A stretch of 64,000 nt of DNA from Stentor roeselii (taxonomy: Eukaryota; Ciliophora; Heterotrichea; Heterotrichida; Stentoridae). The notes beneath the pieces are model-generated. The model ran no database searches. It was not told the DNA's origin and saw only the letters and a program-made list of their open reading frames with translations. How positions within the stretch are numbered: the stretch's first letter is position 1; every line of letters starts with the position of its first letter. Positions 1 through 64,000 of the stretch are shown in pieces. The DNA lies in assembly GCA_006503475.1 (NCBI GenBank), contig RSEH01000212.1:21328-85327 (forward strand), in the 5' to 3' direction. The position numbers were made by a program, and so were the translations under genes.

Positions 1-207
1 ACGTGGAATTTGCTCGGGGCATTTAAAACTTTCTTCTCACTTTGGGTCTTTTTCTTGCATTCTCTCATGCAGGCCTGGCGAATGTTTCCATTTATCATGC
101 ACCTGGTGAAACAAATGTCCGGCTTCACTTCGACTGAAGAGCCTGAAGAAGGAGATGAGGAAGTTTCAGAGGATTTTATTTCGAGGTTCCATTTGTTCAG
201 CAACTGA
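1..207 (+). CDS. C-terminal end of an unknown protein (5' partial)
   Basis: The reading frame is open from the first base of the window and stops at TGA 205-207, so this is the last 68 residues of a gene that starts outside. The visible part begins with a hydrophobic, aromatic-rich stretch (about residues 5-35) that could be a membrane segment, followed by an acidic patch with many Glu residues and a short polar tail. No family is recognisable from this fragment. It converges on the RRM gene at 286-972, with 78 nt between the two stop codons. There is no sign of damage. Whether it is truly a membrane protein cannot be judged without the upstream part. Confidence 0.55.
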   Translation, partial: TWNLLGAFKTFFSLWVFFLHSLMQAWRMFPFIMHLVKQMSGFTSTEEPEEGDEEVSEDFISRFHLFSN

Positions 208-285
208 GGCGACGCGATGACCGCTGAGATCAAACTAATCACTAGCCACATTTATTAATCACCAGTCTTGCAAAAGATTAAAACT

Positions 286-972
286 TTAGTTTAATTGCTT
301 TGAAATGTGTCTTCGCGAATTGATGTGGTCTCGGATGTACTTTTTCTTGAAGTCTTTCTCGCATAATTCACAGAAAATCAGAGAATTTTCAGGATGATGT
401 CGACTTTTTTTCTTTTGTTTGAAGATCTCTGGATTTGCTTCGATTAGAGCGTCTCCGACTTCTAAGGAAAACTTTGATGAACGAGTTTTTGGCCTTTCGA
501 TTGACTCGGAATCGTCGTCGTTTGGAGGTCTTGGGTTTTTTTTAGGGGTTGAAGAAGGGGGTTTTGAGGATTGTGGAAAAGAATGGAGTGGCTCTGAAGG
601 CACTTCTGGTAATGGCTTTGGAGGGATCAGCTTTTCTTTTGATATCAAGTCGAATAATGGGTCGGCTTCGAGTGGTTGAATTGTTTCGTGTTCGGATTTT
701 GATGGTTTTGATGAATTTTCAATTTTGGTTAAGGATTCTTCAGGGTGCTCGAAGTGGTACTCTATGTTTAAGATTTGACCTCCCATGAATCGGCCGTTCC
801 ATGATAATAGTGCTTGACGAGCTGTTGATAGACTTGAGTATTCGATGTAGGCGAATTTTCCCTGGGTGGAAATTACGAAGTAACTGATTTTGGCTGGCCC
901 GAAACTGGAAAATTCTTCTTGGAGAACCTCCTGATCAACGATTGATGGGATATTTCCTACATATATGCTCAT
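286..972 (-). CDS. RNA-binding protein: RRM plus U1-type C2H2 zinc finger
   Basis: The 228-residue product starts with an RRM (about residues 1-75): RNP2 is IYVGNI and RNP1 is KFAYIEY, both close to consensus. The middle (80-190) is low-complexity, rich in Ser, Pro, Glu and Lys. The last 30 residues carry Cys201-x2-Cys204-x11-His216-x5-His222, the spacing of U1/matrin-type zinc fingers that bind double-stranded or structured RNA. An RRM followed by such a finger fits a nuclear RNA-processing protein, but no specific ortholog is recognised. The ATG at 972 is preceded directly by TATAAA in sense orientation, a pattern seen at many starts here. No intron is needed. Confidence 0.8.
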   Translation of the reverse strand: MSIYVGNIPSIVDQEVLQEEFSSFGPAKISYFVISTQGKFAYIEYSSLSTARQALLSWNGRFMGGQILNIEYHFEHPEESLTKIENSSKPSKSEHETIQPLEADPLFDLISKEKLIPPKPLPEVPSEPLHSFPQSSKPPSSTPKKNPRPPNDDDSESIERPKTRSSKFSLEVGDALIEANPEIFKQKKKSRHHPENSLIFCELCEKDFKKKYIRDHINSRRHISKQLN

Positions 973-1106
973 TTTATACAGGATTATTATCTAAGACTGT
1001 GTAGCACCTTATTCATCCCCCAATCCTCCAAAACTTCAAATATTCTTCCAATTCAATTATTCAATAATCATTCAATAATCAAATCCGATCATATCTTCCA
1101 ATCAAA

Positions 1107-1562
1107 ATGAAAGTTTCACTTATAATTATATCGAAAATGTCACTCGTGCAGGGATTTTTGTTAAGAATTCAAAAATACGTCGAAAGAGGCGTGATTCTTT
1201 CAATGCCCACTGCAAAGAGTGATAATCGGTTGAGTCCCTTCCTAAATGGACTGTTTCAAATGATGAACTTTTCTGAGGAGTGTTTCGTTTCTATGGCAGT
1301 CTATTTTGATAGACTTCTCAGGAGACATAATAGTTTGATTAGTGAGTCAAACATGATAAGACTCATCTTCATAAGTGGTGTTCTTGCAATTAAAATGCAA
1401 GACGACTTTTCGTGTAAGAATTCTTATTTCGCGCAAATTAGCGGGATTTCCAGTCATGAAATCAATTATTTGGAGATGAACTTCCTTCAGTGGATTGAAT
1501 ACAGACTTCTAGTTAATAGCGAGGAATATGAAAAGTACTATGCTAGTCTTACTAATTACTAA
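1107..1562 (+). CDS. PHO80/P-U-type cyclin
   Basis: The 151-residue protein is a single cyclin box of the small PHO80/Pcl and plant P/U-type class (Pfam 'Cyclin' PF08613). These partner PHO85/CDK5-like kinases. Supporting segments are the helix with FVSMAVYFDRLLRR, the LIFISGVLAIKMQDD helix, and the C-terminal ISGISSHEINYLEMNFLQW signature, which in this family reads roughly 'vgGis..Eln.lE..FL..l.f.l'. The protein is nearly all cyclin box, with a short N-terminal lead. The start was taken as the ATG at 1107; a second Met lies 11 residues in and cannot be excluded. A second, unrelated-type cyclin-fold gene (CABLES-like) lies 1.5 kb downstream. Confidence 0.8.
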   Translation: MKVSLIIISKMSLVQGFLLRIQKYVERGVILSMPTAKSDNRLSPFLNGLFQMMNFSEECFVSMAVYFDRLLRRHNSLISESNMIRLIFISGVLAIKMQDDFSCKNSYFAQISGISSHEINYLEMNFLQWIEYRLLVNSEEYEKYYASLTNY

Positions 1563-1770
1563 GTTACTATTGTGAGTAGGTAGCTGCGATAATCTTTAGT
1601 AATGTTTGCGGATTTTCGCATTTTTAATACTTTTAAGGTGAAAGCCGAAATTTTTTAAGAACTTGATTGAAAGTAAAGAAAATCATCTTCTATTAGATAT
1701 CATGATTTTATATTATAATGATCTTCAAGTGTAAAAAATTTGAATAATCTCTCCACAAAGACTTAATTAA

Positions 1771-2877
1771 TTAATTCCTTCCATCTAATGTAAAAGTACT
1801 CATAAAAGGAGTAACAGGTCTATAGTCTTCATGAATCGAGCTCAGAATACTATCAGTATTATCCTCAGTCTCTTCAAGGCACTTCCTGATCTGAAAGTCA
1901 TCCCCAAGCTCTTCAATCCTCATTTCTTCCTTCGAAACCTGTATAGTAGGTCTAGTAATCTCATATTTCCTCTCCACATTATTCTTCTGACTAGCGATTC
2001 CCTTTTTCTGCAATTTATTCTCATAAAACTTGATAATATTCCTATCTTCCAACAACAACATGACTTCTTCATGCATATAAGAAATATCCAACTTGACCAC
2101 TTCCACAAGATAAACAAAAAGATTATAAAAATCATGAGTTGGTCTTCTTTTACTCGCTGCAGCAGTGACAACAATTGCATTTTCATGTCTTTTATTCAAG
2201 ATTTTAAAATTTGCTGAACATATCTCAAAAAGAAACTTGACCATTTTATAGTCGCCTTTTCGACATGCGATTAAAGCACAGTTCTCTCCTGAACTTTCGT
2301 CTTGGAAGTCCAGGTCTAGTGTATGAGGCACGTTTGGCTTGTCTTTGAAGTGGTTGTAGAGGAAGTGGATTATGTTTACGTGCCCGTGCTCACAAGCGAT
2401 GTGAGTTGGTGTGTAGGTGTGGTTTAGTCTGGTCTCTACAAGCGTGGACCTTTGGAAGTCAACTGAAATGCTTATGTCGCCGAGAACTGATGGCATTGGC
2501 TTTAGGGATTTCATGTAGTAGGGAAGGTAGTATTGAAGGATCTCTAGGATTCCGTTTGAACAGATCACTTCTAAGGCTGTTTTCCCCTGATCAGAAAACA
2601 AATCTTCCATCGCTTCAAGACTCGCACCCATTTTCTTGTGTAAAAACTGGAAAACTACTACTTTACCGACCCACAGGGCATAAGCAAGTGGCGACATATT
2701 CAAGTCATGTATTGTGATAAACGGTTCATCAATCATGTTGGGCTTTCCAGGTTCCGGTGGGAAGAGTTTTTGTATTTCAACAAGAGTTTTTAAGTTGCTT
2801 CTTTCAATAGCATCTTGAAGTTTCTTGCAGTACAAGAAAGAGGACGAAGAGGTCTTGGCACTGGTGCAACAGCCCAT
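1771..2877 (-). CDS. Ankyrin-repeat protein with N-terminal acylation signal
   Basis: The 368-residue protein begins MGCCTSAK. Gly2 and Ser6 fit the N-myristoylation consensus, and Cys3/Cys4 are typical palmitoylation sites, so it is probably anchored at a membrane. Residues about 55-270 contain four to five ankyrin-like repeats, with recurring core patterns such as SPLAYALWVGKV, GKTALEVICSNG, TPTHIACEHGHV and ENCALIACRKGDY. The C-terminal 90 residues are charged and probably disordered. No enzymatic domain is seen, so a membrane-tethered adaptor is the likeliest role. The ATG is preceded by TTTTTATAAAA. Its upstream flank (2878-3058), shared with the divergent CABLES-like gene, is AT-rich with no other gene. 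Confidence 0.8.
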   Translation of the reverse strand: MGCCTSAKTSSSSFLYCKKLQDAIERSNLKTLVEIQKLFPPEPGKPNMIDEPFITIHDLNMSPLAYALWVGKVVVFQFLHKKMGASLEAMEDLFSDQGKTALEVICSNGILEILQYYLPYYMKSLKPMPSVLGDISISVDFQRSTLVETRLNHTYTPTHIACEHGHVNIIHFLYNHFKDKPNVPHTLDLDFQDESSGENCALIACRKGDYKMVKFLFEICSANFKILNKRHENAIVVTAAASKRRPTHDFYNLFVYLVEVVKLDISYMHEEVMLLLEDRNIIKFYENKLQKKGIASQKNNVERKYEITRPTIQVSKEEMRIEELGDDFQIRKCLEETEDNTDSILSSIHEDYRPVTPFMSTFTLDGRN

Positions 2878-3058
2878 TTTTATAAAAACAACACAAAAAT
2901 CCCTTCAAAAAAAAAAAAATTCAATCATATCTAAAAATTAACACCCTACCAAATCTCACCTTTCTCAAAAGATTTCTTAAAAATCCTCTAAACTCCACAA
3001 TTTCCCATTTTTTAATAAATTCTCCTAACCGGCCACAATAAACCAAAACTAATAATCA

Positions 3059-3910
3059 ATGACAGAAGATGTGAAATTCCTGAAATACCGTCCAGCAACT
3101 CTTCAAATTCATCCAGATTCTCTGAAATTCCAGTCAATTCACGTAAGTCCAGAAGAGCGGTTTCGACAGCGAGCTCTGAATTTTTTACGTTCAATAACGA
3201 CAGGTTCTTCTCATACCGCAAGAAGTCAGAACATTCCAGAGCCTTTACAACTGATTCCATGTGAATCGACTCCACATTTGGGAATAACGCGTACACAAGA
3301 AGAGCACATTGAAATAAGAAAAATCCAGGCATGGGTGACGTCAGGGGTGATAAAAAAATCGTATAAGCACTGCCTGAACATCAGTCAAAGTTTGATTCCA
3401 AGAGACAGGGTGTTAATTCAGGTGTCTGAGTACCCAGGGTATATCGTTCCCAGCCCGATAAAGGAAAAACTAAATGAAGACTTCTCTGAATTGCATCCTC
3501 ATCTCGAACAAAGACTGACACTTAGCAAGTTGAGCAATTTAAGAGAAGACCTTATTGTTAAAGTCTGGAAAACAAGTGACTTCGACCCCACTGTACTCGC
3601 TGTGGGACTTACTTGTTTTGATAGACTTCTTGATTTAAACCTGGTCAATAAAATAAATAGAAAACTTTTCGCTGCTGTTTGTGTTTTACTTGCTTTTAAG
3701 TTCTTTGAAGAGAAGATGCAAATTGGAAGCAGGGTTAATGAATTGCTGAGTAGAATTTATGATATGGATAAAAAGGACTTGCTTACTCCAAGGATTATTT
3801 TTGAGGCTGAGTTTACGGTTTATGCTTATTTGAATTTCTCGATTCATTTGAACCTAGAGGAGATTAAGGATAATTTGGAGTATATCAGACTCAGGATGAA
3901 GGCAGAGTAA
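3059..3910 (+). CDS. CABLES-like cyclin-fold protein
   Basis: The 283-residue protein resembles the C-terminal cyclin-like domain of CABLES1/2 (Cdk5 and Abl enzyme substrate). The best segment is the run HLEQRLTLSKLSNLREDL, then DFDPTVLAVGLTCFDRL, then NKINRKLFAAVCVLLAFKF, which follows the order and spacing of the CABLES cyclin box. CABLES proteins link CDKs to other kinases. In this protist a CDK-associated role is an inference. Residues 1-140 are less conserved but match the linker and FLR..SI segments upstream of the box. The ATG at 3059 sits in CTAATAATCAATG. The stop at 3908-3910 could mimic a 5' splice site (GTAA), but no AG occurs 15 nt on, so the stop is taken as real. Confidence 0.75.
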   Translation: MTEDVKFLKYRPATLQIHPDSLKFQSIHVSPEERFRQRALNFLRSITTGSSHTARSQNIPEPLQLIPCESTPHLGITRTQEEHIEIRKIQAWVTSGVIKKSYKHCLNISQSLIPRDRVLIQVSEYPGYIVPSPIKEKLNEDFSELHPHLEQRLTLSKLSNLREDLIVKVWKTSDFDPTVLAVGLTCFDRLLDLNLVNKINRKLFAAVCVLLAFKFFEEKMQIGSRVNELLSRIYDMDKKDLLTPRIIFEAEFTVYAYLNFSIHLNLEEIKDNLEYIRLRMKAE

Positions 3911-3997
3911 TTTAGTTTAGGACTTTTTCATTGATTTTTTTATTAATCATCATTTGACTTGATGTTAGAATTGATTTTCATATTTACCTTACTATTA

Positions 3998-5611
3998 TCA
4001 ATTATGAGGAGAAAATAAAAATCTAGAAGAAGGGATCCTTATATTTGAATGACGTGGTGAGGTTTTACAAGATTTACAATTACTGATAGGTGTGTTAGTC
4101 AATTTGCGATTTTCACAGTTTTTCATGTAAAACTCTTTGTAAAACTTTAACTCTTTTTGTAGCTTGTCTATAAAAATCATCAGTTGTTGTTTTTCTCGAT
4201 GTTCATTATTAAGTAAAGTCAAGGTTCTTTCAACTTCCGCTGTTTTTATCGTTTTATGAACAGAACAATGCAAAAAGTTGATTCTTGACATGACTGACAA
4301 AAAACTGTTCATTTCTTGTAAAGACTGATCAGAAGTGACTTTAAAGATGAAGTGAATCTGAGATGATTGGGTCAAAGTCATTGATAAAGAACTGGTCAAT
4401 GCTGAGTTCCTGATCGGAATGTACTTTTGGTTTGACTTTATCGCTGAAAGACAGGCTTCTAGAGTTGATAACGCTTTGTTCACTTGAAGAGACTCTTTCA
4501 TGTCAGTTGTTGCAACACCCAGTTCAGCGAATTGAATGCAAATATTGAGAGATTTTAAATGAACTGTTGTAATTGAATGAGAACTTAAGGACTTTTTTCT
4601 CATGTTTTCGAGATATTGAGATAAAATCGCTTTGATGTTGTCTTTAGTGAATGTTGATAAAGGTAGAGAGTCTAAGTGATACAGACTTGAATTTAACTTA
4701 AACGATTTTGACTCGTTTCCTGTCAGAATTTGTTGAAAAATCCTGATTTCAGTCTCTGGTGGAAGACTTTTATTGAATTTTTTCAGTAAAAACTTCAGCA
4801 TTTTCATTAAAATTGTGCTAAACTGGTTTGAATAGCTGATAAAACAACCTGACCTTTTATCTGAAAAGTTTCCAGAAAGACATTCAAAACCTTTTCTATT
4901 ATTTTCCCAAACATCTGAAAACTCAAAAGTTTTCTGGTCCTTTTTATTGATGTTGATCAAAGCCTTCTTTCCAGAGACTTGAAAGTTTTCAGAATTCGGG
5001 ATATCTTGAAAATCAAGGAAAAATTTGATAAAACCGTCAAAGCAAAGATGTCTCGGAATGTGTTTAAGTCGTTTACTGACAGGCGAGTCTATCAAGATCT
5101 TCCCAGTCATCTGAATTCCAAGTTTTCCTCCTTTTTTTACTTCTAAATCAGTCCTCATTTCATTAAACTCATCTTTAAGTCTTTGAATTTCTTCTTCTTT
5201 TTTTAAAGCAACTACTTCCAATTCTTCTTTATACAAAATCGCATTTTCAGCTGCTTCGACAAGCTTTTCTTCTAAGGCTTGTCTGGAATGTTCTAAGATT
5301 CTTGCAGAGTTTTCCCAGTAGTCGTTCAGGTCTTCCAAGCGGCGACGATCTTGAAGGATTTGTTTGATTTGTGACTTGTTTTTATCGTTTTCGTTTAGAA
5401 GAGAGTCGGTTTCTTGGTTGGACTTTTGAAGACGATTTTTAAGGTCTTCGATTTTTGATTTAAGATCGTTGTTTTCGATTAATGTTAATGAAAGCTGGGC
5501 TTCTTTGTATTTTAACTCGTTTTCGAGCTCTTCTTCGTATTCTTGAGATTGTAGCTTGAATTCTAGTAACTCTTGCTTTGCGTTAAGCAGACTGGCGGTT
5601 AGGTCTGACAT
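3998..5611 (-). CDS. NudE-type coiled coil fused to a degenerate kinesin motor-like domain
   Basis: The 537-residue protein is read from one uninterrupted frame. Residues 1-165 are coiled coil and follow NudE/NDEL1 order: an E-LLEF-x5-E-EEELE start, ENNDLKSKIEDLKNRL, a LEDLNDYWENS segment, an EEKLVEAAENAILYKEELE segment, and EIQRLKDEFNEMRTDLE. Residues about 225-447 read like the back half of a kinesin motor: KTFEFSDVW (KxFxFDxVF), ENMRKKSLSSHS at 335-346 in place of switch I NxxSSRSH, FAELG near 361 in place of DLAGSE, NKALSTL at 378-384 for NKSLSaL, and YIPIRNSALTSSL at 397-409 for HIPYRNSKLTxLL. The P-loop position (near 255-268) has no GxxxxGKT. The product is probably unable to bind ATP, comparable to the yeast Kar3 partner Vik1. 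Residues 465-500 form another coil. Confidence 0.6.
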   Translation of the reverse strand: MSDLTASLLNAKQELLEFKLQSQEYEEELENELKYKEAQLSLTLIENNDLKSKIEDLKNRLQKSNQETDSLLNENDKNKSQIKQILQDRRRLEDLNDYWENSARILEHSRQALEEKLVEAAENAILYKEELEVVALKKEEEIQRLKDEFNEMRTDLEVKKGGKLGIQMTGKILIDSPVSKRLKHIPRHLCFDGFIKFFLDFQDIPNSENFQVSGKKALININKKDQKTFEFSDVWENNRKGFECLSGNFSDKRSGCFISYSNQFSTILMKMLKFLLKKFNKSLPPETEIRIFQQILTGNESKSFKLNSSLYHLDSLPLSTFTKDNIKAILSQYLENMRKKSLSSHSITTVHLKSLNICIQFAELGVATTDMKESLQVNKALSTLEACLSAIKSNQKYIPIRNSALTSSLSMTLTQSSQIHFIFKVTSDQSLQEMNSFLSVMSRINFLHCSVHKTIKTAEVERTLTLLNNEHREKQQLMIFIDKLQKELKFYKEFYMKNCENRKLTNTPISNCKSCKTSPRHSNIRIPSSRFLFSPHN

Positions 5612-5850
5612 TTAAAATTAGCTGAGTTGAATGGAATTTGGGTTTAGGTGGTAAGATTATGTTTATATGATGATATGAATGATTGATTTAAGGTTTAAAG
5701 GAATAAGGATATTAATTGGTTGAGGTTTCTTTATGAGAGGATTATTTATTTAGGATTATCGATTTATGGGAATGTTTGGACTGATGGAGGTTGAAATTAT
5801 ATTTGATTATAGAAAGTTTTTATTAATAAAAATGACTCTTGCAGTGATTT

Positions 5851-6285
5851 TTATTGGAAAATTTCTTCACAATCGCTGATTACTTCTTTGTTCATTGCTT
5901 TCATGATTTTAACGATAGCATTTCCATACCTTAAAAGTATGACTCTTAGCTCATTTCCTATATTATTCAGAGGAATTCTTAGATCTTCTCTAATCATCCC
6001 ACCTCTATTCATTAAAATCAGAAATCCATCAATTGAAAGGCTATTCACAGCCCATTTCTTATATTTGACAATAGGTGAATCAACGATTGCACCTTCAGGA
6101 AACAATCGTTCGTATTTTTCACCTGAAAAAATATCTTGTCCCAAGATTTTTATTTTCTTCTTACTGTATTTTCCGTATGTCCCTTCGACTTTCTCTAAAA
6201 TCTTGCAAGGATGTTCATCGATGATTACGAATTCATCTAGTTTTAAAGTATTGATGAACACTTTTTTAGTTGTTTGAGGAATCAA
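5851..6285 (-). CDS. Divergent eIF5A-like protein without an ATG start
   Basis: The frame encodes about 144 residues aligned along the full eIF5A fold. It shows EFVIIDEHPCKILE, a hypusine-loop equivalent GTYGKYSKK (Lys39 in the frame as given), GQDIFSGEKYERLFP and REDLRIP. eIF5A promotes peptide-bond formation at stalled ribosomes and needs hypusine on the loop lysine. That lysine remains, but the canonical GKHGxAK context has become GKYSKKK, so modification is doubtful. The frame opens with TTG at 6285; upstream it reaches a TAA with no ATG, and no 15-nt intron joins it to one. It may start at a non-ATG codon, have an unseen first exon, or be an early pseudogene. A canonical copy lies at 51578-52039. 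Confidence 0.65.
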   Translation of the reverse strand: MIPQTTKKVFINTLKLDEFVIIDEHPCKILEKVEGTYGKYSKKKIKILGQDIFSGEKYERLFPEGAIVDSPIVKYKKWAVNSLSIDGFLILMNRGGMIREDLRIPLNNIGNELRVILLRYGNAIVKIMKAMNKEVISDCEEIFQ

Positions 6286-6420
6286 GGGTCGATAATATCT
6301 ATTAATTTAATATATCAAATATCTATTCATTAAACCATCAATAAACCTCCTAAAATTAATAAACTCCTTATTGACCTCTACTAATTCCCATTAACTTGCT
6401 AATGTCTAATTAACCTACTC

Positions 6421-7908
6421 CTAATTATTCGTAATATTCAAAGAGTTTCCAACTTTAAACATCAAGTATCCTAAAGCCATGATCAAAGGTCCATAAAAGA
6501 TCCCAAAGAACCCAAACTTATAAATCCCTAAAACAATAACAATCCCAATCATCGACTCATTAAAATACCCAAGTTGACTAGTGTAAACCTTGCTATCCAA
6601 AAACCCAATCAAAAAATACTCAACTGCAAAAAGAATCAAGCATTTCTGCAAATCATTAAACAACAAGTACCCGATCATAGGAAGTGTCATGACCCAAGCT
6701 CCAAAATAAGGAAAAAATCCGACAGCAGCAGCAAGTGCAGAGAACAAAAACTTGAACTCAAGTCCCAACAACAGAAAAGTTGCAAGTGTGACGACATAAT
6801 GAATCAAAAAAGCCATGACAAAGCTAGTAGTGATACCCGCAACAGTCTTGACAATATCAGCAGAAATTTCATTTTGAAGTTCTTTTGATAGCGGGACTAG
6901 ACCTATCGCTCTTTCCACGACTTTACCCTCGCCCTTGACCAGGATAGAGACAAGTGTGAAGTACAAAATGATTCTTTCTAGTAAATAAGAAATCTTATAA
7001 GCGACTCCTCCGATGTTACCGAAGACTGTCTTTAATGCAAAAATAACAGTTTTCCAGATGTACTCAGTCTTCGAAGGGATCGAATTTAGCATGTAAAGAA
7101 GACCCACAGCTGACAAGCCCAAGTCACTTAAATACAAGTCAACTATAGCGACTCCACTATTAACAATACCCCCGACCACAGGCATTCCTCGTCCATAGTT
7201 GATATACCCTTGAATGACATTCGCATTTTCAACAGGCACTTCAGTCATATTTCTCCAGATATCGCCGAAGTTCTCATTTAATACTCGAGAATAAGGACTC
7301 GACTTGAAACTTTCCAAAGGGTCTTCATCGACGAGTCCAACAAAAAAGTCAATTAAAACTTTTCCCTTTTGAGTCAATTCCCAGGCGACTGACCCGAAGA
7401 TGAATGTTTGAAGCATTCCTAAAATGATGACGAGGAGTAAAATAAGCATGAAGGTGAGAACTGTATCGAGTAAAACAAGTTTTTTCTGGAAGATGAGACT
7501 AGTGAGTTTGATGAAAAAACCTAAAAACAACTTGAAAATCAAGTCGATGAAAAGGATTGAAGAGGAAAAGAACAAAAAGTGAGAAAAGGACAATTTGTAG
7601 ATTATCATCGATGCGAACACCACAAGGTACCCCAAAGTCCCTGAAGAAAACAACTCGGGTAACTTGAATAGAAGAGAGTATTGAAGGTAAGGAAATTTCT
7701 TATCAGAGCTATAACCGATCACCAGGTAATAATGAATCGAGTGCTTCAAGGGGCGCATTGCAAGACTAGTCACTAAAGCAATTGCAAAGATATCGATGTA
7801 CTCTTGCAGCAGAGCCACTAGCAGCCAGAGTGCAGAATAAACAACTGCACAAAAAGATATCGCAAGAATCATGCTTTTGACTTGTCGAAGATCGACGTGT
7901 TGATCCAT
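6421..7908 (-). CDS. TMEM245 / AI-2E transporter-family multi-pass membrane protein
   Basis: The 495-residue protein is strongly hydrophobic with about eight to ten predicted membrane spans. The C-terminal third carries the most recognisable AI-2E/PF01594 features: a long helix pair, the FFPYFGAWVMTLP loop (PYxGaxxxxiP), DSKVYTSQLGYFN, and a final GIFYGPLIMALGYLMFK helix. In eukaryotes this family is represented by TMEM245; transport substrates are not firmly known. The start is the ATG at 7908. It follows the stop of the calcium-channel gene on the same strand by only 14 nt, so its promoter must lie in or overlap that gene's 3' end, or the two share a transcript. Confidence 0.7.
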   Translation of the reverse strand: MDQHVDLRQVKSMILAISFCAVVYSALWLLVALLQEYIDIFAIALVTSLAMRPLKHSIHYYLVIGYSSDKKFPYLQYSLLFKLPELFSSGTLGYLVVFASMIIYKLSFSHFLFFSSSILFIDLIFKLFLGFFIKLTSLIFQKKLVLLDTVLTFMLILLLVIILGMLQTFIFGSVAWELTQKGKVLIDFFVGLVDEDPLESFKSSPYSRVLNENFGDIWRNMTEVPVENANVIQGYINYGRGMPVVGGIVNSGVAIVDLYLSDLGLSAVGLLYMLNSIPSKTEYIWKTVIFALKTVFGNIGGVAYKISYLLERIILYFTLVSILVKGEGKVVERAIGLVPLSKELQNEISADIVKTVAGITTSFVMAFLIHYVVTLATFLLLGLEFKFLFSALAAAVGFFPYFGAWVMTLPMIGYLLFNDLQKCLILFAVEYFLIGFLDSKVYTSQLGYFNESMIGIVIVLGIYKFGFFGIFYGPLIMALGYLMFKVGNSLNITNN

Positions 7909-7922
7909 AATTATCTAAAAAA

Positions 7923-10900
7923 TCATCCTTGAATTTTACTTAAAAACTCCTTCAATTTCATTTCAATTCCTTCTAAATCATCCTTTAAGACCTCTTTAGA
8001 ATCCTTCACTTTTTCCTTTCGAGTTTCCAGACAAAGAGCTGTTGTCGGGAAAAAAGTGATGTCATTTTGCATCAATTTTCCTTTCACGTACTTTTCGATG
8101 CCGTCACATTCAGTGATAGGTTTTCTTCGAATATATAAAATATAAGCCAAATAAGCCCAGACGTTATGTTCTATCTGAATATGTTGATTCCACCCTGATC
8201 CTCTTAATTCAAATTCATGTTTAGGTCTTCCACAAACAAAACAGAAATTTTCAATGTCATGTTCGATTTCACGTCTTGCGTCTCTAAGTTCTGCGAAGGT
8301 GTCAACAATGATCCCGAAGAAAATGTTTAGCATGATGATGATCACGATGATGAAAAAAGTGATGTCGAATATCAAGCGAAGCTCGTAGTACTTGTCTTTT
8401 CGCACAGATGGAAAGATGACGTCACCGATGCCTCCTCCAGCTCTGATGCCAAGACTTAAAGAACTCGCAACACAGTTGAATAAAGTATCGCAATAAGTGT
8501 TTAACTGGTATTCATTTCCAAGACTTTCCATATAATATTGTCGAAGAAGTGCAAATCCCCAGACACCGAAAATATAAACAAAAATAACTAACAAGACAAC
8601 AGTTAATAGTAAAGACTTCTTGTTTTTCGTTATGACAAGTAAGACATTTTTCAGTGTTTCTGACCTTCTTAAGATATCAAGCATCATGACTGCGTAAAAG
8701 AAAGGGTTGTACCATCCTAGTATTGCCAAAATACATAAAATGATGTTTATAAGGTTCTCGAAGTCGAATAGTATATAAAAAATATATTTCTTGTAGTTCT
8801 GTAACTCACTTCCCAGGTTTTTCGAAGATGATTCTATCAAGTTGTTCATTTTGATAGTGCCTTGAATTTCTGAACCACCTGAAGTATGCAGTCCTCCAGC
8901 TTCTTGATTTTCATGGATTTTATTGAAAATAATCATGGGGTAAGTCATGAGCACTGACAATAAATACATGAAAACAGAGATGATCATTATCATTGTTCGA
9001 AGAAAAATCATCAGACCCTCTCCTGGGAACTGTGAAGTGTTGTAAGTCGAGTCATTCGCAGAAGAAACAGTTCCAATCACAATCAAATTCGCGAGGATGA
9101 TAGTGATAAACAGCATCTTTGCAAAGAAGTCGTAACGACTGGTCATCCACCCTAAGAACCCGATTCGATGAATGATCTGCAAATGACTAAGTTCATGTTG
9201 AATTTTTTCAGTGAGAAACAAAAAACTCTTGATTTGTTCCTCATTCGAATCACGGTCAACTCCATAAATAACCCCTCGTCGCATTCGTTCATTTAAAAAA
9301 GCGAGAGACGTCGGTATCTGAAAAAAGCATTTTTCGATTTGACCGTCTTTATCAATTTCAATGCTTGCGATGAGACTAGTGTAAAACTCGTAAGCCTCGT
9401 CCATGGTGCCATCAGACTCAATATACTTGATAAGAAACAAGAAAAGTTTTTTAAAGTCCATGAAAATATCTTCATTTGAACCTCCAAGATGATCAATGCC
9501 GTTTAATATCTTGTCAATCATCGGCTCTCCTTTGTACTCAGGGTGTTCATCAGAGAAGCAGAGACACCGAAGTTCATCAATATTTCTGAACCTTTCCCTT
9601 AACTTAACAGTGATAATCGTGATCTTAAACCCAACTGATATCATGTCCCAGTCCTCTACTTGCAATTCAGGCAAAGACGACTCCATTGACACATAAACTG
9701 ATTTAATTTCATTTAAAAGTTGATTATCAAGATTTGTCCCCACAATTGACTCCTGCAAAAAAGCATCTTTATTTGGCATCACGAATTCTTTATATATTAT
9801 CAAAGCGACGTCAGCGAGGATTTGAAAATCAATAAAATCAATCATTTTTAAAGCGAGATCATTGGAAAAGTTACCTTCAAGTAAAGCTTCTAAGAACTTT
9901 ACAATGCTCTTGAATAAAGCTTTAGCTTCTGCGTTGATGCTGTAGAGTTGAATGATTGAATTGATGAACTTGTAAAGTTTTTTCTTTTTTCCTAGTAATT
10001 CTTGGTTTTTTACACAAGGACCTTTGCACATGTCGGTCAAGGTCTCGAAAGCTTGGATGACTACGGAAGTAGCGGAAGGGTCTGATAATAAACACCCGCC
10101 TACTTGTTTGAGGTTTACCAGAAATGAAACGATTTCATCGACCATGTTGATTGAAATTGCTTTAGAAGACTCTTGCTCACGAAGGAAGTTCTGAAAAGGC
10201 AGATAACAGTTTTCACAGCACATTTGAAGTAATCGCAAAAGGAACTCAGCGAGATAAGGATCACTTTTATTTACCTTTTCACTTCTCATTAAGTTACCCA
10301 TGTTATCATCTTCAGCATTTGATTGAATGACTAACATTTTTTCAATGTTTTTATCAGGATCATGTAAAAACCTTTCCAAATGTTTTTTAATGATCGAGTC
10401 ACGAGTATCTCTTAACACATCTCGAATATAAGGAAAAAGTTCACAAGAGTTCTGAGATTTAATCAAATTTAAAAAATTTTCCTGGATTTTCGAGTTTCCA
10501 TATTCAAGAAGCCCGATGAGTAACTGTACTGCTTCCTGCACAAGTGAAAGAGGACTGTTGACACTGATCAGGTCTAAAGCGATTTTAAGAACTCCAGCAT
10601 CGCTAAGTCGACATTGGCATCTAACAAGTTCTTTTTTTAAATTTTCCTCTTCCACATCACGTTCATCAAAAAGTGCATCTTTCGGAGTGAATTCCGGAAT
10701 TAACATCTTAAAAATCCTTACCAGGTAGATTTTATGTCTTTTCTTGTAAAACACAAGACCCAGCTTCGTAATTGACTCATCAAGGGAAACATTTACAGGG
10801 TCCATATATTTTTCTTTTATCTTCGAAACAAGCATTTTCATATCATCTTCGATGCAGATTTCGAAGAACTTTTCACAAAATTCTCGGAATTTTTCTTTCA

Positions 10901-13900
10901 CGTCTTCTGAAGGGTTTTGTGGCTCTGGGCCTTGAGGCTCTGAAAAATTCTGAACTTCTTCTTCTTCGCCTTCTTTTTTTACTTTTACTATTCGAGGATG
11001 CTTTGAAAAATACCTTCTGACTATTCTTTCTAACTCGGATATTTGGATGGTTCCGCTGTGGTCTGAGTCGATTTGGTTAAAAGCTTGTTCTATCTCTGCT
11101 GATGAAATGTTTCCTATTATTTTTCTTATCAATACTCGAAATTCCTCGAATTCGATTAAACCTGAACCATCTGCATCGAAGTATTGAAAAGCCTCGTCGA
11201 GAGATAGTTTGTTGTCGATTATATATTTTTGAAGACTTTTTATTATCACGTTGTCGGAAAACTTCTGACCTGGACGAACTGATTCTTGAGCTCCTCTTGG
11301 AAGGGACTCACGCAGATGGTCACTTGCGATTATGTATCTGGAAAAATCGATTTCTGGGTTTGAGTTTTCTGCTTGTTGGAGAAGGTCGTTTATTTCGAAT
11401 AAAACTAGTTTCAGGTCACGAATGATATTCCCCATGTTTTCATCAATTGGCATAGGAGAGTCTTGAAAGATATTCATAAAAATCCTAAACAATCCAATAT
11501 GTTCATCAAACCAACTAGGTTTCTGCGACAAGTACTCCCAATACTCCAACGTATCCTGTTCAAGCACAGTGAGTTTCGGCGATCGTCTCCTAACCTGATT
11601 CCTGCTAATAACTGGAAAAGCTCCTTTTCTACAAAGATCCATAATAATCTGATAAGTAGTCTTTATTTTCGCAACATCAGGAATAACCACATCCCTAATA
11701 AGCGAGTCAAGAAGGTTAATATTAAGTTCAGGTTCAACTTCTCCTTCAATTTTACTGAAAAAAATCAATTGCATGAACCTAAAATAAACCAACTTTGCAG
11801 AATAAGTCATTTCTGGCTTTAACAAGCAATTTCTCAAACTAGTAAAAGTCATCAACTTCCTTCCTTGAAGTATTCCAAAAGTATTCCTTGCTGAGCAAGC
11901 GATTACCACTCGAAGCACCTCCAAATGTAAGAAAAACTTCTGACTAGCCAAAACAGTCGGATCCAAAAAAATCATCGGCGCGAAGACATCCTGTGAGTCT
12001 TCTCCTGTAATTTTTCTAATCCCTTCACTTTTAAACACAAGTTTTAACACCCTGACCTGCAGTTTCTGAATGAATTGCAAGTCGAAGTCTCTTAAAAATC
12101 CTCTGAGAAACTGAGCATATTCAACAGAAAAACCTTCTGAATCGATATAAGAAAAAACAGAAGAAAGAGCAAGTTCACCTTTAGGACTAAGTCTTAAATC
12201 ACTGAGAACTTCACAGATAAGTCTTGTGATGTTTATTTCTGGGATAAGTTCAATCATTCTATGGATACTTCTTGAAACTTTTTCCTGATTTTTCTTGTTT
12301 TTCTTGACGAAGATCAGAAGTCCTGCTATTGTGACTTGAAAAAGTTGTGCCAAGTTTCTGCTGATTTTAAGTTCGAGGATTTCTAGAAGAAGATGGTTGA
12401 TTCCACTGTGGTTGAGAAGGTTTTGATATAAGGTTTTAGTGCTGCTGGACTTGTACATCGCGATGCAGTCTTGAATGATCACTACTGAGTCTTTGATGGC
12501 TTCTGTGACTTGGCTTGAGTCATGAGTTTCATCTTTTTCTTGTACAAGAAGAGTGACTGTGGACTGAAGTCGCTTTCCAAGGAGAACCATGCTTTTGTAT
12601 TGATCAGTCTGCTCGTCACTGAAAAGGAACTCACAGTATTTCAGTTCAGTTGAAAGGACTTCTCTTAAAGTTATGTCTTGAATTAGCACATTTAGAGCTT
12701 TTATGTGAATTTCTTTGTTTTTTCCTCCACTTACGTCGAAAAGTAACTCGAGAAGGTAAATGTCCATGTTGTAAATTCGTTCTCTGTATTCTTTATCGAC
12801 TTGGCCAAATGCGTTTTCCACATCGACTGTGTAAGGAACAGAAACATCCCAGTCAAGTTTAGTCATCATTTTATCAAACCTCTCTTTAAGACTCTCATCA
12901 ATGGGTCCAGAATTTTCGTAGTTTTCTTTAAAAAACAAGAGAAAGTCAAGAATATGGAGATTTTGTCTCAGATTAACAATAACTTCCAAAGCTTTCAAAA
13001 TTTCCAAGTAAAACAAGGAAATTTTATACTCTAAGCTTGGCCTATAGTTATCATCAAGTGACTGATAAACCCCCATGATAAACTTAGAACTCCAATGATC
13101 AGTACTTCCACAGTCTTTCATCATGAAAAAGCACAAAGGTTGCATGAAAAACTCGATAAAGTCCTCATCTTCTAGTTCCAAGTCAATTATTGTGCTAGCA
13201 AGTTTCGAAAAAGAAATGATTAAAGCAATACTTCTACTTTCTTTCAAATGTTTTACTCGCACTCCTCCGTCTTTATCCCAAAAGAACCTGATGATGTCTC
13301 GAACTGGCTTTAAAGATTCTTTTCGTTGTTGGTGGATCTGGTCTTCGAACTTCTTCAAGTCACTCCAAACGAAACATCTTTCTTTGTGAAGAGAACATGG
13401 CAGGAGTGGGTCGATGTCGATGAAGATCACTCGGCATAGATCTGCATAAGCTGCTCGAAGTTTGTCACTGATGTTAACGTTTCTCAAGATTGATGCAATG
13501 TGCTCTAAAGTCACTCCTTTTGCGGTTTGGATCTGGTTTATTGCTTTTGCAAACCTGGAAGTGCAAACAGAAGTCAAGAATTCAATTGCATGTGCCAAGT
13601 AATTAGAATAAATAATGTTATCTGATATGTCCTCCACGTAAAAAGAACCTTCATAAGGCTCTTGTTCTACGAGAAAATTTCCTTCATCGACAACTACACC
13701 TAAATGATCTAAAAAAGGGTTTAACTCTAAAAATTTCTTTAAATTCATCTTTTTTTTTGGAAAGTCGAATTCGATAACAGGTCTTTTGTTGAGATAGTCA
13801 AATTTTATAATGGAAAAATCTGTCTTCGGGTCTGTGAGTTTTTTAAGTGCCTGGCTTTGATAGCGTTTATCACCTTGGTCATTAGAAGCGCATAAATACT

Positions 13901-15677
13901 GTAAAATGCTTAAATAAAGGCCTTGTTCTTTCAAGTTTTCCTTTGTAATCGGTTTCAAATAATTATACCATATTTGAAAATTGTTCTCATCTAAAGACTG
14001 AACAACAGTCGAGTTTTTAAATAGTTCTTTTAAAATCCTACCAATTCCAAGGGTCAGTCCTTGTTCGAGCTGAGCCAAAAGGACAGCTTCGTATTGGAAA
14101 AGATGTTTGCAGTTCTTCATGTTGGACTTTATCGAGTCGTAGATTAAATTGTAAACTTTTTCAAGGACTTCACTAAAGCGGTGTGAAAATTCGTTAACTG
14201 GCAAGAGTCTACTGTATAGTTCTTGACAGGTCTTGATTAGTACTTCAGTTATGTTGAGCTCTCTTATCGCGTTTTGACGAGTGATTAAATCGACATCTTC
14301 ACTGGCTTTCAAGATTATGTGCTGAGAGATGTTGTTAAGTAAACTCTTGAAATTTAAACATTTTTCGTGGAATTTTTTTATGTTGTCTGGTGTTAAGTCG
14401 CTCATTTCGCTGCTGGTAGGCAAGTCACTCACATACTCCGAAAAATCAGTCAAAAAAGGGTTAACCAGAGAAAGTTTATAGACATGTGCAGTCTTAGCCT
14501 CAGCCACATCTTCAATAATAAAAGCAACCCCTGAGAAATTCTTCGTTGTATATACAACCGACAATCGAAGCCACTGTTTTTTATCACGATCTTTCTGCAT
14601 TTCATTATATTCCAAATTCAAAAAGCGATTTTTCATAGTTTTTATTCCAAAGATACTTCCAAACTGAATATCTTTCGTTCCTGGAGGATTTTCAGACACA
14701 AAGTTAAACAAAGTTCCATCATCATATCCCTTAGAAGTCAGAAAAATGCCATCAGTAGTTTCTTGAAGGAATTTTCCAGTAGCCACATGTTTAACTCTAT
14801 AAAATTCCTGCCATTTCGCAGTCCCACCAAAAAAAGTAGCAGTTCTTTGCACTTCCCACAAAGAGTTACTAGTGACATTTCCTTCTTGAACAAAGACCTC
14901 ATGTGGTTGTCCTTCTTTAAAAGTCTTAGTGCATAAAAATCCTCCACTAATATGATGTTTAATGCGAAAAGAATCACCAGTCCTCACAAAAGAACTGGTA
15001 TCAGTGAACAGGTCAAAGTTAATAAACCTTCGAATCATCCAAGGACTGAAAAGTCCAGAAGCATTGACATCCGCGCGAGAAGCAGCTGAAAGTGTTTTTT
15101 CTTCAGCGTGTAAATAGTACTGTGACTTATTGGAGACCATTACAAGGCAAACAGAGTCGCTATATCTGATGACTTCTCCTTCTTTTCTTAACTTGTTCGT
15201 CGCTGTTATCTCGAACCAGGACTTTTCATCACTTTCTTCAGTCATCGAGACTTGAAGACACCCGGCTTCCGCCGCCATTGACTGGGTGAAGACTGAAATA
15301 AAACCGGAAGAATGCAAATGACGAAGTTGAATTTTCTCACCGTATGTTAAAGGCTTGCCTAGTGATTGTTTTAATTCGGATTCTGATTGTTTTGAAGCGT
15401 CTTTTGTCACTTTTGTTGGGATTTCGATACGGAAAAGGCAGGATCGAGTTAGGATGTTTGCACCTTTGTCGTTGGAGGATTCACGGGGGATCACTGTAAC
15501 TGAATTTGAAATCACACCGTCGGCTGAGATCATTCCGCAGTAGGAACCTCTTTTCATTAGCAGGAGGATTATGTCTCCGATTTTCACGAATCCGGTCTTG
15601 TCTGTTTTTAGCTCTTCTCGCACTTTTCCTTCGTTTACTTCTTTTTCTTCGAGGTTTGGATTTTCCGCGTCTTCCAT
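7923..15677 (-). CDS. IP3 receptor/ryanodine receptor-type calcium release channel
   Basis: One frame of 2,584 residues. The N-terminal 400 or so residues contain the ligand-binding-core/MIR beta-trefoil region (GDIILL, GEKIQLRH, GDSFRIKHHISGGFLC). RIH-type helical repeats fill the middle. Two EF-hands lie near residues 1495-1550 (loops DADGSGLIEFEE and DSDHSGTIQISE). Membrane spans begin near residue 2180. The selectivity filter GIRAGGGIGD sits near 2415, and the last pore helix holds LNIFFGIIVDTFAELRD. The conserved C-terminal zinc site follows (CFVCG, then His-x4-His in HIQIEHN). The fold and zinc site are family-wide; the filter and the EF-hands are closer to ryanodine receptors than to animal IP3Rs. 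It releases Ca2+ from internal stores or alveoli. In-frame 15-nt introns could be hidden inside. Confidence 0.92.
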   Translation of the reverse strand: MEDAENPNLEEKEVNEGKVREELKTDKTGFVKIGDIILLLMKRGSYCGMISADGVISNSVTVIPRESSNDKGANILTRSCLFRIEIPTKVTKDASKQSESELKQSLGKPLTYGEKIQLRHLHSSGFISVFTQSMAAEAGCLQVSMTEESDEKSWFEITATNKLRKEGEVIRYSDSVCLVMVSNKSQYYLHAEEKTLSAASRADVNASGLFSPWMIRRFINFDLFTDTSSFVRTGDSFRIKHHISGGFLCTKTFKEGQPHEVFVQEGNVTSNSLWEVQRTATFFGGTAKWQEFYRVKHVATGKFLQETTDGIFLTSKGYDDGTLFNFVSENPPGTKDIQFGSIFGIKTMKNRFLNLEYNEMQKDRDKKQWLRLSVVYTTKNFSGVAFIIEDVAEAKTAHVYKLSLVNPFLTDFSEYVSDLPTSSEMSDLTPDNIKKFHEKCLNFKSLLNNISQHIILKASEDVDLITRQNAIRELNITEVLIKTCQELYSRLLPVNEFSHRFSEVLEKVYNLIYDSIKSNMKNCKHLFQYEAVLLAQLEQGLTLGIGRILKELFKNSTVVQSLDENNFQIWYNYLKPITKENLKEQGLYLSILQYLCASNDQGDKRYQSQALKKLTDPKTDFSIIKFDYLNKRPVIEFDFPKKKMNLKKFLELNPFLDHLGVVVDEGNFLVEQEPYEGSFYVEDISDNIIYSNYLAHAIEFLTSVCTSRFAKAINQIQTAKGVTLEHIASILRNVNISDKLRAAYADLCRVIFIDIDPLLPCSLHKERCFVWSDLKKFEDQIHQQRKESLKPVRDIIRFFWDKDGGVRVKHLKESRSIALIISFSKLASTIIDLELEDEDFIEFFMQPLCFFMMKDCGSTDHWSSKFIMGVYQSLDDNYRPSLEYKISLFYLEILKALEVIVNLRQNLHILDFLLFFKENYENSGPIDESLKERFDKMMTKLDWDVSVPYTVDVENAFGQVDKEYRERIYNMDIYLLELLFDVSGGKNKEIHIKALNVLIQDITLREVLSTELKYCEFLFSDEQTDQYKSMVLLGKRLQSTVTLLVQEKDETHDSSQVTEAIKDSVVIIQDCIAMYKSSSTKTLYQNLLNHSGINHLLLEILELKISRNLAQLFQVTIAGLLIFVKKNKKNQEKVSRSIHRMIELIPEINITRLICEVLSDLRLSPKGELALSSVFSYIDSEGFSVEYAQFLRGFLRDFDLQFIQKLQVRVLKLVFKSEGIRKITGEDSQDVFAPMIFLDPTVLASQKFFLHLEVLRVVIACSARNTFGILQGRKLMTFTSLRNCLLKPEMTYSAKLVYFRFMQLIFFSKIEGEVEPELNINLLDSLIRDVVIPDVAKIKTTYQIIMDLCRKGAFPVISRNQVRRRSPKLTVLEQDTLEYWEYLSQKPSWFDEHIGLFRIFMNIFQDSPMPIDENMGNIIRDLKLVLFEINDLLQQAENSNPEIDFSRYIIASDHLRESLPRGAQESVRPGQKFSDNVIIKSLQKYIIDNKLSLDEAFQYFDADGSGLIEFEEFRVLIRKIIGNISSAEIEQAFNQIDSDHSGTIQISELERIVRRYFSKHPRIVKVKKEGEEEEVQNFSEPQGPEPQNPSEDVKEKFREFCEKFFEICIEDDMKMLVSKIKEKYMDPVNVSLDESITKLGLVFYKKRHKIYLVRIFKMLIPEFTPKDALFDERDVEEENLKKELVRCQCRLSDAGVLKIALDLISVNSPLSLVQEAVQLLIGLLEYGNSKIQENFLNLIKSQNSCELFPYIRDVLRDTRDSIIKKHLERFLHDPDKNIEKMLVIQSNAEDDNMGNLMRSEKVNKSDPYLAEFLLRLLQMCCENCYLPFQNFLREQESSKAISINMVDEIVSFLVNLKQVGGCLLSDPSATSVVIQAFETLTDMCKGPCVKNQELLGKKKKLYKFINSIIQLYSINAEAKALFKSIVKFLEALLEGNFSNDLALKMIDFIDFQILADVALIIYKEFVMPNKDAFLQESIVGTNLDNQLLNEIKSVYVSMESSLPELQVEDWDMISVGFKITIITVKLRERFRNIDELRCLCFSDEHPEYKGEPMIDKILNGIDHLGGSNEDIFMDFKKLFLFLIKYIESDGTMDEAYEFYTSLIASIEIDKDGQIEKCFFQIPTSLAFLNERMRRGVIYGVDRDSNEEQIKSFLFLTEKIQHELSHLQIIHRIGFLGWMTSRYDFFAKMLFITIILANLIVIGTVSSANDSTYNTSQFPGEGLMIFLRTMIMIISVFMYLLSVLMTYPMIIFNKIHENQEAGGLHTSGGSEIQGTIKMNNLIESSSKNLGSELQNYKKYIFYILFDFENLINIILCILAILGWYNPFFYAVMMLDILRRSETLKNVLLVITKNKKSLLLTVVLLVIFVYIFGVWGFALLRQYYMESLGNEYQLNTYCDTLFNCVASSLSLGIRAGGGIGDVIFPSVRKDKYYELRLIFDITFFIIVIIIMLNIFFGIIVDTFAELRDARREIEHDIENFCFVCGRPKHEFELRGSGWNQHIQIEHNVWAYLAYILYIRRKPITECDGIEKYVKGKLMQNDITFFPTTALCLETRKEKVKDSKEVLKDDLEGIEMKLKEFLSKIQG

Positions 15678-16149
15678 TTGATTATAAAGAGGAAGTTGAA
15701 ATGCTTTGAATGGAATTGAGATTAGAGGAAAGAGGAGTTCAGGAAGAAGGGTATTGTGGAAAGGGGGATTGAAGGAGTATAGGGGAATGAGAGTATTAAA
15801 GATTAAAGGATTTAAGAAATAGAGTAGAAATAAAGGAATATTGGAGAAGGAAAGAAAAAGAGCATTGGGTTGGACTTAGAAGGAATTTTGGGATTTTTTG
15901 AATTGATGTGTCTGTTGAAAGATTGTTTTAATTAGTTTAGGGACTATTAAAAGATGAAAGGGTGGGTTATTTGAGTTTATTATTTTTATTTTTGCAGATA
16001 GGAGATAGTTCTAATCAGAGTATCAAAGTTCTAGTCAGAATATCAGAGTTTAAATATGACATTAAGAGATATTGCTAATGACTTAGATAGAAACTTGAAG
16101 ATTACCATGATTTGTATTTGATTTATCTTTAACATTCACCTGTATAAAA
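15678..16149. other. Intergenic, shared 5' flank of divergent genes
   Basis: There is no gene. The segment separates the divergent starts of the calcium channel (minus) and succinyl-CoA ligase (plus). The left 300 nt are purine-rich on the plus strand (hence C/T-rich in the sense of the channel gene); the right part is plain AT-rich. TATAA strings abut both start codons (TTATAATCAA before the channel ATG, GTATAAAA before the ligase ATG). Confidence 0.6.
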
Positions 16150-17448
16150 ATGTGGGCCAATCGATTCTCCAGATCCCTCCTCTCATCAATAAAACGTTAC
16201 TACAACTTGCATGAGTACCAAAGTCTCATGTTGTTGAAGTCTTTCGGGATTCCAACTCCTTACAACAAAGTTGCGAATTCCGTTTTAGAAGCCCAGTGCA
16301 TAGCTACAGAAATTGGCGATGCTAAAGTGGTGGTTAAGGCTCAGGTACTGGCTGGTGGTCGTGGTAAAGGCAAGTTTTCAAGTGGAGTACAAGGTGGAGT
16401 TCACATAATTCCTCCAGAAGAAGTATCAAGTATCGCAAAAGGAATGATAGGTAACAACCTGATCACTAAGCAAACAGGTTCCACCGGAAAGCCGTGCAAC
16501 ATGGTATTAGTAATGAAAAAAGTCCCTCTCGAGAAAGAGCTTTACCTTGCATTCCTTCTCGACCGTAAGTTCGGAGGTCCAGTGCTAGTCTACTCACGTA
16601 AAGGAGGCATGGACATCGAAGAGGTAGCAGCGCGAGACCCATCCGAGATCTTCAAAGTTCCTCTATCCCTAAAAGAAGGAGTAACCACTTCCATCGCATC
16701 CGAGGTGACCAAGAACTTATCCTTCGACCCATCAAGAACATCTGAAATCTTCGACCTATTATCAAACATGTACAAACTTTTCATTCTAAAAGACCTTCTT
16801 GTTCTTGAAATCAATCCTCTCGGTGTGACTGAAACAGGAGAAATCATTGTCTGTGATGCGAAACTCAACTTTGACGATAACGCAATTTTCAGACAAGACG
16901 ATACTTACTCCGCCCGAGACTTGAGACAAGAAGACATGGACGAGCATGAAGCCCACGCTGCTGGACTCAGTTACATCTCAATGGAAGGAACCATCGGGTG
17001 CCTCGTCAACGGCGCAGGACTCGCAATGGCCACCATGGACTTGATCAAGCTTAAAGGAGGCTCCCCTGCAAACTTTTTAGATGTCGGGGGAGGTGCACAA
17101 GAAGATCAAATTGTAAGCGCTTTGAAAATCTTGCAGGGAAATAAGGATGTCGACTCGATACTTATCAATATATTTGGAGGGATTATGAGATGTGATATTA
17201 TTGCAAGTGGATTGATTACTGCTATTAATAAAGTTGGATTTCGAAAACCTATCGTTGCAAGACTTTGTGGAACGAATTGGAAAGAAGCGAAGGATATTAT
17301 TACCCAAAGTAATGTCGGAGTTTTGTATGAACCTGATGAAGAATCTGCTGTTAAAAAAGTAGTGGCTGTTTCGAAGATGTTGAGAATGTCGAGAGAAATG
17401 GGCTTGGAACTTGAGATCAATTATAACATGGAGGAACTCCATAAGTAG
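16150..17448 (+). CDS. Succinyl-CoA ligase, beta subunit (mitochondrial)
   Basis: The 432-residue enzyme subunit forms succinate and ATP or GTP from succinyl-CoA in the TCA cycle. Residues about 22-230 are the ATP-grasp domain (YQSLMLLKSFGIPTP, VVKAQVLAGGRGKGKF, LEINPLGV, CDAKLNFDDNA). The C-terminal ligase-CoA domain shows EGTIGCLVNGAGLAMATMD, NFLDVGGGA and INIFGGIMRCD. Length matches the family. The first 16 residues are basic and Ser-rich without acidic residues (MWANRFSRSLLSSIKR), a typical mitochondrial presequence. Nucleotide specificity (ADP or GDP) cannot be set by eye. The start is preceded by TGTATAAAA. Its third-position composition flips from A/C-rich to T/G-rich near 17110. Confidence 0.95.
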   Translation: MWANRFSRSLLSSIKRYYNLHEYQSLMLLKSFGIPTPYNKVANSVLEAQCIATEIGDAKVVVKAQVLAGGRGKGKFSSGVQGGVHIIPPEEVSSIAKGMIGNNLITKQTGSTGKPCNMVLVMKKVPLEKELYLAFLLDRKFGGPVLVYSRKGGMDIEEVAARDPSEIFKVPLSLKEGVTTSIASEVTKNLSFDPSRTSEIFDLLSNMYKLFILKDLLVLEINPLGVTETGEIIVCDAKLNFDDNAIFRQDDTYSARDLRQEDMDEHEAHAAGLSYISMEGTIGCLVNGAGLAMATMDLIKLKGGSPANFLDVGGGAQEDQIVSALKILQGNKDVDSILINIFGGIMRCDIIASGLITAINKVGFRKPIVARLCGTNWKEAKDIITQSNVGVLYEPDEESAVKKVVAVSKMLRMSREMGLELEINYNMEELHK

Positions 17449-17466
17449 ATAGATTAATGCTATTAA

Positions 17467-17988
17467 ATGGCAACGAATCACAAACTGGCTCTTATTGTTA
17501 ACAAAATTCCACTTGAACCTGTTGATTGTTCTAGATTTGGAACTATTGGTGGCACTCGTAGGTTTTTGACTCCTGTCCGGTTCAGACAAATTTCTTTAAG
17601 ACCTAAAAAACTTCCAAAAATCACCCCAGATGACAAAAGAAAAAGTCACGCATATGGCCTTGGCGATGTTCTAAATACTTTCAACTCATCTAAAGGAGTC
17701 CTACAACTCGAAAACCTGCTAAGAACACGAATAAAGCTAAATGTAGTCCAAAACAAGCATTACGGGTACATAAAAAACTCTACCAGAAAAAAGATGCAAG
17801 ACACAATCAAAAGCAAGTCAAGACAAGAAAGTCCAATTCAAGCATCTTTCCAGTTGCAAGAAGCCAAAGTGCTTAATTTCCAGTCAAATCCAAGAATGGT
17901 GGATGCGACTTTTAACACTGATTTTGATTTAATTAACTACGAGTTTTCTTATCCTGCCCTCATCAACCCTCAGTTTCCCACCCATTGA
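17467..17988 (+). CDS. Unknown basic protein, 173 aa
   Basis: I do not recognise a family. The product is basic and mostly hydrophilic, with no membrane segment, and contains an early segment rich in Arg/Thr/Gly (around 26-40) and a GLGDVLNTFN segment. It starts 18 nt after the succinyl-CoA ligase stop on the same strand. Its TGA at 17986-17988 lies inside the end of the opposing gene, so the two coding regions overlap by 26 bp. Codon use is like its neighbours and the frame is clean, so it is probably a real, lineage-restricted gene. Confidence 0.6.
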   Translation: MATNHKLALIVNKIPLEPVDCSRFGTIGGTRRFLTPVRFRQISLRPKKLPKITPDDKRKSHAYGLGDVLNTFNSSKGVLQLENLLRTRIKLNVVQNKHYGYIKNSTRKKMQDTIKSKSRQESPIQASFQLQEAKVLNFQSNPRMVDATFNTDFDLINYEFSYPALINPQFPTH

Positions 17989-18622
17989 TAACAAAACATT
18001 CACAGTCAAAAAACTTTTTCTCAGAATTTTTCGATTTTTCAGAAATTCTGAATTTTTCAACAAGATTCTTGATTTTCGTAGGAATTTCATTTGTATTGAT
18101 TCTTTGAAACAACTCTTTTTTCGCTACTTTCATCAACCGCATGTCATAGTTTTGAACTTCAAGATTTTCATTTGAAATTTTACTGCGACTTCGCTTTTTG
18201 AAATATCCTCGAATGCTTTTTATTTCTTCTTTTTGATAGTCTTTCTGTGGAGGAAAGTTGAAGACTTTAAAGGAATGTTTTGTTTTAGAGTCTGCCATTC
18301 TTGAAACTGGTCGAAATGTGTTGTAAGAAGAATTTCGATGATTTTGGTGAATTGGTTTGAAATTTTCCTGGTATTTCATTTGGTTTGTTATCAGGAAGTT
18401 ATCGTCGGAGGGCTTTTTGGGAGTGATGTTTATTATTGGAAGGTTTTTCATGTCTTTTGACTTGCTTTTGCATTTTGAGTTTTTACGTCTTTGTGAAAAG
18501 AGACGATTGTTGGACCTTGATTGGACTTCAAAGGTTTTTAGAATGTTTTGAAAGGACTCTCTTGAACTGGGAAAATCTAAACAACTTAACATTCGGTTTT
18601 TTTGGAGTCTTTCAACTGACAT
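17963..18622 (-). CDS. Unknown Lys/Ser/Asn-rich protein, 219 aa
   Basis: No family is recognised. The frame could extend upstream to 18802, but that part has no ATG and is Pro/Lys/Ser low complexity typical of the skewed 5' flanks here, so the start is set at the ATG at 18622 (MSVERLQKNRML). The product is basic, rich in Lys, Arg, Asn and Ser, with repeated RSRS/KSKSK-like patches, and ends with two Cys flanking Glu in FFDCECFVING. It may be a nuclear or cytoskeleton-binding protein, but that is a guess. Its last 26 bp overlap the convergent gene at 17467-17988. Confidence 0.55.
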   Translation of the reverse strand: MSVERLQKNRMLSCLDFPSSRESFQNILKTFEVQSRSNNRLFSQRRKNSKCKSKSKDMKNLPIINITPKKPSDDNFLITNQMKYQENFKPIHQNHRNSSYNTFRPVSRMADSKTKHSFKVFNFPPQKDYQKEEIKSIRGYFKKRSRSKISNENLEVQNYDMRLMKVAKKELFQRINTNEIPTKIKNLVEKFRISEKSKNSEKKFFDCECFVINGWETEG

Positions 18623-19176
18623 GATTATTGTTATTTGAGGATAGTTGGAGGGTGAGTTGGAATGGTTGGATTTGGTGGGTTTTGGAATGGAGAGGTTTAG
18701 AAGAAGTTTGGGTTTTGAGATGGAGGATTTTTTAAGTGGTTTTTGTGGATGCTTGGAAGGGGGAAGTAATGATATCCAGTAGTTCAAGTATTTATTCAAC
18801 AATTAAAAGCATCTTTGGATGGTTAGAAAGAATTTTTAATAAGTTATTAAATATATTAGTATATGTGTTTTAGATAATAGTGTGAATTTTATAGCTTGCA
18901 TAGCATACAAATTTTAAAAACTTTCAGCATGCTAGTTAGTAGAGTATAATTAATATCATATAACAACAAAGTGAATATTTGTTTTAATTAAATAATGTTG
19001 AGCAGTCTCTGATATATTTAATTCAACTCATCTAAACTCAAATATAATCCTTCCTAAAAGCCTTTATTTCAAGTCCTAGTCATTCCAAACCTTAAACCCA
19101 ACAACAAATTCCAATACCCATCATCCGTTCTGATTCCAATATAAACTATTCTAAATTATTCCCTGATAAAACAATA
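18623..19176. other. Intergenic, shared 5' flank
   Basis: There is no gene. The left part is G/T-rich on the plus strand, that is C/A-rich upstream of the minus-strand gene. The right 160 nt (19020-19176) are C/A/T-rich and G-poor upstream of the plus-strand gene. The middle is AT-rich without notable structure. Confidence 0.5.
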
Positions 19177-19668
19177 ATGGAATCATCTGAATCAGACGAA
19201 AGATCCTCGCCAGATTCATGGTCAACAAGTGACTTGAGTTCACTAGCCGAGTACTCCAGTAGTTTCCAAAGCATTTCCACAGACCACCTATCAAAAACAT
19301 CAGAAAAGGATTTAATTTATTCTATTTTTTCCTGGGCGAAATCGAAGCAGCCTCAATATTACGCAAATAAACAAATCCTCAAACCTTTTATTAAGGAAAT
19401 CTTTAAAGAGTCGCTGGACTTCCTTATGGAAAACTTTGACTTTCGTTGTTGCTCTTCAGTTCAACACTCTTCAAAATGTCTGAAAAGGTGGAAAGGGATT
19501 GAAGAAAAGATCTTGGAATTGGTAGATGAAGAGATTTTAATGGATCGACCTGTTTTTTCTATCACGAAGAGGCAAAAGAAAAGAGAAAGTGTTTTACTTG
19601 ATAAATCTCAACCTTTTTGGATTCAGAAGATTATGGTTCAGAACTTATTTATCAATAGTAAATACTAA
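19177..19668 (+). CDS. Unknown protein with CCxS-x2-H-x3-C-x3-W motif (paralog of 43746-44513)
   Basis: The 163-residue protein opens with a Ser/Asp/Glu-rich region (1-45), then a helical region, then RCCSSVQHSSKCLKRW and a following amphipathic helix. The same arrangement, KCCDSTNHCEECFLNW, occurs in the 255-residue protein at 43746-44513. The shared residues are Cys-Cys, Ser, His, Cys, Trp and Lys at fixed spacing. The motif could bind a metal (three Cys and one His), but this is inference. No known domain is recognised. Both genes are small, single-exon and plus-strand. The ATG follows GATAAAACAATA. Confidence 0.65.
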   Translation: MESSESDERSSPDSWSTSDLSSLAEYSSSFQSISTDHLSKTSEKDLIYSIFSWAKSKQPQYYANKQILKPFIKEIFKESLDFLMENFDFRCCSSVQHSSKCLKRWKGIEEKILELVDEEILMDRPVFSITKRQKKRESVLLDKSQPFWIQKIMVQNLFINSKY

Positions 19669-20079
19669 GTTATTTTTTAGCTTATGATAGGATAATCTTG
19701 TTGTCTTGATCATCTTCTAAGGCTCCTGAGTATTAAAATTGAGACTCCAGTAGTTTTAAATAATTTTATAAATCAAGTCTATGATTATCTGAGTATTTCT
19801 TAAAATACCACTTAACTCTTCTGAATAGGAAACTTTTCACAATTCACACAACTTTAAATAATTTAAATTTTTGTTAGTATCGGTCAACTATTCTTCAAAA
19901 ACAACCTTCTGAACAACAATACAAGCTTAAAACATTTCAGGTTTTATAAATGTATGAATAAATCATCTAAAATTAAGAACCCTCTGCTCCAAGTCTTCTC
20001 AATCACATTTAACACTAAAAACTCCAAAAAAATTGAAACCCTTATCACTCCAAACCATTCCCGTTACGCATCCTGTTAA
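19669..20079. other. Intergenic, no gene seen
   Basis: AT-rich, with no open frame and no clear motif. It becomes C-rich and G-poor toward the right, as 5' flanks do elsewhere in the window. This may be the remains of the promoter region of the kinase pseudogene that follows. Confidence 0.4.
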
Positions 20080-20930
20080 TCCAGAGTTAAAAACCTAAAT
20101 ATCCGAGATTTTTACCACCTAGGTCATGCTTTAGTCTCAGGAACCTTCAAAAAGTGCGAAAAATTGTTTAAAATTTCTCACCTGATTAAAAGTGTCAATA
20201 AAATTGATAGAAAATGAAAAAATCAAGTTACCAGGAGCTTTAATGCAATGAGACCAGATTTTCGTTTTATGAATCATCCAAATTTAGTGTAGATCTTAAA
20301 AACGTTCGAGAACAACAAAGATTTAAATTTTTATGAACTTTTAGAAGGAAAAAACTTGTCTGGCTTAGCGACTAGGAAGTTTCGATGAAAAACTGAAGCG
20401 GGGTGATGTTGAAGATGCTCAATGTGGTGAAATACATGCATTAAATTGGAGTTTATCATCGAGACTTGAAAATCGAAAACTTCGTTGGTTCGATGAAGGA
20501 TAATGACTTGAAACTTATTCATTTTGGATTTTAAAGTGATTAGAAATAGTCAGACAGATGATGACTGTTGTCGGGTTTTCTGATTATGTATCTCCTGAGG
20601 TCTTGACTGGCAGATACAAAGAAAAAATATGACTTTTGGAGTTAATAAGTAAATTTTTATATGGTTTTATGGGAAAATGCCTTTCAATGGCTGGGATACT
20701 CAAGACCTGATCAAGCAGATCTGAATATCTGCCATCAAGTTCAAAGGACCGCAGTAAGAAAAGGTGAGTTATTGGGTAAAAGAGCTCTGCATTCGCCTAT
20801 ATGACTAAAACGTTGACACAAGACTTTCAGTAGAAGAGGTCTAGAAGCATGACTGTTTCTGGAAAAATTAAGATATTCCTCTGGACTGAAAACTTCTGGC
20901 ATTCCTCAAAAATTTCATAATTCGATGAGT
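20080..20930 (+). pseudogene. Decayed calcium-dependent protein kinase (CDPK/CAMK-type)
   Basis: Translation in shifting frames gives the kinase motifs in order. RDFYHLGHALVSGTF (glycine loop, G's partly lost) is followed by NHPNLV and ILKTFENNKDLNFYELLEG near 20272-20350. HRDLKIENF and NDLKLIHFGF (HRD and DFG regions) lie near 20457-20535. SDYVSPEVLTGRYKEK (APE region) is near 20580-20626, MPFNGWDTQDLIKQI near 20677-20722, and DTRLSVEEV then KHDCF near 20815-20860. At least a dozen in-frame stops of all three kinds and two or more frameshifts interrupt it, and no ATG-led frame survives. The motif set fits the catalytic domain of a CDPK; no EF-hands are recognisable downstream. It is a nonfunctional relic. 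Confidence 0.8.
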
Positions 20931-20953
20931 CTTGGAACGCGAAGCGCTACTAC

Positions 20954-21047
20954 AATCAGAAAATTGAACAAAAATCAGAAAATTGAAATAAAATCATAAA
21001 ATTGAAATAAAATCATAAAAACTGATAGAAAATCAGAAAATTGAACC
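20954..21047. repeat. Five-copy 19-nt tandem repeat
   Basis: The unit is about AATCAGAAAATTGAAATAA, repeated five times with small changes (AATCATAAAA variants) directly after the kinase pseudogene. It is AT-rich and noncoding. Beyond it, to 21270, there is AT-rich sequence with no gene. Confidence 0.75.
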
Positions 21048-21270
21048 ACCTTTTTCTCCCTATAAAAACAAAAGCGAGACTTTCTATATCCTTCTAAAAT
21101 TAAAACTAGTCTCAAGTCTTCTTCATTAAAAATAATCAAAAGTGACCAACTAAAGACTTTCAACAGGTTTTATACCTGAACAACTCATTGCTTTCAGTAC
21201 AAAAGTTTTTATCTAAATTTAGACTAAAGAACACTAGAAGAATTAATATAAGAAATTAAAAAAACTCGTT

Positions 21271-23940
21271 TTAAGAGTTACTTACTAAATATTTTTTCTC
21301 TATCTTGAAACGGGTAGACAGGGCTAAAGAGTGTGAGTGTTGCTTTCTATTTACATTGAAAAAATCGTTTAAAAGCTTGTTTCCTCCGATTTTACCGAAG
21401 ACTTTCCCTGTTTCGATCGAGTAGCTGATATCGTCCTCTGGTTTCATTGAGTACCTTTCACATGAAGAGGGGATGCTTTCCACTCGATTTTTTATGCGTT
21501 TGTCGATTTTCTTTTGAAGACTTAAAGATTTTATATGGAAATGATTCACTATTGGGTTGAAGTAGTCTGGGCTTTTGTCTTCTGGGAATACAAAGACTTG
21601 AGGGATTATTGGAGTTTCTGTGTTTGAACAATCGGATTTTTTTGGGGATAAGGCTTTCGGTGAGGAAATCGGGTTTTGGAAAAGGTTTTCTTGCTTTTTA
21701 AATGATTTGGATATGCTTGGCTGGGGAGTCGTGTTTTTAGGAAATTTCACTAGTTTCATTATTTTGGATTTTTTGGAGATTAGAGCTTTTGACTCTTCTG
21801 CCTTGGGCTGGACTTCTGTGTTTGTGGTGGATATGTTTTCTGAACGGTCAAATGAACAATTAGAATCACTTCCTCCAGAATCACTATCAGGTTCAACCTT
21901 AGTAACCTCAATATTTTCCCACAAACCCTCACCAATCTCATCCTGACAATTTTCCTCAATACTTCCACTTTCCTCAATAATCCCAATTTCAATTTTCTCC
22001 TTCATTTTATTTTCCTTATTAATTTTCTTCAAAAAACTTTCAGCTTCATAAACTTTTCCATCTTTCAAATCTTTTCCCACTTGAAAATTTTTCCCATTTC
22101 CATCCAAATTTTTTTTATTGAGCCTATTAAAGAACTTGAGTCCTCTAATTTCCATTAAATGCCTTAAAAAGTCATTAGTCATCTGAAACTTTCTCATATA
22201 AATTCTCTGATCTTTGAAAATAAGACACAACTTGCAAAGATCAGCTCCAAGTGTAGCCAAGTCTTTTTCATCCATATGAAAATCTTCACTTCTGTTCTTT
22301 CCAAATGCTGATAATTTTTCAGGTCCGTAAAAAGAGGCTTCCATTGTATAACAATGACTGATGTTGAAGCTTTCCCATAAGACTACCCTTGCTGTGGCTT
22401 TTCGGTCGTCTTCCATACGAAAATGGGAATCTTTGAAACTGAAAAATTTGTTTCTTAAGGAAAAAAGATAAGGCACCACCCGCGCCATGACGTTTCTTCT
22501 GACGATAGAGGGCTCGTAGGACCTTACTCCACATCCATACATGAAGACGTTTCTTTTTTTAGTGTGTCCGTGCATATCACAAACCAAAACCAATTCATGT
22601 TTTTCTGAGACCGCTTCAATCATTTTTTTAGCAAAATAAATAGTAGGATGCAAAGCTTTATTGGGTTGGTTCCATCTTCTATTTAAGTCAATTCCAAGTA
22701 ACGAGCATCGATAATTTCCATATTTACACCCATCAGGATTAAGCATAGGAATGATTTTAAACACAAAGTTCTTCCTAAGTAACTTAGCCGGTCTAGAAGC
22801 GCTAATCAAGAAGTCAATAGCTCCTTTCATCATATAAGAAGAAACCGTTTCGCCACTATGTACTCGTGCAGTAAGCACGACAGCTTTTTTGTGTAGATGT
22901 TTATTTGCCTTATAATTTCCAAGTTTCTTATCCTGAAAGTCCTTTTTGATATTTTTAAGTTTAGCAAGTTTTCGAGAATTAGAAGAAACTGACCATTCAG
23001 CAGCTTCTTGTTCGAAGGGAAAATAATCTTTAACGCTTTGAGTGATGGTGACCATTCGACAGACGTTGCCTCCAAGTGACTTGCAAAGGGGGTCGACTCT
23101 AACAAAAGCAGGGTGTCGAGAGGCGATGTCGTTTAAGTACAGTTCAAGCTGGGTGTAGGTGTAAGGAACGGCATAGGCGAAGAAAACCAGGTCGTTTTCA
23201 TAGCGAAAGTCATAAGTGAAGCTCAATGTGAAGTATTTTTTACTTCCTACAAAGCGAAGTCCTTTAGGGTCTCCTGCATTTTCGACGTATGACAAGTCGT
23301 AACCGTCTCTGACCCATGATATTCCATTTTGACAAAATGATTGAGTTGAATACACGCAAGGTTTCATCCCTGAACAGTATAAAAGGTCTTTTTTTAGCAG
23401 GTTTGTGATTTTAAATGTTATTGAAGTCTTACGGGGGTTGGTGACTGAAAAGTAATACCAGTGGTTCTGGTCGCAGGTGTTGGTGTCGCTGTTAACGTAT
23501 AACATGTACTCGTAATCTGAGATTTTAACTGCTTTGTGCAAGTTTCCGCTTTCGAACTTACTGTTGAATGTTAGAGTCACACCGTCCATTGGCACTTCTA
23601 AGGAGTACTCTGAAATGAAAGGAGGGTCAGGGGTGTGGTACTTCATTCTTAAAAAGGCTGAATAGTCTGAATGGAAACTACCGGAATGAGAAGACTTGGT
23701 CATTTCTTTTTTTACTGATAGGGCCGGAGGAGCCTGAACTTGAGGATTAGCCGAATGCGAGATACAAGCCTTAGAATCATAAACTAACAACCCACCAAGT
23801 TCAAATTTTAATTTCGTCTCCGGTTGCTTCGAAGTTGTCATAAGAAGGTCAGAAACATCAGAAGGGTTGTAGAATTGGTTGTAGTTTAATGTGGAAAAAT
23901 CTATCGGACCACGAGGTCGCGCCCTGGACTCAGAAGTCAT
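21271..23940 (-). CDS. AGBL: Cytosolic carboxypeptidase (AGBL/CCP, M14 family)
   Basis: The protein has 889 residues from the ATG at 23940. CCPs trim glutamate from tubulin tails and other polyglutamylated proteins, which matters for cilia. The CCP N-domain (about 110-280) precedes the zinc peptidase domain: HSGET with His361 and Glu364, IPMLNPDGCKYGN and GIDLNRRW, zinc ligand His457 in CDMHGH, and catalytic Glu534 in TMEASFYG. The C-terminal 300 residues are acidic to basic and disordered. The frame extends another 28 codons upstream to an ATG at 24024, but that would overlap the divergent gene. The start at 23940 leaves 24 nt between the two ATGs and keeps all conserved sequence. Confidence 0.93.
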   Translation of the reverse strand: MTSESRARPRGPIDFSTLNYNQFYNPSDVSDLLMTTSKQPETKLKFELGGLLVYDSKACISHSANPQVQAPPALSVKKEMTKSSHSGSFHSDYSAFLRMKYHTPDPPFISEYSLEVPMDGVTLTFNSKFESGNLHKAVKISDYEYMLYVNSDTNTCDQNHWYYFSVTNPRKTSITFKITNLLKKDLLYCSGMKPCVYSTQSFCQNGISWVRDGYDLSYVENAGDPKGLRFVGSKKYFTLSFTYDFRYENDLVFFAYAVPYTYTQLELYLNDIASRHPAFVRVDPLCKSLGGNVCRMVTITQSVKDYFPFEQEAAEWSVSSNSRKLAKLKNIKKDFQDKKLGNYKANKHLHKKAVVLTARVHSGETVSSYMMKGAIDFLISASRPAKLLRKNFVFKIIPMLNPDGCKYGNYRCSLLGIDLNRRWNQPNKALHPTIYFAKKMIEAVSEKHELVLVCDMHGHTKKRNVFMYGCGVRSYEPSIVRRNVMARVVPYLFSLRNKFFSFKDSHFRMEDDRKATARVVLWESFNISHCYTMEASFYGPEKLSAFGKNRSEDFHMDEKDLATLGADLCKLCLIFKDQRIYMRKFQMTNDFLRHLMEIRGLKFFNRLNKKNLDGNGKNFQVGKDLKDGKVYEAESFLKKINKENKMKEKIEIGIIEESGSIEENCQDEIGEGLWENIEVTKVEPDSDSGGSDSNCSFDRSENISTTNTEVQPKAEESKALISKKSKIMKLVKFPKNTTPQPSISKSFKKQENLFQNPISSPKALSPKKSDCSNTETPIIPQVFVFPEDKSPDYFNPIVNHFHIKSLSLQKKIDKRIKNRVESIPSSCERYSMKPEDDISYSIETGKVFGKIGGNKLLNDFFNVNRKQHSHSLALSTRFKIEKKYLVSNS

Positions 23941-23964
23941 TTTGATTATTGGATTCAAGATATA
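23941..23964. promoter_or_regulatory. 24-bp gap between two divergent start codons
   Basis: Only 24 bp separate the start codons of the carboxypeptidase (minus) and the Cys-rich gene (plus). Any core promoter elements for both must fit here or inside the coding regions. GATATA precedes the plus-strand ATG; AATAATCAAA precedes the minus-strand ATG. Confidence 0.5.
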
Positions 23965-25290
23965 ATGAAAACTTTCAGGTATCGAGATCAGTACCTCAAC
24001 AAAACCTTTCCTCAGTTCATTCATGCCACAATCGATGAAAGTATTTTTTCACTAATCACAATATTTCTAGTTGAATCCTTGGCAAGGACGAAAAACTCAA
24101 ATGACTGCAACAGACTTTACACAATTTTCATCGACTTTATGAAGAAGTGGGAAAATGATGAAGGAAAAAAGGTTTTTAACAGACATCTCTCTAGAATCAT
24201 GGAAAAGGAAACTTTAGTTTCAAGGTTCATTGAAATCAGAGAAAATATTTCAGAGATTTATAGATTTTCAGATAATTTTATGAGAAAGGCTTTGAATTTT
24301 ACTGAAATAAATTTGAAAACTCGAACTGTTTTAAAGAAAGCTGCAGAGGTTTTTGGGGTTTATTTGAAGATCAATGATATTTTGTTTCCAGCTGAAGGGA
24401 TCGGTTGCCAGTTATTAGGAAATTTCGGGGTTTATGCCAAGTCACTTTGTCTTTACTATACTGAAGAAATGCATGCAATTGACATGAGTACCAGAAAACA
24501 TATTAAAAAAAAAAGATTTCCTTTTTACTACGACCCTTTAAAGAAAACAAGTATCGGCTTCAGGTATAACCAATTTGAACCAAGTAAAAAAACCTCTGTA
24601 AAAACTGACCAGAGTCAAATTTCAAACTTGATTCGGTACTTTGATGATCTTTCTGTAATACCTAGTAATCAGAATTCTTTTGAAATAAATATTTCAGTTA
24701 TTCAATCAACTTGCAATCGTCATCCCCAGAATTTAATTCAATCAACTTGCACCAATAGACACTGCATTCAATGTTTGTATGAAACGATTCAGTCTGGAGA
24801 AAGTTTTATTTCTTGTGGTTGTGGAGCAGAAATTTCAGAAAAAGATAAAAAAATGATTATTGAAATATTTGAAAGTCAATTAAAATCAAGAGACTTTCAA
24901 AGAATTGAGGATAATCAAGAAGATTTGCATGTGGATCAGTGTTCTACTGAGGAAGTTAAAAATGAACTGCCCCAAGTGGAAAAAAAGGAAATTTTAGATT
25001 ATCAAAAATCAACTCCTCCTCCGTTAATAAAGAAAAAAATTAGTGGAATTTACTTTGAGAAGAAAATGATTTGTTTTTATTGCAAGGTAGAGTCATACGA
25101 GTCTGAATTTCAAATTCATTGCAACTGCAGGTCGATATTGGAAGTAACAATGATTTGTATCGCCTGCCGGGCGAAAGTGATAGAAAAATGCGTGATATGT
25201 AACCAGAATTATTCTTTTTTCACGAAAGTAGCACTCGAAATCTACAACTTGACAAAATGTGCAAAAATGTTAAAAAACAAAAAAAAATAA
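23965..25290 (+). CDS. Unknown protein with two C-terminal Cys/His zinc-binding clusters
   Basis: The 441-residue protein has a helical N-terminal two thirds without a recognised domain. Cys/His groups follow: STCTNRHCIQCLYE with SCGCGAE (about 260-285), and a C-terminal cluster near 375-425 with FYCKVE, HCNCRS, CIACRAK and CVICNQN. These read like RING- or TRIAD-like zinc fingers, so an E3-ligase-type role is possible but not shown. A second Cys-rich gene with multiple RING-like clusters lies at 30152-31366; similarity between the two is only in this general character. GATATA abuts the ATG. The 56 nt after its stop separate it from the convergent LRR gene. Confidence 0.65.
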   Translation: MKTFRYRDQYLNKTFPQFIHATIDESIFSLITIFLVESLARTKNSNDCNRLYTIFIDFMKKWENDEGKKVFNRHLSRIMEKETLVSRFIEIRENISEIYRFSDNFMRKALNFTEINLKTRTVLKKAAEVFGVYLKINDILFPAEGIGCQLLGNFGVYAKSLCLYYTEEMHAIDMSTRKHIKKKRFPFYYDPLKKTSIGFRYNQFEPSKKTSVKTDQSQISNLIRYFDDLSVIPSNQNSFEINISVIQSTCNRHPQNLIQSTCTNRHCIQCLYETIQSGESFISCGCGAEISEKDKKMIIEIFESQLKSRDFQRIEDNQEDLHVDQCSTEEVKNELPQVEKKEILDYQKSTPPPLIKKKISGIYFEKKMICFYCKVESYESEFQIHCNCRSILEVTMICIACRAKVIEKCVICNQNYSFFTKVALEIYNLTKCAKMLKNKKK

Positions 25291-25346
25291 CTCTAAATTT
25301 TAAACCCTTCTCCAAACCTCAAACCTAAAAAAATCTCCAAAACTAT

Positions 25347-26687
25347 CTATCTTAAAACAACCATATGCGGACTAAGATCAAGAGGTTTGCTGGAATTATA
25401 AATCGTTTTAACCCCAACATCCCTAAACGCTTCCTTAAACCTATAAACAAAGAAAGTATCAGTCCTAAACTTGACAAGTTCAGGTGGTTCACTTTCCTTA
25501 ATCAAAGGTTTAGTCCTGGTGTCAAGTCCTTCCAGCCTCATGGCCATCATAGCGAGTTGTTTCGCACTATCATTCCTTCCATTCATTTCTTCCTTCTTCG
25601 CCTTGGCGTACAAGTTCTTTATTTCCTGCTTCAAAAAATCCTCATCACAAAGTTTCCAACGAAAAGTATTCATTCCATCTCTAAACTCTCGCCATTGAAT
25701 TTTCGCATCATTATTTCTATCCCAAGCCCTCATAACTTCAATAATGCTAGGCACATCATCAACAGGAACCTTTCCAATTCCAGCTTTATTTTCCTTGATA
25801 TCTCTTAAAACTTGTGACATTTCATCAAAATCAAGATATCCACTTTTATCTTTATCATAATTCCAAAACAACTTCTTTATCTCATTTTTTTCCCATTCTG
25901 AGACTCGGTTTTCAGGGCAAAGGCCGAAGTTTTGAGAGTTGGTCTTCACTTTTGATGCAAGAGGGGCGGGTTGTTCTTTGTACCTTTCCCAAGCGAAGGT
26001 GGTAGTTGCGAGTTTATCTTGTTCTTGTTGAAGTTGATATCTTTTTACTTTTATCGTTTTTACTTCTCGTTCCAAGTCTTTTTCACCTGTGCTTGGTTCG
26101 AATTTCTTGGGATTTTTAAAGACTTTACCTGAGCCGGTTTCCATGAGTTTTGCGATGATTGACTCTGCCCGAGTTCTTTCGGAATAAGTGACTTCTAAGT
26201 GAAGGTTACCATGTCTGTCGAATATCTTCAGGTTTGGAAGGGTCACGATTACCTTTTGTCGATAGTAAGGCTCTTCCGCGCAGGGGTTTCCGTAAAGGTC
26301 TAAGTGAAAAGTACTGAGACGTTCAATGTTCGTCAGCTTGCAGAGGGTCTTCAAGATCTTGTCGAGACCTCTTAAGTTGTTGTTCCCTGCCAGAAGAGTT
26401 TCTAAGAATTTGAACTTTTTGATTGAACCGTCTAAAGTCGTAAGGCAGTTGTTTTCAATGTAAAAGTGCTTGATTCGGAAACAGGTCTCCAGGTTGTTTA
26501 TTGAACGGATCTAGGGAGATTTTACTTTGTTGTTGTTAAGCCAGACTACTTCTAGGTTAGGGAAGGATTCGAAATTTTTTAAGATTTCTATGTTTTGGTT
26601 GGATAAATGGACTTCTGTGCAGTTTCGAGCGGATTTTGCGTTTTTTATTGGAAGGATGTTCCAAGGGTTTGAGATGTTTTCAGTCAT
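25347..26687 (-). CDS. Leucine-rich repeat plus EF-hand protein (two exons)
   Basis: Removing a 15-nt intron (26511-26525) joins two frames into a 441-residue protein that starts at the ATG at 26687. The N-terminal 165 residues are LRRs (VHLSNQNIEIL, LEVVWLNNNK, IKHFYIENNCLTTLDG, LETLLAGNNNLRGL, and a cap with LYGNPCAEEPYYRQK and TLPNLKIFD). Residues about 280-350 carry two EF-hands: DKDKSGYLDFDE is a good calcium loop, while the second (DRNNDAKIQWRE) is less canonical. The LRR-cap-EF order is typical of axonemal or basal-body scaffold proteins in ciliated cells, though no specific ortholog is claimed. Without the intron the first three LRRs would be lost at an in-frame TAG. Confidence 0.85.
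26511..26525 (-). other. 15-nt intron of the LRR/EF-hand gene
   Basis: In sense orientation the sequence is GTAAAATCTCCCTAG, in phase 0 between the Asn-Lys end of one LRR and the Ile-Arg-Ser of the next. It removes an in-frame TAG. Confidence 0.85.
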
Positions 26688-26848
26688 TTTTACAGTTATT
26701 TCGATTTAATGTTGCTGGGCTTTGTTTATGTTTCAGAAATTTGAAGAGAAAAAAAGAGATTTGATGTTTTAAGGAATTTTTGAATGAAGGAAAATTATTT
26801 GATTAGGTGTCTGGAAAAATTCTGTTTTTTGGATTTACAGAATATAAG

Positions 26849-28042
26849 ATGAAAATTAATTTAGATAAAAACACTGGGGAAAAAGACTTTAAAGATTTTG
26901 GCAACTTTACTACTGCTCAGAGACGAAACTTCTGGCTTAGGACTACTGGGGCAATGTATGAGATGAGCTACAATTCGCTTTATTACCCCCGAATACTTGA
27001 GCAAAATTCGTCTAGAGTCTCGAAGTTCACAACACAAATAGAGCGAGACCTTCATCGAACCTTCCCTGAAGATAGATATTTCGACACTCCCGAAAGTTTT
27101 TCAGTTCTAAAAAACATTTTAACAGCTTATTCCTTCCGCAACCCAAACATCGGGTACTGCCAAGGAATGAATTTCTTAGCAGGTCGTTTTTTGACGCTGG
27201 GCTTTTCCGAAGTAGAATCTTTTTGGCTACTGGTCCAACTGGTCGAGCGCTATTTACCATTCGAGCACTTTTCGACCATGACCGGAGTCCTCATCGACCA
27301 AAAAATTTTTGACTTTCATCTTCGGACCCGCTTGTCGAATGTGGCGAAACTTTTCGATTCTTTAGAAATCAACTCGTCGTTAATCACTGTTCAATGGTTC
27401 ACTTGTATTTTCGCTAACTCTTTTAGTCCTAAGGTTACTGCGAGGCTGTGGGACGAGTATTTCATTCATGGTCATAGCATTGTTTATAAAATCGCTTTAG
27501 CGATTTTTTGGATCAGTGAAGCTGAAATTTTAGAAAAAAGGGAACTTAGTCAGATTTGTGCAGTGATTCAAAAAAACTGCAAATCAATTCAATATGTTGA
27601 TGATTTCATTAAAATTGTCAACAGAAAACACTTCAAAAACCATCCACTAGTCCTTCAAAGACTAAACCAAATCGCAGTAAAAAAAGTGAATGAAGAAATT
27701 TACGGAAGGTTCCGAGTAGTTCTAACAGAATCCGAAATAATGAAAAAAATCGAAAACTGTGAAAATGACGAATTTTGCCGACAAATAAACATCTCAACCA
27801 GCAGTTTTTTTACTTTTATGGCAGACAGCGAAGTGAAAGTAATTGAAGACTACTGGCTTCGACCTGGGGTCGAACGTGAAAAAAACCTTTCATTGTTTCG
27901 AGAGAGTGAAAATTTAATGCTAGGGAAAAAAAATCATTTCTGTCAAATCGAAATCAACGAAGACAAGATCTACAACGACCAAGTCTCCAGTTCTTTCATT
28001 GAAATTCTAAAAGAGGTGCAGGAATTTAATGAAATTCAGTAA
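26849..28042 (+). CDS. TBC-domain Rab GTPase-activating protein
   Basis: The 397-residue protein has a TBC domain over about residues 25-250. Both catalytic fingers are present: IERDLHRTF (IxxDxxRT arginine finger, near residue 69) and YCQGMN (glutamine finger, near 105). Further family motifs are FWLLVQLVE, LWDEYFIHG and a final helix pair. It should stimulate GTP hydrolysis on a Rab and so control membrane traffic. The start is set at the ATG at 26849, which is preceded by AATATAAG; the frame extends 14 codons upstream but only to a GTG. The C-terminal 130 residues are poorly conserved. No TM segment is seen. Confidence 0.88.
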   Translation: MKINLDKNTGEKDFKDFGNFTTAQRRNFWLRTTGAMYEMSYNSLYYPRILEQNSSRVSKFTTQIERDLHRTFPEDRYFDTPESFSVLKNILTAYSFRNPNIGYCQGMNFLAGRFLTLGFSEVESFWLLVQLVERYLPFEHFSTMTGVLIDQKIFDFHLRTRLSNVAKLFDSLEINSSLITVQWFTCIFANSFSPKVTARLWDEYFIHGHSIVYKIALAIFWISEAEILEKRELSQICAVIQKNCKSIQYVDDFIKIVNRKHFKNHPLVLQRLNQIAVKKVNEEIYGRFRVVLTESEIMKKIENCENDEFCRQINISTSSFFTFMADSEVKVIEDYWLRPGVEREKNLSLFRESENLMLGKKNHFCQIEINEDKIYNDQVSSSFIEILKEVQEFNEIQ

Positions 28043-28072
28043 TTTGATATTTATTATTTATTTGTAAATTGA

Positions 28073-28243
28073 ATGGGCTGTGGTATGAGTAGCAAGTCTC
28101 GCGAAATAAGCATTGACGTTAAAGAACCATCGGGTGCTGATCAGTCTAACCAATCGAATGTTCTTCTTAAGTACGAAACTAGTCATAATGTTTATAGGAT
28201 CAAACTCAAGAAACCTAAAGAAGATCGTGTTCTGGAGAATTAG
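28073..28243 (+). CDS. Small acylated protein, 56 aa (MGCGMSSKS start)
   Basis: This short open frame begins MGCGMSSKS: Gly2 and Ser6 fit the N-myristoyltransferase consensus, and Cys3 is a likely palmitoylation site. The rest is polar and basic (IKLKKPKEDRVLEN at the C-terminus) with no domain. It starts 30 nt after the TBC gene stop. Evidence that it is real: an ideal acylation signal, a clean frame to TAG, and codon use like its neighbours. Its size makes a chance ORF possible. A membrane-tethered small regulator is the best guess. Confidence 0.5.
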   Translation: MGCGMSSKSREISIDVKEPSGADQSNQSNVLLKYETSHNVYRIKLKKPKEDRVLEN

Positions 28244-28901
28244 ATACAAGGTAGAATAAGATAATGTAAATCATTCGATTTTGACAGGAAGCATTATTTT
28301 GCTTCGGATTGTTTTCTTGTTGTTTTTGCTGGTTTGGGAGAAAAAGGTTAACGGGTTTGGATTTATTAGGATTTTAAGGTTTGATGTTTTAACGAATGGG
28401 CTGGATTATTTGAGATGTGATGGAAAATTGTACTTTCAATGTTTTAACTTTTTTCTTAGGGGATTTTAATGGATTGAGGTTTGATTTTGAATGGGTTTGA
28501 ATCAGATCGGTTTAGGATAGATTATATTCAGAATCTGGCTGGGTGAAAGTTTCAAGTATGAAAAAGTAATTCAGAAGTTGAATTTTAGATAATTTTGTTT
28601 AGTTTGCAATTGAAGGATAGTTACATTTCTGGATAGATCTTAAATTATCTTATAGAAAATAATGGAAAGATTTACATATTTCTAAAATTATTCAATTTCT
28701 AAGAGCATCTTGGAATATTTATATTGAAGAAATTTCTTGAAGTTTTTAAATCTTTGTGAATTAGTAGAAGAATTCAAAATGTATGGGATTATCAAAACCA
28801 TACTTGCAACCCTCAAACAATTAATCTTTCCAACCTTTCAAATAACCTTTCTAAACATCAAGATGATCAAGAAGTCTTCCATCTTGCCTATAATATATTC
28901 A
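28244..28901. other. Intergenic between the small acylated gene and eL39
   Basis: There is no supported gene. The left 300 nt (to about 28560) are G/T-rich and C-poor, like other 3' flanks. The right part is AT-rich. TATAATATATTC directly precedes the eL39 ATG. Confidence 0.5.
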
Positions 28902-29072
28902 ATGGTAATCTAAACATAGGGTTCAATCAAGAGTCTCCGAAAGAAGAAGATAATGGGTCGAGCCCGAAAGCAAAACCGGCCAATGCCCCGTTGGGCTTCT
29001 TACAAGACAGGTAGCACCCAAAGATACAATTCAAAGAGAAGGAACTGGCGTAGGACTAAGCTAAACATTTAG
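28902..29072 (+). CDS. RPL39: 60S ribosomal protein eL39
   Basis: eL39 lines the polypeptide exit tunnel of the large ribosomal subunit. With a 15-nt intron removed right after the start codon, the product is 51 residues: M then GSIKSLRKKK, RARKQNRPMPRW, KTGSTQRYNSKRR and NWRRTKLNI. The QNRPxPxW, RYNxKRRxWRRTK core is diagnostic of the family, and the 51-residue length is exact for the family. Exon 1 therefore contributes only the ATG. The unspliced frame hits a TAA within the intron, so splicing is essential. It converges on the unknown gene at 29088-29561 with 15 nt between stops. Confidence 0.95.
28905..28919 (+). other. 15-nt intron directly after the eL39 start codon
   Basis: The sequence is GTAATCTAAACATAG, with the adenine at position 10 shared by most introns here. 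It carries an in-frame TAA, and its removal restores the eL39 N-terminus. Confidence 0.93.
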
Positions 29073-29087
29073 TAATCTATTCAAACA

Positions 29088-29561
29088 TCAGCCTTCAGGC
29101 GGTTTAAAAGGTCTTTGATGCAAAGTAGGAAGGTTAACAAAGACCTCTGAATCATTTTCATTAAAAACCTTCTTCCTCGGCCCAGACATTGTCATCGGTC
29201 GTGCCTGAAGCCCGACTTCAAGCGCTGAGGACAAAGACAGGTGTTCAGGAAGACTCGCTTCTTTGAAGGGCTTCTTCTTCTGCGTCACTGACATGGTCGT
29301 TGGACGAGGCTGCATTGAAACTTCTAAAGCTGTAAGATTTCCTCTGTTTTCACCTTTTTTAGGACTTTTTGTACGGTTTCGTAAAGGAAGCAACTGCTGA
29401 GTCTGGGTGAATGGAGATGGACGGGAGGTTTTTCGTGATTTTGATGAGGTCTTTTGACGTAGACGGTTTATTGATGGCTGAGGGTACCACATACGTGTTT
29501 TTAGGTTCTGGCTTTTACCTGATATTAGACCCAGCTCTGGTACGAAGATTAAGTCGCTCAT
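29088..29561 (-). CDS. Unknown basic protein with a two-fold internal repeat, 157 aa
   Basis: No family is recognised. The protein is basic and probably disordered. It contains two copies of a 25-residue module, LTALEVSMQPRPTTMS then KKKPFKE, and SSALEVGLQARPMTMS then RKKVFNE, sharing ALEV-x-(M/L)Q-x-RP-x-TMS and a trailing basic/Phe patch. Such short repeated motifs often mediate binding to a partner such as tubulin or another scaffold, but no target can be named. The ATG at 29561 is preceded by AAATAACCC. Confidence 0.55.
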   Translation of the reverse strand: MSDLIFVPELGLISGKSQNLKTRMWYPQPSINRLRQKTSSKSRKTSRPSPFTQTQQLLPLRNRTKSPKKGENRGNLTALEVSMQPRPTTMSVTQKKKPFKEASLPEHLSLSSALEVGLQARPMTMSGPRKKVFNENDSEVFVNLPTLHQRPFKPPEG

Positions 29562-29865
29562 GGGTTATTTGTTTTATTTGGTTTTTGAGAGATATGGAAA
29601 TGTTGGATGGTAGAATTTTTTTATGAGTTTTAGGAAGAGGGGGTTTTGGATTTGATTTATGGTGGAATGATTTTAGAGATTGAGAATTGTGAAAAATTTG
29701 GATTGGAATTTTTTTGTTTTTTTAGTTTGAGTGGAAAGATTTAGTTATTGTTGATAGGTTTATATGATGGAAAAATGTTTTTTATTTAAAGGAAGTTTTA
29801 GAATTTATAGGAAAATTTTGAAAGATAATATTTTCTGTTATTAAAGGAATTTCTTTGATGTGGGT
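29562..29865. other. Intergenic, divergent 5' flanks
   Basis: There is no gene. The segment is G/T-rich and C-poor on the plus strand at left (upstream of the minus gene) and AT-rich at right. Confidence 0.5.
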
Positions 29866-30144
29866 ATGATAGGTTTATGTGAAAGTCAAAATGTTATTTC
29901 TATTGACCCAGTTGAATTTTTAAGAATTAATAAGAATCTTGTTGAAGATTATATTTCATCTATTTACAGATTTATCTTTCAATATATTTACTTATCTTTA
30001 CAAGATCATTATCAATCTAATTCATCAGAATTAATAGAATCTTATAAAAATATTATTACTTATAAACTCTATAAACTCATAAAAATGTTTCATCTGTTTA
30101 AATTTACTAAATCCTCACCAGAGATAATCCTTAATCTAAATTAA
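29866..30144 (+). CDS. Small unknown protein, 92 aa
   Basis: The open frame starts at the ATG at 29866 (a GTG two codons upstream is not needed). The product is largely helical and rich in Ile, Tyr, Leu and Asn, with no recognised domain. Its stop lies only 7 nt before the ATG of the multi-RING gene. Its base composition is more AT-rich than its neighbours, and a chance ORF or a fragment of an upstream exon cannot be excluded. Confidence 0.4.
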   Translation: MIGLCESQNVISIDPVEFLRINKNLVEDYISSIYRFIFQYIYLSLQDHYQSNSSELIESYKNIITYKLYKLIKMFHLFKFTKSSPEIILNLN

Positions 30145-30151
30145 TAATTAA

Positions 30152-31366
30152 ATGGAAAAATTTTACCAGATAATCAAAAACTGCTACTGTGGATTAAGTT
30201 CATCAAAATCATCACGATCAGAATCACACACCAGAAACTCATCAGCCCTGATAAACCTTCCAGCCTCATTCGATTACATCAACAGCAAAACTCTCGAAGA
30301 CGACGAAGACCTAAGCCCAGACTCAACATTTGACGATTCAATCAAGAAAGAAACCTTAGAAGATTCTGAAAAACAATCAAAATGTTTCCAATGCGACAGT
30401 CTTTCAGCTTTAATCCTTCTTCCCTGCAGTCATCAAATATGCGAGATCTGCTTAGAACTGAAATTTTCCCAAAATTCATCCTTATCAACTCAAGAGCCTT
30501 TAAAATGTTTCTGCACTAAAAAAATTCCAGTTTCACTTTTAAAATCCTTAATAAAGCCTTCAAAGTTCATAAAATATCTGAACGAAACTTCAAAAATCTC
30601 TAAAATTTCAGAAAACTGTGAAAATTGCGGAGAAAATCACGAAGGCACTTGTCTTGACTGGTACAAATCAAGTCATGACCCGAAATGTTTGAACTGTGGA
30701 GGAGTTGAAGAGTTTTTATTGATTTGTGGGCATGGGTACTGCTCTTCTTGTGTGAAAAAACATGCTGAGAGCTGTTTAAGGGCGAGTTTGCTCGGAGTTG
30801 TGCCTTGCAAATACTGTGAAAAGGCTGAAGTCCTTGTACCCGTCTGGGTCTTGAATAAAGTCTTCGGCGAGTTCGAGTCCTTCATCGAGTTACAGACGAG
30901 TTTAAAGGTAAAAAAAGCGAAAAATGAACAATCTTGCATGATTTGCTTGAAAAAATTACCTTGTTCACGGTATTTGACTTTAGAATGTGAAGATAAGTTC
31001 TGTAAGGGCTGTATTTCTCGATATTTTGAGGAAATGATTTCGAGGTTTACTGTTGACTGTGAAATTTTCTGCCCGAGGTGTAGAGTAGTTGTTGATCCTT
31101 TAATTGTGCAGGGAAATGTCCAGTCCGAGACTTGTGAAAAGTACTTGGAAATGCTAGTTAAATTCAACAAGTACCGGAAAAGTGAAAAGTCAAATGTTAT
31201 CTGGTGTGTTCACTCAAAGTTCACCCAAACCGGTATCTGCCAAAAATGTTTCTTAACCAAAACCAATGATTTTTCTCCAAAACTAATCAGAGAAGTTAAA
31301 GTTTCAGTGATTTCAATCACTGAAAGTCCATTTTTGCTTTCTTCCAGTACTATAAACGATTATTGA
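30152..31366 (+). CDS. Multi-RING (RBR-like) zinc-finger protein
   Basis: The 404-residue protein has three Cys/His clusters. Cluster 1 (about 75-125): KCFQCDSL, LPCSHQICEICLE, LKCFCTKK. Cluster 2 (about 160-230): CENCGENH, CLNCGG, ICGHGYCSSCVKKH, CKYCEKAE. Cluster 3 (about 265-315): CMICLKKLP, LECEDKFCKGCISRYF, IFCPRC, which resembles the first RING of RBR ubiquitin ligases (CxxC...CxxxFCxxCxxxY...CPxC). A final CVHSKF...CQKCF pair follows. An E3 ubiquitin ligase is likely, but the catalytic RING2 cysteine of RBR enzymes cannot be assigned with confidence. The N-terminal 70 residues are Ser-rich. Confidence 0.7.
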   Translation: MEKFYQIIKNCYCGLSSSKSSRSESHTRNSSALINLPASFDYINSKTLEDDEDLSPDSTFDDSIKKETLEDSEKQSKCFQCDSLSALILLPCSHQICEICLELKFSQNSSLSTQEPLKCFCTKKIPVSLLKSLIKPSKFIKYLNETSKISKISENCENCGENHEGTCLDWYKSSHDPKCLNCGGVEEFLLICGHGYCSSCVKKHAESCLRASLLGVVPCKYCEKAEVLVPVWVLNKVFGEFESFIELQTSLKVKKAKNEQSCMICLKKLPCSRYLTLECEDKFCKGCISRYFEEMISRFTVDCEIFCPRCRVVVDPLIVQGNVQSETCEKYLEMLVKFNKYRKSEKSNVIWCVHSKFTQTGICQKCFLTKTNDFSPKLIREVKVSVISITESPFLLSSSTINDY

Positions 31367-31391
31367 AATATAATGAATATGTTTATAAAGA

Positions 31392-32429
31392 ATGGTATTT
31401 ATTTCTCTCTGGAGTCCACGTCAATCACCTCGTCTTGTATTTTTTTCCCCTGTTATACTGGGAATAATCTTGACTTTAACCTTTTATTCCTCGTCAGTTC
31501 TTTATTCTTCAGACTACCTCGACCGATGCGAATTCGAAAAGTTCATCGAGACTTACTCGAAGGCTTACACTGATAAAGACTCTCGCTTCTTCACCTTTCA
31601 AGCAAATCTAGCCTTCATCCGAATGCACAACAGTCAAAACGAAGACTGGGTCTTGGGAGTCAACTCCTTCGCCGACCACTCCCCTGACGAGTTCAGAGAA
31701 AAATACCTCCGAGGCCTGGTACAGGCCGAGCCTAGAAAAAGTGAGTCAAAAGGGGAAAAATCTGTAAAGGATATTCCGACGTATGTTAATTGGGTTAAGA
31801 ATGGCGCTGTTACTCCTGTTGGAACTCAGGGAAATTGTGGAAGTCATTGGGCTTTTTCTGCTGCTGGAGCTATTGAAGGCATTTGGAATATTTCAGGAAA
31901 TCCGTTGGTTCAGTTGTCGGTGCAGCAGTTGGTGGATTGCTCGGGAAAGTATGGAAATTATGGGTGCAATGGAGGACTTATGGATTATGCTTTTAAGTAT
32001 GTCATGGGAAATAAAGGGATCAACTCTTGGGCGAATTATTCTTATGTTGGAATTGAGAGTCCTGGGTGTAATAAGACTTTAGCTAGTGCTGCTGTTGCTT
32101 TGATTAAGAACTTTACGGATGTTCAGGCTAATTCGAGTGATGCTTTGTTGCAGGCTATTGCACAGCAACCTGTTTCTGTAGGAGTTGAAGCTGATCAGTC
32201 TATTTGGCAGTTTTATAGGGGAGGGGTTATTTCTAGAAATTGTGGAACGTTACTAGATCACGGCGCTCTAGTAGTAGGTTACAATCTCGAAAGCACTCCA
32301 AACTACTACCTAGTAAAAAACTCCTGGGGTGCACAATGGGGAGAAAACGGTTACATCCGGTTAGCAATAACACCAGGTGCAGGTGTCTGCGGCATCCAAA
32401 TGATCCCTTCATACCCTACCCTTAGCTAG
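31392..32429 (+). CDS. Papain/cathepsin L-family protein with catalytic Cys replaced by His
   Basis: The 345-residue protein has a hydrophobic N-terminal anchor or signal (about 15-32), an I29-type inhibitor propeptide (about 45-105, with FxxN-like and [11 protein letters not shown] motifs) and a complete C1A peptidase domain from about 128. The oxyanion Gln146, catalytic His290 ([12 protein letters not shown]) and Asn310 ([14 protein letters not shown]) are present, as are the structural cysteines. The catalytic cysteine of CGSCWAF is His152: the DNA reads TGT GGA AGT CAT TGG. A change from TGT/TGC to CAT needs at least two base changes. It is probably an inactive homolog or a protease with altered chemistry. 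Gene starts 25 nt after the multi-RING gene. Confidence 0.9.
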
Positions 32430-32437
32430 TCTTAAAA

Positions 32438-35400
32438 ATGTCTTTTCTCGCAACAACCTACTGCAGTTCAAACCACGGAAGAAACCAACTAGTCAAAAAA
32501 GTCCAAAACCCCCGTCGAAGACCAGTTCCTCGAAAAAAACCAGTCCAAGGTCCAAGCAATTCATTTCATTTGAACCTCTCTTCTCAAATTTTGAAAAATT
32601 CCAGAAGTGTCTCTAGAGACCGAGCGCGGAATCTGTCAGTGAACAACTACACCCCCAATAATAGAAGAAGCCTCAGCATTCACTTTTTCGGCCTTAACAG
32701 TTCTGGAAAGTTTTCTTGTTCAAGTGCCTTGAGAGATGGACTTGAATATGAAGATGGGTTTAAAGCTGAAATGATTGAAAATTGGGTCGCTAAAGCTAAA
32801 GTTGATATAAAAGCTGCTGCTTTTGAAACTGCTTTGAAAGAGTTGAATAAAGTTCTTAAAATTTGTCAGAATCATTTAAATGCGCTTTATTTGAGAAGTA
32901 ATTGCTTTATGAGTTTGGGTAAACATAAAATGGCTATACCTGACTTGTTGAGTATTGTGCAGGAAAATGCTGGTTTTGATAAACATGTTTATATTGCTTT
33001 GGCTGTTTGTTTTGTGGAAGTTGATGATGTGAATACAGCTATTCGGCAGTTAAGTAAGTGCATTGAAATTTTCCCGAATTTCTCTGAAGGGTATATAAAT
33101 AGAGGAATTCTTTATAACAGACAACAAAGATGGGATAAAGCCTTGAACGATTTCAAGCAAGGCATACAGATAAACAAGAAAAAAGGTACCCCGTATATTG
33201 GGCTAGCCGATACCCTGCTGGGAATGGGTGACACGAAATATGCCTTAGCACTTTTAGAGAAGGCCTTTAACGACCCTAAGTCATACCCAGCAGCGCTGCT
33301 TAAGCGTGGAAAGATTTTCTTTGAGCAGCAGCATTTTGCCTCAGCATTAAAAGACCTGGACCAGGTACTTCAATCACAGAGCGAAAATGTTGAGGCCTTT
33401 TACTACCGAGCCTTTGCATTGCTAGGGCTAAACCGAATAAGCGACGCAGCCTTATCCTTAGAACAAGTAATAAAATACGACACTTCCAAGAACTACGTAG
33501 GGGCCGCAATTTACAACCTAGGCGCAATAAAGATCAAACAACGTGACTACTACGGCGCAATGTACACCTTCAAACGAGGAGTCGACATGGGTCTCGAGAT
33601 CGAAGAGCAAAAAGTTCTAAAACATTACGTCGAAGCCATTCTCTGCCTAATGAAGCGAAATTTCAAGGAAGGTCTCAACATTTTAACCAAAATCATAAAA
33701 AGCAAAAATCCTTTAATCCAAGAGTACATCGGAAACTGTTACGCTTTTCGAGGTTACGCTCATGCAGCTTTAGAAAACCATGAAAAAGCAGTCCAAGACC
33801 TAACCACAGCAAGTGGCCTTCAAGTTTTAGACGGTTCTTCAGAGTTCAATTTATTAATATCAAAAGCAGTGTTACTTTCACTTCGAGAAAGTGAAAATTC
33901 TCTGAAACTTCTGTCATCAGCAAGTAAAATTTTCCCGAATAGCATCGAGCCGAAGGTATACACAGCAGCTATTAACTTTTCTTTATGTCAATCAATGAAA
34001 AAGCCGGAATTAGCAGAGATTAGTAAAGAATTACTTGATGAGTGCATTAAAGTCAGGGAAAGTGAAAGTGATTTGTTCTTTTTTAGAGGAGTTGTGAATT
34101 ATTTTTTGGGAATGATTAAAGAAGCTATTGAGGATATTGAAACTGCGATTGATAAAGCAGAGGATAACCAGCCTGAACATTTCTTTGCTAGAGGGGCTTG
34201 CTCGGCTAGGCTTAAAATGTATAAAGAAGCCAAACAGGATTTCGCTATTGCACTGCAGCTTAATGAAAAGTTTGCTGATGCGTTTTTGTTTAAGGGAAGG
34301 TGCCATTTTATTATGGATGAAATTGATCAGGCTTTTGAAGACTTTCAGAAACTTACTGTTATGAAACCGGATGACCCGGAAGTTCATATTTTAGGAGGGA
34401 ATTTGTTGTTGCTTACTGGGTCTACTGAAAAAGCTATGCAGGCATATTCGAATGCTACTAATGCAAGACCTACTGTTGAAGGGTTCATTCATAAAGCCAA
34501 AACATTCTTAATCCTCGAAAATCTTCCAGAAGCCCTTCAAGAGCTCAAAACCTGTTTCAAATACTTTCCCGTTCCATCAGTAAGTTTCGACATCGAAGTT
34601 CTAGAAATCCTTCTAAAAGCTCACTCAAAAGACAACCTAAAGCAAAGCCTCTTAAAAAGTCTAAACCACTTAAACACAATTCTATCTTACAAGCACGAAG
34701 GAAGTATTTGTAAAAACTTACAAATCCACTGGTTTAAAGCTGTTTTCCTATTCTTCTTAGGTGACTTCCAAAAGTCCAAAACCGAGTTCAAGTCTTCAAT
34801 CTTACTCAACGACGACTCTGACGACGAAACAATTGACAGAGAGACTTTAGAGATCGGTTACAACACAGCTCTTATCTACATCCTCGGCGACTACCACGAA
34901 GCCGCTTACAACAGATTAAACGAAATCGTTTACTACCTCGAAGGAAAAGACCGGGGAAAAGTCCTGCTGATTATGTCAGTTCTTCAATTGGGCCTTAACC
35001 AAAAGTCCACTTCGAAAAACTTGATTCAAGAAGCCAGCAAGTTCGACCCTGAGATAGTAAAAATCTTTCAAGAAAGGAAAAGTGATATAAAAGTCCTTCC
35101 TTTGTCAAGTGCTTCGAAATATGCTTCAGTTTTTCCAATGGCGAAAGTAAAAATTGCTGATTGTCAAGCATTGCTTTTAAGACCGAGTTTTAACCTGCCT
35201 AAAGGAGATATGCCGAAAATGGACTTTGGAGTTGAAAGTCAGGTACTTGCTAGGTTTCATGTTAAACATGTGAAGTGCAGACCTGAAACTCCTTGGCTTA
35301 ATCGGGTTAAAGGAACTATTCAGTTTACTGATGAAATTCAGAATATTGAAACGGAAAGTGTTGCTGATTCGAATGATGAAGAAGCTTTAATTGAAAGGTC

Positions 35401-35536
35401 GGCGGAGTTTAATTCTTATAGTACTATGAGGAAGTATAAGTCTGAAAGCATTTCTTTGCATGAGCAGGAGGTGTCGAATAATTCGGACTCGGATACCTCG
35501 GAAAGCTCGAATTATGATGATTTTGTATTTGCTTAA
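32438..35536 (+). CDS. Large TPR-repeat protein, 1,032 aa
   Basis: Residues about 110-900 are an array of tetratricopeptide repeats. Typical helices include ALKELNKVLKICQNHLNALYLRS, AIRQLSKCIEIFPNFSEGYINR, ALNDFKQGIQINKKKGTPY, ALKDLDQVLQSQSENVEAFYYRA and AKQDFAIALQLNEKFADAFLFK, with W/L/G/Y/A/F/A/P at TPR positions. The N-terminus (1-100) is basic; the C-terminus is acidic and Ser-rich. TPR arrays scaffold protein complexes; many long ones in ciliates are ciliary, but the sequence shows no decisive ortholog. It starts 8 nt after the papain-family stop. Third-position base composition switches several times along the gene (for example near 34495). Confidence 0.88.
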   Translation: MSFLATTYCSSNHGRNQLVKKVQNPRRRPVPRKKPVQGPSNSFHLNLSSQILKNSRSVSRDRARNLSVNNYTPNNRRSLSIHFFGLNSSGKFSCSSALRDGLEYEDGFKAEMIENWVAKAKVDIKAAAFETALKELNKVLKICQNHLNALYLRSNCFMSLGKHKMAIPDLLSIVQENAGFDKHVYIALAVCFVEVDDVNTAIRQLSKCIEIFPNFSEGYINRGILYNRQQRWDKALNDFKQGIQINKKKGTPYIGLADTLLGMGDTKYALALLEKAFNDPKSYPAALLKRGKIFFEQQHFASALKDLDQVLQSQSENVEAFYYRAFALLGLNRISDAALSLEQVIKYDTSKNYVGAAIYNLGAIKIKQRDYYGAMYTFKRGVDMGLEIEEQKVLKHYVEAILCLMKRNFKEGLNILTKIIKSKNPLIQEYIGNCYAFRGYAHAALENHEKAVQDLTTASGLQVLDGSSEFNLLISKAVLLSLRESENSLKLLSSASKIFPNSIEPKVYTAAINFSLCQSMKKPELAEISKELLDECIKVRESESDLFFFRGVVNYFLGMIKEAIEDIETAIDKAEDNQPEHFFARGACSARLKMYKEAKQDFAIALQLNEKFADAFLFKGRCHFIMDEIDQAFEDFQKLTVMKPDDPEVHILGGNLLLLTGSTEKAMQAYSNATNARPTVEGFIHKAKTFLILENLPEALQELKTCFKYFPVPSVSFDIEVLEILLKAHSKDNLKQSLLKSLNHLNTILSYKHEGSICKNLQIHWFKAVFLFFLGDFQKSKTEFKSSILLNDDSDDETIDRETLEIGYNTALIYILGDYHEAAYNRLNEIVYYLEGKDRGKVLLIMSVLQLGLNQKSTSKNLIQEASKFDPEIVKIFQERKSDIKVLPLSSASKYASVFPMAKVKIADCQALLLRPSFNLPKGDMPKMDFGVESQVLARFHVKHVKCRPETPWLNRVKGTIQFTDEIQNIETESVADSNDEEALIERSAEFNSYSTMRKYKSESISLHEQEVSNNSDSDTSESSNYDDFVFA

Positions 35537-35557
35537 ATTAACATGGTTAAGAGAAAT

Positions 35558-35710
35558 GGGGGTTTTATTTGAAGGGGGTTTTATTTGAAGGGGTTTATTT
35601 GAAGGGGGTTTTATTTGAATTGTTTTTTTATTTGAAGTGTTTTTTATTTAAAGTGTTTTTTATTTGCAGTGTTTTTTTATTTGAAGTGTTTTTTTATTTG
35701 AAGTGTTTTT
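35558..35710. repeat. Tandem repeat, unit about GGGGGTTTTATTTGAA
   Basis: About nine to ten copies of a 15-18 nt unit, first GGGGGTTTTATTTGAA, then decaying to GTGTTTTTTTATTTGAA, follow the TPR gene stop. The segment is nearly C-free, as other 3' flanks are. No coding potential. Confidence 0.85.
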
Positions 35711-35755
35711 AAGATTCATAAAAGATCTTAAAGGTTTAAAGTTTAGATTATAAAA

Positions 35756-36799
35756 ATGTCCAAAAAACTAGGGGATGTTGTTTGGGCCAAAGTCTCTGGA
35801 TATCCAGAATGGCCAGGAATTATCTCAAAGTTAGACGGAAGTCAAGCCACTGTCCATTTCGTTGGAGACAACACTCAGTAATTTTTAGCCAGCACCTTGA
35901 AAGATATTTCAAAATTGAAGAATTTTTCAGAAAATAAGCTAAAAAAAGCTGATAGATGGCTCACTAAAAGTTATAAAGCAGCATCGGCCTTGCAACCACC
36001 AGTGTCTTTAGAAGAATTGAAAGAGATCAACAGTCGAATAATCGCTAAATTCCAAAACTCCGCTCCAAAAGAATCAAAATCCCCAGAAAAATCCGGAAAA
36101 CAAACAAAACAATCAAATCAAGAAAAACCAGAAAACTCCAGATACCCCGAAGAAAGTTTCGAGGAAAAACTGCGAACCTTATACTTAAAGCTCGACAAGA
36201 AAATCTCAAATTCTCTCGAAACCCCAGAATCAAGAAGAACGCGTTTACCAGCCCTTAAAAAAAGTGCAGAAATTCTAAATTCATTCACAATGCAAAACTA
36301 CAACCAAAACAAAACTTACTCAATAGAGGACATCTTAGAAATCATCGAAAAAATCACAGATCTCGAATATTCAAAGAAACTTCTTCATTGCTCAGGAATA
36401 ATCCGGATTTTAAAGTACTTTAAATCATTTTTAGCTGATTCCAGTGACCAAGAGGTAAAGAAACTAGTAAAACTCTCAGATAAACTTTTACAACATTTCA
36501 ACAAACTTCTGGTAATGAGTGAGTTATTCGAAGGAAATTCTAAAAACGATGAAAATCACTCAGAAAAAGTGAAGATGCGAGGAGAGATGCTTAAAGTTCT
36601 TTCTGATAAAGGTTTTAGTGGCGCTTCAGGTTCAAAACAAATGAAAAACATTGAGTCCAAGTTGAAAGAAATGGACCCAAGTGAAGGAAAAGTTTATCTA
36701 GAAAAATATTCTTATTTGATAAAAGAATTTCAAAGATCAACCAGCTTGTCACTTGAGGACCTTACTCAGCAGGGCTTTGTTTTTCTTAATAATAGTTAA
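35756..36799 (+). CDS. PWWP plus TFIIS N-terminal-like chromatin protein (LEDGF/HDGF-like)
   Basis: With a 15-nt intron (35878-35892) removed, the 342-residue frame opens with a PWWP domain (about residues 1-75: GDVVWAKVSGYPEWPGII, then VHFVGDNTHTLKDI). PWWP domains bind methylated histone H3 tails, usually H3K36me. Residues about 120-240 form a helical domain that resembles the TFIIS N-terminal/LEDGF integrase-binding-domain fold (LYLKLDKKI, RLPALKKSAEIL, LHCSGIIRILKYF). This pairing matches LEDGF/HDGF family layout. The start is the ATG at 35756, with GATTATAAAA before it. The TAA overlaps the ATG of the next gene by one base. Confidence 0.85.
35878..35892 (+). other. 15-nt intron of the PWWP gene
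   Basis: The sequence is GTAATTTTTAGCCAG. An AG already occurs at position 11, but only the AG at position 15 restores the frame (Asn-Thr-His-Thr-Leu across the junction). Confidence 0.92.
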
Positions 36800-38292
36800 T
36801 GAAAATCTGTTCAGGGTACTCGACATGGTCGCTTCGAAGACAGCTTCAAACAATTTTTATCACAATCTACTCGATTCTTATCTCTCTTTATGTTTTAATG
36901 ACTGTGCTACAGTTGAGTTGGCTTGAAAATTATTTGAATGAGAACTCTTATGATGTTATTAAAGGGAACATGATTGACCAGTTGAAACTTATTTCAGATT
37001 CAGAAGTTCTTCATGTTATGATTGGAATAGAACGCATTCAGAACCTTGTCTTGATGAGGGCATTAATGGTTGAAGTCACTTTAGGATTTAGCTCGGTAAG
37101 TAACAATTACTTTGAAAAAGCGACTGCAATTAATTCAAAAAAAGTTGGCTACACTACTTTTAATTATTCATATGGGTATCATTCAAGATTTAGCGATTTA
37201 AGTGAGGAAGGGGAGGATATTGTTTCAAGAATGGCTGGGTTGAATCCGATTCTTGGAACTTTATTTGAAGAGACCATGACTTCAATTTATGAAGGGTTTT
37301 ATACTGATGAAATTCTTAATTTTAGTCCTTTAGTGTACTTTGATGATTCAAGTTACTCTCCTTTGAATCGTGAATGGTTTTATAAAGCAGTTGATACACC
37401 TAAATTATTGATATCGACTGAGCCTTATTTCGACTATACGACTAATCAACTTATAATCACTGTCTCGAAAGCGATTTTAAAGAATTCGACTGCCTTCGGA
37501 GTTGTTGCTGCTGATATTAGTATTGCTCAATATACTAAAACACTCAGTAATATTAGAGTCACTTCGAGTGGAAGAGTTTTTCTAGTGTCTGCTGGGGGAA
37601 TTATTATGAATCCGCATCCTTCTTGGGAAAAGCTTAGTATTTATCGAATTTATAATGAATCTTTAACTGGGATTAAATATAGTGTGTGGGAAGAAATGAA
37701 GAAACAAAAATCTGGAAGTGAATTTGAAATGGATATTACAGGGTTTGGAAGGTGCTTTCTTATTATTAATATCATCAAGTTCGGTAATGAAACTCAGTAT
37801 TTTATGTTTTCAGTTATTCAAAAGAGCAGTATTCAATCTCCTACAAAGAAACTTGAAGATTCTTTTAAAAAAATTTATAATTATTTGTTTTGGAGTGTTA
37901 TTATTATTTCTGCGATTTTTCTTTTGATTTCTATTGTTTTGATTTATTATTTTGCTAGAAGCGCTACCAAGAAGTTCAGTATGATTAATCAAATTTTAGA
38001 AAAAGTCAAAGGTAGAGCGTGTTTTCAGTATATTACTAGAAATTGTTCTTTTGAAGATATAAAAAAAAATGACTCAGGTGTTAAAACCCTAGTTGAAAAC
38101 TGTGAAGAAAAAATAAATTTCTTAACAGAAAAAGAGCAAAACTTCAAATATTTCAAATGGGATCAAACACGTCCAAGTAATGCAATGCTTCATTCAAGAT
38201 GGAAAAGAAAAATATATCCTTTCAACAAATACTCTGAGAAAGACCCTCACTGGAACCGAGCAATTGACGAGATTGGAAAATTAGTAGGATAA
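36799..38292 (+). CDS. Cache-domain membrane receptor, copy 1 of 3
   Basis: The 497-residue protein has one membrane span at about 18-40, a large outer domain, a second span at about 360-386 and a cytosolic tail. The outer domain reads as a double Cache ligand sensor: YSPLNREWFYKAVDTP, ISTEPYFDYTTNQ, ITVSKAIL, FGVVAADISIAQY and GRVFLVSAGGIIMNPHPSW. Cache domains bind small molecules such as amino acids outside the cell. No kinase, cyclase or methyl-accepting module follows; instead the tail ends in a motif shared with the next two genes (YFKW..TRP, W, YPFNK, W). Its ATG overlaps the stop of the PWWP gene (TAATG). Confidence 0.8.
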   Translation: MKICSGYSTWSLRRQLQTIFITIYSILISLYVLMTVLQLSWLENYLNENSYDVIKGNMIDQLKLISDSEVLHVMIGIERIQNLVLMRALMVEVTLGFSSVSNNYFEKATAINSKKVGYTTFNYSYGYHSRFSDLSEEGEDIVSRMAGLNPILGTLFEETMTSIYEGFYTDEILNFSPLVYFDDSSYSPLNREWFYKAVDTPKLLISTEPYFDYTTNQLIITVSKAILKNSTAFGVVAADISIAQYTKTLSNIRVTSSGRVFLVSAGGIIMNPHPSWEKLSIYRIYNESLTGIKYSVWEEMKKQKSGSEFEMDITGFGRCFLIINIIKFGNETQYFMFSVIQKSSIQSPTKKLEDSFKKIYNYLFWSVIIISAIFLLISIVLIYYFARSATKKFSMINQILEKVKGRACFQYITRNCSFEDIKKNDSGVKTLVENCEEKINFLTEKEQNFKYFKWDQTRPSNAMLHSRWKRKIYPFNKYSEKDPHWNRAIDEIGKLVG

Positions 38293-38295
38293 TAA

Positions 38296-39807
38296 ATGGG
38301 ACTTAAACAAGAATTCAGTAAACTTGACCTTTCAAGGCAAATCCAGTTAACCTTCGTTGTTTTTATCGTAATTCTTTCTGCTATCATGGTCACTATCACA
38401 AAACTTCAACTCACTTGGCTGGAAAAAGAAGTCCATTCCCAGGCGAAAGATGAAATTGAAGAAAGTGTCTTCGAAAAAATGAGAATTTTGGCAAAGTCTC
38501 AATCAGAGTTCATAGAAAATGAGTTTAAAAATTATATCAAACTTGTTCATGTTATGAAAAATTTGACTGAAACTGTTTTAGAAGAAAATTCGAAAGTTGA
38601 GAATTTTTTGAAGGAAACTATTCCGAAATATGCTACTTCGGTTCTTGAGGATGTAAAGGACTGGACTACTTTTGTTTATGGATCGAAGTATGGAGAAGCG
38701 AATGATGGTGAAGAGAAGGTATTGGTTTATGAGCTATCGAGACTTAACCCTGTTATTCAGTCTTTAAGAGCATCAACATATGTTAATATATATCAAGGAT
38801 TTGAGTTGAAGGAAATTTATAATAGGTATCCTGGCGTCAACTATGAGACAACCAGCTACACTCCAATAGTCCGAGAATGGTACTTCCGAGCTGCTGAAAG
38901 CCCTAAAGAAACAATCCTAACAGAGCCTTACATCGACCCACTAACCAACACCTGGGTATTTTCCACTTCAATCGCAATAAAAAACTCAACAAAAGACGTG
39001 ATCGGAGTAGCCGGGGCAGACATAACCTTGAAATCAATAACAGAAAAAATAACCCACATCAGTTTACTAGACGGTTACGAAATTCTCGTCACAGAAGCAG
39101 GAATGATTTTAACTAAACCAGCGAGTTGGAACATTGAAGAAACAGCGCGAATTTATGATACAAGTGAAACAGGTTTTTCTTATGAACTTTGGGAAAAAGT
39201 GCTGAAAAGTACCCCAGGTGATAGTTTTGACTTTCAAGATTTGAATGGAACTGATTATTTCATGGTAGTTGATCATATTTCTCCTTTTCAATACAGTTCA
39301 AATGTCACACATTTTGTTTTACTTTTCGTGAATAAGCAGAAAGTAAAAAAACCTGTTGATGATTTGGATCATCAATTTAGAAATATCAATGAAATCATGT
39401 TTTGGGTTGTTATTAGTATTACTTCAGGTGTTATTGTTATTTCATTTTTCCTTATTTACTTTCAGGTCAAGAGCACTATTGCCCAGCTTAGGACTATTGA
39501 GAAACTCTTTAGGAATATTATTAGAAGGTCTTTGTTCACTCGGGCGACTCGTGATGTGAATTTAAGGAAACTTGATTTTAGGAAAAGTGGAATTGAAGAA
39601 TTGGCTGAAGGGTGCAAGTATAAAGTTAAGAAAATCTCTGGGTTAGAAGAAAAGTTTAATTACTTCAAATGGGGACTTACTAGGCCGAAGGATGCGCATA
39701 TTTATTTTACCTGGACCAATAATGTGTTTCCATTCAACAAGCACTACGGCAAAAAAATCGACTGGCGAGAAAAGCTTAAAATGCTCGAAAAGCCAACTTT
39801 AAAGTAA
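38296..39807 (+). CDS. Cache-domain membrane receptor, copy 2 of 3
   Basis: The 503-residue protein is a paralog of its left neighbour. Spans lie at about 16-36 and 364-388. The Cache region shows YTPIVREWYFRAAESP, LTEPYIDPLTNTW, FSTSIAIKN, GVAGADITLKS and GYEILVTEAGMILTKPASW. The tail ends YFKWGLTRP, then WTNNVFPFNK, then DWREKL, matching copy 1. It begins just 3 nt after copy 1 stops. Ligand is unknown; the conserved WYF/W-x-R pocket segment around the REW motif is characteristic of amino-acid-type double Cache sensors, but binding residues cannot be assigned reliably by eye. Confidence 0.8.
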   Translation: MGLKQEFSKLDLSRQIQLTFVVFIVILSAIMVTITKLQLTWLEKEVHSQAKDEIEESVFEKMRILAKSQSEFIENEFKNYIKLVHVMKNLTETVLEENSKVENFLKETIPKYATSVLEDVKDWTTFVYGSKYGEANDGEEKVLVYELSRLNPVIQSLRASTYVNIYQGFELKEIYNRYPGVNYETTSYTPIVREWYFRAAESPKETILTEPYIDPLTNTWVFSTSIAIKNSTKDVIGVAGADITLKSITEKITHISLLDGYEILVTEAGMILTKPASWNIEETARIYDTSETGFSYELWEKVLKSTPGDSFDFQDLNGTDYFMVVDHISPFQYSSNVTHFVLLFVNKQKVKKPVDDLDHQFRNINEIMFWVVISITSGVIVISFFLIYFQVKSTIAQLRTIEKLFRNIIRRSLFTRATRDVNLRKLDFRKSGIEELAEGCKYKVKKISGLEEKFNYFKWGLTRPKDAHIYFTWTNNVFPFNKHYGKKIDWREKLKMLEKPTLK

Positions 39808-39816
39808 CATAAATAA

Positions 39817-41337
39817 ATGGGAAAGCAAGGTAAAGTAAGTTCACTCTTCGGAACCCTAAGCATATCATTGCAAGCCCAGCTTTTCTTGATAATCTGCTAC
39901 GTGATTCTCTGTTTTACGCTAATAATCATAACCTATTACCAACTCGACTGGCTGAGGGACACAGTGATTTCCAATTCCGAAGACTTCTTACAAGACAACC
40001 TAAGAAGGCAAATTAAAGCAGAAATCGCGCTGAAGTCTCAAACAGTCAAGCAAGTCTTTAACAACTCCGAAGAACTTCTTATGTCTTTAGTGATGCTGGA
40101 GCAACAGCTGCTTAAATCAACAATTTTCAAGTCTAAAAACCTGCCTCAAGATATGGAACTGGAATCTGGAGAGCTTTTCTATGAATCTGCTGTTGTTATG
40201 AGACAGGAAAATTTCGACTCGAAAGGTGAAAAAGATGAGAAAAGTTTGAGTTTTTTATCTGAAGCTTTTAGATCTTTTTATTATGAACCGTTTTTTTACT
40301 ATCAAACTGGATTTACTGGACAGGACAACTTAGCTTATCCAGGTTTTTACTTCGGTGAGCGAGACTACGACTATCAACTGAGGCAGTGGTTTTACAATGC
40401 CTCTGATTCGAAATTCTTGATCACGCAACCCCATTTTGATGAGTTTTTTCAGGATGTTAAAACTTTTTCATTTTCTAGAAAAGTTAAGAGCAGTGGCCAG
40501 GTCGCTATGCAACTGAAATTAAAACTCGATTCACTATTTCAGGAAGTTTTTCGCACCTATTCATTGAAACATGAGCAGCATTACATGGTTGTTTCTAATG
40601 ACGGTTTTATTTTAGCTATTTCAGATGACTGGGCAGGACGAAAAGACAAGATCATGAAAGTATTCAATGAAACAATCGGTATTTCATCAAAAAAATGGGA
40701 AAAAATCAAAGACAGTGACGATTTTGAAGAACTATTTAAATTCACCCGTCCTAAAAACCCTTATAAAGTAAAAAACAGCGACGAAGGCACTGAGTACCGA
40801 CTGATGAAAATCGATATAAAAGTGAATCCTTTAACTTTTTACTTAATTGTTTGTTACAGGTTCGAAGATCTTTCCGACCAAATCGACGACATCAGAGAAA
40901 ATTTCAACGAAACCTTCAACACGATCTTTTACATCATCCTCATCATCGGAATCATCATCGTCATCGTCATTCTCATAGTTGTCCGACTTGCCATCAGAGA
41001 CCTGGTGATCAAGTTTTTCGCCTTCGAAGCAGTCCTCGACAAGATTTTTTCAAGAGCTCTTTACAAAGACTCAACTCAAATGATGGACCTCAGCCAGTTA
41101 CTTGTAAAACCTGGAATGTTCAGTGATTTAATTTCTGCATTCGAGGCAAGAATGAGGCAGCTTCGTCAAAAAGAAGAAAAAAACTCTGACTTCTTCATGA
41201 AAAAAATCAAACCTCCTGAAACTTATCTTTACCTGGACTGGAAAAATAAAGTTTATCCTAAAGGCAACTCGATTAAGTCAAAGGTGGACTGGGTTGATTC
41301 TCTTAGAGCATTAAAAAAAAATAAGGATTATTTTTAG
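39817..41337 (+). CDS. Cache-domain membrane receptor, copy 3 of 3 (divergent)
   Basis: The 506-residue protein has the same layout: spans at about 24-44 and 367-392, a Cache-type outer domain (YDYQLRQWFYNASDS, ITQPHFDEFFQDV, HYMVVSNDGFILAISDDW) and the shared tail in weaker form (IKPPETYLYLDWKNKVYP, KVDWVDSLRAL). It is more diverged than copies 1 and 2: the GVxAADI segment of the Cache domain is not evident and a longer acidic insert precedes the REW-equivalent. It starts 9 nt after copy 2. The three genes form a tandem array created by duplication. Confidence 0.75.
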   Translation: MGKQGKVSSLFGTLSISLQAQLFLIICYVILCFTLIIITYYQLDWLRDTVISNSEDFLQDNLRRQIKAEIALKSQTVKQVFNNSEELLMSLVMLEQQLLKSTIFKSKNLPQDMELESGELFYESAVVMRQENFDSKGEKDEKSLSFLSEAFRSFYYEPFFYYQTGFTGQDNLAYPGFYFGERDYDYQLRQWFYNASDSKFLITQPHFDEFFQDVKTFSFSRKVKSSGQVAMQLKLKLDSLFQEVFRTYSLKHEQHYMVVSNDGFILAISDDWAGRKDKIMKVFNETIGISSKKWEKIKDSDDFEELFKFTRPKNPYKVKNSDEGTEYRLMKIDIKVNPLTFYLIVCYRFEDLSDQIDDIRENFNETFNTIFYIILIIGIIIVIVILIVVRLAIRDLVIKFFAFEAVLDKIFSRALYKDSTQMMDLSQLLVKPGMFSDLISAFEARMRQLRQKEEKNSDFFMKKIKPPETYLYLDWKNKVYPKGNSIKSKVDWVDSLRALKKNKDYF

Positions 41338-41373
41338 AGTTTTATATTTTTTACTTTATATTTATTTCTTTGA

Positions 41374-42105
41374 ATGGGAAATTTTACTTTTTCTATTCTT
41401 CGCATTTTTGAGTACTCTTTTCAAAGGACTGCTTCTGAGGACCTGGAAACGCTGAAGAAAAAAGTTGTTTCGGTTGAAGAAAGATGTGACGGGCTTGAAT
41501 TTTTGCAAGACCCGAGACCTGGGTTCAGGTCTTTTTTATTGCTGAGGACGAAAGATAACTGTTACATTCGAGTTGATTACCCGGAAGGCTCTGTCGAGCC
41601 TCTGGTCAATTTTAACTACAGAGAAAGTATGAATTGTGAGTCTTTTCGTTATTCTTTAGTGAAAGAAGAACTGACACTTGAACAGGCTTTGGAAATTATC
41701 AGAAAACATTCAGTCAAACTGCCTTTTCAATGGAATTCTCATAATTCTCAGCATGTTTGTTTAGATTCTTTCAGAGAAATGACTGGAATTCATACTTTTT
41801 TACTTAGGAATGATTATCTTAGGTGGCGTAGGCAAAGATTTCATTCTAAGGATAAAAAAGATGCTCATGAAAGAGACTCTAGAGAACTTATAGTCAAAAA
41901 ATGGAAAAAGGAACTTGGACCTGAATTAGACTCGGAAAAAATTGAAAATTTTTATGGGCCTAGGATAAGAAGGGATTCTTGGGAAATGTTTGAATTTGCT
42001 GTTCACTTGGCTTCTGTCAAGTATTGGGAAAAGTTTATGGATCCTGGGTTTAAAGAAATTCGAAAAAAAATCTGGAAAAGAGCTGAGATGGGGAGTTCGA
42101 ATTAA
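41374..42105 (+). CDS. Unknown protein, 243 aa
   Basis: No family is recognised with confidence. The N-terminus has a short hydrophobic start, then a mixed alpha/beta region. One segment, LPFQWNSHNSQHVCLDSF, recalls the 'NC-x-HF' motif of LRAT/PPPDE-type cysteine hydrolases but has Ser in place of the Cys, so this is only a hint. The C-terminal half is charged and helical (RWRRQRFHSKDKKD). It follows the Cache array by 36 nt on the same strand; whether it is functionally linked to the receptors is unknown. Confidence 0.6.
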   Translation: MGNFTFSILRIFEYSFQRTASEDLETLKKKVVSVEERCDGLEFLQDPRPGFRSFLLLRTKDNCYIRVDYPEGSVEPLVNFNYRESMNCESFRYSLVKEELTLEQALEIIRKHSVKLPFQWNSHNSQHVCLDSFREMTGIHTFLLRNDYLRWRRQRFHSKDKKDAHERDSRELIVKKWKKELGPELDSEKIENFYGPRIRRDSWEMFEFAVHLASVKYWEKFMDPGFKEIRKKIWKRAEMGSSN

Positions 42106-42470
42106 TAATTTTCCAGTTATCTTTCATGAGAAATTCATACATTTTCTTTACTAACTATCCTTAAAATTAAGATCAGATTGTAAAGTGAAAAATTCTTGAA
42201 ATTTCATTCAATCTAAAATATATTCAAATAGTCTTAGTATTAAAGTTCTCTAAAAAATGAAATTTAGTTATAATATTATAACTCACTACTCAAAATTTGG
42301 ATTTTTGAAAATATTTTAAAGTTTATTATTTAATATCAAGACCTAATCTTATCTAATTCTCCAATTAAATCATCATCACTTTTCTTAGTATAAAATAATT
42401 CTTTTTCATGAAAAAATTATTGATCCTTTTCTAATAATCACTCTAAATCAAACTCTTTGATAATAAGTTT
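42106..42470. other. Intergenic, no gene seen
   Basis: AT-rich throughout, no frame of note and no convincing structure. The last 100 nt before the golgin gene are A/T/C-rich with few G. Confidence 0.4.
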
Positions 42471-43685
42471 ATGGACGAAAGCGGATTAGAATCGACATCA
42501 ACTCCACTACCAGACCATGAAGAATCATCAAATGACAAGCTGCAACAAAAAATTGACCGACTTACTCTTTTACTTAAAAAGGCAAAGGAGACGATTCTTG
42601 ATTTAACAATCCGTCTTCGAGAACAAGAACTTGACTTGAAGTCAAAAGATGAAGAACTTATATCGTTTAGGTCAAAGTTTTCCTTGATTTCTAAGTATAA
42701 ACCTCCCAAGTCTGAGTCAATTTCTGATATAATTACTCGAGTGAAGGTATTTGATGATGTTTATTGTTTTGTTGACTCTCATAGAGGACACTTTTGGCTT
42801 CATGAAAGCATGATTACTTCGAAACATGTACTACCTGAGATCATTGACAGTAAACATAATAAAAAATACTTAAGTGACCAAATCACCTTTGCCGTTCAAG
42901 AGTGGAAAGACAAATATCTGAAACTGAGTGATCAAATCTCTGTCTACGAGGAAAACAATGAAAACCTAAAGAAAATGGTTCAAGAACTCAATAAGCAAAA
43001 TGAAAATATGGAAAAGGACTTGAAGCTCTTGAGGTTCAATAATGTAGAAAAAGTTATAAAGACTGCTTTTGCACTATATGAAGATGTTTCTGAAATCGTA
43101 GTTGAAGATAATGCTCATAGCGAAAAAATCAATGATGTTCAAAAGGGATTCAATCTTCTAAATGAGACTTTTCAAGATGGAGAGGCTGCAAGGGTTAAAG
43201 ATAATTTATTGATTATTCTGAGATATTTGATGGATTTGGCTAAAAGATTAATTAGTGCTCGAAACGAACTCAAAGCTCAGGATCTGGCTTGGAGAAGTGC
43301 TTGTGATAGTTTACTCAAGGAAAAGGAAGAAATGAAAGTTCTTCTCAGTAAAATCAAAGGAGAAAATTTAAACAGGTAATTAAAAAACAGAAACTCTGAA
43401 TTCAGCGAAATACTCGAAAAAAACAAAATCGAAACTGAGGTTCTAATAGGAAAATTAAATAAAGAACTAAAGAAAAAAGATGATGAATTATCGAAAAGTA
43501 TCAATGTTGGGTACGTTAAGCAGGTGCTAATTCAATACCTGCTGTCAAATGACTCTCAAGTACAAGAAAGAATGCTTAGTGTCTTGTCAAACTTGCTAAA
43601 TTTCACATTAGAAGAAAATCAAAAATTAAGAGAACGATTGTCAGGAAAAGGAATGTTTAGTAAATTTCTATATAACTCTACTTAG
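42471..43685 (+). CDS. GRIP-domain golgin (two exons)
   Basis: Joining two frames across a 15-nt intron (43376-43390) gives a 399-residue protein. Most of it is coiled coil (about 22-75 and 140-340). The last 60 residues form a GRIP domain: NVGYVKQVLIQYLLSND, then ERMLSVLSNLLNFTLEEN, with the Tyr near the start that contacts Arl1. GRIP golgins bind Arl1 on the trans-Golgi and tether vesicles. Without splicing the protein would stop before the GRIP domain. Two short coils at 13-25 and a TPLPDHEESS acidic lead precede the rods. The start is the ATG at 42471. Confidence 0.85.
43376..43390 (+). other. 15-nt intron of the golgin gene
   Basis: The sequence is GTAATTAAAAAACAG, splitting an Arg codon (AG/A). 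Removal restores the frame into the GRIP domain; unspliced RNA stops at once at TAA. Confidence 0.92.
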
Positions 43686-43745
43686 ATCTATAAAGCTTTT
43701 CTTTAATTTCCAGGTTTAATATTTGAAGTAAACATATGGTTATAA

Positions 43746-44513
43746 ATGGAGAACGATCATTGGACTCTAGAAAATATACCCGGTGTTCAAGAAATGGAAG
43801 AGTTTGATAAGGTCAAACTTGAAGATCAAAAGAATGATCCTAAGCGAAAGCGAATCATCACCAAACAGATTAATCAAGCCTTGGTGTTGTTTAAAACTTC
43901 GAATGGGAAGTTAGTGAAAAAAGAATACCTCCGGGTAGCCATCATTCGCAAATTTAAGAAGCTGGTAAAGAAAGTCCTAAGCGGAAACTACTACAAGCTC
44001 AAACTCTACCAAGGAATGCGGTCATCCGAAGTGAAAACGAACAAGTTACTCTTAGAATTGGTTGAAATGATTAAATCCTCTCTCAATGTTCTTGAATGTC
44101 TTACAAGCCCCGACAACACCCCGACCCAAGACTTCACCATTCTCAAGAAAAAAACTCAAAACCAGTTCAAAACATATAACAACAAATACTTGCTAACTTT
44201 TTTCAACCACGAAGAAACCAGGAAATGTTTTTATTACTTCGTCAACTATTTGTTTGCTGACTTGTCTGTTGTGAATCTCAGCAAAGCACTGAAAATAAAG
44301 TGTTGTGACTCAACAAATCACTGTGAAGAATGCTTTTTAAACTGGAAAAAACTACAACAAATTCTTCTTTATGATATTTTTGAAAATATTGGACTTAGAC
44401 CATGGAGACCAACGATTGTAGATGATTTAAAGCCGAGTCATTCTTTGATTGATGACTTGTTTTTTGAGGTGGGTGAGAGAGAACTGCTGAATGATGATGA
44501 AATAACTAATTAA
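43746..44513 (+). CDS. Unknown protein with CCxS-x2-H-x3-C-x3-W motif (paralog of 19177-19668)
   Basis: The 255-residue protein is basic and helical. Near residue 180 it has KCCDSTNHCEECFLNWKKL, which lines up with RCCSSVQHSSKCLKRWKGI in the 163-residue protein at 19177. Conserved positions are Cys-Cys, Ser, His, Cys, Trp and Lys. An extra Cys pair (HCEEC) occurs only here. The N-terminal half (about 40-110) is Lys-rich and could bind nucleic acid, but no domain is recognised. GGTTATAA abuts the ATG. Confidence 0.65.
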   Translation: MENDHWTLENIPGVQEMEEFDKVKLEDQKNDPKRKRIITKQINQALVLFKTSNGKLVKKEYLRVAIIRKFKKLVKKVLSGNYYKLKLYQGMRSSEVKTNKLLLELVEMIKSSLNVLECLTSPDNTPTQDFTILKKKTQNQFKTYNNKYLLTFFNHEETRKCFYYFVNYLFADLSVVNLSKALKIKCCDSTNHCEECFLNWKKLQQILLYDIFENIGLRPWRPTIVDDLKPSHSLIDDLFFEVGERELLNDDEITN

Positions 44514-45294
44514 TGATTACCTTTATATTTTAAATGTAGATAGGCGGAAAAGAAGACATTTTTTTGGGGGATTTTCTGAGGAGAGATTGTTGGAAAGTGA
44601 GTTTTAGATTGAATTTAAATGGAATTTGGGTTCGGTTTTAATTGGTGATGAAGTGAAAGTTAAAAAATTATTTTTAATGAAAGATTTTTACATGAAGAAT
44701 GGATGATTGTGAATTAATTGAGTAGGAGTCAGATAATTATGTTTTTTAGGCTGTTTGAATCAATATCAGGAAAATTGTTGATTGGAAAATTTTAAATTAA
44801 TGTCTACAGAATTCAAATATTTTAATTTCTACGAAATCTTGTAAATTCTAAAAAGGATGGAAAAATTATTTGGAATGGGAAGATTGAAATTTGTTGAATT
44901 AAAGTAGAAGGTTAGTATTAATGGATTGGAGAATGAAATCTTTAACTAACTTAAGTAATACCTTGATTTGATTTTTTATTAATAAAGTGTTAGATAGATA
45001 TTTAAAAAAATAACAAAGAAAAGAATATTATAAGAAAAATCAGACTTTGGTTTGTTTCTTATTAGTTTCGATTAACCTACAGACGATAATATCAATTAAA
45101 ATTCAACCTAAAATCCCCAAAAAATTCCAAACTTAAAACCTCTCAACCCTCTCATTAAAACCCATCCTCAACTCAATACCCAATAAAAACTCTTCAACCC
45201 ATTCTCTTCCAAACTTCCAAATCCAAAAAAAATTTCCCAAATCCATATTTTTTCGATCTTTCAAAGACCCTTAAAATCTAGTGACGTATTATAA
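44514..45294. other. Intergenic, strongly skewed flanks
   Basis: There is no gene. The left 200 nt, 3' of the preceding gene, are G/T-rich and C-poor. The right 190 nt (about 45095-45270), 5' of aspartate aminotransferase, are C/A-rich and nearly G-free. Between them the sequence is AT-rich. GTATTATAA directly precedes the next ATG. Confidence 0.6.
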
Positions 45295-46518
45295 ATGGAA
45301 GACCTTTTCAGTCAAGTGCAGCAAGCACCTCCAGACCCAATCCTCGGAACAGCAGAAGCCTTTAAAAAAGACACAAGTCGCGACAAGGTGAATTTAGGAG
45401 TTGGAGCATACCGAACCGATGAAGGACTTCCTTACATTTTCAAGTCAGTCCGTTTAGCAGAGGAACGAATCTATTCCGACAGTTCAATAAACAAAGAGTA
45501 CCTTCCAATGAGAGGTCTTGACACCTTCAACACCCTATCCCGAGAGTTGCTTTTAACCAAAACATCATCAGCAGTTCAACAAGGCCGAGTGGCGTCAATT
45601 CAGACTATTTCTGGAACAGGTTCTTTAAGACTTGGAGCCGAATTTTTGAAGTCTTTTTTCACGACGCCAGCAGTTTATGTGAGTAATCCGACGTGGGGTA
45701 ATCATATCTCGATATTTAAGAAAGCTGGACATGAAGTCAGGGAATATCCTTATTGGGACCCGAAAACTAGAGGGTTTAATTTTGAAGGAATGATGGAAAG
45801 TTTGGCACAGGCTCCGCAGTTTTCAGTTGTTTTGTTGCATGTCTGTGCTCATAACCCCACTGGAGTTGATCCCACTCGTGAACAGTGGCATCATATTGCA
45901 GAGGTTATGATGCAGAAAAAACTTATACCGTATTTTGATAGTGCTTATCAGGGATTTGCTTCGGGTGACTTGGATTATGATGCTTATTCTGTTAGGTATT
46001 TTGTGGAAAAAGGATTTCAGTGCTTGATTAGTCAAAGTTATGCAAAGAATATGGGACTTTATGGAGAACGCATAGGATCACTTCACATAGTATGCCACAA
46101 CAAAGAAACCTCCTTCAAAGTTCTAAGCCAATTAGAGATCCTAGCCAGAATAATGTATTCCAACCCTCCAATGCACGGAGCCTACATCGCATCCACCATT
46201 CTTTCAGACGAGTCCTTAAAATCCAGTTGGAAGTCAGAATTATCAGAAGTATCAAAAAGAATAATCCAAATGCGTCATCGTCTAGTAGAAGAACTAACAA
46301 AGCTTAAAGTTCCAGGTGACTGGAGTCACGTGACTTCTCAAATAGGAATGTTCAGCTACACAGGTCTTTCCCCATCTCAATGCGAGAACATGATAAACAA
46401 GTGGCACTGTTACATGTTGAAAAACGGGCGAATATCAATGAGCGGCATCAACACGAAGAACGTGACTTACTTGGCGCGTGCCATAAAGGACTCAGTCGAC
46501 CCTCAAGCCAAACTTTAA
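45295..46518 (+). CDS. GOT1: Aspartate aminotransferase (cytosolic type)
   Basis: The 407-residue PLP enzyme interconverts aspartate/2-oxoglutarate and oxaloacetate/glutamate. Motifs are in order: DPILGTAEAFKKD, KVNLGVGAYRTDEG, YLPMRGLDTF, SGTGSLRLGAEF, NPTWGNH, HNPTGVDPT, YFDSAYQGFASG and SQSYAKNMGLYGER, with the Schiff-base lysine near residue 250. Length fits the eukaryotic family. No mitochondrial presequence is seen, so the enzyme is probably cytosolic. The substrate-binding GRISMSGIN near the C-terminus is present. The gene is intact and shows three composition blocks with edges near 45600 and 46070. Confidence 0.96.
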   Translation: MEDLFSQVQQAPPDPILGTAEAFKKDTSRDKVNLGVGAYRTDEGLPYIFKSVRLAEERIYSDSSINKEYLPMRGLDTFNTLSRELLLTKTSSAVQQGRVASIQTISGTGSLRLGAEFLKSFFTTPAVYVSNPTWGNHISIFKKAGHEVREYPYWDPKTRGFNFEGMMESLAQAPQFSVVLLHVCAHNPTGVDPTREQWHHIAEVMMQKKLIPYFDSAYQGFASGDLDYDAYSVRYFVEKGFQCLISQSYAKNMGLYGERIGSLHIVCHNKETSFKVLSQLEILARIMYSNPPMHGAYIASTILSDESLKSSWKSELSEVSKRIIQMRHRLVEELTKLKVPGDWSHVTSQIGMFSYTGLSPSQCENMINKWHCYMLKNGRISMSGINTKNVTYLARAIKDSVDPQAKL

Positions 46519-46528
46519 TAATAGTTAG

Positions 46529-47059
46529 ATGAATATAAACGACCCTCAACTTTCATTGGTTCAAGAAGAACCCAGCGAAAGTACTTTTTCTGTTAAAGGG
46601 AAAAGTGAGATCTCGCCTTGGAGTAAAGAAATTAATGTTTTTTCACCTGGTCGAGGGAAAAACTTACCTCTCGTCAGGATAAAAAAAAGTGAATTTCATC
46701 AGGAAAGAAAAAATTGGTCGTTTAGCACTGGAAAAGATGTAAAAAAAGCTTTAAAAAAACCAATTGATAGCTTTTTTAATCGAAAATTTTCACCGAGTAA
46801 AGAACTTTGTAGAGAACTTAAAAATTCTTGTAATCTTCCGTCGAACCCGAAGAGAGACCTCAAACTTTTCAGAAGAAAAATTAAGATTGCGGTGGATCAG
46901 TCACGAACAATAGAAGAACTTTTAAAACTTACTAAAATACCGACTGTTGATTTACTGAAAGACTCAGAAACTAGCACATTTTCAAGGATCTCTCCTTTGA
47001 AGCAATTCGACCCTTTTTTAAGAAATGGGTTTTATAAGATTAGCAGAAAGTTTAATTAG
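46529..47059 (+). CDS. Unknown basic protein, 176 aa
   Basis: No family is recognised. The protein is hydrophilic, rich in Lys, Ser, Arg and Phe, and probably partly disordered (PSESTFSVKGKSEISPWSK near the start; FNRKFSPSKELCRELKNSC in the middle). It starts 10 nt after the aminotransferase stop on the same strand. Its TAG overlaps the TAA of the convergent hotdog gene, sharing four bases (47056-47059). Confidence 0.55.
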   Translation: MNINDPQLSLVQEEPSESTFSVKGKSEISPWSKEINVFSPGRGKNLPLVRIKKSEFHQERKNWSFSTGKDVKKALKKPIDSFFNRKFSPSKELCRELKNSCNLPSNPKRDLKLFRRKIKIAVDQSRTIEELLKLTKIPTVDLLKDSETSTFSRISPLKQFDPFLRNGFYKISRKFN

Positions 47060-47511
47060 CTGATGAACTCGATGGTCTCTGGTTTGAGTAACAAAAGACC
47101 GGAACCTGTCAAAGAAATTGAATTTTTTTCTATCTTGCGGATTGTGGAGTCCAGGGAACATTTCCATTTGCCTGATTTGGTTGCTTCTAGTGAAACTATT
47201 GAAATTTTCACCTCGATCTCTTCGTCGACGTAGACTGGCGACGAGAAGTTCACTGACTGTGACAGGTAAACTGGACTAATGAATGTTGAAAGGTAAGCTT
47301 TTGTGAATAAACTTGAAAGCATCGCACCGTAAACAAAAGGCTTCTCGAAGCCCATAGATTTTAACTTTTCCAGTTTGAAGTGAGGAGGGTCTTCATCTTG
47401 TAAGAATTCAGAGAAGTGTCTCACATCAGTCTCTGAAAATTTTCGAGTGAATGACGAGTAGCTCCCAATTCCAAAGACAACTTTTCCACCTTGTTTAGAA
47501 ATGACTGACAT
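47056..47511 (-). CDS. MaoC-like hotdog hydratase/dehydratase
   Basis: The 151-residue protein fits the MaoC/R-hydratase hotdog fold, which includes the mitochondrial 3-hydroxyacyl-thioester dehydratase HTD2. It shows RKFSETDVRHFSEFLQDEDPPHF followed by GFEKPFVYGAMLSSLF; in the family this region reads Ft..Dv..Fa..sgD.NplH...A...gf..PIvhGm. The Asp-x4-His catalytic pair is present (DEDPPH). The strand motif VNFSSPVYVDEEI also fits. Substrate and location are unknown; there is no clear presequence. Its 3' end overlaps the end of the opposite gene by four bases. Confidence 0.7.
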   Translation of the reverse strand: MSVISKQGGKVVFGIGSYSSFTRKFSETDVRHFSEFLQDEDPPHFKLEKLKSMGFEKPFVYGAMLSSLFTKAYLSTFISPVYLSQSVNFSSPVYVDEEIEVKISIVSLEATKSGKWKCSLDSTIRKIEKNSISLTGSGLLLLKPETIEFIS

Positions 47512-47610
47512 AATAAAGGTAGAAATATAAAAAAGTCATTATTTACCCAAATAATCAATTTTACTCAATTTTTTTCAGTCAAAAAGAATTTCATTAAAAA
47601 ATTATAAATT

Positions 47611-48840
47611 CTAATCATTATCATCACATATCAGCCAAGGATGAAGAAGCAGGTCTTCAGCTGAAGGTCGATTTTCAGGGTTAATCTTCAAGACTTGATT
47701 TAAAAACGCTGAGACTTCTTCAGCTTTTCTTTCAGAAAACCCATAACGACTAACCAAAACATCCTTTAAAGGAAAAACTTGCAGATCAGGGAGTTTTTTC
47801 AGTTTATCCTTCAAGAAAAACTTCCAAGCGAACTTCGAGGTCTTCGCCCAGTCAACCGGAAAGTCTTCAAAAGTTTCCCAAATCGACGCCAAATGGTCAT
47901 CATCTTCTGAGTACCCTTCGCCTGCCCGAGGCTGAAACAACAGTTCTCCAGTGATCAGTTCAAAAGCGATACAGCCAAAGCTCCAAATATCAGCTTTACT
48001 ATTGAACTGAAAACCTAGAATGACTTCTGGAGCACGATAAGAACGAGTTTGTATTTCTTTGTTGCAAAGTCCTGATGAAAAAACCGCATTTCCGAAATCA
48101 ATTATTTTTAGTTTCAGCTGATCATTAAAAAATTCAGGATTTTTTCGAGTTTTTCTTTGATTTTTTTTTACTTTTGCTTGATTTTTAGAATTTTTTGCTG
48201 AAATTGATTCTTTTTTTAAGTTTTCATTTTTTTTTAAGAGTTGTGATTTGACAGATCCAGTTTCAAGTAGTTCTTTTTTCTGTCTTTCCGTGAGTTCAAA
48301 GACAATATTTTCTAGTTTTAGGTCTGTGTGAATGACTCCACATTCTTTATGCAGAAAATGGAGACCTTGAAGTATTTGAATTAAAAACGGTCGAAGTATT
48401 TTTAAAGGAATTCCTCGATATTCATAACTTTTAACCATTTCCAACAAATTCACTCCAAGTATCTCAAAAACAAGAACAAAATGACGCCCGTTTGGACCTC
48501 GATGACTGAAAGAATCCAGTAAATTCACAATATTCGAATTTTGACTGTTACTAGAAAAACTTAAAATTTGTTGCATTTCGCTTATGTGCTGCAAAATTGA
48601 CATCTCGGATACTGCCGCGTCTGAGTAAAAAATTGAACTTTTTGATACTTTCAGTGCAACGTATGAACTTTTTTCCTCGTCTCGGCAGAGCCAGACTGTT
48701 GAAAATTGACCCCATCCTACTTTTTTTAAGACTCGGTAACGAGAGGCGAAGAGGTCTAAAGGCTTGATACGGTGATAACCGCCTTTTTTGTATTGGCATT
48801 GGTCTTCTTGCTCGATGCTTGTTTCACATTCGGTACTCAT
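47611..48840 (-). CDS. SRPK: SRPK-family protein kinase
   Basis: The 409-residue kinase phosphorylates SR splicing factors in the known family. Motifs: YHRIKPLDLFASRYRVLKK is the SRPK lead-in; KVGWGQFSTVWLC the glycine loop; VALKVSK the catalytic lysine; VIHTDLKLENIV the HRD region with the SRPK-type HTD; IIDFGNA the DFG; QTRSYRAPEVILG the activation segment; DDDHLASIWE the characteristic SRPK segment. A short basic spacer (about 205-240, many Lys and Asn) splits the lobes, as in SRPKs, though much shorter. HTDLKLEN differs from the usual HTDIKPEN. It is intact and likely active. Confidence 0.95.
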   Translation of the reverse strand: MSTECETSIEQEDQCQYKKGGYHRIKPLDLFASRYRVLKKVGWGQFSTVWLCRDEEKSSYVALKVSKSSIFYSDAAVSEMSILQHISEMQQILSFSSNSQNSNIVNLLDSFSHRGPNGRHFVLVFEILGVNLLEMVKSYEYRGIPLKILRPFLIQILQGLHFLHKECGVIHTDLKLENIVFELTERQKKELLETGSVKSQLLKKNENLKKESISAKNSKNQAKVKKNQRKTRKNPEFFNDQLKLKIIDFGNAVFSSGLCNKEIQTRSYRAPEVILGFQFNSKADIWSFGCIAFELITGELLFQPRAGEGYSEDDDHLASIWETFEDFPVDWAKTSKFAWKFFLKDKLKKLPDLQVFPLKDVLVSRYGFSERKAEEVSAFLNQVLKINPENRPSAEDLLLHPWLICDDND

Positions 48841-49009
48841 TTTAATATTAATTTAGTTCTGAAGATGGTTTATTCGGGTTTGAGTTGTTTAAAAGTCTTT
48901 GAGAAAATGTTGTTTTGAGGAGGAAATTGTTTTTTACTATGGAGTTATGAATTGCTCTTGTTAATCAAAATTCATTCGAAATTCCATTGTTCATAAGATT
49001 TATAAATAT

Positions 49010-49858
49010 ATGGAAAGACGTTTATCACCATCCTCAGAAGACTTAATCTATGCAGTCCTTAAAGAAATAATATCATCAGAAAACAAGGCATTAGTAGATT
49101 GTTTCGGAATCACATTTATTCGGCAGTTGATAACAAGTGCAAGATTCAATACATACACATCAAACATAGTACTGCAAGACCCTCCTTTTTTCAAAGGTTA
49201 TCCATCTGGTAACTACCTGAAACAGCTTTCAAAAGTCCTCGATCTCTGGTCACAATCGAGCACCTTTCCAATAAAATACAACCCAGTTCAAGGTTTCACC
49301 TCAGAAGTGACATCAAAAGAACTCGAGAGTTTCTCAAACATTCCAGGTTGCGTGAACGACCTAGTTACCCACATCCGGGACGACTCAGCACCAACAATAG
49401 CAGAAAATCTTCTAATAAGCCTAGGTCCAAGAGGCGTTCTTTTCTGTTTAGGAGTTCGAAGGACTCAGGGCAGTATCGACAAGCAGATGCTTCCCCAAAG
49501 GAACATTCTTGAAAACGTCTTCGGCCAGATATATTCAAAGGAAGAATCAAAAACTGCTTCAAATCTTTCAGTGGGCGCCAGGTCTCTCACTAAACATGCC
49601 CATCGAAGCTCTGAAGGGTTTTGGGGCAAGATCACTGGAACTGATTCAATGAAAAACAGCGCTGCTCAGGAACTTTTGAGAAGACTGCTCAATGAAGCTG
49701 TTTGGATTAATATTCATTGCTTGCCTAATGATGAACCAGTTGTTGAGGTCAGGGTTACTCAGGGGTATGGGGCCAGGTGGCTTATTTTGAAGAAAATGTT
49801 TCGGGGGTTTGTGGAGCCTATGATGGAAGGCGGTCATGAAAAAGGCTGGAAGCATTAG
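49010..49858 (+). CDS. Conserved protein of unknown function with GYGARW...GHExGWKH C-terminus
   Basis: The 282-residue protein looks globular and well conserved in type: FGITFIRQLITSA near the N-terminus, CVNDLVTHIRDD in the middle, and a C-terminus with VEVRVTQGYGARW then PMMEGGHEKGWKH. I recall a similar C-terminal signature (GYGxRW, EPxMExGHExGWxH) in uncharacterised proteins of plants and other eukaryotes, but cannot name the family or its function. No membrane segment or signal is seen. The start follows TTTATAAATAT. Confidence in the coding call is high, in the family only moderate. Confidence 0.7.
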   Translation: MERRLSPSSEDLIYAVLKEIISSENKALVDCFGITFIRQLITSARFNTYTSNIVLQDPPFFKGYPSGNYLKQLSKVLDLWSQSSTFPIKYNPVQGFTSEVTSKELESFSNIPGCVNDLVTHIRDDSAPTIAENLLISLGPRGVLFCLGVRRTQGSIDKQMLPQRNILENVFGQIYSKEESKTASNLSVGARSLTKHAHRSSEGFWGKITGTDSMKNSAAQELLRRLLNEAVWINIHCLPNDEPVVEVRVTQGYGARWLILKKMFRGFVEPMMEGGHEKGWKH

Positions 49859-49962
49859 TGTACTATTAGTATTTTAAGATTTTTATTTAGTGGGTGGATT
49901 GGAAAGAACCGTCATCAAGACTATTTAAATTAATATGAAGGATTTTATGAAAAGTTTATAAT

Positions 49963-50424
49963 ATGTGGAGACCCTTTGCAAGTGACTTGGTCAGTCGGAC
50001 CTATGAAGACTACAGAAAGCGAATGGATAAAATATGGGCAGCCAGACCTCCAAACAGTGTGCATCAAGAAAAATCAAATCATTTTCCTTATCAATTCGGA
50101 CAAGAAGAACTAGAAAAACGACTTCATGAATTTGCTCAGTTGCAGGTCAAAGTCACTGAGCAACGAAAACAAATTAAGAAAAGAGATTTAATTGTTGAAA
50201 ATTCTTTGAAACAAAGAATTAAAGAACAGAATGAAGTTAACGATTTGATAAGGCAGGAACGAAGACTTAGTATGGTCAAGGTTAGGGAATTGGCTTCAAC
50301 TAAAATAAGAAGGTTTAAGAGTACTAGAAGCCAGGATTATAGCGTGAACTTTGAAGATACTAGGTTTAATAAAACGGGATATTTTACAAGAAAAGACTCA
50401 CTTTGCAAAGATGAGTTCAATTAA
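49963..50424 (+). CDS. Unknown coiled-coil basic protein, 153 aa
   Basis: The protein is hydrophilic, with a helix rich in Gln, Glu, Lys and Arg at about 45-110 that is likely coiled coil. The N-terminus has two short segments (MWRPFASDLVSRTYEDYRK and IWAARPPNSVHQEK) that do not match a known family. A cytoskeletal role is plausible but not shown. GTTTATAAT abuts the ATG. Its stop lies 47 nt before the next gene on the same strand. Confidence 0.6.
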   Translation: MWRPFASDLVSRTYEDYRKRMDKIWAARPPNSVHQEKSNHFPYQFGQEELEKRLHEFAQLQVKVTEQRKQIKKRDLIVENSLKQRIKEQNEVNDLIRQERRLSMVKVRELASTKIRRFKSTRSQDYSVNFEDTRFNKTGYFTRKDSLCKDEFN

Positions 50425-50471
50425 TGATATTAAGGTAGATGTTAATATATTTCTAAGCATTCTATAATAAT

Positions 50472-50963
50472 ATGAACAAAAAGATCGACTCAATTCTATC
50501 AATATATAAGCACAAGACCGGCAGGTCAGTATCTCGAGTAAAAAACTCCAAATCCAAAAAACTGCCAGCCTTATCTCATAACACTTCCTCCTTAAAAATC
50601 ACTCCGACCATCACCTCAAATCGCAGCGGGCATTCTTCAAAATTACCTGAACGCGAGGTTCAAAAGACAGAAGAGAACAGAAAGTACTCAAAGTTGAAAT
50701 CATTTTCATCAATGGACGATGACTTTGAACGACTTGAGCTAATTTCGCATAAACATCAGATGATCAGAAACAATTCAATCAACATTCAGCAAAGATTGAT
50801 CGAAATTGCTTCCAGTGCAAAGCTTCCAATAATTAAAGAAAAAGGGACTAGTTTTATAACTGAACAAAAACTTAACGCAAATGTTGATTCAGTTTTACAA
50901 AGATATCAAGAGAATTTTAAGCAGAAAATCAAGTTGTTAGAAGGCTTTTCCAGTAATTTATAA
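50472..50963 (+). CDS. Unknown basic protein, 163 aa
   Basis: No family is recognised. The first 70 residues are Lys/Ser-rich (SILSIYKHKTGRSVSRVKNS) and probably disordered; the C-terminal part has a helix with NVDSVLQRYQENFKQKIK. CTATAATAAT abuts the ATG. The frame is clean and codon use matches the neighbours. Confidence 0.55.
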   Translation: MNKKIDSILSIYKHKTGRSVSRVKNSKSKKLPALSHNTSSLKITPTITSNRSGHSSKLPEREVQKTEENRKYSKLKSFSSMDDDFERLELISHKHQMIRNNSINIQQRLIEIASSAKLPIIKEKGTSFITEQKLNANVDSVLQRYQENFKQKIKLLEGFSSNL

Positions 50964-51577
50964 TAAAAGATTAAGAATTTTTAGAAGGTTTGTTGTGGCT
51001 GGATTTTTTATGTTTGAGATTGGATTAAAATGGAAAGATTTTGATGAATGGATTTTTGGTGTGGGTAAGTTGAAGAGAGTTTTAAAGAATTTGTGGAATT
51101 ATTTGTTTTTAAATCAAGGAGGCTGCAGATTTGGGAATTTTTTTGTTTTGGGATGTTATCAGGCATGGAATATTTTGAAGTGGATATGATCGCGAACTTC
51201 TTTCTTAACATGAAGACTGGATAAATTATTCCTGCTGATGATATTTTTTAGAGATTCAGAAAGTAGTGGCTCTTAAACTAATAATCTTATTATAATTCTA
51301 TTTCAGGTTCTCATATTTCTGATCACCTCTGATGGATAATGAAAGATTGTTTATTATAGTCAAGTGCTAATTCTTAACAGATGTTTTCAGAAATCCATAC
51401 AATTGATAAGTCATTATTAAACTCTCATCCCCAAGCCCATTAAAATCCAAAAACAACATCTCCAAAATCCCTAAAAATCCTCTCCTCAATTTTTCCAAAT
51501 TTTCCAAGATCATCTAAAAAATCCTTCCTCAGACTCCAATCAAAGCCCAAAAAAAACATGGACCAAAATGATTATAA
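50964..51577. other. Intergenic, no gene supported
   Basis: The left 230 nt are G/T-rich and C-poor (a 3' flank); short frames there look like chance. The right 130 nt before eIF5A are C/A-rich and G-poor. Two CTGATG-like strings (near 51232 and 51340) do not form a convincing snoRNA. Confidence 0.5.
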
Positions 51578-52039
51578 ATGGAACACGACGAAGAAGTCGA
51601 AATCACAGCATCAGGAGCTTCTTTAACAGTTCCCAGTCAAGTCGGATCACTAAAGAAAAACGGGTACGTGGTGATCAAAGAGCATCCCTGCAGAATAGTT
51701 GAAATAAATGTTGCTAAAGTCGGAAAGCACGGGTCAGCCAAGGCGAAAATCACAGGAATTGACGTGTTCACTTCAAACAAATACGAAGAAATCCACCCCA
51801 CTTCGCATAACGTCGATGTTCCTGTCATCAACAGAGAAGACTGGACTTTGGTCGACATTTCTCGCGACGGGTTCGCATCGCTGATGAATGATAACGGAGA
51901 CTGCAAGGATGACCTCAAGGTCCCTGATGATGATACTGGAAGTAAAATGAGAAGTCTGTTGGATAACGGAGCTACTGTTTCTTGCACTGTTCTCAAAGCT
52001 ATGGGACATGAGAAGATTGTTGACTGCAAAGAAATCTAG
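51578..52039 (+). CDS. EIF5A: Translation factor eIF5A (canonical copy)
   Basis: The 153-residue protein is a full-length eIF5A. The hypusine loop reads KVGKHGSAKAK with the modified lysine at position 50, the same number as in human eIF5A. Also present: EHPCRIVEI before the loop, GIDVFTSNKYEEIHPTSHN after it, and the OB-fold domain with LTVDISRDG-type and DLKVPDDDTG segments. It rescues ribosomes at proline-rich and other hard stretches. GATTATAA abuts the ATG. A divergent paralog with a degraded loop is at 5851-6285. Confidence 0.96.
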   Translation: MEHDEEVEITASGASLTVPSQVGSLKKNGYVVIKEHPCRIVEINVAKVGKHGSAKAKITGIDVFTSNKYEEIHPTSHNVDVPVINREDWTLVDISRDGFASLMNDNGDCKDDLKVPDDDTGSKMRSLLDNGATVSCTVLKAMGHEKIVDCKEI

Positions 52040-52260
52040 ATTAGTTAATGAAAAGGAATCCGGCTTAGAATTAAGGGTTGGCTTTAATGATTATTGTTGA
52101 GGGTTTTTTTGGGATTTTTGGGGAATTGTGGAAGGATTGAGATTTCGGTGGTGGATTTTTTGGGGTTTTAGTGGTTTGATTGTGGATTTTATTTGGTTAG
52201 GGTTGGAGATTTTGGAGAGGTTTGATGTTTTGAGTTAGGATATTTGGGGGTTTAATGATT
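52040..52260 (+). other. C-depleted 3' flank of eIF5A
   Basis: From 52081 to 52260 (180 nt) I count only two C on the plus strand, with many runs of G and T. There is no coding frame. This is the clearest case of the 3'-flank skew seen after most genes in the window. Confidence 0.8.
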
Positions 52261-52470
52261 GAGATAAGAACTGGAAGAAAAAGGATGAAAAAGATCATCT
52301 TTTTAGTGGTTTGATCTTTTATGGTGTTAGGGTATGAGTCAATATTGGAAATATTGTTTTTATGCTTGTATCTCTTCTTGAGTGTAAAGAAATTTACTGA
52401 ATGGTTCAATCTAGTATTTCTGACAATGAAATCATGTTTTATGGAATTACATGATTTCTGCAATTATATA
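52261..52470 (-). ncRNA. Candidate structured noncoding RNA with a telomere-template-like decamer
   Basis: No ATG-led frame explains this segment. It holds four perfect inverted repeats: 9 bp at 52428-52436/52450-52458, 5 bp at 52384-52388/52393-52397, 7 bp with a 3-nt loop at 52340-52356, and 9 bp at 52289-52297/52312-52320. Read on the minus strand, TATATAATT (52470-52462) precedes them and T5 runs end at 52288 and 52278, as for a Pol III gene. Seven nt after the 7-bp hairpin lies CCCTAACACC (52332-52323), one full heterotrich-type telomere repeat plus 2 nt, as a telomerase RNA template would have. The short region 3' of this decamer (about 45 nt) does not fit known ciliate telomerase RNAs. 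Treat as a hypothesis. Confidence 0.3.
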
Positions 52471-52680
52471 ATTAGCAGGTATCATTAAAATAAGCAGTTA
52501 ACTTCACCCAAATCCTTTAAAGTTAATTTTAAATGAAAAATAACGAACTATGTCCTATCGAGTGTTCAATCGCAAAACCTAAAATTTCCAAACCGTTGAA
52601 ATTTTAAATATAGAACTAAACGACTAATAATAAAAGCTGAATCATTAAACATATATCTCTCCACCACCCAAAACAACCAA

Positions 52681-52980
52681 AAATTCTAAAAAACCACCCT
52701 TAACACCCAAACCCCAAAAAAATAACCCATTCTAAAATCCTATTTCTCCAAACCTTCAACACCCACAACCCTCATCACTAAAAAGCCCATCATTAAAAAA
52801 CCCCATCACTAAAAATCCCTTCAAAATTTCCTAAAACCCCTTAAATCTCAATCCCTTTAAACCCCCATCCAAAAAAAAAAAAAATTCAAATTAAATCCCC
52901 ATCAATCTCCACAACACTAAACCCAAATTAACACCCATTTCCAAACCCAACCAAAATTTCTTCAAAAATCCTCTAAAAAT
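52681..52980 (+). other. G-free 5' flank upstream of the Mei2-like gene
   Basis: These 300 nt contain a single G on the plus strand; the rest is A, C and T. It lies directly upstream of the Mei2-like gene. The segment between 52471 and 52680 is plain AT-rich sequence. No gene is seen. Confidence 0.85.
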
Positions 52981-53042
52981 CCCTTCAAATTCCATAACAA
53001 AAAGTAAATTACGTAATGATCATCCAAAACAAATATAAATCA

Positions 53043-53942
53043 ATGTCGAGTCCCAGCAAACGATTCGGAATCTTCGGATCACTGTCAGAAGAGCCAAGTC
53101 CTCCAGAGCTCTCGAAGCCTTTCGAGCCGATGATCTTCCAGTTCCCTTTAGACTGCCAGAACCCAGATTCGACCAGCACTCCAAAGTCCCAGCTTGAAAA
53201 ATCACCCCCGCCTCTACATCTGTTGCCGAGTTTTCTGTCAAAACCTTCAAAAGCTTTAATTTTTCCCTCGAATTTAAAAGGCCCGAAAGAGCCGACTTTT
53301 TCAAAAATCGACCCGAAATCGATGAATTTTTATGAAAGAAAGCTTTTAACACCCAATCCGGCAGCCTTTCGCTCTAGGAACATGGAATATGATAGTTCTT
53401 TGAATAGTAGTGGAAACTACTCGAATGCCAGCTTTTCTATGATAAAAAGTACGGAAGAGTCTAGTCGAGAAGAAAATGACAGAAGAAGGAAACCGAAGAA
53501 GAGGCCTTTAGAAGAGAATGAGAAGAATTTTTATGTGATTCGATTGGATTTTATTGTTCAGGGGAAGGACTCGAGGACTACCATCATGATAAAGAACATT
53601 CCTAATAAATATACTCAGAAAATGCTTTTGGGGACTATTGATAGAAAGTTTGAGAAGAATTATGACTTTTTGTATCTTCCTATTGACTTCAAGGTAAGAA
53701 GTATTTAGAATAAGTGCAATGTTGGATATGCTTTTATCAACTTTGTTAGTCCTGTCATTATTGTTGAGTTTTTTAAAGAGTTTGATGGGAAGAGGTGGGA
53801 AAGGTTCAATAGTGAAAAAGTTTGTGCTCTGGCTTATGCTAGGATTCAGGGGCTGAGTGAATTGCTCAGTCATTTTCGTAATTCTTCAGTTATTAACCAG
53901 GAAGACAATAAGGTCAAACCGGTTATTTTAGGTAAGAATTAA
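53043..53942 (+). CDS. Mei2-like RNA-binding protein (two exons)
   Basis: Joining two frames across a 15-nt intron (53694-53708) gives 294 residues with a C-terminal Mei2-type RRM (about 175-285). RNP2 is [16 protein letters not shown]; across the splice the frame reads [15 protein letters not shown], the Mei2 hallmark; [18 protein letters not shown] and RNSSVI complete it. Mei2-like proteins of yeast and plants regulate meiosis and development through RNA binding. The N-terminal 170 residues are Pro/Ser-rich and disordered. Only the last RRM of larger Mei2 proteins is present. The start is set at 53043, after AAATATAAATCA; an in-frame ATG at 53016 is possible. Confidence 0.9.
53694..53708 (+). 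other. 15-nt intron of the Mei2-like gene
   Basis: The sequence is GTAAGAAGTATTTAG, phase 0, containing an in-frame TAG. Its removal restores the conserved [11 protein letters not shown] segment. Confidence 0.95.
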
Positions 53943-54270
53943 AAGATTTAGAAGTTAGGGTAGTTTTAAGGAATTTTCTATCGTTGAAGGAAGTTGAATC
54001 GGATTTAATCTTGTAAAAATTCTTGATAAAGCCAATTCTAGAATTTTTGATAATTTTAAGTCAATTCGGGTCTAAAAATTAGCGTTATACTGTAACCACT
54101 CTAGAAAAAACCTGATATTATCATGTAATTATTCCAATTATAAGAATTATATTAATTTCAATGAATTAACCACTCCAAAGAAACTTGTAAAAATTCATTA
54201 ATTTCAATATAAAATCAAATTAATAACAATAAAACCCTCATAATATTATCAATAAACCCACTTAAATATC
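53943..54270. other. Intergenic between convergent genes
   Basis: There is no gene. The left part is G/T-rich and the right 70 nt are C/A-rich on the plus strand, consistent with two 3' flanks meeting. The middle is AT-rich. Confidence 0.5.
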
Positions 54271-55734
54271 CTAATTGTATTCATATTGAGGGAATTCAGT
54301 CTTAATCTGCCTGATGAACTCAGCGATTCGTTCATCTTGTCCATCCCGATCCCTAAAAAACAAAACAGCTGAAAGAGGTCCTTTAGAGTACCCGATTCGA
54401 TTGAGCCATTCATAATCAAATTCAATTCCCAGCAACTTGAGTAGATCTCTTTGTGCAGAGTAAGAATCATAAACCCACAAAGAGTCCTTTAGTTGAGTCC
54501 TTAACCTTTCCTCGAGCCTGACACCTTCCCAGAGCTCTTCCTGAGTGAGATTGATCATTCCTCGGACCCACCTCAGTCCGATTTCAGCAGTGATTTCCAT
54601 ATCGGCTATAATTAACGAGTAGATCTTTGCCACAAAAGATAGGCCGGGGAGACTTGGATGAAATAGACTTTTGTAGAGAAGGACTGGAAGTTTTGAGTCG
54701 AGTGGATCGTATTTTAGAATTTCTTTTATCTCGTCACTTAGGTATTCTAGGTTTGTGTAGTATCCTGTTGCGGGAACTACTACTTCGGCAGGAATGAACT
54801 GTCCTCCTTCTAAGATGATGCCATTCTCGCAGTACTCCTGAACCTTTCCTCTAACAAACTCTACCTTCCCAGCTTTGACTGCATCATAATAATCCTCTTC
54901 AACAATCGGAATATTTACAAATTCATTGTCAATTTCTTGATCAGTAAGTCTAAAAGTTTCGCAGATATCCCCTGGGTTTCCTACCAGAGCCATAGTTGCT
55001 CTGACCATGATCGCATTTCGGGCAAGTGTGCATTCAATAGGAGCTGGTTCTGGTTCGGGAACAAAGTTGAAAAAGTAGAAGTCAAAGGGTAACCCGTTGA
55101 TCATCCTTGAGATTAAAGCTGATTGATGATTGTAGACTTGAGTCACTGATTTCGCAACTTTTACTGCTTCTGCTGTTATGTCTGAAGCACTGTAGCTTTT
55201 ACCGATTACAACTACTGACTTGTCTTTGAAAACTGATGGCTCTCGGTAGTAGGCTGAATGAATGACTGGCCCCACAAACTTTTCCCTATGTTTAATAGGA
55301 TCTTTAGGTTTACCCAAAAGGCCAGTAGCCAGTAGAACATATTTGAAAACTTTAGAAATAGTCTCATTTCCAATCTTATAAGTTACCTTATAAGCATCTC
55401 CTTCTTTTTCAACTAAATTAACAGTAGCATTAAATAAGAAATATTTCAACAGATCAAATTTTTCCACATAAGAGGAAACATATTCAGTGTAGGACTTGGC
55501 TGAAGGGAAAATTGGAGTTCCCTCATTCCAAAGATGGTCTGAAAATGACATTTCGTACTTGTTTCCATTTGTTTGGACTGAGTTCCAAACACCAACATTC
55601 TTGTCATCAGCTTTCCACAACCCTCCAAAAGTTGAAGACTTTTCAAGTACCACTGGCTTTAAGTTGTACGAAAGTGAAAGTTTGGCTGACAAAATACCTG
55701 CTGGCCCACCTCCCACAATGCAAACTTCTTCCAT
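54271..55734 (-). CDS. Flavin-containing monooxygenase, copy 1 of 3
   Basis: The 487-residue protein has the FAD-binding GxGxxG motif at the start (VCIVGGGPAGILSAKLSL), then KSSTFGGLW and the FMO-type second nucleotide-binding motif VVVIGKSYSASDITAEA for NADPH. The FMO-identifying FxGxxxHSxxYR appears as FVGPVIHSAYYR, and ATGYYTNLEYLSDEI is the late conserved segment. FMOs oxygenate N- or S-containing substrates using NADPH and O2. The substrate is unknown. It diverges from copy 2 across a 1.26-kb spacer, and the three copies sit together. TTAATAA precedes the ATG. Confidence 0.92.
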   Translation of the reverse strand: MEEVCIVGGGPAGILSAKLSLSYNLKPVVLEKSSTFGGLWKADDKNVGVWNSVQTNGNKYEMSFSDHLWNEGTPIFPSAKSYTEYVSSYVEKFDLLKYFLFNATVNLVEKEGDAYKVTYKIGNETISKVFKYVLLATGLLGKPKDPIKHREKFVGPVIHSAYYREPSVFKDKSVVVIGKSYSASDITAEAVKVAKSVTQVYNHQSALISRMINGLPFDFYFFNFVPEPEPAPIECTLARNAIMVRATMALVGNPGDICETFRLTDQEIDNEFVNIPIVEEDYYDAVKAGKVEFVRGKVQEYCENGIILEGGQFIPAEVVVPATGYYTNLEYLSDEIKEILKYDPLDSKLPVLLYKSLFHPSLPGLSFVAKIYSLIIADMEITAEIGLRWVRGMINLTQEELWEGVRLEERLRTQLKDSLWVYDSYSAQRDLLKLLGIEFDYEWLNRIGYSKGPLSAVLFFRDRDGQDERIAEFIRQIKTEFPQYEYN

Positions 55735-56992
55735 TTATTAACAGTCAATTCAGTAATTTAATTGAATAGAGATTAAAAATGAAAGTAAATCATTCTAAAT
55801 TAGGTTTAGGATACTCTTTTACTGTAGGGTGAATTAGATATTATAATTTAAATGACTTGAAGTTATTTTGTCTTATATTAACGAAGAAAATTTGATTGAT
55901 TTTTTGTTGTAATAGAATTTATAAATAACTCAATTTATAAATATTCGTACTTCAACAAACTTTTTCAATAATGCAAGGACATACACTAGATAAATATAAG
56001 TAAATAGGTACAATTTCCAGTGAATTATAAAAAACATTATGGGCTTTTATCTGAAATTTATATCTCATATGATTAAAAACTTGAAAATCTTAATATTCAG
56101 GCATTTATTCTAAATGGTTTTGCCAGACTCGAAATCATTTGATTTGATTTTATGAATAACACTCATGTCAAATTCTCTGGATATGTTCTAAAAAAGTTTT
56201 AGCTTATTGTAGAGTTTGGTTTGATATATTAATATAAGAATTTCAAGCCTATTGTTTATATAACATGATAATTTAACAAGATTAAGAGACAAAATTTTAA
56301 TCTGTTAGAAACTTTGAAATAATTATAGCATATTCCATAATAATCAGCAGAGAATTGATTTCGAGGGTAAAATATCAACTTCTGATAATAGATATCAGAT
56401 TTAGTGTTTTTATATCGAGATTCAATTATAATTAACGCTTAATTTTTCAAGTTTTCTATGATAATCATAATATTAGATAAGTATTCTAAGTACAAGTTAT
56501 TTGTATTGGCCTTCCATTTAATAAAAATAATCAATTGAGTTTGTTCAATCACCTAGATTATGAAGAATAGCATTAACTAATCGGCTTCTTTTCTAAATCA
56601 ACTTTATGGCTAAGAGATTTTATAATATTTACTAATCTCTCACAATTTGGTATAAGAATAAAAGAAAAGAATAGGAAAAGGAAAAGGGTTCATAAATAAG
56701 CCTAAGCTTTTTTTCTTCCTAAACTATTTTTTCATACTTACTTGATACGGCTTTGATCTAAAAATGCCAACTCAGAACTATATAATGTCCTTTTCTCTAA
56801 GAATCATAAAAACAAGTGAAAAACTCAATATTTCTCACATAAAATATTTAAAGAAATAGAGATTATTCAGATACTTAATATTCCTAAAAAACTTACAAGT
56901 AAAATCCTCAATAATCTACTTGAATCCTAGTTTAAAAAAAGTATAATAATTTCTGTTAAGCATACATTCCCTCTACCAATTCACCAATAAAA
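55735..56992. other. AT-rich spacer between divergent monooxygenase genes
   Basis: At 1,258 nt this is the longest gene-free stretch without a relic in the window. It has no open frame of note, no tRNA-like sequence and no clear repeat. It presumably holds both promoters. Confidence 0.5.
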
Positions 56993-58456
56993 ATGGAAGA
57001 AGTTTGCATCATAGGAGGTGGGTTATCAGGAATCTTATCTGCTAAACTGAGTCTTTCTTACAACCTGCAGCCTTTTGTCCTTGAAAAATCTTCAAGTTTC
57101 GGCGGTCTATGGAGAGGCTTCCCATCTGAAGTTGGGGTATGGGATTCACTTCACGTAAACCTCAGCAAATATGCGATGTCAATATCAGATCATCTCTGGC
57201 CTGAAGAAATTCAAGAATTTCCTTCATGCAAGGAGTATCTCTCATATTTATCATCTTTTGTTGAATCTCACAACCTTCTTCAGTACTTTCATTTTAACTC
57301 TGAAGTCATTTCAGTTTCTAAAGAGGGAAGTAATTATCGAGTAACGTATAAAAATGACATAGGATTGATTGATAAAATTTTCAAATATGTACTGATTGGT
57401 ATTGGGAACTACTCAAGACCTCGAGAAATGATAAAAAACAAAGAAATCTTTTCCGGAGAAACCCTTCACGCAGGTTACTACAGAGACCCATCAATATTCA
57501 AAGACAAAAACGTTGTAGTCGTCGGTAAAAGTTACAGTGCAGGAGACATCGCATTCGATGCTTTAAAAACAGCAAAAACCGTAACTCAAGTCTACAGAGA
57601 AAAGTCAGCTTGCGGTAAAAGATATTTACAAGGTTTTCCTTACGACTTCCTATTTTTCAACTTCGTGCAACAACCCGACGGTCTTCCCCTCGAATACACC
57701 TTATCCCGAAACGCAGAGATGGTGAAAGGCCTGATCCAAGCGACTGAAAATCCAGGAGAAATCGACCCAAACTGGGTGTTAACAGAAGAAGAAATCCAAT
57801 CAAAATTCATCACTTTTCCAGTCTCTTGCGACGAGTACTACGATGCAGTAAAAAATGGAAAAATCATCTGTATTCAAGGAAAAGCTGAAAAATTCACCGA
57901 GAAAGGGATTCTTCTTGACTCAGGTCAAGAAATCGAAGCGGATTTCGTGGTTTCAGCGACTGGGTATTGTTCGAATTATGATTTCTTAAGTGAGGAAATT
58001 AAAAATATTGTGAAATATGAACCTGAAGACCAGAAACTTCCAGTTTCGCTTTATCGAGGATGTTTTCACCCTGAACTACCTGGACTTGCTTTTGTTGGAA
58101 AGGTTTTTGCAGTGTTAATTGCCCAAGCGGAACTGTCTGTTGAAGTTGGACTCAGGTGGATCACTGGAATGATCCAAAAGACTCAGGAGGAAATCTGGGA
58201 AGGTGTTAGACTTGAAGAAAGACTTAGAAATGATATTAAGAGCTCGATGTGGGTTTATGATTTTTATGTATTGCAAAGGGAAATGATGGCACTTTCAGGA
58301 AATCAGGTGGATTATCAATGGCTTGAAGAGATTCAGTATACCAAGGGACCCTTGTCAGCTGTTGTTATGTTTAGGAATAGGGAAGGACAAGAAGAAAGAA
58401 TTCGAGAGTTTGTAAGACAAGTTAAAAGTAAATACCCAGAGTTTCCGTTTAACTAG
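56993..58456 (+). CDS. Flavin-containing monooxygenase, copy 2 of 3
   Basis: The 487-residue paralog has VCIIGGGLSGILSAKLSL at the start, KSSSFGGLWRGF, FSGETLHAGYYRD (FMO motif), VVVVGKSYSAGDIAFDA (NADPH site) and SATGYCSNYDFLSEEI. It is closest to copy 1, with identical length and nearly the same N-terminus. The gene is intact. Its third-position composition flips near 57950: 57661-57720 has 22 C and 10 G, while 57961-58020 has 2 C and 13 G. Confidence 0.92.
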   Translation: MEEVCIIGGGLSGILSAKLSLSYNLQPFVLEKSSSFGGLWRGFPSEVGVWDSLHVNLSKYAMSISDHLWPEEIQEFPSCKEYLSYLSSFVESHNLLQYFHFNSEVISVSKEGSNYRVTYKNDIGLIDKIFKYVLIGIGNYSRPREMIKNKEIFSGETLHAGYYRDPSIFKDKNVVVVGKSYSAGDIAFDALKTAKTVTQVYREKSACGKRYLQGFPYDFLFFNFVQQPDGLPLEYTLSRNAEMVKGLIQATENPGEIDPNWVLTEEEIQSKFITFPVSCDEYYDAVKNGKIICIQGKAEKFTEKGILLDSGQEIEADFVVSATGYCSNYDFLSEEIKNIVKYEPEDQKLPVSLYRGCFHPELPGLAFVGKVFAVLIAQAELSVEVGLRWITGMIQKTQEEIWEGVRLEERLRNDIKSSMWVYDFYVLQREMMALSGNQVDYQWLEEIQYTKGPLSAVVMFRNREGQEERIREFVRQVKSKYPEFPFN

Positions 58457-58594
58457 TTTAAAGTATTCAAAAATTCTAAAATTTAAATTTTTTTTAGGTT
58501 GTTTTGAAATTTTTGCAATTGGACTATTTACTGTTTGTTACTGAATTTTGATTCTTTGAATTGAAATTACTTGGTTGTAATTGTGGATGTAATT

Positions 58595-60049
58595 ATGGAT
58601 ATGGTTTGTATTGTTGGAGGAGGTGTTTCTGGAATTGTTTCGGCGAGAATTTGTTTGACTAGAGGTTTAACTCCAGTTATTTTTGATAAATCTTCGTCGT
58701 TTGGGGGTATCTGGCAGACTGATACTTCAATGATAGCGAAGTGGGATTCTCTAATTGCAAACCTTAGTAAATACACAATGACCCTTTCAGATCACTTATG
58801 GCCAGAAGATGTTCCTACTTTTCCATCAGGTGATCAATACTACGAGTACATTTCAGCATATATTCAAAAATTTGACCTACTTCGTTACTTTAGATTCAAC
58901 ACTGAAATTATTCAAGTCGAAATTGAAGAAAATGGGTATCAAGTCTTATATAAAAATCAACTAGGAATTTTTTCAAAGTTTTTTAAATACGTGATAATTG
59001 CGAATGGGAAATTTTCAAAACCCAGGAATTCAATAAAATACAGGGAAAGGTTCAAAGGAGAAAGTGTCTTTGCAGGGTTTTATCGAGATCCTAGTATATT
59101 TCAAGGAAAAAATGTGGTTATTGTTGGTATTGGGTACAGTGCCTGCGATATTGCACTAGAAGCAAGTAAATCAGCCTTATCAGTGACCCAAGTTCACAAA
59201 GGCAAATTCGTGAAACTAACTCGAACCCATGAAGGTATTCCCATAGACCTGATAAGTTTAAATTTCCCTTTACTTCACCAACCACAGGTTCTTTTCAACT
59301 CCTTACAAGAAAACACAAAAGTGATAAAATCTTTAATAACAGCCTTCGGCAATCCAGGAGAAATCCTCGAATCTCTGAGACTATCAGAAGAAGAAATAAA
59401 TTCAAGTTACATATCATTTCCAATAACATACGAAGAGTATTATCAATCTTTAAAGTCAGGCGAGATAAAACTTCAAGAAGGTCGAGCCGTCGAATACTGC
59501 ACAAGTGGAATAATCCTTTCTTCAGGTGTTACTCTTTCAGCAGATCTCATCGTTGATGCAACGGGTTATTCCACAAACCTCGACTTTCTAGGACCTAAAA
59601 TAAAGGAAATCCTTGATTTTGACCCGGAATTTCATCATCTTCCTGTCACTCTTTATCGTAGCTGCCTTCATCATCAGCTTCCAGGATTTGGCTTCGTTGG
59701 TAGAAATGTAAGCTTTTTAGTTGAAATCGCTGCTGAAATCGTCATTCAATGGATTACTCAAACTCTTCATGTTTCACTTCAGGATATTGAGGATGGCGTT
59801 AAGATGGAAAAAGAGTTTAGGGCTGAAAGTAACAGGCTGCCTTGGGTTTATACTAATGAAGGACTTATCAAAGATTTTATTATGGCTGCTGGAGTTCAGA
59901 TTAATTGGGAGTTGGTGGAAAAGCTTGAGTTTTCTAAAGGGTTTATTTCTAGTGTGTTTTATTTTCAGTTTGTGGAAGATCAAGAATGGATTGGGAGGGA
60001 GTATGTGAGGATGATGAAGAAAGATTTTCCTGGAGTTAGGTTTGGATAA
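58595..60049 (+). CDS. Flavin-containing monooxygenase, copy 3 of 3
   Basis: The 484-residue paralog begins MDMVCIVGGGVSGIV at the ATG at 58595; the frame extends eight codons upstream without an ATG. It keeps KSSSFGGIW, FKGESVFAGFYRD and VVIVGIGYSACDIALEA. It lacks the HS pair in the FMO motif (FAGFYRD instead of HAGYYRD), as well as three residues near position 370 compared with copies 1 and 2. It is the most diverged of the three. It follows copy 2 on the same strand by 138 nt. Confidence 0.9.
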   Translation: MDMVCIVGGGVSGIVSARICLTRGLTPVIFDKSSSFGGIWQTDTSMIAKWDSLIANLSKYTMTLSDHLWPEDVPTFPSGDQYYEYISAYIQKFDLLRYFRFNTEIIQVEIEENGYQVLYKNQLGIFSKFFKYVIIANGKFSKPRNSIKYRERFKGESVFAGFYRDPSIFQGKNVVIVGIGYSACDIALEASKSALSVTQVHKGKFVKLTRTHEGIPIDLISLNFPLLHQPQVLFNSLQENTKVIKSLITAFGNPGEILESLRLSEEEINSSYISFPITYEEYYQSLKSGEIKLQEGRAVEYCTSGIILSSGVTLSADLIVDATGYSTNLDFLGPKIKEILDFDPEFHHLPVTLYRSCLHHQLPGFGFVGRNVSFLVEIAAEIVIQWITQTLHVSLQDIEDGVKMEKEFRAESNRLPWVYTNEGLIKDFIMAAGVQINWELVEKLEFSKGFISSVFYFQFVEDQEWIGREYVRMMKKDFPGVRFG

Positions 60050-60299
60050 TAGATTATTTTGATTTTTGAGGGGTTTTAAAAGAGTTATGATTGATTTTGA
60101 TTAGAGGTAGAGGCTATCAAGTCATTTAGAATAATTAGCATATTAGTCATTAAGAAAAGTTTATAATATGGTTTATGTCATATCAAAATTGAAACTTAAT
60201 TTCGATTTAATAAATTTTTTTGATATATTTTTAAATCAGCTTCTTCATATAAGTACCTCATGATAGTTTAGAGCCTTGATTCAGAAATATGTCTATAAA

Positions 60300-61109
60300 A
60301 TGTTCTGTCTTTACAAAGGTTGCTCTAAGAAAGTAAAAGCTCTTTGCCAAAACTGCCTAGTTAACCGATACCTGTGTGAAGAGCATACCTGGGTGCACAA
60401 CAATGAGTTAAACCATATATTCACTCTAATAGATAAAGCTTATATTCGAAAAATGATCAATAAACAACTCATCTCTAAGATTGAAAATTGTATCGCACAA
60501 ATTACAAGTGATACAAATAAAATCATTTCAGAAATAACTAAAGCTTCAAGAAATGCAATTAATTTCCTTAAAAGTCTTAACAGTAACTTGGATGACATAA
60601 GACAATTTACCCAAGTTGTATTTCGTAGTGAACAAGTGATTTATCTCATTGAAAAGGTACGTTTAATATGTGAAGACATGCAAATCTCACCTGAAAGTGA
60701 AGTGGAAGAAGTATCAGTGGAATCAAACTTTCATGGGAAAAAAATTGAAGAACCTATTGAAATAATAAGGCCGGTTTCACAACTTATTTTTAGAGATCAA
60801 GTAGATCAGAATAAAAATTTCAGAGCAAATATCAACCAAATCACTAATATATCTCCTAGAAATCAACCAGTAATTAATGACTTTGGAGTAAATATCAATC
60901 AGGGGGGTGAACTATCTCCCAGAAATAAAACAAGAATTAATCATATAGAAATGATACTAAGGGATAAATGTTTCAATCAAATGGAAATCTATTGGAAGAT
61001 GGATTATATGAATAAAAATTGGAGTTTTATTAAACTTAAGCATGATTATCCTTTGCAGATACTATTATCTAATAATTGTGCATATTTGTTTAGTTGTAAT
61101 ATTCATTAA
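60300..61109 (+). CDS. B-box-like zinc-finger protein, 269 aa
   Basis: The start is set at the ATG at 60300, preceded by CTATAAA; upstream codons lack an ATG. The first 45 residues are a B-box-like zinc site: FCLYKGCSKK, ALCQNCLVNRYLCEEH, VHNNELNHIF. Helical and coiled stretches follow (about 45-140). Near residues 170-215 a short repeat occurs (ANINQ...ISPRN and VNINQ...LSPRN). B-box proteins are often ubiquitin-system or scaffold proteins, but no RING is present. The C-terminus ends abruptly in a hydrophobic segment, and sequence after the stop looks like decayed coding DNA, so the gene may be truncated. Confidence 0.6.
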   Translation: MFCLYKGCSKKVKALCQNCLVNRYLCEEHTWVHNNELNHIFTLIDKAYIRKMINKQLISKIENCIAQITSDTNKIISEITKASRNAINFLKSLNSNLDDIRQFTQVVFRSEQVIYLIEKVRLICEDMQISPESEVEEVSVESNFHGKKIEEPIEIIRPVSQLIFRDQVDQNKNFRANINQITNISPRNQPVINDFGVNINQGGELSPRNKTRINHIEMILRDKCFNQMEIYWKMDYMNKNWSFIKLKHDYPLQILLSNNCAYLFSCNIH

Positions 61110-61483
61110 GGTATGATAAATTGAGATTGTAACCTAAATAGAAGGGAGTAACTGCTATATAGTGGGTATTTTACTCTGAAGCTAGTAACCCAAGATTAAG
61201 CACGTAAACTAAATCAAAGATAGTAATCATCATCGAAGTGAGTAACCTACACATAGGTACAAAATATATTAGATGGTATCAATTTTGTAGTTGAGGTTTG
61301 GAACTTGATGACTAAAAAGAGGGAGTTTTGGAATGGCGAAGATACAAAAGAAGCAAAAAAATGGAAAGAAATCTACCCAGAATGTGCTTTACAGATAATT
61401 AGATAGTTAAGATAGTTAGATTAATAACTAAAGCTTTATCTTTGAGTAGGAGACTCCTATCAATATTCATAATTTTACAATAA
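61110..61483 (+). other. Gene-free stretch, possible decayed 3' coding sequence
   Basis: There is no open frame. Short peptide-like stretches separated by stops occur in the same sense as the B-box gene (for example KKREFWNGEDTKEAKKWKEI near 61314-61375). This hints that the B-box gene once ran longer. It may equally be ordinary intergenic DNA. Confidence 0.3.
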
Positions 61484-64000
61484 ATGTTCTTAATAATCCT
61501 TCAGATATGCGAATCAGTCACCCTAATCTCAATTCCAAAAACAAGAACCCCTCCAAGCGGTAGATCAGGAGCATTCATGGGCCATCTTCCATCAAAAAAC
61601 TCTTTAATAATATTCGGAGGCCAAGACAAGTCAGGTTTAACCAACGACCTCTGGGAATTTTCCCTAAAATCCTTAACCTGGCAAGAAACGATTCCAATAT
61701 CAAACAACTTCCCAAGTAACCTTCATTCAGCGCCTCGCCAACATGTCGGAGGTTTAACAAGTTCATTCAATTCCAAGTTATTTATCTTCGGAGGTCAAAC
61801 ATCTTCAGGTCCCGAGAACGATTTCTGGGAATTTGACTTTAACATCTTAAAATGGCAACAAAAAATTACTGATAAAGGTCCTTCACCTCGAGGTCATTTC
61901 GCAAGTGTGAGTTATTCTGAGGGAAATTTTGAGTTTTTAATGGTTTTTGGAGGATTGACTGTCAATGGAGTCATGGGAGACTTGTGGAGGTAAGAGATAG
62001 AAAGGATGAATGTCAGTGAGTTTGAATGGGTTTTAATGCCTGGTCAAGGAGAAAGTCCTTTGCCTTTGTATAGCTCTGTTTTACAGCATTTTCAGGGAAA
62101 TTTGTATTTGGCGGCTGGGTATTTCGAGGATGATACATGTACGTCTCTTTTGTATCAGTATTCTTTGGAAAGGCTTGAATGGTCTGTAGCTTCTGAGGAA
62201 AGTGACCAGTTTTCATGCAGGTGTCTGACGAGTGGACTTGTATATGATGGAAACTTTTTCATCTTCTTCGGCTGGAGTACTCAAAAAAGTTCCTATGTAA
62301 AAGACGTCCTAAAAATAAACCTAAAAACTGAGACTAAAATTTGGGAAAAGCTGGAAATCTTTGAAAATATCAGCACAACCGAGTATTCTTTAACAAAAAT
62401 AAAAAATTCAGCTTATTTCTTCGGAGGTCGAAACGATTATCAATTTAAAAGATCAAACCACCTGAATCTCTTAGATTTAAACTCAATGAAAACTATCAAA
62501 ATTAACCTGAACATAGATTTTCCAAAGCAAAGGATGTTTCACTCTTTAACTCGAATAAACTCAAAACTGTACCTTTTCGGAGGAGTCAACAACGAAAACT
62601 TTTTCAATGATGTCTGGTCATTCGATGTCTTAAACAGTCAATGGTTGCAAGTCCAAGTGAAAGGAAACTACCCGACTGCTCGATATTTACATGCTTCTGC
62701 AAGTGAAGGAAACTCTTTTGTTATTTGGGGAGGCCAGGACAAGAATGAACTGAAAAATGACTTGTTCTTGTTCAACTCGATCACTGAAACTTGGACTGAA
62801 CTCGTTTCTGGAAATTCAAAACCTCAACCTGCTAAAGGAGCTTGTCTTGTCATGAATGGAAAAAAGATTTTTGTGTTTGGAGGAATCACTCAATCTAGTA
62901 TTTCAAATGAACTTTGGGAATATGATTTGGGAAGTAATGAATTTTTGAAAATTTCTGAAGCAGAGAGACATTTAGCTTATTCACATTGCTGGATTAAAGA
63001 TGAGGCTTTTTATGTGTCTTTAGGGTCAACTTTTTTTGATATTAGTTCGAATTTTATTGTTTTTTTTAATTTGACTTTGAAAACTTGGAATGTTTTTCAC
63101 TCTAGTGTTTTTAGCATCAGAGATATGTCTCAATCTGTTCAATTTTTCATGAATGACCATTTGATTACAATTGGAGGACAATACAGCGGGTACGTTGCTT
63201 ACAATGAGATGTCAATTTTAGGAAAAAATAATAAAAAAATAACGATCAGTTTGGAATTTGATGTTTTTTTCATAAACTCTGCTTCAGTATATTTCAATAA
63301 ATCTTTGTATATATTTGGAGGAGTAGGAAACTATATCCGAGGGTTCACGCTCTCTAAGGTCGCTAATAACAGATTATTTGAAATTAAAGTCGAGGAAATT
63401 TGTGGATTGTCTGGATGTAGTGTGTCCTGCTCGAGTGGAACTGAAGAAAAAGGAAACTCTTGTGAAGTCTGTCAACCTGGAAGTTATGCTGATGGACTTG
63501 GAAATTCAAATTGTAAAAAATGTAGACCTGGAACTTTTAATCTGAATTTTGGGTCAAGTAGTTCGAGTCAGTGTCTGCCTTGCCCTGAAGGAAATTTTAG
63601 TAATAAGAGTGGTGCTGCTGAATGTGAAAATTGCCCTGATAATAAGATTTGTCCGATTGGAAGTGTGGGGTATTCTGATGAGATCAAGACTCAAAATAAA
63701 AAATCTATTCAACCTCCTTTGTTTTCTGATCCTGATATTGGCACTTATTTGTTGATTTTTCAAATTTCGGTAAGTGTTCCTCTTGTTCTGTTATTAATAC
63801 TGATTATTTTAGTGAAAAGGTTAAGAGATAAGTTACAGGAAATTGATTTATTTGATTTAAAACATGTAAATCTTCTTAATGAATTCATGATAAGAAAAAA
63901 GACAAAAATAGGTGGTGTCTTTACTATTCTATTTATAATTGGATCATTACTTTTTACATGCACATCAATCCTTCAGTACTTTCTCTCCAATATACAAGAA
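61484..64000 (+). CDS. Kelch-repeat receptor with Cys-rich and transmembrane region (3' partial)
   Basis: With a 15-nt intron (61990-62004) removed the frame stays open to the window end: 834 residues visible, C-terminus missing. It starts with a probable signal peptide (MFLIILQICESVTLIS). Kelch repeats fill about 30-620 (LIIFGGQDKSGLTNDLWEF, LFIFGGQTSSGPENDFWEF, YLFGGVNNENFFNDVWSF, FVFGGITQSSISNELWEY). A cysteine-rich GCC2/GCC3-like region follows (about 645-720: CQPGSYADG, CRPGTFNLN, CPEGNFSN). Two hydrophobic segments lie at about 750-775 and 805-827. Large Kelch/Cys-rich surface proteins are common in ciliates; ligands are unknown. Confidence 0.88.
61990..62004 (+). other. 15-nt intron of the Kelch gene
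   Basis: The sequence is GTAAGAGATAGAAAG, splitting an Arg codon. AGs at positions 4-5, 6-7 and 10-11 are passed over; only the AG at 14-15 restores more than 2 kb of open frame with Kelch repeats. Confidence 0.93.

Follow-up and report, generated by a model that had tools for sequence, protein, structure and literature searches.

The gene at positions 3998-5611 of a 64,000-nucleotide stretch of the Stentor roeselii genome (the window) raises the question of whether a NudE-type coiled coil is joined, in a single ciliate protein, to a kinesin-like head that has lost its ATP site, and, if so, what such a protein might do. The reading frame itself is unambiguous:

3998..5611, minus strand: complete open reading frame of 537 aa, encoding a NudE-type coil followed by a degenerate kinesin-14 head; present at full length once in the assembly

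Heterotrich ciliates such as Stentor use the standard code and have introns of 15 nt. The frame is open in the standard code, and the 20 ORFs of at least 300 aa in the window end in TGA (3), TAG (7) or TAA (10). GT..AG stretches of 15-17 nt that could pass for hidden introns do exist in the gene, but the frame reads through with none of them taken out, and they were rejected.

The N-terminal part of the protein comprises three features:

5132..5611, minus strand: NudE/NDEL1-type coiled coil, residues 1-160
5525..5560, minus strand: segment aligned with the N-terminal region of NDEL1 around E48, on the side of the dynein intermediate chain, residues 18-29, with E26 as the equivalent of E48
5288..5344, minus strand: LIS1-binding-like block RRLEDLNDYWENSARILEH, residues 90-108, inside the best-conserved stretch of the coil, with the equivalents of NDEL1 E119 (E93) and R130 (R104)

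NudE and its relatives NDE1 and NDEL1 (Ndl1 in yeast) are LIS1-binding cofactors of dynein. A preliminary description had assigned the N-terminus to the NudE/NDEL1 coil specifically, rather than to a generic coil, and searches in both directions bear this out. With the 537-aa protein as sole query the best coiled-coil chain in PDB is NDEL1 (2v71; E=1.9e-4, residues 7-160), the remaining rows at E<0.1 being kinesins. A coil profile built from nine of the eleven family members introduced below (two turned up later) recovered NDEL1 with E=4.1e-15 over profile positions 6-160, followed by a second NDEL1 crystal at 4.3e-5 and by unrelated coils from 5.7e-5, which leaves a gap of ten orders of magnitude between NDEL1 and the best non-NudE coil in this family-profile search. 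Reciprocally, the five best places of NDEL1 in the 44.4-Mb assembly are all family members (E=1.0e-9 to 2.4e-4), the gene studied here being the fifth. Lower in the same search are C460 (E=0.0085), C146 (0.075) and C153 (0.42), and there is no row at E<=10 for C82, C324 and C50. Single-sequence structure prediction renders the coil as one helix (residues 3-157), with block pLDDT values of 77-92 for residues 1-100 and of 48-67 for residues 101-160.

The conservation of the coil peaks at the LIS1 site, where the two 15-residue blocks covering residues 91-120 have a mean share of 0.72 each, as against 0.41-0.59 in the nine other blocks. The column of NDEL1 E119 holds Glu in all 11 family members and that of R130 holds Arg in 10, with Lys in C146. 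At E48 of NDEL1, which we take to be a dynein-binding residue, eight of the 11 members including the 537-aa protein have Glu, with Ile in C82 and Gln in C153 and C324. PMC10511499 describes Ndel1 carrying E119A and R130A as unable to bind LIS1, and ascribes to the N-terminal glutamates of Ndel1 a role in dynein binding; the same LIS1-contact residues are reported, in PMC4450295, to diminish the LIS1 interaction in the fly protein. A competing explanation would see the coil as an ordinary kinesin stalk whose likeness to NudE is accidental. Coiled coils do match spuriously: many unrelated ones are retrieved by the family profile at E=1e-4 to 1e-2, and the unrelated coil of C344 (E=0.0038), which lies in another kinesin-bearing frame outside the family, outranks two family members (C460 and C146) in the NDEL1 genome search. 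Given the ten-order gap, the match in register over the LIS1-binding block, the five best places of NDEL1 and the invariant equivalent of E119, this explanation is already largely refuted, and we find it hardly credible. The coil of the 537-aa protein is homologous to that of NudE/NDEL1 over its whole length and keeps the LIS1-contact Glu and Arg equivalents; unlike in NudE/NDEL1, it is followed by a kinesin-14-type head, and the 537-aa protein shows no match to NUDE_C (PF04880) at E<=10. Across the assembly NUDE_C finds three weak places, none of them over the cut-off.

The remainder of the protein holds the degenerate head:

4166..4957, minus strand: motor homology domain, residues 219-482
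4808..4831, minus strand: P-loop position, residues 261-268, with SNQFSTIL in place of GQTGSGKT; 1 of 8 positions survives, and the Lys is gone together with each of the three Gly
4562..4597, minus strand: switch I remnant KKSLSSHSITTV, residues 339-350; it retains 3 of 7 majority positions but not the Arg of SSRSH
4517..4537, minus strand: switch II remnant, residues 359-365, IQFAELG for xQFVDLAGSE; 1 of 6 positions kept
4382..4501, minus strand: alpha4-L12-alpha5 segment, residues 371-410, including YIPIRNSALT; 19 of 38 majority positions kept, IPxRNSxLT among them
4190..4264, minus strand: post-alpha6 segment SVHKTIKTAEVERTLTLLNNEHREK, residues 450-474, aligning with the stretch of KCBP after alpha6

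That this region is homologous to kinesin motors emerged from several comparisons. The Pfam Kinesin model matches residues 368-437 with E=4.8e-9, its 36.1 bits exceeding the curated threshold of 29.3. A profile built from 28 non-family kinesins, of which 5 are PDB stretches and 23 come from the same genome, scores 34.6 bits at residues 363-510; shuffled controls, 1000 in all with 250 per protein for four members of the family, reach at most 4.6 bits. Profile-profile comparison of residues 161-510 by hhalign gave 95.7% and E=9.7e-9 against the same non-family profile, spanning residues 219-482, and 98.8% against a profile of the intact family members, on which alone shuffling was performed and on which all 15 shuffles of this stretch remained below 1%. 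Taken by itself, the front part of the head (residues 161-350) reaches 8.3 bits against the intact family (E of about 0.7), a value unmatched by any of the 937 shuffles listed out of 1000; this score is weak, and the front half is assigned mainly from collinearity. The motifs noticed in the preliminary description were all found in the order of a kinesin motor, namely KTFEF at 227-231, SLSSHS within 339-350, FAELG within 359-365, NKALSTL within 371-391 and YIPIRNSALTSSL within 396-410, and its view of a motor-like domain devoid of a P-loop holds as well. In addition to the losses listed above the RxRP strand is lost (1 of 8). The nucleotide pocket is gone, with 1/8 positions left in the P-loop, 3/7 in switch I and 1/6 in switch II, while alpha4-L12-alpha5, presumably the microtubule-facing segment, is better kept (19/38). 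A single-sequence model of the head has pLDDT below 50 across nearly all of residues 153-482. Kinesin homology without a nucleotide site is what the sequence points to, and the head of the 537-aa protein looks unable to bind ATP.

The same architecture recurs in the genome, and we recovered 11 genes with the NudE-type coil in the assembly. In seven of these (C323, C476, C460, C14, C82, C104 and C146) all motor motifs are present, with GQTGSGKT as the P-loop, and in three, namely the gene in the window, C153 and C324, the head is degenerate. Neither C153 nor C324 matches Pfam Kinesin at E<=1 and both lack the YRNS motif of loop 12, and their heads give hhalign values of 97.4% and 98.0%, respectively, against the intact family and of 31.8% and 19.0% against the non-family profile. 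In the eleventh gene, C50 (locus L028), the coil is followed by about 300 residues in which a kinesin head is not recognizable. Tried as a degenerate kinesin, this stretch yielded hhalign values of 0.4% with the non-family and 1.3% with the intact profile and was not counted as a kinesin head; against the three degenerate heads it gave 8.7% and a score of 28.1, the best of 30 shuffles scoring 20.2. C50 is possibly the furthest-decayed member or the carrier of a different domain. A presumed 15-nt intron (GT..AG, with an in-frame stop inside) lies near the 5' end of five of the seven intact members (L010, L011, L009, L013 and L014), and the frames of C14, C146 and four other members read without an intron.

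With respect to the class of the motor, a family profile built from nine of the 11 members retrieved kinesin-14 chains as its 20 best PDB matches, these being KCBP, Kar3 and its fungal equivalents, KIFC3 and Ncd, all of which we take to belong to the kinesin-14 class. When C476 is the sole query, KIFC3 and KCBP come first, and kinesin-2 (OSM-3) and a fungal kinesin-1 occupy the third to fifth places, making the kinesin-14 signal less clean than with the family profile. In a motor tree of 36 rows, from which C153, C324 and C50 were excluded, the seven intact members, the head of the 537-aa protein, three kinesin-14s from PDB and one KCBP-like kinesin of the same genome form one set (98/94). Within it the 537-aa head has the longest branch of the tree (6.53 changes per site) and its exact place is unsure; the coil tree likewise leaves the place of the 537-aa row unsettled. 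As judged from these comparisons, nearest affinity to kinesin-14 is a result for the family as a whole, which the 537-aa head joins on a long branch.

These relationships modify the earlier picture of a fusion between NudE and a pseudokinesin: both halves stand, but the idea of a single case does not, the protein being a degenerate member of an 11-gene family of which seven retain all nucleotide motifs. Since seven members of the family have intact heads and three have degenerate ones, and the 537-aa head groups with the intact members in the motor tree, coil and motor were probably joined before the ATP site was lost. No free-standing NudE was recognized in the assembly with the 537-aa protein, the coil of C476, C324, C50, NDEL1 and NUDE_C as queries; among the non-family matches of the C476-coil and NDEL1 searches, all at E>=0.0038, only C511 was read, a coiled-coil protein with no kinesin motor discernible by eye, and a diverged free NudE may be missed at this depth. 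Collections of prokaryotic and viral contigs, where no ciliate DNA is expected, gave 18 and 102 matches to the search pattern, respectively, and none of these was confirmed as a relative.

The disappearance of the motor pocket, together with the longest branch in the motor tree, could suggest that the gene is a pseudogene of an intact NudE-kinesin. Yet its 537-codon frame is open, its coil is 36-44% identical to the coils of the seven intact sisters, and in a neutral-drift simulation (substitutions only, 0.2 per site) codons 161-537 stayed open in 0 of 400 copies. Because no neutrally drifted copy kept this part open, the gene does not appear to be freshly dying, and we reject the pseudogene explanation on frame retention as highly improbable. 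As for the other degenerate members, C153 and C324 are sisters in the coil tree (100/100) that have kept their frames down to 45% identity, with a saturated pS of 0.80 against a pN of 0.36, and their heads (pN 0.351) and coils (pN 0.349) are equally constrained. On account of this excess of pS over pN, and of a head as constrained as the coil, we consider that members devoid of the nucleotide site have persisted under selection. It may nevertheless be that only the coil matters, the protein acting as a NudE away from microtubules while its former motor, unneeded or merely structural, is heading toward the state of C50. The graded series from intact motifs (seven members) through degenerate ones (the 537-aa protein, C153 and C324) to an unrecognizable head (C50) would accord with such a course, as would the loss of the YRNS motif from C153 and C324 and the weaker constraint on their heads than on those of the intact C14 and C146 (pN 0.351 versus 0.225). 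Both the 19 of 38 alpha4-L12-alpha5 positions retained by the 537-aa protein, with IPxRNSxLT among them, and the equal constraint on head and coil in the C153/C324 pair speak against it, and we judge it improbable.

The reading that we prefer, and to which we would give about an even chance, is that the gene in the window encodes a non-catalytic, microtubule-binding subunit of a ciliate NudE-kinesin-14 family, which carries LIS1 and is probably dimerized with a catalytic sister. From the domain identities, the family relationships, the loss of the pocket motifs, the retained LIS1-contact residues and the presence of a LIS1 gene, all of which can be read from sequence, we infer LIS1 binding, microtubule binding, a heterodimer and a direction of movement, as follows. 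The NudE-type coil would dimerize and bind LIS1, and probably also the dynein intermediate chain, and the head, having no nucleotide pocket, would act as a foothold on the microtubule and not as a motor. Its most likely partner through the shared coil would be one of the seven catalytic sisters, in the manner of Vik1 or Cik1 with Kar3, and the resulting minus-end complex with one engine would take LIS1, and hence dynein regulation, along or onto microtubules. A bridge between dynein regulation and a microtubule-binding head, as thus envisaged, fits the retained LIS1-contact residues.

Several observations bear on the partners that this reading calls for. The genome encodes a LIS1 ortholog, C273 (locus L061, 364-1605, minus strand), a protein of 413 aa that matches the PDB platelet-activating factor acetylhydrolase IB subunit beta, which we take to be LIS1, with E=2.1e-131. 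As counted on the alignment, C273 retains the equivalents of LIS1 R316 and W340, residues that, when mutated, leave Ndel1 binding strongly reduced or abolished according to PMC10511499. The family of the dynein intermediate-chain N-terminus (PF11540) gave no match and was equally silent in every control. Seven of the 11 members (C323, C82, C104, C146, C14, C153 and C324) have, starting 12 to 20 residues from the C-terminus, an S/T-x-I-P motif, presumably of the EB-binding type, which appears in 1 to 14% of trials when the tails of these seven are shuffled, and seven loci with an EB1 domain exceed the Pfam cut-off in the genome. The motif is absent from C476, C460 and C50 and is broken (IRIP) in the 537-aa protein:

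4025..4045, minus strand: C-terminal NIRIPSS, residues 523-529, near the position of the sisters' S/T-x-I-P, with the Ser/Thr lost

The proposed role has to be set against this broken EB-type motif, the unusable model of the head, its weak front half, its very long branch and the unsettled coil tree.

With regard to the dimer, the hydrophobic positions of the 537-aa coil follow the average pattern of the seven intact sisters with r=0.70, on an alignment made together with those sisters, and none of 159 circular shifts gives a value as high. As the hydrophobic positions are in register, mixed dimers with intact sisters would be permitted. The literature provides precedents: according to PMC9041303, Nde1 and Ndel1 are able to form mixed dimers together, and according to PMC4338441 the non-catalytic head of Kar3-Vik1/Cik1 serves as a foothold for the catalytic partner. 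The protein might instead pair with itself, as a homodimeric adaptor in which two dead heads, without a catalytic subunit, would anchor LIS1 and dynein on microtubules. Homodimers of Nde1 and of Ndel1 occur as well, according to PMC9041303, and the maintenance of frames in the C153/C324 pair down to 45% identity implies that members lacking the nucleotide site live on as a class. While the match of coil hydrophobic positions to the intact sisters allows for mixed dimers, nothing separates the two arrangements directly; we regard the self-paired adaptor as unlikely, if a serious contender to the heterodimer.

In its presumed mode of action the heterodimeric subunit is reminiscent of Vik1 and Cik1, having a kinesin-14 head with no nucleotide site beside a coil and catalytic relatives in the same genome. 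Unlike these, its nearest relatives are the NudE-kinesins of its own genome, suggesting that the two are separate. Vik1 and Cik1 are both missing from the names of the 47 PDB sequences that the 537-aa protein matches, and we know of no NudE coil in either. KCBP and KIFC3 are the closest to the motor of an intact sister, KCBP heads the family-profile list, and the post-alpha6 stretch aligns with that of KCBP. Unlike in KCBP and KIFC3, the family motor sits behind a NudE coil, and the 537-aa protein is devoid of the nucleotide pocket. KCBP possesses a MyTH4-FERM part, which was not seen in Pfam scans of the 537-aa protein or C14. The fungal orphan group pseudoKinesin-21 similarly comprises kinesin-like proteins outside the standard families, but in PMC5076506 it is described as currently unique to fungal taxa, and it is by this description only that it is set apart.

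NudE/NDEL1 is usually pictured as an independent protein, a tether through which LIS1 reaches dynein. On the present data it is a tentative possibility, somewhat short of an even chance, that NudE in this ciliate lineage occurs solely as the N-terminal half of kinesin-14-type proteins, in a multi-gene family that would combine LIS1/dynein recruitment with a second minus-end motor system in one polypeptide, and in several members of which the motor would have turned into a dead microtubule foothold. A NudE coil held covalently in kinesin-14s with both live-looking and dead heads would, if this is true, bring two minus-end transport systems together within a single molecule, and non-catalytic kinesin-14 heads would seem to have an origin separate from that of Vik1/Cik1. 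The split of seven intact to three (or four) degenerate members in a single genome would make the purpose of the dead head directly testable by head swaps on one coil. Among the matches listed in a literature search over titles and abstract openings no NudE-kinesin fusion is reported; most subscription journals and preprints lie outside this search, and absence is therefore unproven. Likewise, in 12 of 13 places of the NDE1/NDEL1 review PMC9041303 kinesins figure as motors and kinesin-14 as the exception that moves toward the minus end; a fusion is not mentioned.

The Pfam kinesin motor was found at no fewer than 122 places in the assembly (122 of 167 candidates scored), in a count whose rows omit the gene at 3998-5611, both C153 and C324, and all but two of the seven intact members. 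Elsewhere in the window, positions 32438-35536 encode a 1032-aa TPR protein with matches to TT21-type ARM repeats, possibly a TTC21-like protein of intraflagellar transport. Two groups of ORFs are also present: at 36799-41337 there are three neighboring ones in a row, of 497, 503 and 506 aa, and the first, the one tested, gave a match to a PDC-type sensor domain that takes its name from chemotaxis receptors; at 54271-60049 there are three of similar size (487, 487 and 484 aa), of which the two tested are flavin-binding monooxygenase-like.
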